27,073 nucleotides of DNA from a virus: positions 1 through 27,073 of the IMG/VR virus record IMGVR_UViG_3300038701_001568; one strand, given 5' to 3'. The notes beneath the pieces are model-generated. The model worked only from the letters and a program-made list of their open reading frames with translations, ran no database searches and was not told the DNA's origin. Of this stretch, positions 1-27,073 are shown piece by piece. The position numbers were made by a program, and so were the translations under genes. Within the stretch, counting starts at the first letter, position 1, and each line of letters opens with the position of its first letter.

Positions 1-120
1 AACATCCGAATCGAAGAAAAGATTTTAGAAAAAATCAAATCCAAAGCTGCTGATGAAAAGCGAACAGTCACCAATCTGGTAGAATATGTCATGGAGCAAT
101 ACTGTGACGGCAAGTTGTAG
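1..120 (+). CDS. Ribbon-helix-helix protein, C-terminal fragment (5' end outside window)
   Basis: The plus strand is open from the first base to a TAG at 118-120, giving 39 residues. They start with a short strand (NIRIEEKI), followed by a charged helix, a TVTNLVEY turn-helix, and a short tail ending DGKL. That is the strand-helix-helix pattern of Arc/CopG-type DNA-binding proteins, which often act as antitoxins or small repressors. No toxin is visible because the upstream side is cut off. The stop codon is directly followed by an attC-like hairpin, as in a gene cassette. It is the only convincing plus-strand gene and faces the phage operon. The fold call rests on pattern only and the fragment is short. 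Confidence 0.6.
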   Translation, partial: NIRIEEKILEKIKSKAADEKRTVTNLVEYVMEQYCDGKL

Positions 121-174
121 ATAACGTGGAGCTAAAATGTCGCCCGATAGGGTGCATCTTTAGCGGATGTTATC
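120..174 (+). repeat. attC-like imperfect palindrome, left copy
   Basis: A long hairpin starts at the last base of the ribbon-helix-helix gene. The outer stem is GATAAC (120-125) with GTTATC (169-174). An unpaired spacer follows, GTGGA (126-130) opposite GGAT (165-168). The inner stem is GCTAAA-ATG (131-139) with CAT-C-TTTAGC (155-164), with a single bulged C at 158. The tip is a 5-bp stem with a GATA loop (141-154). R stem, unpaired spacer, L stem and extrahelical base, with AAC/GTT triplets, is the layout of integron attC sites. A copy with the same elements lies at 26031-26099. There is no U-run on either side, which argues against a simple terminator. The last codons of the minus-strand gene ending at 160 lie inside it. 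Confidence 0.55.
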
Positions 175-588
175 AAGTAACCACCTAACATGTAACACAA
201 CCCCCACCACGATAAATCCAGTTCTAAAATATGGGGTTTGCGAGAATGACAGAAACAAGTCAATAGCTTGTAACGATACATACGTTAAATGATAGCTCCA
301 TAGGTTTATTTTTAACTTTCCGATACTAACTACCATATCAGGAATTAAACTCTTAGAAAGCAAATAAATAGGTATTAACAGATAAGGGAAATAAAAGGGT
401 GCTATGGTCTGGATTGGATAAGTACGGTATTCTACTGGGTTAAAAGAAAATTCTTGAGTGCTACCATCAAAAAAAGGGAAAGTCCAAACGATGTCGTAAG
501 GGATAAAATTAAAACATAAGGGTAAAAAAAGGCTCAACATCATTAATGCAGAGCCTATAACAAAACCTAAACTATGAGTTTTTTTCAT
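160..588 (-). CDS. Multi-pass membrane protein, unknown function
   Basis: 142 residues with about four hydrophobic segments: an N-terminal one (about 8-28, after MKKTH), one around 65-80, one near 100-115 and one near 124-138. No family is recognised. The ATG at 588 overlaps the stop of the upstream gene (ATGA at 585-588), which suggests translational coupling and supports it as a real gene. It is the last gene of the minus-strand operon and its final residues (LLDNIR) are encoded inside the attC-like hairpin at 120-174, so its natural C-terminus may have been replaced by the hairpin. Its place after tail-tip genes and next to a coiled-coil/TM protein would suit a lysis or superinfection role, but that is position only. 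Confidence 0.55.
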   Translation of the reverse strand: MKKTHSLGFVIGSALMMLSLFLPLCFNFIPYDIVWTFPFFDGSTQEFSFNPVEYRTYPIQTIAPFYFPYLLIPIYLLSKSLIPDMVVSIGKLKINLWSYHLTYVSLQAIDLFLSFSQTPYFRTGFIVVGVVLHVRWLLDNIR

Positions 589-770
589 GGGAATGGATCA
601 CCGTTGTTTCCTCCATCATTTTTTGTACTTACACTATCGTAATAAGTAGCCGTTAATTCACCGCTTTCGAAGTCATACTCCAAAACGATCTTTCCAGTTG
701 AAGGAAATTCCTTCTCTGACTTCTTCACTTCTCGAATGTGATGATTCAATGCTTTCTTGTATTCTTTCAT
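585..770 (-). CDS. Small charged phage protein, unknown
   Basis: 61 residues. The Lys/Glu-rich N-terminal helix (KKALNHHIREVKKSEKEF) is followed by a beta-like segment (GKIVLEYDFESGELTATYY) and a Gly/Asn-rich tail. No signal peptide or membrane segment is present. Its first 98 bases overlap the upstream coiled-coil/TM gene in another frame, and it is coupled downstream by ATGA to the membrane protein. The composition of its non-overlapping half looks like a genuine protein. Alternatives are a C-terminal part reached by frameshifting from the upstream gene, or a sequencing indel that split one gene. The function is not known. Confidence 0.5.
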   Translation of the reverse strand: MKEYKKALNHHIREVKKSEKEFPSTGKIVLEYDFESGELTATYYDSVSTKNDGGNNGDPFP

Positions 771-1017
771 TTCTTTGTTCTTTACCCCAAATATAGCCTA
801 ATAATCCGCCAATTGTACCAATCATAAACATGATAATAGTTATCAAGATGGCTTTTTTTATCTCTAGCTTTTCTCTAATGTCTTCCTTCGTCTCTAAAGT
901 AGCTACCCTTATAGATACGTCGCCTACAATCTTTTTGATGTTGTCAACAGATTTTTCTATACGATCCATGAATGACATTAGAATTTCATCGCTTACTTTA
1001 CTTCCTTGTCTAGTCAT
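673..1017 (-). CDS. Coiled-coil plus single-TM protein, XhlA/holin-like
   Basis: 114 residues. Residues about 9-50 form an amphipathic coiled coil (FMDRIEKSVDNIKKIVGDVS, ending in an ATLETKE segment). One strong hydrophobic span at about 55-77 (AILITIIMFMIGTIGGLLGY) comes next, then a charged tail. An N-terminal coiled coil before a single TM is the layout of XhlA-type phage hemolysin/holin-accessory proteins, and the gene sits at the end of the late operon where lysis genes often lie. No endolysin is seen nearby, so the lysis role is inferred. The C-terminal tail overlaps the next gene by 98 bases. The roughly 70-base gap upstream is the largest break in this part of the operon. Confidence 0.5.
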   Translation of the reverse strand: MTRQGSKVSDEILMSFMDRIEKSVDNIKKIVGDVSIRVATLETKEDIREKLEIKKAILITIIMFMIGTIGGLLGYIWGKEQRNERIQESIESSHSRSEEVREGISFNWKDRFGV

Positions 1018-1087
1018 GCCAAATTTACGTTATTAAAATACTATTTAAAATAGGTAGTTGTTACTATAGTGGTTGTAGGTGATTTAC

Positions 1088-1903
1088 TTACGTGGTTACC
1101 ATTGCATAATTTTGTCCTACGGATACAAACAGCCCTTTACCGTAGCAAAGCCCTCTCCATCCACTGCCAATAAAAGCAACTGTAGAATCAGTCCTCCAGT
1201 TTATACCGTCAACACTTGACATAACTTTATTTGTTCCGTCAAATGATGTTGCGACAAATAACCCGTTGCCATAAACAACACTATTCCAAATATTAGCTTC
1301 TGTGGCGGCGGCGGCAGTCCATGTGATTCCGTCTGAACTGTACATTACTCTGTTTGTTCCGTCTTCGCCAGTAGCCACAAAAAGACCGTTGCCATAAGTG
1401 ATACTATCCCATGTATTTGCCTCCGATGCCGACCTTGCAGTCCAAGTAATTCCATCGGCAGAAGTCATTACTCTGTTTGTTCCGTCTGCTGACACGGCAA
1501 CATAAATTCCCCCTCCATAAGCAACATCTCTCCATTCATTAGCTTCTGCTGCCGTCCTAGATGTCCACGTAATCCCATCCGAAGAAGTCATTACATCTCC
1601 ATTCAAGGCAACCGCCACATAAAGGCTATCTCCATAAGTAACGCCCTTCCATGTGCTAGCAGAAGCAGCCGTTCTAGATGTCCAAGTAATTCCATCAACA
1701 GAAGTCATTACTCTACTAGCCCCCGTTAAAGATACGGCTACAAATAAACCGTCTCCATAAGTAACATCTTGCCATTGATTTGCTGATGCTGCTGTTCTAG
1801 GTGTCCAAGTAACACCGTCGGGACTAGTCATTACTCTGTTTGTTCCGTCACTTGAAACTGCTGCAAACACCCCTGCTCCATAAGCTACACCAGTCCAGAC
1901 ATT
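1088..1903 (-). repeat. In-frame tandem repeats of about 123 bp (propeller blades)
   Basis: The DNA encoding the blades repeats with a period of about 117-129 bp, six full units and one partial. Words such as GTCCAAGTAATTCCATC and GTCATTACTCTGTTTGTTCC recur with few changes. Blade-to-blade similarity at the DNA level suggests internal duplication or gene conversion. It could change blade number or cause assembly collapse. Confidence 0.8.
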
Positions 1904-2191
1904 CGATTCTACGGATTCACTATTTCTAAATACTGGATTTGATTTCCTTACGATTTGCGTGATTAATGCGTCCATCAATTGATACCCATTCGTTTCATTA
2001 TCAGGCAAGTCATTAAAAGTAATACCCGCATCTCTGACAAGTTTCATTACAAACTCGAAAATATCAGATACCGCATTTAAGTTAACGGGTGTCCCGTCTC
2101 CTAATCCTTGTCCCGTTTCGTCTGTTATCCTTCCGCTTGGGTAGTCCGAATCTGGTGCTGTAGCGTTTGCTAGTTCTTTAGTTTCTTTCAT
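1088..2191 (-). CDS. Seven-bladed beta-propeller tail-tip protein (probable receptor-binding)
   Basis: 367 residues. The N-terminal part (about 1-90) is non-repetitive and probably anchors the protein to the virion. From residue 97 to the end there are seven copies of a blade of about 41 residues. Each starts with a conserved Trp (W99, W140, W181, W220, W261, W302, W345), continues as xxVxYGxGLFVAV, and ends with an Asp-box-like SxDGxTW. The seventh copy is short and closes the ring. Asp-box propellers are known in sialidases and carbohydrate-binding proteins, and no catalytic residues were identified here. The gene follows the fibre genes, which fits a receptor-binding or distal adhesin role. 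ATGA overlap with the upstream small gene indicates coupling. Confidence 0.75.
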   Translation of the reverse strand: MKETKELANATAPDSDYPSGRITDETGQGLGDGTPVNLNAVSDIFEFVMKLVRDAGITFNDLPDNETNGYQLMDALITQIVRKSNPVFRNSESVESNVWTGVAYGAGVFAAVSSDGTNRVMTSPDGVTWTPRTAASANQWQDVTYGDGLFVAVSLTGASRVMTSVDGITWTSRTAASASTWKGVTYGDSLYVAVALNGDVMTSSDGITWTSRTAAEANEWRDVAYGGGIYVAVSADGTNRVMTSADGITWTARSASEANTWDSITYGNGLFVATGEDGTNRVMYSSDGITWTAAAATEANIWNSVVYGNGLFVATSFDGTNKVMSSVDGINWRTDSTVAFIGSGWRGLCYGKGLFVSVGQNYAMVTT

Positions 2192-2373
2192 GATTTCTCT
2201 ATTTCATCAATTAATTTCTTTCTTCCTTCCAAGGCTTTGGCTTCGTTGATTTCGCTGATTTTAGTCAGTAAAAATACCTCAGCGTTTTTATAAGCTGTTA
2301 CTTCTTTTCTCCCTTTTACTTTTACCCGATCTAAGAATATGAGTAGGTTTTTATAGTTTTCTAGGTCGTTCAT
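2188..2373 (-). CDS. Small alpha-helical protein, unknown (possible fibre chaperone)
   Basis: 61 residues from the ATG at 2373 (NDLENYKNLLIFLDRVKV at the start). The reading frame extends upstream to 2445, but that extension lies entirely inside the fibre-like gene; the 2373 start, one base after that gene's stop at 2375, is favoured. The protein is Lys/Glu-rich and helical. ATGA overlap at 2188-2191 couples it to the propeller gene. Small helical proteins between fibre and adhesin genes are sometimes assembly chaperones, but nothing specific is recognised. Confidence 0.6.
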   Translation of the reverse strand: MNDLENYKNLLIFLDRVKVKGRKEVTAYKNAEVFLLTKISEINEAKALEGRKKLIDEIEKS

Positions 2374-2374
2374 T

Positions 2375-3115
2375 TTATGCGTTATTATCTGATCTTGAAA
2401 TTTCCAACCAATTAGTTCCATCATAAAATAATGACATTGCATCATTTCTGTGTGTTAGAGTAAAATCTCCAGCACATCGAATGTTACCACTCCCATCTTT
2501 TACTACAATGTCATTTGATGAATCATTAGCTTTTATAATTACAAAATCCCCTTGCGTACCTCCATTTATTGTATCTAAGTCATCCGTAGAAGCACCTCCT
2601 TCTGTGTCTATTTCAATATAACTACCCGTTATGGTTATCTCACCAGATGAAATAACTACATCCTCTACGCTTCCTAAATTTAGGAAACCAGAGATAGATA
2701 AATCACCCAATACCCCCAAATCCTCCTGTACCTCTACTAGACCATCAGTAACTACTAGTTGCTCTGAGCTTCCTATTTGAAATGATACTTCCGTTACTGC
2801 GTCTAGTATGACTTCTGTGGTAGATTCTATTGTTAAATCCCCTGTTTTAGAGATGTCACCTGTAGTCACTATATCCCCAGATGTTAACGATCCAGTAACC
2901 GTGACATCACCAGTAACATACAAATCTCTTCCTACGGATAAATCTCGATTTAATACCGCATCATGTGTAGATGATTGCAATCCCCCGCCTAAAATATTAT
3001 TGGCTAGTTCTTCATGCGTACACCTCTTTCCATTATCGGTCAAGTAAAATATATGTACGTGCGATTTTGATATCGTTGGTGTATCTGTGTATCCTGATGG
3101 TAATTTAGTTGCCAT
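2375..3115 (-). CDS. Fibre-like beta-structured virion protein
   Basis: 246 residues. The N-terminal part (about 1-55, KLPSGYTDTPTISKSHVHIF onward) looks like an attachment domain. Residues about 56-170 are a run of short beta turns (DLYVTGDVTVTGSLTSGDIV and similar), as in triple-stranded beta-helix fibres. The C-terminal part (about 180-246) has GDFVIIKANDSS and LFYDGTNWLEISRS, a compact beta head. It sits between the FN3 array and the propeller gene in the exposed-protein block. It could be a head fibre or a tail fibre. No enzymatic motif is seen. Confidence 0.6.
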   Translation of the reverse strand: MATKLPSGYTDTPTISKSHVHIFYLTDNGKRCTHEELANNILGGGLQSSTHDAVLNRDLSVGRDLYVTGDVTVTGSLTSGDIVTTGDISKTGDLTIESTTEVILDAVTEVSFQIGSSEQLVVTDGLVEVQEDLGVLGDLSISGFLNLGSVEDVVISSGEITITGSYIEIDTEGGASTDDLDTINGGTQGDFVIIKANDSSNDIVVKDGSGNIRCAGDFTLTHRNDAMSLFYDGTNWLEISRSDNNA

Positions 3116-3126
3116 GATTTCTTTTA

Positions 3127-4776
3127 TTAAGTTTCTCTAATTATTGCAAGATCGTCTCCGCCTGCGTCTGATAACGTGTCTCCGTCGGTGTCTACTAACT
3201 CAAAGGTTGAGTACGTCGGGGCTTCTCCTCCAAAGTCTATTTGACCAAATTGGTAGTATCCGAATGCAGCCGCTACCCATTCTATTTCTTCGCTTACTAT
3301 ATTAGAATATCCGCTATCTCCACTAGTTCTAGTCGCTTTTACTCTGTAGTAATATTCCGTATTAGCTAATACATTTATATCTGTGTATGTTACTATTCCA
3401 GTTGATGTAGTGCCTATAGATGCCCAGTCTCCTACGCCCGTCAAACTTCTTTCAATATCGAATCCGTCCTCATTTCCTCCGCTATTCGATGTCCAATCTA
3501 GTTGGATTTGGCTAGGAGCATCTGGCAACGAAGCAATCAATGAAGTAGGAGTTTCTAACGTTAATGTAGTAGTCATTACTACCGCAGCATAAGTACTATC
3601 TCCATTACTTAAAGTAGCCTTCACTCTATAGTAATAGTCTGTAGTTTGAGTTAATCCAGTATCTTCATAAGTAACTACTCCAGAGGCTGTAGTATCTATC
3701 AAAGTCCAATCTCCTACGCCTGTTAAACTTCGCTCGACATCAAATCCATCTTCGTCTCCCCCGCTGTTAGAAGTCCAATCTACTGTCACTTCACCGTATG
3801 AAGGTGTTAATACAATATCGCTAGGCGGTTGCAATACAAGAGTAGTAGTCATTACTACATCTGAATAAGGGCTATTTCCTTGATCCTCAGTAGCCCTAAC
3901 CCTATAGTATCTTGTTTCTCCCTGACTTAATCCAGTTTCTTCGCCCGTTGTAAATCCACTTGCTACCGAATCCACAACAGACCACCCGCTAACGCCATTT
4001 GCACTAGCCTCTAAATCGAATCCATCTTCTTCGCCCCCGCTATTTGAAGTCCAAGTAGCTGTAACACTACCATAAGAAGGCGTTAATTGTAAATTTGTAG
4101 GGGCGTCCATTGCTAGAGTTGTAGCACTAGCTACGGCACTGTACGAGCTGTTTTCTGATCCTTGATAAGATCGCACTCTATAGTAGTAGGTTGTATTATG
4201 GTCTAAACTTGAATCATCTTCATAAGTAACCACTCCAGTAGATACGGTATCTATCTGAGACCAAGAACCCGTACCCGTTAAACTTCTCTCTATCTTAAAT
4301 CCATCCTCGTTACCAGCACTATTTGAAGTCCAGTTCAAAGTGATGGATTCTAACTCAATGTTTGTCAGATTCAGGAATGTAGGGGCTTCTATTTGGTCGG
4401 TTACTATAGTTAATTGATTTGAATACTCACTATTGTCAGTTAATCCGTTAGCTCTTATTCTGTAAGTATATGTAGTAACTGCGTCTAATCCTGTATCCGT
4501 ATAAGTTGTTTGATTAGCGTTTAAAGTAGCTAACGTGGAATAAGACCCAGCGCCTACTTTTCTTTGTAATGTAAACCCTGTTTGACCTCCTACATTACTC
4601 CAATCTAAAACAATTTGATAAGATTTATTTGAACTACTTGTTAGATATGGAGCGGTTAACACATCTCCACAAAAACCGATATATCCATCTGCTTGGAGTT
4701 CGGCTAAAGTAAGCCCTCCATTCACTTTATTAAATGTTATAAAATTGTCGCTATTCGATTTAGTTAAGCAAGCCAT
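3127..4776 (-). CDS. Five-domain fibronectin type III virion protein
   Basis: 549 residues. A short N-terminal domain (1-41) is followed by five FN3 modules at about 42-127, 130-221, 224-313, 316-405 and 408-498. Each has a core Trp (DW or TW) and a YxYRV strand. Modules 2-5 share TSNSxGxEDGFxxE, and modules 4 and 5 share ERSLTGVGDW. A C-terminal tail of about 50 residues (GYYQFGQIDFGG, then DTDGDTLSDAGGDDL) may be the virion-binding or tip part. FN3 and Ig-like arrays on phages are displayed on capsids or tails and are thought to bind host surfaces or glycans weakly. The gene is one base from the upstream connector gene and opens the exposed-protein block. Confidence 0.8.
   Translation of the reverse strand: MACLTKSNSDNFITFNKVNGGLTLAELQADGYIGFCGDVLTAPYLTSSSNKSYQIVLDWSNVGGQTGFTLQRKVGAGSYSTLATLNANQTTYTDTGLDAVTTYTYRIRANGLTDNSEYSNQLTIVTDQIEAPTFLNLTNIELESITLNWTSNSAGNEDGFKIERSLTGTGSWSQIDTVSTGVVTYEDDSSLDHNTTYYYRVRSYQGSENSSYSAVASATTLAMDAPTNLQLTPSYGSVTATWTSNSGGEEDGFDLEASANGVSGWSVVDSVASGFTTGEETGLSQGETRYYRVRATEDQGNSPYSDVVMTTTLVLQPPSDIVLTPSYGEVTVDWTSNSGGDEDGFDVERSLTGVGDWTLIDTTASGVVTYEDTGLTQTTDYYYRVKATLSNGDSTYAAVVMTTTLTLETPTSLIASLPDAPSQIQLDWTSNSGGNEDGFDIERSLTGVGDWASIGTTSTGIVTYTDINVLANTEYYYRVKATRTSGDSGYSNIVSEEIEWVAAAFGYYQFGQIDFGGEAPTYSTFELVDTDGDTLSDAGGDDLAIIRET
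3280..4400 (-). repeat. Tandem DNA repeats of about 270-276 bp encoding FN3 modules
   Basis: Modules 2-5 repeat at the DNA level with a period of about 90 codons. Most similar are the stretches encoding EDGFD...ERSLTGVGDW and the TTxxLxxPT linker. The high identity of modules 4 and 5 suggests recent duplication. Confidence 0.65.
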
Positions 4777-4777
4777 G

Positions 4778-5314
4778 TTAATTACATATAGTTACTCTAA
4801 GCGTGTATTCAATCCAGAATGCGATTCCTTCTAAAGAATATTTTTTTTGATCTACACCCCCAAACTCTGAATCGTAAACCTCTTGTTTTATCACCTCGTG
4901 ATCTCCGACCTCTAAGTATTCCATTGAATTAATAAAAGAAGGCAGTACGTCACTAATTGCATTACATATATCTTGGTTGTCTTCGTAGTTTGTAGAGGTA
5001 ATTTTGTCCTTGCTTCCAATGCCAACCAATCTCATAGAGTAAACTCTTTGACGAAAAGCCTTTGATCCAAATCCTTGGGTTAAATCACTTTCTTTTTCCA
5101 TGTCAATTATTCTATGATAGGTCTGTAGAGGGTATTTATCATTCCAGCTTATTTTTGAACCATTCTTATTGCCTAAATTTTCTAAAGGAAATGTCTTCCC
5201 GTCCTTTTCTTGTAGATAGCAAAGTCCTTTAGTAGTAATTTTACTACCAAATGACACCGTTTTTATCTGAGTGTTGATGTCTTGCAATATCGTATTTAAA
5301 GCTCTATCAGCCAT
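4778..5314 (-). CDS. Tail-completion/terminator-like structural protein (tentative)
   Basis: 178 residues of mixed alpha/beta protein with no membrane segment or signal. It contains WNDKYPLQTYHRIIDMEKES in the middle and ends in a strand-rich KYSLEGIAFWIEYTLRVTIC. It overlaps the end of the gp10-like gene by 8 bases and is one base from the FN3 gene. A protein of 150-200 residues just after the gp10-like connector is commonly a tail terminator or tail-completion protein in siphoviruses. That identity is inferred from position and size. Confidence 0.55.
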   Translation of the reverse strand: MADRALNTILQDINTQIKTVSFGSKITTKGLCYLQEKDGKTFPLENLGNKNGSKISWNDKYPLQTYHRIIDMEKESDLTQGFGSKAFRQRVYSMRLVGIGSKDKITSTNYEDNQDICNAISDVLPSFINSMEYLEVGDHEVIKQEVYDSEFGGVDQKKYSLEGIAFWIEYTLRVTICN

Positions 5315-5723
5315 TTAATATTTTTGTTAGCTCCTTATCGATCAATTTATTTAAAGTGCTTATCTCGCCTTTAGTATGCTTAAATATAGGCTTTGAATAA
5401 GTATTTTCTACCCATTCGCTTTTATCTGCATTATGACTGTTTTTAAATCCTAGCCCTACCCCTCCTTTTGTCGGGATCACAGACCAATCATTAGCCATTT
5501 GCCTAGTAGCTTGAAATATTACTTTTCTTGAGCTAGGATATCCGTTTTTAACCCTTTGTTTTAAATACGATTTAGAATAGTTTTCTGTGCTGTTGTCTGC
5601 GGCTTGTCCTTTATCAAATATCCTATCTGACGTAATCGCTTGCATAGAAGTGGCTACTGACAACTCAAGTTTGTTTGTCTTGTTTAGGGTATTCATTTTT
5701 TTTAACAGGCTTTTCAGACTCAT
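5307..5723 (-). CDS. HK97 gp10-like / virion morphogenesis head-tail connector
   Basis: 138 residues. The pattern RIFDKGQAADN, YSKSYLKQRVKNGYPSSRKV, FQATRQMANDWSV, GGVGLGFKNSHNADKSEWVE and YSKPIF resembles the gp10/gpG-like neck proteins that join head to tail. Those proteins share a basic helix, a T.QM segment, a G.GF.N strand and a terminal PIF. The gene lies between capsid-block proteins and the tail-completion-like gene, as expected for a connector. Its first 59 bases overlap the small TTG-start gene upstream; the second Met at residue 10 (5696) is an alternative start that would shorten the overlap. Confidence 0.65.
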   Translation of the reverse strand: MSLKSLLKKMNTLNKTNKLELSVATSMQAITSDRIFDKGQAADNSTENYSKSYLKQRVKNGYPSSRKVIFQATRQMANDWSVIPTKGGVGLGFKNSHNADKSEWVENTYSKPIFKHTKGEISTLNKLIDKELTKILNG

Positions 5724-5841
5724 TTACTATCATGTTAACTATTATCTCTTTCGGGACTCCTCTTTTATCTAGTTCGTCTACTAATATTAAAAGGTTTTCC
5801 GCCTCTCTTCGCACCCTAGCAAGATTTTTATAATCTATCAA
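5665..5841 (-). CDS. Small helical protein with TTG start, unknown
   Basis: 58 residues starting from a TTG at 5841 that overlaps the upstream stop (TTGA at 5838-5841). It begins LIDYKNLARVRREAENLLIL, continues VDELDKRGVPKEIIVNMIVN, and ends in a Lys-rich tail. It has a regular amphipathic, charged helical pattern and fills the otherwise unexplained 114-base gap between two structural genes. A standard ATG-only gene caller would miss it. It overlaps the connector gene by 59 bases in another frame. The function is unknown; its position among head-tail joining genes suggests a small virion or assembly factor. Confidence 0.55.
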   Translation of the reverse strand: MIDYKNLARVRREAENLLILVDELDKRGVPKEIIVNMIVNESEKPVKKNEYPKQDKQT

Positions 5842-6794
5842 GGGAGCATTGTTTTATAACTCACTGCTTTATTACACTCAAAACAAACGTCATTTTCATG
5901 TACGTTTAAATCCTTTAAAGCAGCTTCTATAAGTAAATTGTATTGATCGTTAAATTCAGTCCTTAATTGCGTTGCTTCCTCTATATCCATCAACGTGTAA
6001 CGGTTTATTCTATCTGAATAAATCCTTTCGTTACAAAATTCAACACCTAACTTGTATAAGAAAGCGTCTTTAAACGAATCTATCCTTTGGCATACAAAAT
6101 TAGATACAGAACATTCTAAGTTGTACGTTATAGAGATACCCGTATTACCTCCGTTAAAATTACTTGATATTACAGGGCTGTTTTTTGATACACTACCTAT
6201 CTGAGTTGGATAATCACCTTGGTAATCAGCCATTTTAATAGATTCTACCGAATTGGCATCATAAGCAACGAAGATATCATTATACCTGTGAGCTGCGTAA
6301 TTCTTGTTAATTCTATAGGTATTCAACCCCTGAATACCTTCAAAATCTATCTCATCGAGCGTCTGACCAGTGTTTAAATCAAATACCTTTACTGTGAAAT
6401 TAGCCGCACTTGATAAGTAAATATCAAAGGTGCTGACATTTAGGACTAAATTTTTACTCTCATACCCAAAATTAAACCGAACCCCTGACCAATTATTACT
6501 AGAAGAAATTGCTTCATTATCCACTAGTTGGCCTGTTATCGAATTGTCAACGTAAGAGTACCTTTTAAAATACTTCTTCATTGCGTTTTTTATATCCGAT
6601 TCAAGAAGGCGACTAGAACGGGCGTAAATATCCGCCCATGCTAATCTAACTTCATAATGATCTTCATCATCTGAAATCTCCTCTAGTTGGTTCGTGGTTA
6701 TGCCTTGCAGATCATTTATATAATAACCACTATCTGGGTCTTCATACTCTACAATACCACGTACTCCGATATAGTTATTTAAGCAGGATATCAC
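5838..6794 (-). CDS. Virion structural/adaptor protein of Bacteroidota phages
   Basis: 318 residues from a GTG at 6794, one base after the upstream stop. The N-terminus (CLNNYIGVRG, then SGYYINDLQGITTNQLEEIS) recalls a conserved structural protein of Bacteroidota phages with a short Cys-Leu, Tyr-Ile-Gly, then Gly-x-Tyr-Ile-x-x-Leu-x-Gly-Ile signature. The middle is beta-rich and the C-terminal part is helical with several Cys (CxxxxC at VCFECNK). It probably bridges capsid and tail. No enzyme motif is seen. The role is inferred from position and resemblance. Confidence 0.6.
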   Translation of the reverse strand: MISCLNNYIGVRGIVEYEDPDSGYYINDLQGITTNQLEEISDDEDHYEVRLAWADIYARSSRLLESDIKNAMKKYFKRYSYVDNSITGQLVDNEAISSSNNWSGVRFNFGYESKNLVLNVSTFDIYLSSAANFTVKVFDLNTGQTLDEIDFEGIQGLNTYRINKNYAAHRYNDIFVAYDANSVESIKMADYQGDYPTQIGSVSKNSPVISSNFNGGNTGISITYNLECSVSNFVCQRIDSFKDAFLYKLGVEFCNERIYSDRINRYTLMDIEEATQLRTEFNDQYNLLIEAALKDLNVHENDVCFECNKAVSYKTMLP

Positions 6795-6795
6795 T

Positions 6796-7323
6796 TTAAT
6801 TGAATATTCCTGTTGGAAGATCGGAAGACTTAGGACTATTTATGTCCTTCCACTTAATCGTACAAGACCAATTAAGAGCCGTGTCCAATCCTTCCTCTAC
6901 TGGCGCACCCGCAAATATGGATGTGTCTACGTTATTTAAAAATAATGTCTGATAATCACCTCCTACAACAAAACCCACTCTGTATTGATTGCTTTTGACT
7001 ATCTCATTAAAGAACCCTTCGTTTCCTTTAACTCCCTGAATAGCTACCGTCATAGTTCTATCAGCATTGATAACCCTTGTGTCTTGATTTCCTACTCCTG
7101 CGACATCAATAGGGCTACCTCCGTCATAAGTCCCTCTAACCTCTTGAAATACGTGAAGGTCAGCGGAATAATCACCGTCTACCCACAAAGCTGCGTTTGT
7201 AGGGTCTGCGTAAATGGCTGCATGTATATCCTTGTGGATAAACGCCAATGCAACCACCCTCCCAGATTCGAAATCACATTCTGGATTTACAAAATCTGGG
7301 ATATTTGGTCTGCAATTTGCCAT
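6796..7323 (-). CDS. Structural protein, possible major tail (tube) protein
   Basis: 175 residues, beta-rich. It contains RVVALAFIHKDIHAAIYADP, VWGDY-like repeats (WVDGDYSADLHVFQEVRGTY), a RTMTVAIQGVKGNEGFFNEI strand-helix, and a C-terminal LNWSCTIKWKDIN. It follows the major capsid gene by one base. The size and the final IxWK strand suit a tail-tube protein or a capsid-decoration protein. The tail-tube reading is slightly preferred because no other candidate was found, although the tape-measure region is far away. Confidence 0.5.
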   Translation of the reverse strand: MANCRPNIPDFVNPECDFESGRVVALAFIHKDIHAAIYADPTNAALWVDGDYSADLHVFQEVRGTYDGGSPIDVAGVGNQDTRVINADRTMTVAIQGVKGNEGFFNEIVKSNQYRVGFVVGGDYQTLFLNNVDTSIFAGAPVEEGLDTALNWSCTIKWKDINSPKSSDLPTGIFN

Positions 7324-7324
7324 C

Positions 7325-8425
7325 TTAGCCTTGAGTTATGTTATATCCAACAATTCCGTTAAAATCGGTAAGGTTGTTGGTGTAACCTTCTCCAAACGCT
7401 TCTTCTGGAACAATCCAAAGATCATGGTAAGTAAATAATTGACCTACCCAGAACCCTTGAGGGTTGTTAGTAGAACACCCATCATCATATTTCAAATGAA
7501 AGTCATAAGTAATAGGATAAATAGGGTCTTGTATAGTTGTCTTAATTGACAAATCTCCTACGCTGTTAGCGGCATCGCTATTTCTGTAGTAGTTGTACTG
7601 ATAAAACTGAGTAAGACCAGGATACATTCCTAGAACATAGTCTTTGTTTGCCGATCCTTGAACTGTATTCGTCCATGAATCTTTGAATAAAGTCATTCCG
7701 AACTGATCATTTACCTCAGCGAAATTCACTCCACCATCATTCACGTTACCAACAGCCAATCTGTTAAATACTTTTCTACCGTTGTTTAAACCAATAACTC
7801 CCATGTCTCCGTATTGGAAATTATCTTCTTGGTCGTTTTTCATTGCATCGAATACATCAGCAGAAAGAGTACCATCTGAATTTAACATTTCCAACGCAGA
7901 GTAATCGCCTTTTTGGACTGATGCTCCTGTTCTTTCACTAGCCGCAGGATTCGCACCTACATTAGCAGCGGCGGCAGCATATAGCTGTCTATCCATCAAC
8001 TCTCTAGTGTTTCGCATGGCATCTCTGATTTCGAGTTGAAGCCTTGACTTCATTCCCTCCATAGTCCCCTCTCTAATGATTGCTTCATCAAGAGTAAACT
8101 TATCCCCTGCGAATAGGGTGGGGTTTAGAGTTTCTACAATCTCTCTTCTTGTAGTTCCTCTAGAACAAGAGTAATCTCCTATTGCGTCCATTTCATCGTC
8201 ATTACCTTTTTTAGGCAAATACCTGATTTCAACTGGCTTATATTTACCGTCTTTAGACGCAGTACCCATTGTTGTATTAATGGTTCTTGGATTCGTTGCT
8301 CCTAAAAGGTAGTCAGTGAATCCCAACATTTTTTGATAATTTGAGGGGTCATTAATCCCTACATTGTTTGATAAATCTGTTTGTACGGCCTGTAGTGCTT
8401 CGGCCAAATTTAAATTAACTGACAT
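7325..8425 (-). CDS. Major capsid protein
   Basis: 366 residues. It is directly downstream of a coiled-coil scaffold-like gene and the portal gene, the usual place for the major capsid protein. Visible features are an N-terminal helix (LAEALQAVQTDLSNN), an E-loop-like segment (KPVEIRYLPKK), long A/D/E-rich helices (MKSRLQLEIRDAMRNTRELM, the spine-helix position), and a C-terminal GFWVGQLFTYHDLWIVPEEAF strand. Length fits an HK97-fold subunit. Residue-level homology was not checked. The compact, neutral composition and strong context make this the best candidate in the window. Confidence 0.75.
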   Translation of the reverse strand: MSVNLNLAEALQAVQTDLSNNVGINDPSNYQKMLGFTDYLLGATNPRTINTTMGTASKDGKYKPVEIRYLPKKGNDDEMDAIGDYSCSRGTTRREIVETLNPTLFAGDKFTLDEAIIREGTMEGMKSRLQLEIRDAMRNTRELMDRQLYAAAAANVGANPAASERTGASVQKGDYSALEMLNSDGTLSADVFDAMKNDQEDNFQYGDMGVIGLNNGRKVFNRLAVGNVNDGGVNFAEVNDQFGMTLFKDSWTNTVQGSANKDYVLGMYPGLTQFYQYNYYRNSDAANSVGDLSIKTTIQDPIYPITYDFHLKYDDGCSTNNPQGFWVGQLFTYHDLWIVPEEAFGEGYTNNLTDFNGIVGYNITQG

Positions 8426-8450
8426 TTGTTTGTTATAAAAGTTAACTCAC

Positions 8451-9302
8451 CTATTGAAACCTTTTTCTATGCTCAAGCATTTTCCTTTGGTTTGGCGTCA
8501 ATTCTACCTCATCCACTATTGGAGCGGGTATCTTATTGTTCGCCTTCTCAGGGCTTGATTTTTTAAAATAAGGTTCAAATTCTGGTTCGAGTAGACTTTG
8601 GAATGTTGCTATTTTATTCCCCTCGTAAAGCTCTTTGTCTGGCATATCCTTTTGAAATAATTGAATATCACCTGATTCAGATAACTTTAAATGTGCTTTG
8701 GCTGTTAATTTATCCCATTTCTTCTTTAAAAGAGCATCCTTTAAATCAGGGTCGGAATAAGTGTCTGCCCATGTGTAATCATTAACCTTGCGTACATAAG
8801 TATTATACAACTCTTTTTGTCTGTACTCTTCTTTTAACGCCTTTATTGTCTCTTCTGCTTCTTTTTCTTTGGACTCCAAAGATTTGTGAAGCGTTGCTAT
8901 GTCTTTTTTGTAAGTCTCGATAACGTCTTTATTATCGCCCTTACTCACAGATTTTTCTAGGGCTTGCTCTAAGTCTTCTATCTTATCAGATATAAATTGA
9001 GCATCTGAATAATCTATCCCCGCTTTATCCATGATAGGCTTCAGTTTTTCTTCAACTTTCGATAAAGCCGTTTTCATGTGTTTAGGGTAACTGTCTTGGT
9101 TTATCTTCTCAATAACTTCTGAATTAGCTATTGCGCTGTCAATGGTCAATAAACTGCCTATTTTTTTCTCCGCATCTGTAAACCCGTCATCTGATAGGGC
9201 AAATTCACCCTCCCATTTGTCTTCTTTTACAGCTTTCGATAACTCGGAATGATCTATCCTGTCATTCAGAGATATAAGTAATTTTTTCCAACTATTATCC
9301 AC
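8451..9302 (-). CDS. Capsid scaffold-like coiled-coil protein
   Basis: 283 residues from a GTG at 9302 that overlaps the upstream stop by 8 bases; no other start lies near the N-terminus. Residues about 104-165 are a long charged coiled coil (LEQALEKSVSKGDNKDVIET onward), and the end is basic (LTPNQRKMLEHRKRF). A Lys/Glu-rich helical protein directly before the major capsid gene is typical of procapsid scaffolds, which bind capsid subunits through a basic C-terminal helix. No protease domain is seen. Confidence 0.7.
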   Translation of the reverse strand: MDNSWKKLLISLNDRIDHSELSKAVKEDKWEGEFALSDDGFTDAEKKIGSLLTIDSAIANSEVIEKINQDSYPKHMKTALSKVEEKLKPIMDKAGIDYSDAQFISDKIEDLEQALEKSVSKGDNKDVIETYKKDIATLHKSLESKEKEAEETIKALKEEYRQKELYNTYVRKVNDYTWADTYSDPDLKDALLKKKWDKLTAKAHLKLSESGDIQLFQKDMPDKELYEGNKIATFQSLLEPEFEPYFKKSSPEKANNKIPAPIVDEVELTPNQRKMLEHRKRFQ

Positions 9303-9576
9303 AACCTTTGCATTTAGAATTAATAGGCGGTATAAATGGTGAGCCTTTTGGTATCTCTATGTCGTGACTACCTCGCTGAAAAGCTACGTAAGCTACGGAC
9401 TTAGACCAATACACCTCAACACCATCAACAATTAACAGATAAACATCTCCCTTTTTCAAGGGCTTCTCCTCCTTTTTTGGAGTACTTACTTCCTTTACTA
9501 CTACTGTAGTCTTCTTTGCAACTTCTTCGACTTCCGAGTCCGTCACCGTATTTTTACTTCCTTTTGGTCTTCCCAT
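9295..9576 (-). CDS. Small basic protein with GRPKGSKN motif and Cys-rich end
   Basis: 93 residues. It starts GRPKGSKN, an AT-hook-like element, continues with an acidic/basic linker (about 10-42), then a compact beta part (KKGDVYLLIVDGVEVYWSKS), and ends CKGCG. It lies between portal and scaffold. The terminal CxxC could be half of a zinc site or a disulfide. The N-terminus resembles the GRPRGAKGKK of the terS product, which may reflect a shared DNA-binding peptide. No family is recognised; it may be a minor head protein. Confidence 0.6.
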   Translation of the reverse strand: MGRPKGSKNTVTDSEVEEVAKKTTVVVKEVSTPKKEEKPLKKGDVYLLIVDGVEVYWSKSVAYVAFQRGSHDIEIPKGSPFIPPINSKCKGCG

Positions 9577-9628
9577 AGTGTAAATATAATAATTCTATTT
9601 AACATAACATTTTCTATTTAACATAATG
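9577..9628 (-). promoter_or_regulatory. Intergenic direct repeat, possible operator or internal promoter
   Basis: The 52-base gap between the portal and the small basic gene holds two identical 15-base copies, TTCTATTTAACATAA on the plus strand at 9593-9607 and 9612-9626, with a 19-base period. On the minus strand a TATATTTAC, close to TAnnTTTG, lies just before the ATG. It is the only structured gap between capsid genes. It might bind a regulator or drive the scaffold-capsid genes, but the AT-richness makes chance motifs likely. Confidence 0.3.
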
Positions 9629-11359
9629 TTATTGTTCAATATCTTCTTTCTTGACCTGAACAAGGGGGGCGTCTTCAACAAATCCAGATTCTTTTTTTGC
9701 TAGAGTGTCTATTGCCTGTCTTTTTTCCTTCATCTCCAAGTCCAAAAAGCCCTCGTCATTTTCTATAGCCATATTAACCAGTTCTATTAAATGAATGGCT
9801 TTGTAAATCTTCCAATCTTTTTCGCCTAAATTCCTTAGAGTTAATAAGTCATCTACATTTTTCCCTACATAAGGGTTTAATTCTATAATAGTATCGTTTT
9901 TCTGTCTGGCAAAATCATTATTTGCAAACTTGCTGTTTACTAGCTCTTTTTCGATATGCATTAAATAGTTATCAGATACATTTGAGTTACTAGCGTCTTT
10001 ATACTCCTCTCTAATCTGGTTTAAGCTAAGAATGTTAAACTCTTTCGGCTGATGAATTTGAGGTAATATTTTCGTTACTTCTACTGTCTCTCCGTATCTC
10101 CAAGCGGCAATATAAAGAATCAAATTAGGCAATACATACTCGTATACATGCCTTGAATATCTGCTTAGGAATGCATTTAAATCCTCTCTGTCGATAGTTT
10201 TTGCGACACCGCTTTGATCTTCACCAACCATTTGAACTATCTCCATATTAATAGACGCAAGCCCTCTTTTTTCTTCTGCTCTTATTCTTTCCTCAACCTT
10301 GTCAACGACTTCAATGGGCTTATCTACATAGCCAGCGGGAGGCGTTGGTAGTGGTGAATCTGGATTCAGCGAATCTCTGTTGATAGTATGAATGCCAAAT
10401 GGGTTTCTGCTTACTTTTCCAGTCCCTTTACATGTGGTGCAATTTTGGGTAATAACCTTTGTTTCTGACCTGCCCGTAACCTCTAGCGATGTACCCTCTA
10501 ATGCTGATATTTCCACCTGTCCACCGTTACACCCTTCTGCCTCGCATTCAGTAGTATATTCCCATTTATCCATATATAAATGGTTCATATAGGCAGCTTG
10601 CAAGTCGCTTGTTAACTGTACTACTTGATTCCAATGAGGCAAAACACCTCTTATCCAAGATTCAAAATAATAAGGTTGTTTGCCTCCTTTGATAATCCCT
10701 CCAATTCTAAACACGGGTATTACGCCAAAATCATGGGAGTACTCAAAATCTAAAACCCATGTCTCTTTACTTCCTTTTACTTCTTTTCTGTAGTATAGTA
10801 TTTGATTGTCAGTAAAAATCTTTATAGTATCACCAAACAAAAACGTGTAATATTTATCTTCTTCGAAGTCTATTAAATACTCTGACTTATACACATAAGC
10901 AACGGGTTCAAACATTTCAGTTTCTTTTATTTCAAAATCCTGAGGCATTACCACGATTGCAGCGTTTGGGTCGCTGAAATCCTTAGTAGTAAATGTTTCC
11001 GTTATGAAATTCATAATAGACCTGTAAAATGGATAGTCCTCCATTAAGTATTTAGATAGACTGTCTTTTGTAGTCATTTCTGGAAATTCCATATCCCACA
11101 ACCTAGGGTTAAATACTTTGTTTACTGTATTTATAACCTTCTCAGATAATGACTGTGTGACTGGCTGATAAGACTCAAGCCTGTATCTTTTAATATCTTC
11201 CTGCTCATTTGGTCTGTTTATGTTTAAAAGCTTCTCTGGGGTTTCCCCTTCCACATGAACGCCCATCTCTTCGGCATGGTTTACCGTTATTTTATAGTAT
11301 TTGTGGGTAATCTGTTTTTTTTCTACCGCTGAAAAATACTTATCATTAAATTCTATCAT
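9629..11359 (-). CDS. Portal protein with zinc-ribbon-like insert
   Basis: 576 residues. The N-terminal part (about 40-240) and the helical C-terminal part (SGVAKTIDREDLNAFLSRYS at about 383-402, then EYVLPNLILYIAAWRYG) match phage portal proteins in size and style. Between them an insert has C272, C277, C307 and C310 (CEAEGCNGG and CTTCKGTG), like a DnaJ-type or zinc-ribbon knuckle. The portal forms the dodecameric DNA channel at one capsid vertex and docks the terminase. It is followed by the small basic protein, scaffold and capsid genes as expected, but it is separated from terL by the tail block. Confidence 0.8.
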   Translation of the reverse strand: MIEFNDKYFSAVEKKQITHKYYKITVNHAEEMGVHVEGETPEKLLNINRPNEQEDIKRYRLESYQPVTQSLSEKVINTVNKVFNPRLWDMEFPEMTTKDSLSKYLMEDYPFYRSIMNFITETFTTKDFSDPNAAIVVMPQDFEIKETEMFEPVAYVYKSEYLIDFEEDKYYTFLFGDTIKIFTDNQILYYRKEVKGSKETWVLDFEYSHDFGVIPVFRIGGIIKGGKQPYYFESWIRGVLPHWNQVVQLTSDLQAAYMNHLYMDKWEYTTECEAEGCNGGQVEISALEGTSLEVTGRSETKVITQNCTTCKGTGKVSRNPFGIHTINRDSLNPDSPLPTPPAGYVDKPIEVVDKVEERIRAEEKRGLASINMEIVQMVGEDQSGVAKTIDREDLNAFLSRYSRHVYEYVLPNLILYIAAWRYGETVEVTKILPQIHQPKEFNILSLNQIREEYKDASNSNVSDNYLMHIEKELVNSKFANNDFARQKNDTIIELNPYVGKNVDDLLTLRNLGEKDWKIYKAIHLIELVNMAIENDEGFLDLEMKEKRQAIDTLAKKESGFVEDAPLVQVKKEDIEQ

Positions 11360-11380
11360 CGTTTTAAAACTAAGTGTTCA

Positions 11381-12106
11381 TTAAGAAGCTTCATTAGAAC
11401 TAGACCTGTCCGTTACTTCTAGTCTAAAACTAGCCTGTATTGCCTCGTAGTTCTCTTGCCACTCTAATAGGTATTCTGAGTCGTCTGGCAAAGATACCGA
11501 TTTTAAAAGTCCTTTTATTTCGGTTTTTATATCGTTGTGTATAGTCATAGCTTGAGTTGCATCATGCTCGTTTTCATCAAACCACCCAGTTACAAATTCA
11601 TACGTTTTTGTTAATATAGTTCTAACCCTGTAAAAGCTACCATTGGACAAATCATACCCTTCGCTAACCACTGGCATTAATGGTTTTCTTATTAAGGTCT
11701 CTACGTGGAACTTGTTTCTAAAAGAAGTTAGCACCTCATAGTTATAGTTTAGTATGTTTTTTCCATTTCTAAAAGAAACATATTTCAACCCACCCGCATT
11801 ATTTACCACATCTATAGGATCACTTAAATACACCACCTCGTTACTATCTGCGGTATCTATTACCGCTAACACATAACACCCCGTATCCACTTGAGGGAAT
11901 ACAAAATCATCGGCATACCACCTATAATCAGACCCGCTTATTATATCTTTTGTTAGTGGTGCAATGTCAGCTATGGCGGTAGTATATGAATCTGAGTGAA
12001 GCAAATCTAACGACCATGATGAGAAATTAGCACTATCATCTAATTCATCACTGTTATTGTAAAATGCGTAAGTACTACCCGTAACATACTTATGTTTATA
12101 TTCCAT
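11381..12106 (-). CDS. Tail-associated protein, unknown
   Basis: 241 residues, beta-rich in the first two thirds (YKHKYVTGSTYAFYNN, then WYADDFVFPQVDTGCYVLAV). The end is helical (LEWQENYEAIQASFRLEV). It overlaps the large tail protein gene by 11 bases and precedes the portal gene. The clustering suggests a tail-tip component. No motif identifies a function. Confidence 0.55.
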   Translation of the reverse strand: MEYKHKYVTGSTYAFYNNSDELDDSANFSSWSLDLLHSDSYTTAIADIAPLTKDIISGSDYRWYADDFVFPQVDTGCYVLAVIDTADSNEVVYLSDPIDVVNNAGGLKYVSFRNGKNILNYNYEVLTSFRNKFHVETLIRKPLMPVVSEGYDLSNGSFYRVRTILTKTYEFVTGWFDENEHDATQAMTIHNDIKTEIKGLLKSVSLPDDSEYLLEWQENYEAIQASFRLEVTDRSSSNEAS

Positions 12107-14381
12107 AATTATCCGCTAATTCTAAAAGTTCTATTTCTGCAATTCTTTCTATCGGGCTTCTTGTAGCCATTAATAAAAACCCTTGCTTCGTGTTGCTTCG
12201 ATCATCTCTGTAGGTTATATATCCTAAATTTTTAGACGTAGTAGAATGATCATTTTCCATTGCTTCTTTTATATCGTTCCATTGGTCATTCGTTAAAAGC
12301 ACAGTTAGTTTATTAACTACTGGATTCCATAACCTATAGCCTACGTAATTATCTCCTATCTCTATATTCCCAGTCGATGACCTAGTAAGCCTTTGAACGT
12401 CCCCTAGTTTACAGTCTGCTGATGCATCATATCTAACCGTAAAGGCTGTATTAACCTTTACGCTCGTGTTCTGAATCAATTCATCTAAAGATTTCCCGTA
12501 TAACGTGCTATTAAGTAATAATGCATGTTCTAATAGCATATACACGGGAGCATGACGTAAGTTATACGCTGTATCTGCATCATCTAGTCCTGTTACCGTT
12601 GTGAAATTCTCATTATTTTCCTGAACAAAATCTGAGCTATCTCTAGCCAATGCAACAATAAAATTATCATCGTCATACTTCCATGAAGTGCTTTTATTTT
12701 CTCGCTCGTCATAGGTGGCCTGTATGAGATCGTTACTTGCAATGAAAGGGACTATTTTTTTATAGTCTCCCCCGACTGTTTTTATAGGTAGTGAATATTC
12801 AGATACTGTTAAGAAATCTTCAAATAGCCCGTTAATTCCTATTTCATTAAAATACTTGCTGTATCCGATTTCTACATTATTTATTAATAAGTCCTCGTAG
12901 GTGGTTTCAGAATAAGAGTCTTTCTTTTTAACGGATACGGGACTGCCTATATCTAGTATTTCTCCCCCAGAATAAAAATGTTCCATTGGCTCTACTCTTA
13001 TCCTGTAGTCGCTTCCATCCTTCTCAAAACCCCATCCGCATCCATATCTAGCAGAAGCCCAATCTAGCATCTCTTTCATGGAAACCGTAGATGTAGCCCC
13101 TCCAATACCTCTTAACATTTTACCGCTTACAATAGAGTTTAATCCACCACACCCATCAGACGCATAGCCGTGATCGGTAAGCCCAAAAAAGTCCGAATAA
13201 AAACTATCTTGCTGCCCTGTTAATATATAACTAAGTCGATCAAATACATCGTGTACTAGATAATGACTGACATCCACTTCCTCAGATACAGGCAATTGAG
13301 TGATAGTTATATACGAATCTCCAGACGAATCATTATCATCGTTATAAATTCTTACTCTTGTCTCCATGCTGTGCGCTCCAGAAGATACCTGAGACGTGGT
13401 TTCAATTACTAAATAAAACTCATCTCCTGACTCTACATCACTAAACGATGTATTTATAGTGTCTGATATAGGGAAAGCTCCATTTACGTAGGTATAAGAT
13501 GTACTAGGCGCGGAAGCCCCTGCTTGAGTGTCGTTATCACTTGATATAGTAGACGTACTCTCTTCTGCTCCGTCTCTAAATTGTTTTAACTTTAAGGCGT
13601 AGGAACTCTGAACATCAACCGTTCCAGCATGATAAACCACCACTCTAACAGTAAACGATACCTCACAATCTAAATCTATTGGCCCACCTTTTTCCGCTGT
13701 ATAAATAGGAATTGGCTTATCTGTTTGCAAATACGAATCTTTATGAACGGACACAGACGCACTTCTTAGATTTATATTGTCTAAAGTGTCTCTTCTTTTA
13801 ACCCCAAACCCAAAATCTGTATATTGCGCTTGGCTTCCTGTATTTTCCTCTGTCAATCCGTTACCCTCTATGAATACATCATTTTTGGTCAACAATGCGT
13901 CATAAGTCCTATATAACCTGATAGTATTCCATGTGTCGCTCTCTTTATTTATCGATCCTGATAGCGTGCCTCCATCTAAATCTATAGTAGTGTCTAATCT
14001 TACTTTTGTTTTTATCCTGTTTAAAAAAGTCTGTTTAAAAGTGTCTGTTTCGAAATCCACCTCAAAATAGTCTTTGTCATACTGCCTATTCTCCATTATT
14101 GCTGTGCCCTCAAATAATGTAGAATAAGAATCGTTAACGGTTTCTCTTCCTTCCGCTTTAAATGTGACTTGCGCATCAAATCCTTCTAATCTAAAAGCAC
14201 TTTCTAAAACATCTCTCCCGTCACTTATAAACCCTAGTTTTAATGTGCCAGAGGTGTATTCAAACATGACCCCATGGCTATCGAAATCCCTTTTTAGCTC
14301 AGATTTAAAATCCTTCCATCCTCTAGGTTGCACAACATTTGTATCTACTCCGTTATATGTTAGTGTAAATCTAAATATCAT
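12096..14381 (-). CDS. Large tail protein (tail-tip/hub-like)
   Basis: 761 residues, beta-rich. The N-terminus carries PRGWKDFKSELKRDFDSHGV and MFEYTSGTLKLGF (about 19-52), a signature that recalls a conserved tail protein of Bacteroidota phages. The middle is repetitive beta structure and the C-terminal part (about 690-761) returns to strands. It follows the tape measure and one further structural gene, the usual location for distal tail, hub and baseplate proteins. No peptidase or lysozyme motif was noticed. ATGA coupling links it to the upstream gene. Confidence 0.65.
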   Translation of the reverse strand: MIFRFTLTYNGVDTNVVQPRGWKDFKSELKRDFDSHGVMFEYTSGTLKLGFISDGRDVLESAFRLEGFDAQVTFKAEGRETVNDSYSTLFEGTAIMENRQYDKDYFEVDFETDTFKQTFLNRIKTKVRLDTTIDLDGGTLSGSINKESDTWNTIRLYRTYDALLTKNDVFIEGNGLTEENTGSQAQYTDFGFGVKRRDTLDNINLRSASVSVHKDSYLQTDKPIPIYTAEKGGPIDLDCEVSFTVRVVVYHAGTVDVQSSYALKLKQFRDGAEESTSTISSDNDTQAGASAPSTSYTYVNGAFPISDTINTSFSDVESGDEFYLVIETTSQVSSGAHSMETRVRIYNDDNDSSGDSYITITQLPVSEEVDVSHYLVHDVFDRLSYILTGQQDSFYSDFFGLTDHGYASDGCGGLNSIVSGKMLRGIGGATSTVSMKEMLDWASARYGCGWGFEKDGSDYRIRVEPMEHFYSGGEILDIGSPVSVKKKDSYSETTYEDLLINNVEIGYSKYFNEIGINGLFEDFLTVSEYSLPIKTVGGDYKKIVPFIASNDLIQATYDERENKSTSWKYDDDNFIVALARDSSDFVQENNENFTTVTGLDDADTAYNLRHAPVYMLLEHALLLNSTLYGKSLDELIQNTSVKVNTAFTVRYDASADCKLGDVQRLTRSSTGNIEIGDNYVGYRLWNPVVNKLTVLLTNDQWNDIKEAMENDHSTTSKNLGYITYRDDRSNTKQGFLLMATRSPIERIAEIELLELADNYGI

Positions 14382-15202
14382 TGAATTTGTGCTAAATAAC
14401 CATTTATACTAGATTCTACTTCTGTATCTGCCCCACTTGAAACACATATCACACGAACGTCATAATTTTTAGGCACAATAATACAAGGAGACAATTCCTG
14501 TTGAACTGTTCCAGAATCTGCTGTTGACACCAATCTACTTTTAGTTCTCCACACACCCGTCTGCGATCTCATTTGAAATAAAAACTCTACTCTTCTTGCT
14601 TGCGACCCACTACGACGAACTCCACAATCCCATGATGTAACTATCCAATAATCAGTAGAGCTAATAGACGTTGCACATTTATTAGATTGGTTTCCATCTG
14701 AATTAGCTACTACATGAATCTTTGTTGAATCTTGTGGAACTCCATCAGTAACCGTCCCTCCAGATTCATATACATAAACGTCCCCTTCAAAATCTCCTGT
14801 TCCATTTCCGTCCCCCGTAGTAGTTGCATTAAATATTCTTGTTGCTCTGTATAGAGGTATGTCTAGAGTTACCTCTGTTTGCCCGTTAACCGTAGCATTT
14901 TGTGCTACAAACGTCAGATTACCGTCTGAAATAGTATGACCTTCTATTACTACAGGTTGGTCGTCATTATCATTACTAGAGCTTATTCTATTTATAGTAT
15001 TCCCAGAAGGCATCGTTTCAAAACCTCCTACATCCCATACCATTTCAAAAGAAGTTGTTACTTCCCCATTTTTACCGAATTTCAACAATGATTTAGGCTT
15101 TACAATTACTCTATCTCCATAGTCTCCATAGATTTGATCTATCGCTTGCTTAACTCCTAATGTATAATAATTAGATATGTCCTTTTTCCCGTCTATTATC
15201 AT
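14378..15202 (-). CDS. Tail structural protein, unknown
   Basis: 274 residues. It has a short N-terminal domain (ISNYYTLGVKQAIDQIYGDY), a beta-rich Gly/Thr/Ser-rich middle, and a well-formed C-terminal beta sandwich-like part (SGSQARRVEFLFQMRSQTGV and CIIVPKNYDVRVICVSSGAD). It is coupled by ATGA to both the tape-measure gene upstream and the large tail gene downstream. A distal tail or tail-tip role fits the order tape measure, this gene, hub. The precise role is unknown. Confidence 0.6.
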   Translation of the reverse strand: MIIDGKKDISNYYTLGVKQAIDQIYGDYGDRVIVKPKSLLKFGKNGEVTTSFEMVWDVGGFETMPSGNTINRISSSNDNDDQPVVIEGHTISDGNLTFVAQNATVNGQTEVTLDIPLYRATRIFNATTTGDGNGTGDFEGDVYVYESGGTVTDGVPQDSTKIHVVANSDGNQSNKCATSISSTDYWIVTSWDCGVRRSGSQARRVEFLFQMRSQTGVWRTKSRLVSTADSGTVQQELSPCIIVPKNYDVRVICVSSGADTEVESSINGYLAQIQ

Positions 15203-17247
15203 GTCGAATACCTGTTTATTTTTTTTATGGATATTTGATTGTTTCTTATTTGCCTTAGATTAAACCCGTTTTCGTCTATTTCTGTAATATTAACAGGCAT
15301 TTTCTTTAATTGATCCGCTATAGGTTTAGTGTCTAGTACGTTTATACTCGATCCTCCAGAAGACCCGTTTAAAATATCTGGATGTAACTCTAGGTTATTA
15401 ATTTTACCCATTAAATCGAAGCCATATTTAGAAGTGGCCTTTCTGCTCATTACAAATTCATCTCTTTCCGCTTCGATTAATGTCCCTCCGTTAGAATGAA
15501 GGCTTCCTCCTATCTTACCCCCTTTTTCGAACTTAGGCGCACCTGATAGAACGCTTTTTGCTTGTGCTATATTGGCAGATATTCTTGCGATTCCTACTAT
15601 AAATTGAGCTACCCCAGCAGCTCCAAAAGTAAACGCATTGGCTGGGTTTCCTTCTGATGCTGCGGTTAATGAGGAGATCGCTTTTGCAGTGTCTTGAGCG
15701 ATTTGTATTAACGCTACCGTTTTTCCTAGCTTCGTACCCCTTCCGAATAATGAGATTAAAGAGTTAAATATTCTCTCTTCTTGTGCAATCTTGAAATTTG
15801 CTAACTCTTGAGCTGACTGCTTTTTAAGTTCATTAATCCTTAACTCTTCCTCTAGTTCAGCTTGATCTTTAGTAAATTTTAAATCTAACTCTGTTTGCAA
15901 TCCCTCTTCTAATCGCTCTAATTTTGCGTTTGATATTTCACCTTCTTTTTCGAATAATTCATCCAAATCATCGAATTGCCTAGCTAGTTTTTCAGCGTCT
16001 TTTATGGCTTGTTTTTCATATTCCTCATTCTCTTTTGCAATCCTAGCATCTATAGATGCTTGTCTAGCAGCCTCTTCCGATGCCTTTTTTTGTTCGTTTT
16101 TTAGGATTTGTTGTTCCTGCTCATCTAAGGCGGCCAATATATTTATCTCTTCTTCTTTTAATGCGTTAATTTGCCTATCTATATTTAGCCTGTTCTCTGC
16201 CATTTGAAATCTAGAGATTTCTCCGCTTTCAAATATCTTAATTTGTTCTTCATACAAATTAGCAAGTCTTTCAAGCTCAGCATTAAAACTCTTTTGTCGC
16301 TCTATTGGCTCTTGACTTGATATAGAAGACATAAATTCTTTTACAGCCATGTTAGCCTCATCTATATCGTCAGAATTAAATATTCCGTCAATATATCCAG
16401 AGATTCCAGACTCCACCAGAGAATTGGCGGTATCTAAAAACGTGCTTGTAAGATTTAACAGGCTAAATATAAGACCCTCACTTTCATTTCCTATTTTTAA
16501 TTGAAGGGCTTCAAAACTGTCCCCTATATTAGATATCTTACCAACCACAGTACCAGATATTGCATTCATAGACCCAGAAACGCCTACAACATCTCCAAGA
16601 CCTAATATATACTCCTGAATAGCGTCGCTTGTAAAATCTACCTGCTCTTCTACTCCTTTGAATGTAAACCGAACTTTATCACCTTCTTTCTGAGATCGGA
16701 CACCAAACTCTTTTAATCTTTCAAACTCTCCTACCTGTGCATCAATAATAGCCTCTGCTAATTGGTCAAAATCTTTACCTGTAGATGCTGCTAAGTCTCC
16801 TAGTTTTCCAAGTTCTTTTTGTGTAGGTACAAATCCTTGATTTGCTAGCTTTATAAATGAGTCCGTTAATTGAGATACACTGAATGGTGTAGTCGCTGCG
16901 AATTGCTGTATTTCTCTAAGTGATTTTTGCGCCCTTGAAGAAGAGCCTAGCGTATTAGTTAATACGGCTTCCATTTTCTGGAACTTACCCGTAACGTCTA
17001 CCACTCCTTTAGCGAAATCTAGTATTTGATCCGCTGCAAACGCTGCTATAATAGTAGCCCCGACCTTTTTCATAGTTCCGTTTAAAGAATTAAGCTCTTT
17101 GTCTTGGTCTTTAAACTTCTTATTAGTCTGGTCTACCTCTTTTTGAGTTATGCCATTGGTTTTATTGAAATCCTCAAGCTCTTTATTTGCAGATGCTAGC
17201 TCTTTTTTGTCTACATCATATTTGATGCGAATGTTCTCAGTTGCCAA
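15199..17247 (-). CDS. Tail tape-measure protein
   Basis: 682 residues from a TTG at 17247; there is no Met before residue 59, and the frame has no ATG upstream. Residues about 85-250 match the tape-measure N-terminal domain style (FQKMEAVLTNTLGSS, then REIQQFAATTPFSVSQLTDS and LANQGFVPTQKELGKLGDLA). A long coiled coil runs from about 330 to 480. A hydrophobic Gly/Ala-rich region (about 495-570, KAISSLTAASEGNPANAFTF and AAGVAQFIVGIARISANIAQ) may insert into the host membrane. This protein sets tail length; at about 0.15 nm per residue the tail would be near 100 nm. It follows the tail chaperone, as usual. Confidence 0.88.
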   Translation of the reverse strand: MATENIRIKYDVDKKELASANKELEDFNKTNGITQKEVDQTNKKFKDQDKELNSLNGTMKKVGATIIAAFAADQILDFAKGVVDVTGKFQKMEAVLTNTLGSSSRAQKSLREIQQFAATTPFSVSQLTDSFIKLANQGFVPTQKELGKLGDLAASTGKDFDQLAEAIIDAQVGEFERLKEFGVRSQKEGDKVRFTFKGVEEQVDFTSDAIQEYILGLGDVVGVSGSMNAISGTVVGKISNIGDSFEALQLKIGNESEGLIFSLLNLTSTFLDTANSLVESGISGYIDGIFNSDDIDEANMAVKEFMSSISSQEPIERQKSFNAELERLANLYEEQIKIFESGEISRFQMAENRLNIDRQINALKEEEINILAALDEQEQQILKNEQKKASEEAARQASIDARIAKENEEYEKQAIKDAEKLARQFDDLDELFEKEGEISNAKLERLEEGLQTELDLKFTKDQAELEEELRINELKKQSAQELANFKIAQEERIFNSLISLFGRGTKLGKTVALIQIAQDTAKAISSLTAASEGNPANAFTFGAAGVAQFIVGIARISANIAQAKSVLSGAPKFEKGGKIGGSLHSNGGTLIEAERDEFVMSRKATSKYGFDLMGKINNLELHPDILNGSSGGSSINVLDTKPIADQLKKMPVNITEIDENGFNLRQIRNNQISIKKINRYST

Positions 17248-17251
17248 ATCA

Positions 17252-17530
17252 TTATTTCTTGCGTTTTTCTTGGCGTTGCCTTTCGGCCTCTAAATTCTCA
17301 ACGTAAATATAGTAATTTTCTATCGAAAACGATTTTATTATGTTATACTCCGATGGTTTGTAGTCGCTTACAGACCATAGCTCATCCCTTCCTTTGCTTA
17401 CTTCTTTATCGTGTACCCTTGCTTTATTTTTTGCACGTACTCTTTTTGCGCTTTTGTCAATTTTAAGAATGTTTCTAAATCTTCTTCTGAGATATTCGGC
17501 TGAATTAGATATTTTCTCATGGGCTGATTG
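17252..17530 (-). CDS. -1 frame extension of the tail chaperone (putative frameshift product, GT-like)
   Basis: The -1 frame relative to the chaperone is open from 17557 to the stop at 17252-17254, about 101 codons, and contains no ATG, GTG or TTG. If ribosomes slip at 17530-17536, 92 residues follow residue 158 of the chaperone and give a protein of about 250 residues. The distal part (DELWSVSDYKPSEYNIIKSF, then YYIYVENLEAERQRQEKRKK) looks like genuine protein and ends five bases before the tape-measure TTG. Tail chaperone pairs made by frameshifting just upstream of the tape measure are known (lambda G/GT). The stretch shared by both frames (17398-17530) is long for such a system, so a slip nearer the chaperone stop remains possible. 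Confidence 0.6.
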   Translation of the reverse strand, partial: QSAHEKISNSAEYLRRRFRNILKIDKSAKRVRAKNKARVHDKEVSKGRDELWSVSDYKPSEYNIIKSFSIENYYIYVENLEAERQRQEKRKK

Positions 17531-18003
17531 AAAAAAAAAGCGGTTGCGGGCTGTTTTTTAAACAAACTTATTTTTTCCTCATTATAATCATAGTCATAAT
17601 CAAGTATATTCTCATCCAAATCAAAAAAAACGCAAGAAAACAACCTGTAGTAGGTGTCTGTTTCCATAAATTGAGAAGATAGATTAAGTATAGCGTTTTG
17701 AATGATAATAGATTTTGTTAGATCGCCCTTATTTAACTGCTCTATTGATTCTCTTATTAATTCTTCTAAATCTTTTGACGATATGCTTAATTCAGCCTCC
17801 CTTATGAACTCCATTGTTCTCTTATACCTTAACACAGGCATGTCTAACAGGTTCTTAAACTGATAGTACTCCTTACCATCAATTTCAAAAGCAAACTCTG
17901 TGACTGTCTTATAAGTAGGGTGCAGGCATGTGGCCTTGTTAGGGATGCCGTTTACATCACCTTCTTTGTTAACTTTTCTTATCTCATAGCCAAATAATCT
18001 CAT
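17398..18003 (-). CDS. Tail assembly chaperone-like protein (G-like)
   Basis: 201 residues. It is mostly helical with an N-terminal part (KEYYQFKNLLDMPVLRYKRT) reminiscent of a protein placed before tape measures in Bacteroidota phages. It contains FFF at about 156-158, encoded by a T9C run, and ends TIKK. The gene lies upstream of the tape measure with only the -1 frame extension between them, the position of tail assembly chaperones, which bind and fold the tape measure. ATGA coupling joins it to the upstream membrane gene. The assignment rests on position plus the frameshift structure. Confidence 0.65.
   Translation of the reverse strand: MRLFGYEIRKVNKEGDVNGIPNKATCLHPTYKTVTEFAFEIDGKEYYQFKNLLDMPVLRYKRTMEFIREAELSISSKDLEELIRESIEQLNKGDLTKSIIIQNAILNLSSQFMETDTYYRLFSCVFFDLDENILDYDYDYNEEKISLFKKQPATAFFFNQPMRKYLIQPNISEEDLETFLKLTKAQKEYVQKIKQGYTIKK
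17530..17536 (-). promoter_or_regulatory. Slippery heptamer T TTT TTC for -1 frameshifting
   Basis: In the chaperone frame the sequence reads GCT TTT TTT TTC, so the last seven bases form a canonical X XXY YYZ heptamer (X=T, Y=T, Z=C). It lies inside a run of nine T then C (17530-17539). The -1 frame after it is open for 92 codons with no conventional start codon. A downstream stimulatory structure was not worked out. Confidence 0.5.
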
Positions 18004-18269
18004 CTATTCAATAGTTTATTTACAATGTAGTTAGTACCACACATAGAAAACACCCAAATAGGCAGATATTGAATGGGTAAATCTGTAAAAAAGAACCCTA
18101 TTGATCCGTATAACGAAGTCATACAAGGGGTGCAATCGAATAGAACTTTAGATAGGATAGGGCTTACATCGAATATCCAATCACCAACAAATCCAAGTAT
18201 CATATTACCCCTAGTGCTAGCGTGAACCCCATAAATAACAAGAATGTTTATTATAAATGCTTTTTCCAT
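18000..18269 (-). CDS. Small membrane protein with CTPC motif, unknown
   Basis: 89 residues with three hydrophobic stretches (about 4-16, 46-62, 66-85). Between the first and second lies DCTPCMTSLYGS, a Cys-x-x-Cys followed by a small-residue turn; this arrangement recalls a small conserved membrane protein of Bacteroidota prophages. It lies between terL and the tail chaperone and is coupled to the chaperone by ATGA. A holin-like role is possible, but function is not established. Confidence 0.55.
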   Translation of the reverse strand: MEKAFIINILVIYGVHASTRGNMILGFVGDWIFDVSPILSKVLFDCTPCMTSLYGSIGFFFTDLPIQYLPIWVFSMCGTNYIVNKLLNR

Positions 18270-18286
18270 ACCGAAGATTTAATTAA

Positions 18287-18312
18287 GGGAGGGAAATCTC
18301 CAAAACCCTCCC
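18287..18312 (-). terminator. GC-rich hairpin after terL, possible terminator or attenuator
   Basis: In the gap between terL (stop at 18346) and the next gene, GGGAGGG (18287-18293) pairs with CCCTCCC (18306-18312) around a 12-base loop. On the transcribed minus strand the stem is followed by TTAATTAAAT, only partly a U-tract. In an AT-rich genome a 7-bp all-GC/purine stem is notable. It may attenuate transcription between packaging and tail genes rather than terminate fully. Confidence 0.4.
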
Positions 18313-18345
18313 CCTGAATTGAACTGTTATGAATAACAAATATAC

Positions 18346-19599
18346 TTACTTTCTATTTAAATTCTTAGGATTGCTTATTAATGTCGGATATTCAGCATCC
18401 AAAGCATATCTAAGCCCGTCTAAGAAATCATTTTTATACTCTTTCCTGTCCTTAACTAAAATCCCTGTCTCGTCTACTATTGAGTACTTACAGTCGTTTA
18501 TAAGCTCTGTTAAGGATGGGTCTATATTAATGTTCTTGTGCTGTAGCGCTGAGTTACAAAGAACCCTTGATTCTATCAGTCCTAAGTTCTTGCCTCTAAG
18601 CCGTATTTGTGCATCTCTAAGATTTAGCTCGCTTTTAATTATCCTCCAGTACGAAGTCTTCCCTCTAGCCGTGCCGCTTCGATTTTTCCCAGACGCATCA
18701 CCCGTAACTATAAAAAAGTGATTAGGGTATTTGGCTTTTATATGATCGCATACTTGGTAAATATCACTATCGTTTAACCTTATTTTGTCAATGAAATTAG
18801 ATGTGTCTTTGTCGGGGGTTTGATACACAGTAACAGCAAAAGGCTCTAAATTAAAGTCAAAGGTTAGCTTAACTGGGATACTTTCATCTAATGAGCATGG
18901 ATTAACGTGCAATTCCTGATTAAATGCGTATAGGAATTTATTAGACGTATCCACTATTCCCCACTCTCCTAAGCAATAGATTTGATAATATAACGAGTTT
19001 GTTTCCTTTAATGCGTTGAGACTATCTTTATACTCTTGATCTAAGAAGACGTTATCTTTATATGTGGTGTGTACAAATGTAGCCTCACCTGAGTCTATTA
19101 GCCTTTTCTTAATCCAATGGTTTTCATCTATGGGGTTAAACGATAAAATAAACTGAACATAGTTCTTTTTCTCTCCCCTAACTCTTAATAGTAGCTGGTC
19201 AAAGTCTTCTTCTTTTAGTTCGGTAGCTTCTTCAATCCATATAGAGGTAATCCCCTGTATAGACTTGATTTTCTCAGGCTCGTCTAAGCCCTTGCATATA
19301 ATTACGTTACCATTGTCGAATGTAAACGTCTTGTCGGTCTTGTTGACAACAACATGATTGTAAATCCCCCATTCACTTATTCGCTCTATAAGCTCAGCAT
19401 ATACAGAATCTTTTATTGTGTTGGCTACCTTTCGAATTACTAGTATTTTATGGGGTGTTTCTTCGCAAGCTCTTCGAAGTATTTTAGAAGAAACGAATAC
19501 TGATTTACCAGAACCCGCACCTCCGTAGAAAATAAGTATTCTTGATTGGTCTTTGAAGTACGGAGAATAAACAGGATTAGTTTTTACTATCTTCTGCAT
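18346..19599 (-). CDS. terL: Terminase large subunit
   Basis: 417 residues. The ATPase half has Walker A GGAGSGKS (26-33), Walker B SIWIEEA (119-125) and a coupling-like SFNP (153-156). The nuclease half has the acidic residues expected of RNase H-like terminases: D248 in TFDFN, D301 in VTGDASG and D394 in FLDGLRY. This protein cuts and pumps phage DNA into the procapsid at the portal. Length and motif order match the PBSX/Terminase_3-type group. It overlaps terS by 23 bases. The next gene downstream is in the tail block, not portal. Confidence 0.93.
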   Translation of the reverse strand: MQKIVKTNPVYSPYFKDQSRILIFYGGAGSGKSVFVSSKILRRACEETPHKILVIRKVANTIKDSVYAELIERISEWGIYNHVVVNKTDKTFTFDNGNVIICKGLDEPEKIKSIQGITSIWIEEATELKEEDFDQLLLRVRGEKKNYVQFILSFNPIDENHWIKKRLIDSGEATFVHTTYKDNVFLDQEYKDSLNALKETNSLYYQIYCLGEWGIVDTSNKFLYAFNQELHVNPCSLDESIPVKLTFDFNLEPFAVTVYQTPDKDTSNFIDKIRLNDSDIYQVCDHIKAKYPNHFFIVTGDASGKNRSGTARGKTSYWRIIKSELNLRDAQIRLRGKNLGLIESRVLCNSALQHKNINIDPSLTELINDCKYSIVDETGILVKDRKEYKNDFLDGLRYALDAEYPTLISNPKNLNRK

Positions 19600-19870
19600 C
19601 CTCGAATTTAATTGAATTGACGCTTAGATCACCGCTTATCTGGTTTATTACTCTCGCTTGCTTGGGTTTGAAGTATTCAACGGTTTTTAGGAACAGATCG
19701 GCTGCTTTATCTTTGTCTTCCGGCTTGTTGCTCGTCCATAACTTATTTATGTGATTAGAGAAATGATCTGCCTGCTCTCCTGTTATTGATTCAGCAAGGG
19801 CTTCCCATTGAGCAGATTTTTTGCCTTTTGCTCCTCTTGGTCTTCCTGAATTCCCTTCTTTAAACGGCAT
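19577..19870 (-). CDS. Terminase small subunit-like protein
   Basis: 97 residues. It starts with a basic GNSGRPRGAKGKK segment (AT-hook-like), followed by helices (SAQWEALAESITGEQADHFS, then KAADLFLKTVEYFKPKQARV). It directly precedes and overlaps terL, the normal position for the DNA-recognition subunit. It is shorter than many small terminases, and a helix-turn-helix is not obvious by eye, so the assignment rests on context and the DNA-binding-like N-terminus. Confidence 0.65.
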   Translation of the reverse strand: MPFKEGNSGRPRGAKGKKSAQWEALAESITGEQADHFSNHINKLWTSNKPEDKDKAADLFLKTVEYFKPKQARVINQISGDLSVNSIKFEDAEDSKN

Positions 19871-19893
19871 GTTAATTTATGTAGTTTACATAA

Positions 19894-20067
19894 TTACCTC
19901 TTATCAATAAACTCTCCAATCCACTCACTAGTGAATCTTATTGCTAAACAAAGATAAACGAATTTTTCTATACTTTGATTATCGGTAAACACCAATGTTA
20001 ATAACGCAACGACTGTAATTAATGTCATTGCTGTTTTTACGATCCCTATTTTAAATACTGTTTTCAT
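19894..20067 (-). CDS. Small membrane protein, unknown
   Basis: 57 residues from the ATG at 20067, which overlaps the stop of the MuF-like gene (ATGA at 20064-20067). It starts KTVFKIGIVKTAM, has a clear hydrophobic segment LITVVALLTLVF (about 16-27) and a second weaker one (FVYLCLAI, about 36-43), and ends with FTSEWIGEFIDKR. It explains the gap between the MuF-like and terS genes, which is otherwise unassigned. No function is recognised; it may be a small inner-membrane effector or holin-like peptide. Confidence 0.55.
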   Translation of the reverse strand: MKTVFKIGIVKTAMTLITVVALLTLVFTDNQSIEKFVYLCLAIRFTSEWIGEFIDKR

Positions 20068-20951
20068 GGTTTATAATATCCTTTTTGTTGCGCTCTATCC
20101 CTTGCTGATTTAGGCACTACTAAAGAATCAACGGCTAACCATTGATGTCCGCAGTTATACCCGCCTCTATTTATAAAGATGGTACTTCCATTTGTTCCTG
20201 ATATTTTACCTGCCCATTCTTCATTTGCAGTATGTTGAACCTCTTTTTTATGAAAGTACCTTCCTTGACGTACTCTATCCAAACAGTACCTCCTAGATGT
20301 ATCTTTGACTGCTCCATTGTAATAATAAAACTCAAGCCCTAAATCTTGGCTTACCGTTTGGTTGTAATTTGCATTAAATTGATTAAGAGCATCCGTAGTT
20401 ATCTGTCTGGTATATCGCTCTAATTTACCTAGTTTTTCGGCATTTCCCAAAATATCTAACCTAAGGGCTTCGGTTAGGTCTGTTATTGATCCTCCTGTCG
20501 TTATGTTATCTTGAAGTAGTTTTTCAACGGGTGCAATGATCTCGTTATTTATACCCGCTTCCAACAAACTGTTTTTCGTTGCGTCTATGCTTAGGTTTCT
20601 CACTGCGTTAAATACATTCTTATTTGCATTTAACGTACCCGATGCAATGGTTTGGTAGTACGTATCATTAATTCCTTTAAGTTCATCAAAAGCCCCTAAA
20701 AACGTGCTTAGGTTCTTCTTGTATTGAGGTGTTATTATAGTTCTTGATATATCCCCTCTTAGGGTTCTTAGGATTTTTAGATTATTGTTATTGGTTAGAA
20801 TGTTTCCCGCACTGTCTGTTTCTAGCTTTCTGATGGTCTGGAAGATGTTAGACCACATATCTTTTTGTCGAGTGCCTATATTCTTATTGAATCGCTCTCT
20901 AAAAAGGTCTATAGTATCTTCTGTTTCCTTAAAAGTGCTAGACTTGCTCAT
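20064..20951 (-). CDS. Minor head protein, MuF/SPP1 gp7-like
   Basis: 295 residues. The N-terminal two thirds are helical. The C-terminal part has the features of phage head morphogenesis (MuF-type) domains: RRYCLDRVRQGRYFHKKEVQ (about 220-239), NEEWAGKISGTNGSTIF and GGYNCGHQWLAV (about 263-274), with C223, C267 and H269 as probable structural residues. These proteins are portal-associated minor head proteins, sometimes ejected with the DNA. Here the gene lies upstream of the terminases, not beside the portal. No toxin domain is attached. Confidence 0.78.
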   Translation of the reverse strand: MSKSSTFKETEDTIDLFRERFNKNIGTRQKDMWSNIFQTIRKLETDSAGNILTNNNNLKILRTLRGDISRTIITPQYKKNLSTFLGAFDELKGINDTYYQTIASGTLNANKNVFNAVRNLSIDATKNSLLEAGINNEIIAPVEKLLQDNITTGGSITDLTEALRLDILGNAEKLGKLERYTRQITTDALNQFNANYNQTVSQDLGLEFYYYNGAVKDTSRRYCLDRVRQGRYFHKKEVQHTANEEWAGKISGTNGSTIFINRGGYNCGHQWLAVDSLVVPKSARDRAQQKGYYKP

Positions 20952-21111
20952 AAATTCGTTTTTTTAACTCTGAGTCAGATAACCACCTACTGGAATAAGG
21001 GTTTTTCACATTTATAGTTTTTCTCACACCATCTACTTCCATTACTACGTGTACGTGGTCAAAGTTATCTGGCGCATGAACGCCTATCCATCCTTTTATT
21101 TTCTTACTCAT
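20938..21111 (-). CDS. Small protein, unknown
   Basis: 57 residues from the ATG at 21111 to a TAG at 20938. It runs SKKIKGWIGVHAPDNFDHVH, then VVMEVDGVRKTINVKNPYSS and ends WLSDSELKKRIYEQV. It looks like a small beta-alpha protein with alternating hydrophobic and charged residues. It overlaps the upstream glycosyltransferase-like gene by 8 bases and the MuF-like gene by 14, exactly filling the gap, and this tight packing supports it as real. No family is recognised. Confidence 0.6.
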   Translation of the reverse strand: MSKKIKGWIGVHAPDNFDHVHVVMEVDGVRKTINVKNPYSSRWLSDSELKKRIYEQV

Positions 21112-21667
21112 ATTGAGTCTTTATTTGATTGCATTGTTCGGGTGTTAAGTGCTTATCTATTGCATGATAAGTACACGTACCTAGTTTAAACTCTGTTTCT
21201 ACACCAAATTTACCACATATTTCGTAAGGTGCGACATCAGGTAAGTTGTGAGTAAAAAAAACATCTTCATTACCTTCTCTTGATGAGTAATGTTTAACGC
21301 TTAATAGTTTGATGTGGTCATTTACATCCCTTATACTTATACCCCCATTTCCTCCAGCCCTGTCCGGTCTTGCCCACGGTGCGTCAGCCTTCCAAGGTGC
21401 GCCAACATAAGAATATTTATACATTTCCTTATCAAAAGGCCGTAATATCATTGAGTCATGTTGAAATATTAATACTTTATCATACTTCTGATGCATTACC
21501 CAAAACTGGTAGTCCGTTAGTATCTTATTGTAGTCATCTGCCGTATTTACAATAAAGTCTTTATAGTGCTTTAAATCCCACCCATCAAGAAATGACATGT
21601 GCTTATCTATGATTAAATCAAGCTCTTTTGATGGTCTATTGTCTATGATTATTGCGCAATTACCCAC
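21104..21667 (-). CDS. Glycosyltransferase-like protein, DUF5672 type
   Basis: 187 residues from a GTG at 21667 that overlaps the upstream stop by 8 bases; a TTG at 21694 would add nine residues with a 35-base overlap. Counting from that longer start, the signature segments are VLIFQHDSMILR (about 74-85, DxD-like region), YVGAPW (96-101), GNGGISIR (115-122) and EDVFF (143-147), characteristic of the DUF5672 family of putative glycosyltransferases. It likely transfers a sugar to a virion or host-surface glycan. It is the last gene of the glycan locus before the packaging genes. Confidence 0.75.
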   Translation of the reverse strand: MGNCAIIIDNRPSKELDLIIDKHMSFLDGWDLKHYKDFIVNTADDYNKILTDYQFWVMHQKYDKVLIFQHDSMILRPFDKEMYKYSYVGAPWKADAPWARPDRAGGNGGISIRDVNDHIKLLSVKHYSSREGNEDVFFTHNLPDVAPYEICGKFGVETEFKLGTCTYHAIDKHLTPEQCNQIKTQYE

Positions 21668-22436
21668 AGCTTTTGCACCTTTTAATTTCCCCAACTATCT
21701 TATCAAGATTGTAATATCTGTGATTCTTTAAGACATCTGGAAGAGTTGTTTTATCGAAATCCTCAGTTTCAATCCATACCGTCTGGCTATCTGGATGCAA
21801 GTGAGTCGTTTGTCCTTTTTTGTATTTTAGCCATTTTTCCCTAAACCATGTATGAGGTATAGATTTATGCCCGTGACAGCTTATCTTATACTCAGTTATT
21901 AGTTCACTTTGAGCATACCCCATATGGTAAATTTTGCCTTCGTTTATAACGCCGTTACCTTTCCCATTAACTACGTGAAATCTAGTAGGCGCAAACCCAT
22001 CTCTATGAACTTCATTAAACGATCGCCAAAAATGATACCACTGAGACCCCGCTACATTAACATTCTCGCACCCTGTTTTATAAGCAGCTTCCTTGGCCTT
22101 ATCAAGGTCTTCCCATATCTCGTCAGCGTCAACCGCTAATATTAAATCAAACCCTCTAGCATATTCGAAGACTAGTTTCCTATGCTTGTTTTCCTCTGTT
22201 GTTTTAGGAATGTTAACCCACTTGATTTTATTTGATGCATGCTCTGCAATAGACCTTAATTGATTACCGTTATCGGGGTTCCTCATTCTGGAATCTTGAC
22301 CATAAGACGGACGATCGGTATACAATATTAAAATCTCATCTACATGATCATCTATTGATCTTATAACAGCGTCTAAATATTCAGAACCATAGTGTAGAGG
22401 TATGTAAGCTAGCGTTTTAATTTTCATAGTCGTCAT
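21660..22436 (-). CDS. Glycosyltransferase (GT-A fold, DADE motif)
   Basis: 258 residues. The N-terminal YIPLHYGSEYLDAVIRSIDD followed by EILILYTDRPS matches the first strand and helix of GT-A enzymes. DADE at about 103-106 (LAVDADEIWED) is the metal/nucleotide-sugar site. A second part, rich in His and Trp (NVAGSQWYHFWRSF, then HMGYAQ and HTWFREKWLKYKKG), resembles hexosyltransferases found in phage and capsule loci. ATG at 22436 or 22427 are both possible. It ends KSCG, with the next gene's GTG inside its end. The acceptor is unknown. Confidence 0.72.
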   Translation of the reverse strand: MTTMKIKTLAYIPLHYGSEYLDAVIRSIDDHVDEILILYTDRPSYGQDSRMRNPDNGNQLRSIAEHASNKIKWVNIPKTTEENKHRKLVFEYARGFDLILAVDADEIWEDLDKAKEAAYKTGCENVNVAGSQWYHFWRSFNEVHRDGFAPTRFHVVNGKGNGVINEGKIYHMGYAQSELITEYKISCHGHKSIPHTWFREKWLKYKKGQTTHLHPDSQTVWIETEDFDKTTLPDVLKNHRYYNLDKIVGEIKRCKSCG

Positions 22437-22725
22437 TTTTATCGTAAGGATGTGAGCAAACGCAAAACAATATAGAGTCTTTTTTTATGTCAAATGAATG
22501 CTTTTTGTTTTGACCAACAAAAACCCTTTTTGGGTCTATTGACATGTCAAATTGCTGATCTTCTATAGTACATATTGCATTACCTTCAAGTAAAGTAAAG
22601 TCTTCTTCTTTTATTTTATGGTAATGATTCCCTAGTGTGCAGTCTTTTTTTGCTACTATTATTTTTAACTCCCCTTTTTTATACGGAATAGATGTTAATA
22701 ATCTCCTATCGTCTTCGTGAGTCAT
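22417..22725 (-). CDS. Cupin-fold sugar-related protein
   Basis: 102 residues. The cupin motif 1 LGNHYHKIKEEDFTLLEG (about 31-48, H34 and H36) and a second metal-site-like H76 in NKKHSFDI indicate a single small cupin barrel. Between a GDP-mannose dehydratase and a glycosyltransferase, it may be a nucleotide-sugar isomerase or epimerase-like protein or a regulator of the pathway. No known substrate is visible. It overlaps both neighbours slightly (ATGA-like with the dehydratase gene). Confidence 0.65.
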   Translation of the reverse strand: MTHEDDRRLLTSIPYKKGELKIIVAKKDCTLGNHYHKIKEEDFTLLEGNAICTIEDQQFDMSIDPKRVFVGQNKKHSFDIKKDSILFCVCSHPYDKNDDYEN

Positions 22726-23717
22726 AGTTCTGCTTTTGTCATTATATGTACCAATTCTTTAAATTTGATCTTAGGCTCAAATCCTAATAATTTCTTTGAT
22801 TTAGAAGCGTCTCCTATCAAAAGGTCTACTTCTGCTGGTCTATAAAATTTAGGGTTTATTTTAACCCTAATTACATCGTCTTGATCATATCCTATTTCTT
22901 CCTCCCCTTTTCCATGCCATGAAATATTATAACCCGCTACCTTAAAAGATTCTTCAACCCATTCCTTAACACTGTGAGTTTCACCTGTAGCTATCACAAA
23001 ATCATCTGGTTTATCATGTTGCATGATGTTCCAAATCCATTCTACATACTCTTTAGCATAGCCAAAATCCCTCTTAGCTTCCATGTTTCCGATTTCCATA
23101 AATTCCCGCTCTCCTCTTGAAATCTCTCCTACGGATTTACACACTTTTCTGCTTAAAAACTCTGTGCCTCTTCTCTCTGATTCATGGTTAAATAATATTC
23201 CATTGTAAATCTTCATATTGTAAGACTCCCTATACAGTTTACCTACGTAGTAGGAAGCCACTTTAGAAGCTCCATAAGGCGATCTGGGATAAAAAGGAGT
23301 TTTTTCTGTTTGCGGAACTTCTTGAACCTTTCCGAACATCTCACTTGAGCAGGCTTGGTAAATTTTTGGGTCTATTCCTGCGGTACGAACCGCTTCAAGT
23401 ATAGAAGTATATCCTAGCGTATTAACTTCGAATGTTTGCGAAGGGTTCTTGTAACTCCATCCTACATGGCTCATTGCGGCTAGATTATATATTTCATCTG
23501 GCTTAACTTCTTTAATGATTCTGTGAAGAGAGCTTGAATCTGTCATATCCCCCATGTGAACGGTAATTGACCCTTCTAAGTGTTTGATTTTTTCATTCAA
23601 AGGTTCGCTAGTGCGCCTCATCATTCCGTGAACATCGTACCCTTTTTTAACAAGCAACTCAGCTAAATAGCTCCCGTCTTGCCCGTTATATCCTGTTATT
23701 AGTGCTTTAAGAGGCAT
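22722..23717 (-). CDS. gmd: GDP-mannose 4,6-dehydratase
   Basis: 331 residues of the extended short-chain dehydrogenase family. The NADP site is GYNGQDGSYLAELL (9-22). The catalytic region has SSEMFG (124-129) and YGASK (148-152, Tyr and Lys). NHESERRG (177-184) and RDFGYAKEYVE (216-226) are characteristic of GMD. It converts GDP-D-mannose to GDP-4-keto-6-deoxymannose, the precursor of GDP-fucose, rhamnose or perosamine-type sugars. No fucose synthase (GMER) is seen nearby, so the product may be finished by host enzymes or by genes outside the window. Length is a little under the usual 340-370 residues. Confidence 0.93.
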   Translation of the reverse strand: MPLKALITGYNGQDGSYLAELLVKKGYDVHGMMRRTSEPLNEKIKHLEGSITVHMGDMTDSSSLHRIIKEVKPDEIYNLAAMSHVGWSYKNPSQTFEVNTLGYTSILEAVRTAGIDPKIYQACSSEMFGKVQEVPQTEKTPFYPRSPYGASKVASYYVGKLYRESYNMKIYNGILFNHESERRGTEFLSRKVCKSVGEISRGEREFMEIGNMEAKRDFGYAKEYVEWIWNIMQHDKPDDFVIATGETHSVKEWVEESFKVAGYNISWHGKGEEEIGYDQDDVIRVKINPKFYRPAEVDLLIGDASKSKKLLGFEPKIKFKELVHIMTKAEL

Positions 23718-24616
23718 ATTTCTTTGATTATATTTTGATAACTAAACTCTTTTGATGCGTGTTTTTGTCCCTCCTTACTTATTTCGTTCCTTAAATCTTC
23801 TTGCTCTAAGTAAAAATCAATCTGATTAATAAGATGGTTAATGTCGTTAAAAACATCTAAATGTGTTCCAATCTTAAAATCTTTTTCGATTCCTTTATAA
23901 TTGTGAGAAAGGACAAACGCACCACTACATAAAGAACGACCAAGACGATCAGAAAAATATCTATCACTGTCGAAATGACTGCAAGAAACTGCAATTTTAG
24001 CCCCTCTGTAAACTTTAGCCTCCTCATATTGCGAACTATTTACATTCCCAGCATTTCGCCATCCATTACCATAAACTTTAAACCTTTCACCGTATTTGTT
24101 TTGTAGAGTTTGTACTATGTTTTTTCTATATTTTGATAAGGGAAATTGATTACCATAATGGTTGGCTAAAAAAACTATATCAGCAGTTTTGGCTATTTCT
24201 CCTTCTGGTTTAAATATATTCGTGTCTATCCCTTGCTGAAGAAAGACAGAATTAAACCCCTTCGATTTAAAATTATCCGAATCCTCTTGGTTACTAAATC
24301 CAGTTACATTTACATGCTTAGCAAAATGAAACATCCAACTAGGCACAGAACTCCTCTTATCACCTGTCCAATTAATAACAAACGCCCCTCTGTTTTTTAG
24401 ATTTCCTATAGATTCCCCTATAAACGAGCACGTGTTTTTTCCGTCTATCGTATCAGACTGTATCTGGATAAATATAATATCAGGAGTTTCGACAATTTTT
24501 TCAAGATTGATTGCTAAACTAGAGTCTAGTTTTAATTCAGAATAGTCGGAGACTTCCCTAAAATATTTAGGCATTGATTCCGTACCTACGTTACATCCAA
24601 TATAGAGTAGTTTCAT
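23699..24616 (-). CDS. CgeB/GT1-like glycosyltransferase
   Basis: 305 residues. A Rossmann-like first half contains PDIIFIQIQSD and GAFVINWTGDKR. A second half contains VFLQQGIDTNIFKPEG, TADIVFLANHYGNQFPLSKY and KVYGNGWRN, then YRGAKIAVSCSHFDSDRYFS and DRLGRSLCSGAFVLSHNYKG. The last segments match the C-terminal donor-binding half of CgeB-type (Glyco_trans_1_2) transferases, with the typical R(L/F)xExxxxG region replaced by DRLGRSLCSG. It overlaps gmd by 19 bases. The substrate is unknown. Confidence 0.75.
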   Translation of the reverse strand: MKLLYIGCNVGTESMPKYFREVSDYSELKLDSSLAINLEKIVETPDIIFIQIQSDTIDGKNTCSFIGESIGNLKNRGAFVINWTGDKRSSVPSWMFHFAKHVNVTGFSNQEDSDNFKSKGFNSVFLQQGIDTNIFKPEGEIAKTADIVFLANHYGNQFPLSKYRKNIVQTLQNKYGERFKVYGNGWRNAGNVNSSQYEEAKVYRGAKIAVSCSHFDSDRYFSDRLGRSLCSGAFVLSHNYKGIEKDFKIGTHLDVFNDINHLINQIDFYLEQEDLRNEISKEGQKHASKEFSYQNIIKEICLLKH

Positions 24617-24670
24617 TTTCTATGTATGTATAGTAAAATTCATAATCATAAGTGCAAGTATAATAATAAT

Positions 24671-25276
24671 TCATATCGAACCTCTTTTTTTTGAGCCTTC
24701 CACCTCTACAAATTTATAAGGCCTTGGGACTACGTCAGTCATAGTGTACGCTCTGCCAGATTCTTTGTGCTTATGAACGCACTGTATTCTATTAGACGGG
24801 TTTGTTAATCTATACCCAGCCCTCTCTATTTCGTAGGCTATTCTATTGTCGCACCCCCTCTTTCCAATATGGAAGTATCCGTTAACACCTTTTACCTCTC
24901 CACGAAAAACCCATACATCCTGAGAATACTTCGCTTTTGCTTCTTTGTTGTATAGGTGCATGGCTTCAAATGGAACTATATTACCTTCTTCGTCTATCTC
25001 CCATCTAGTTAATGCGTAAGCTTCTCTAAAACTCATTGTTTTAGCTCTTAAAATAGACTCAGTGAAATAAATATCAGAGTTTGATAAAATATTAATATCA
25101 TTCGGGTATTCTTTTGTAGCCTCGAAAAAATCATTATAAGTAGGCCTGTCTGAGAAATTTATAATTTTATCAAAGTACCCATAATTAGAGTTGTGGTTAA
25201 AACAAAAATCTAGCTCCTTCTGCCTCTCATTGTTTCCGCACTGGAAATGATTTACAAATAAATTTATTTTCGACAT
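24671..25276 (-). CDS. Glycosyltransferase-like protein
   Basis: 201 residues. YFDKIINFSDRPTYNDFF leads into NDINILSNSDIYFTESI, whose NSD resembles the DxD-like metal site of GT-A enzymes. Then ALTRWE, SQDVWVFRGEVKGVNGYFHI and GKRGCDNRIAYEIERAGYRL suggest the acceptor side with a C-D-N-R motif. The family resembles short glycosyltransferase-like proteins of phages and capsule loci. It overlaps the GT2 gene by 13 bases. A 54-base gap with no visible structure separates it from the next gene. Confidence 0.6.
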   Translation of the reverse strand: MSKINLFVNHFQCGNNERQKELDFCFNHNSNYGYFDKIINFSDRPTYNDFFEATKEYPNDINILSNSDIYFTESILRAKTMSFREAYALTRWEIDEEGNIVPFEAMHLYNKEAKAKYSQDVWVFRGEVKGVNGYFHIGKRGCDNRIAYEIERAGYRLTNPSNRIQCVHKHKESGRAYTMTDVVPRPYKFVEVEGSKKRGSI

Positions 25277-25848
25277 TCGCTGTTTTGCTTGTTAAACTCA
25301 TAATGATATAAAAATTTATCTATGTGATGAACATCATCTGAATTGTAAGATGAACCCATAGACCTAGCCCATTCATGATCTTCTGATAAATTCTTGTGAG
25401 GAAATTTAAATACTATTTCGTCCTTCTTCCAAACACACAAATGATCAGGTAACATTACCTTGTACCGAACCCCGTTTATCTCCTTCTTTAAATTTCTACC
25501 AATGTTAGGATCATAGGTAAATGGAGCATCTTTTAACCCGTTCGTATTTTGAGTTCCTTTAAATGTAATTACTTTTTTATCTGCATCAATCGCTTCTAAT
25601 ATGGAATCTATATATTCTTCGCTAACTCTATCATCATCGTCTATAAAACAAACGTAACGACCAGAAGACATATTAATTAATAAATTCCTCTTCTCTCCAA
25701 CGCTAAATGATTTATTATCTGTAAGACCTAGTATTTGTACAGGTTTAGATTGTATCTGATATTGTAGATCATTGTATAGTGAACAAAAAGACTCAGACCT
25801 GCTATTAAGCGTTGGTATCAATATAGATAATGAATATTCTTTGCTCAT
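25264..25848 (-). CDS. Family 2 glycosyltransferase
   Basis: 194 residues from the ATG at 25848; a GTG at 25887 would add 13 basic residues. The N-terminus YSLSILIPTLNSR is the classic first strand of GT2. GEKRN (51-55) and YVCFIDDDDRVSEEY (65-79, the DDDD metal site) follow, and SEDHEW acts as the catalytic-base-like ED motif near residue 155. It is the first clear gene of the long minus-strand operon after the promoter candidate at 26006-26013. The enzyme probably starts a phage-directed glycan modification. Confidence 0.82.
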   Translation of the reverse strand: MSKEYSLSILIPTLNSRSESFCSLYNDLQYQIQSKPVQILGLTDNKSFSVGEKRNLLINMSSGRYVCFIDDDDRVSEEYIDSILEAIDADKKVITFKGTQNTNGLKDAPFTYDPNIGRNLKKEINGVRYKVMLPDHLCVWKKDEIVFKFPHKNLSEDHEWARSMGSSYNSDDVHHIDKFLYHYEFNKQNSECRK

Positions 25849-25886
25849 TTTTTTTCTATAAACATACTTGCTTATACTCTTTCTCA

Positions 25887-25988
25887 CTAGTTCTTGTTAA
25901 TTGTGAAAAGTAGATACGCTGCCTTAGTGGTTACAATTGGCTGAGTAACCTTTTGGTATTTAGGCGTTATCTTTGTTCTTGGTTTCAC
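25887..25988 (-). CDS. Possible leader peptide gene, GTG start
   Basis: An open frame of 33 residues starts at a GTG at 25988 and ends TAG at 25887-25889, running KPRTKITPKYQKVTQPIVTT then KAAYLLFTINKN. Its stop overlaps the alternative GTG start of the GT2 gene (TAGTG). The peptide is basic and has no recognised motif. It could be a real small gene, a leader, or chance; AT-rich leaders often contain such frames. Confidence 0.25.
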   Translation of the reverse strand: MKPRTKITPKYQKVTQPIVTTKAAYLLFTINKN

Positions 25989-26005
25989 AATAGTTAATCA
26001 TAAGA

Positions 26006-26013
26006 CAAATATA
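26006..26013 (-). promoter_or_regulatory. Candidate Bacteroidota-type promoter (-7 box) for the late operon
   Basis: On the minus strand the sequence reads TATATTTG, an exact TAnnTTTG -7 element of the Bacteroidota housekeeping sigma factor. A weak -33-like GTTAT lies about 18-22 bases upstream, which is the R' arm of the attC-like site at 26031-26099. It sits upstream of the first gene of the long operon with a leader of about 120-150 bases. Chance matches are common in AT-rich DNA. Confidence 0.35.
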
Positions 26014-26030
26014 GCGATTTCTTATTAAAC

Positions 26031-26099
26031 CATAACATCCGCTAAAATGCAATCTCGTACCTCGATCGTCGCTCAAGCTCATTTTAGCTCCGCGTTGTG
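26031..26099 (-). repeat. attC-like imperfect palindrome, right copy
   Basis: The outer stem is CATAAC (26031-26036) with GTTGTG (26094-26099), one wobble pair. The unpaired spacer is ATCC (26037-26040) opposite TCCGC (26089-26093). The inner stem GCTAAAATG (26041-26049) pairs perfectly with CATTTTAGC (26080-26088), with a 30-base tip. Read on the minus strand it follows the methyltransferase gene and has the same spacer words (GCGGA, GGAT) and R' end (TTTAGCGGATGTTAT) as the left copy. It differs in loop and R'' arm, as attC sites in one array do. The region from here to 26182 carries no convincing gene. Confidence 0.55.
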
Positions 26100-26153
26100 T
26101 GCAAGTGCTTTCCTTTCGTCCATTGTTGAAAGTTTATCGGTATTTGACCAAAA

Positions 26154-26182
26154 AGAAAAAAAGCCCCCGCACTTTTGTTTTT
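26154..26182. terminator. A/T-rich hairpin with T-run after the methyltransferase gene (weak)
   Basis: Just past the methyltransferase stop, AAAAG pairs with CTTTT around a C/G-rich loop on the plus strand, and both strands have a T-run beyond the stem (TTTTTTTC on the minus strand). The stem is weak and mostly A/T. It could act as a bidirectional terminator. Confidence 0.25.
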
Positions 26183-26848
26183 TCAAAACAATTGGAGTTG
26201 GCGTTTGTGCAACTCATATCGTTTTACGCTTTGTTCAAAGTATTCTGTATCTATTTCGCAAATATCAATATCAAACTTTTCATCGTGGCAAGCAATTGCA
26301 ATACTCCCACTACCTCCGTGTGTGTCTAATATCTTCCATCCTTTTTTAGCATAGTTTTGTAAAGTCCACTGGTAAAGGTGTGGTGGTTTTTGTGTCGGAT
26401 GAAATTTTTCAGCTTTATTTTTATATGCACTATATCTACACATTTTATTTGCACCTGAGAAAGAAGTCCAAGCATATTCGCAATCTGAAAAACTTAATCC
26501 TTCTGGCACTTCTTTATCCCAAATAATAAATTTTCTGCATATAGGTAAGTCAAAATAGTTACCGCCCCAAATAATTTGATTTTTACTCACTCTAAAAAGT
26601 TGCTCAAAGTATTCAGGCGTTGGCGTGTTCTTATCCCAGTCTTTAGGCTTCCACTTCCTATTTTCAGCCTTGCTCGCTTTTGGAGTGTTGCCTATGCCCA
26701 TATTCATATTTGCTAAGTCTAATCCGTATGGTGGGTCAACTATTGCCAAGTCATAAAAGTTATCTGGAGTAGCTTTCATAAATTCAATATTATCTACATT
26801 AAAAAAATTAATGCCCTCCCCTCTTTTTTCTTTTTTACATTCGTTCAT
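26183..26848 (-). CDS. DNA adenine/cytosine-N4 methyltransferase, beta class
   Basis: 221 residues. Motif IV DPPYG (38-42) comes first, then the target-recognition part, HPTQKP (150-155), and the AdoMet motif I region ILDTHGGSGSIAIA (173-186) with CEID at 197-200. That order is the beta class of amino-methyltransferases (N6-adenine or N4-cytosine). No restriction enzyme is adjacent, so it is probably an orphan enzyme protecting DNA or changing expression. It is separated from the phage operon by an attC-like hairpin and from the upstream gene by another candidate, so it looks like an independent cassette. Recognition site cannot be told from sequence. Confidence 0.85.
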   Translation of the reverse strand: MNECKKEKRGEGINFFNVDNIEFMKATPDNFYDLAIVDPPYGLDLANMNMGIGNTPKASKAENRKWKPKDWDKNTPTPEYFEQLFRVSKNQIIWGGNYFDLPICRKFIIWDKEVPEGLSFSDCEYAWTSFSGANKMCRYSAYKNKAEKFHPTQKPPHLYQWTLQNYAKKGWKILDTHGGSGSIAIACHDEKFDIDICEIDTEYFEQSVKRYELHKRQLQLF

Positions 26849-26885
26849 TTAATCAAAATTAGTGGTTAATAATCCGCACCAGACA

Positions 26886-26953
26886 CACAACAACAAATAT
26901 ATGTCAGCTTGCCGCAGGCGCAACACAAGCCGCCACATATTCAAACCGTTAAC
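26886..26953 (-). repeat. Weak attC-like hairpin upstream of the methyltransferase gene
   Basis: ATATGT (26899-26904) pairs with ACATAT (26935-26940) and GCTTG (26907-26911) with CAAGC (26926-26930), leaving an asymmetric internal loop. An outer AAC (26892-26894) and GTT (26948-26950) could form a short R arm. The layout resembles the other two sites, but the sequence is unrelated to them and the outer stem is short. It lies after the stop of the right-end gene fragment, where a cassette site would be expected. Confidence 0.3.
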
Positions 26954-26965
26954 ACAATAAAATCA

Positions 26966-27073
26966 AACTAACAGTCCAATCTTATCTCCTTTACTTATAT
27001 CAATTTTAGCAAATGCTTCAACAGCCCTTACCGTGTAATCTTTTCCGTTAATATTCACTACTGATCCAATTAA
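26966..27073 (-). CDS. C-terminal fragment of an unknown gene (possible NfeD-like beta domain)
   Basis: The minus strand is open from the right edge to a TGA at 26966, giving 35 residues: LIGSVVNINGKDYTVRAVEA, then FAKIDISKGDKIGLLV. The alternating strand pattern with NGxxYxVRA and SKGDKI recalls the small beta-barrel C-terminal domain of NfeD-like proteins, but the fragment is too short to be sure. It reads toward the methyltransferase gene with about 117 bases between them, which hold the weak hairpin. Most of the gene lies outside the window. Confidence 0.45.

Follow-up and report, generated by a model that had tools for sequence, protein, structure and literature searches.

A run of nine Ts as the probable site of transcriptional slippage in a two-frame tail chaperone gene of Bacteroidota phages

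Main finding

Tailed phages of Bacteroidota carry a family of two-frame genes adjacent to the tape measure gene in which the ratio of two tail chaperone products is fairly likely to be set by slippage of the RNA polymerase on a run of exactly nine Ts (T9). This would be the first tail chaperone family that uses a transcriptional frame change, with at least three replacements by a ribosomal one. The frame change that joins G and GT tail chaperones is textbook conserved ribosomal frameshifting. In the present family, programmed transcriptional slippage on T9 is quite probably the main and ancestral route to GT, to judge from comparison of homologues, and side branches would have switched to the ribosomal route.

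The family was found by way of a stretch of viral DNA of 27,073 bases from an IMG/VR virus record, here termed the window. The minus strand carries all genes considered here.

The two-frame gene in the window

The chaperone-like gene, G, is situated between the large terminase and tape measure genes (Table 1). It is single-coding ahead of the T run and double-coding beyond it. A sequence-only reading of the window had described a startless -1 frame that overlaps and extends this gene, and this is confirmed; there is no ATG, GTG or TTG anywhere in the frame. The frame opens a few codons ahead of the T run, which fits a crossing between frames at the run. It was thought to end five bases before the tape measure start, but the gap is four bases (17251-17248). 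The tape measure start is a TTG at 17247, and a TTG start is likewise found in the nearest relative, L001.

The run, GC-TTTTTTTTT-C, is at 17539-17531 on the minus strand, with the C at 17530; neither strand of the window has another T run of this length or longer. Both T TTT TTT and T TTT TTC are in phase inside it. The earlier reading had singled out T TTT TTC, which is indeed in the correct phase but is merely the tail end of the longer T9C run. It had also pointed to an unusually long distance of about 44 codons from the slip site to the zero-frame stop; the distance is long, and the counted value is 43. A second candidate site of that reading, C TTA AAA, lies at 17467-17461 rather than near 17485 and is rejected, as L001 has T TTA AGG there and the motif is not conserved.

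A further run, T8, is found in G about 90 bases upstream of T9 (17630-17623, minus strand; codons Val-Phe-Phe). It is absent from L001, and the -1 frame is closed at that position.

Table 1. Features of the two-frame gene and its neighbours in the window
Feature	Position	Strand	Remarks
Large terminase	19599-18346	-	upstream of G
G-like tail assembly chaperone (putative), zero-frame product	18003..17398	-	201 aa ORF
-1 frame, ORF limits	17557..17252	-	101 codons + stop
Putative slippage site, nine Ts (GCT TTT TTT TTC)	17539..17531	-	T9 in 37/43 homologous sites
-1 part of GT	17539..17252	-	95 aa from FFF on; GT would be 250 aa
Predicted T-like domain	C-terminal half of -1 part 17539..17252	-	
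Double-coding stretch, both frames	17530..17398	-	43 codons
Tail tape measure protein	17247..15199	-	PHROGs tape measure families, best named 6.1e-50

Some other properties of the window were observed. A small membrane protein is encoded at 18000-18269 (minus strand) and has a conserved Cys motif, C-x-x-C-M or similar. Many relatives likewise carry it upstream of G, at a distance of one to a few genes (L001 4385-4678, L017 9603-9935, L015 3641-3955, L038 995-1414 and L041 97-375), and no family was found for this protein. The gene order in 19599-7325 (minus strand) is unusual, with terminase, chaperone, tape measure and further tail genes preceding portal-like and capsid-like genes. A cluster of glycosyltransferase-like, sugar-nucleotide dehydratase/epimerase-like and cupin-like genes (25887-21104, minus strand) adjoins the structural genes.

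Conservation of both frames

By itself the window proves little, because a -1 frame without stops also arises in 10.8% of synonymous shuffles (p 0.11) and the codons that form its T9 have a probability of 0.27 given the amino acids. Relatives were gathered by profile searches of Bacteroidota genomes, most of them from a single order, with G as the only query, and G homologues are present in both phages and prophages. The set comprises 43 sites, some of them closely related to one another; L065, a near copy of L054 from the same genome, is included. Left out were a false hit (L064), a locus at a contig end (L089), a truncated copy (L066) and three G-only paralogues (L048, L094 and L095). L055, which has no T run, is outside the 43-site counts and is treated as a G GGA AAG locus. 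A tblastn search with three G proteins revealed no close relatives in isolated phages.

The nearest relatives, L001, L017 and L015 (60%, 47% and 34% identity in G, respectively), have the layout of the window, with the run at the same codon. At each of the 43 sites the -1 frame has no stop codon between the T run and the end of G, and continues beyond it. The overlap is 29-100 codons (median 65), and 2-69 more codons follow beyond the G stop. The -1 products of homologues have a common conserved protein pattern. Homologues had been proposed as the check on the two-frame gene, in that they might keep the -1 frame and the site or might have a broken frame or a separate start; 43 loci keep both. 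The suggestion that a programmed frame change at the T run fuses the -1 extension to the gene ahead of the tape measure is thus supported across these loci, as is that of a family with a different, long-overlap layout.

The product of shuffle probabilities over 27 of the 43 sites, which are not independent, is 1e-44. By this comparison, the two-frame signal across relatives is far beyond chance, and a frame change at the T run is close to certain. Between the window and L001, synonymous codons are unchanged at 16 of 22 positions in the overlap and at 47 of 90 upstream, a difference in the direction expected of synonymous constraint but of low significance (p 0.10).

In the relatives, eight of 10 ORFs downstream match named tape measure PHROGs. 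One of the other two matches phrog_37298 only, a family that also matches other tape measures here, and one matches nothing. Additional ORFs precede the tape measure gene, separating it from the two-frame gene, in L017 and in some of the prophages.

The G-only paralogues display neither T9 nor a -1 frame extension. They are found as tandem second copies beside a T9 copy (L047/L048, L094/L099 and L077/L095), and some phages thus carry a G-only paralogue.

The putative chaperone proteins

An AlphaFold model of G has a pLDDT of 83. That of the -1 product has a pLDDT of 89 and shows four helices, a predicted helical domain. The G fold matches no known fold, and comparisons with PDB sequences and folds, PHROGs and Pfam gave no chaperone match. 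Weak viral matches include an Arthrobacter phage chaperone (E 0.25). None of these comparisons gave convincing homology to known chaperones. G and GT are nevertheless taken to be putative tail chaperones, on the basis of tape measure adjacency and the two-product design rather than of sequence or fold.

The run of nine Ts

The T run is T9 in 37 of the 43 sites, T10 in one, T7 in three and T6 in two. No T run of nine or more is found in 145,329 flanking bases, and GC content of the flanks ranges from 31 to 60%. As the searches used protein only, run length was not selected for beyond two Phe residues. The codons that build the run go against the genes' own usage, with a product of 1e-45 over sites that are not independent.

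With respect to codon phase, T9 occupies all three positions (31, 4 and 2 sites). Sister loci change phase yet hold nine Ts (L050/L052, and L097 compared with L096/L088/L090). Among phase-2 runs the opening T falls at the wobble position of codons for Asp, Ala, Gly, Ser, Thr, Arg, Pro or Asn, so that its conservation is at the level of DNA. As third codon of the run, TTG, TTA or TTC is used in 30 of 31 sites (TTG or TTA in 25) and TTT in only one, compared with an expected proportion of 0.325 from usage (P 8e-5). Thus TTT, which would lengthen the run, is nearly absent, and the length of nine is both kept and capped.

Downstream RNA secondary structure at the 37 T9/T10 sites used for folding shows no excess (mean z 0.09 for 45 nt and -0.13 for 60 nt), with the exception of L015, which has T9 plus strong downstream structure (z -3.1). 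Nor is there a common upstream nascent-RNA hairpin that could stimulate polymerase slippage (mean z 0.10).

Lineages that have lost T9

Canonical ribosomal heptamers without a long run are found only where T9 was lost. Three loci (L060, L061 and L081) have T TTT TTT and, six bases downstream, a hairpin; in L084 a hairpin accompanies T TTT TTC, and L043 has T TTT TTC with no clear structure. L055 displays G GGA AAG in phase, a lambda-type heptamer, together with a stem. As a group, the six non-T9 members have excess downstream structure (p 0.00025 and 0.001). In a tree built from the portion of G that codes in one frame only, in which deep branches are weak, the non-T9 forms are three lineages nested within T9 clades, and T9 is therefore the likely ancestral state. 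In these side branches T9 appears to have been replaced by ribosomal -1 frameshifting.

Comparison of the homologues shows that the two frames are maintained jointly, that the T run is the crossing point, that its length is exact and that it has been replaced in some lineages.

Transcriptional or ribosomal slippage

Length of the run (nine) is conserved and phase is not, and a stimulator is missing; this fits slippage by RNA polymerase better than ribosomal slippage. On nine As or Ts, slippage by bacterial RNA polymerase is efficient in vivo, and the RNA-DNA hybrid of the enzyme is 9-10 bp (PMC5009743). Tn with n>8 is included in a listing of transcriptional realignment (PMC3711429), and transcriptional slippage in mxiE amounts to 20-30% (PMC4256274). 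The transcriptional nature of the frame change is accordingly graded here as probable.

By the proposed mechanism, T9 would fill the 9-10 bp hybrid and the host RNA polymerase would slip on it, so that some of the mRNAs gain an additional U. Normal translation of the altered mRNAs would give GT, the chain passing through Phe-Phe-Phe into the -1 frame, and the unaltered zero frame would give G. A ribosomal stimulator would be unnecessary. The GT protein is presumably produced. From gene position, G may coat the tape measure and the T part may recruit the tail tube subunit, similar to lambda gpG/gpGT. In a few lineages, a heptamer for ribosomal -1 slippage would have taken the place of T9, in most cases together with a hairpin.

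The alternative that survives best, albeit an unlikely one, is -1 frameshifting of the classical ribosomal type at T TTT TTT or T TTT TTY, in which the extra Ts only provide a second overlapping heptamer. Seven bases in phase suffice for ribosomal slippage, yet the run is nine bases long, capped and present in all three phases. The second heptamer is also a poor one, as with a TTG or TTA third codon, the predominant type, tRNAs are poorly placed for re-pairing on UUU in -1 slippage. In addition, the heptamer-driven Flavobacterium-type family described below fixes phase and varies length. These properties are to be set against an in-phase T TTT TTT or T TTT TTY in every homologue with a run (each T9 includes T TTT TTT), and against the ribosomal appearance of the T7, T6C and G GGA AAG members, most of which have hairpins. 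A missing hairpin is also not proof against the ribosome, since some known tail chaperone frameshifts need no stimulator (PMC5009743). As the conserved property is nine Ts in any phase without a downstream stimulator, the original identification of the site as a ribosomal slippery heptamer is probably wrong.

It is very improbable that the downstream segment is a separate gene with a non-standard start of its own. Some relatives do have ATG, GTG or TTG within the -1 frame, but these are scattered, and none follows the run in the window, L001, L050, L052 or L059; moreover, no stop interrupts the -1 frame anywhere between the run and the end of the overlap, something a separate downstream gene would not require. 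Less probable still is a change at the DNA level, whether through replication slippage as a form of phase variation, through sequencing error or through gene decay: nine-base homopolymers are error-prone in replication and sequencing, but length is identical in assemblies from many genomes, no homologue has G and T in one frame, both frames are open over up to 100 codons, and the T10 of L001 arose via a C to T substitution rather than an indel.

Relation to known systems

Lambda gpG/gpGT (PMC5009743) likewise has a short G and a -1 fused GT encoded immediately ahead of the tape measure, with a startless -1 frame. The slip site here is 29-100 codons ahead of the G stop, whereas that of lambda is at the end of G; the site is a T9 run and in lambda a heptamer; and there is no detectable sequence or fold relation. 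The present gene is perhaps best described as a layout variant, which functions like a G/GT cassette rather than being a typical member.

Shigella mxiE (a T run) and Thermus dnaX (a nine-base run) also yield two-frame products from an A/T homopolymer of nine, and dnaX homologues likewise swap transcriptional and ribosomal solutions (PMC3711429; PMC4256274; PMC5009743). The present family differs in that it concerns phage tail genes, keeps the site across very diverse members and has a long double-coding overlap.

Flavobacterium-type phages (Winoviridae pippi8-1 and lotta8-2; L004, L006, L007, L009 and L014) also have a G with a -1 extension, and their chaperone genes precede a related tape measure. 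Profile comparison reveals no homology of G or T between the T9 family and the Flavobacterium-type chaperones. The Flavobacterium-type heptamer is mostly A AAA AAR in a single phase, and in 21 of 24 it ends 3 nt upstream of the stop codon of G. Length of the A run varies from 6 to 9, the opposite of the T9 family. Several members (L006, L007, L009, L110, L113 and L125) have A9 at the end of G, where polymerase slippage could add to ribosomal slippage.

No description of a tail chaperone produced by transcriptional slippage was found in the open-access literature. Open-access papers that mention both tail assembly chaperones and transcriptional slippage are general reviews or tools. Priority is not certain.

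Implications

T products have been missed in annotation of these genomes because they have no start codon. Slippage at the T run would keep two proteins in one overlapping stretch of DNA. If the proposed transcriptional route is correct, selection would keep the ratio of the two products and not the machinery that produces the ratio, and the family would offer a natural series for testing the rules of slippage in Bacteroidota.
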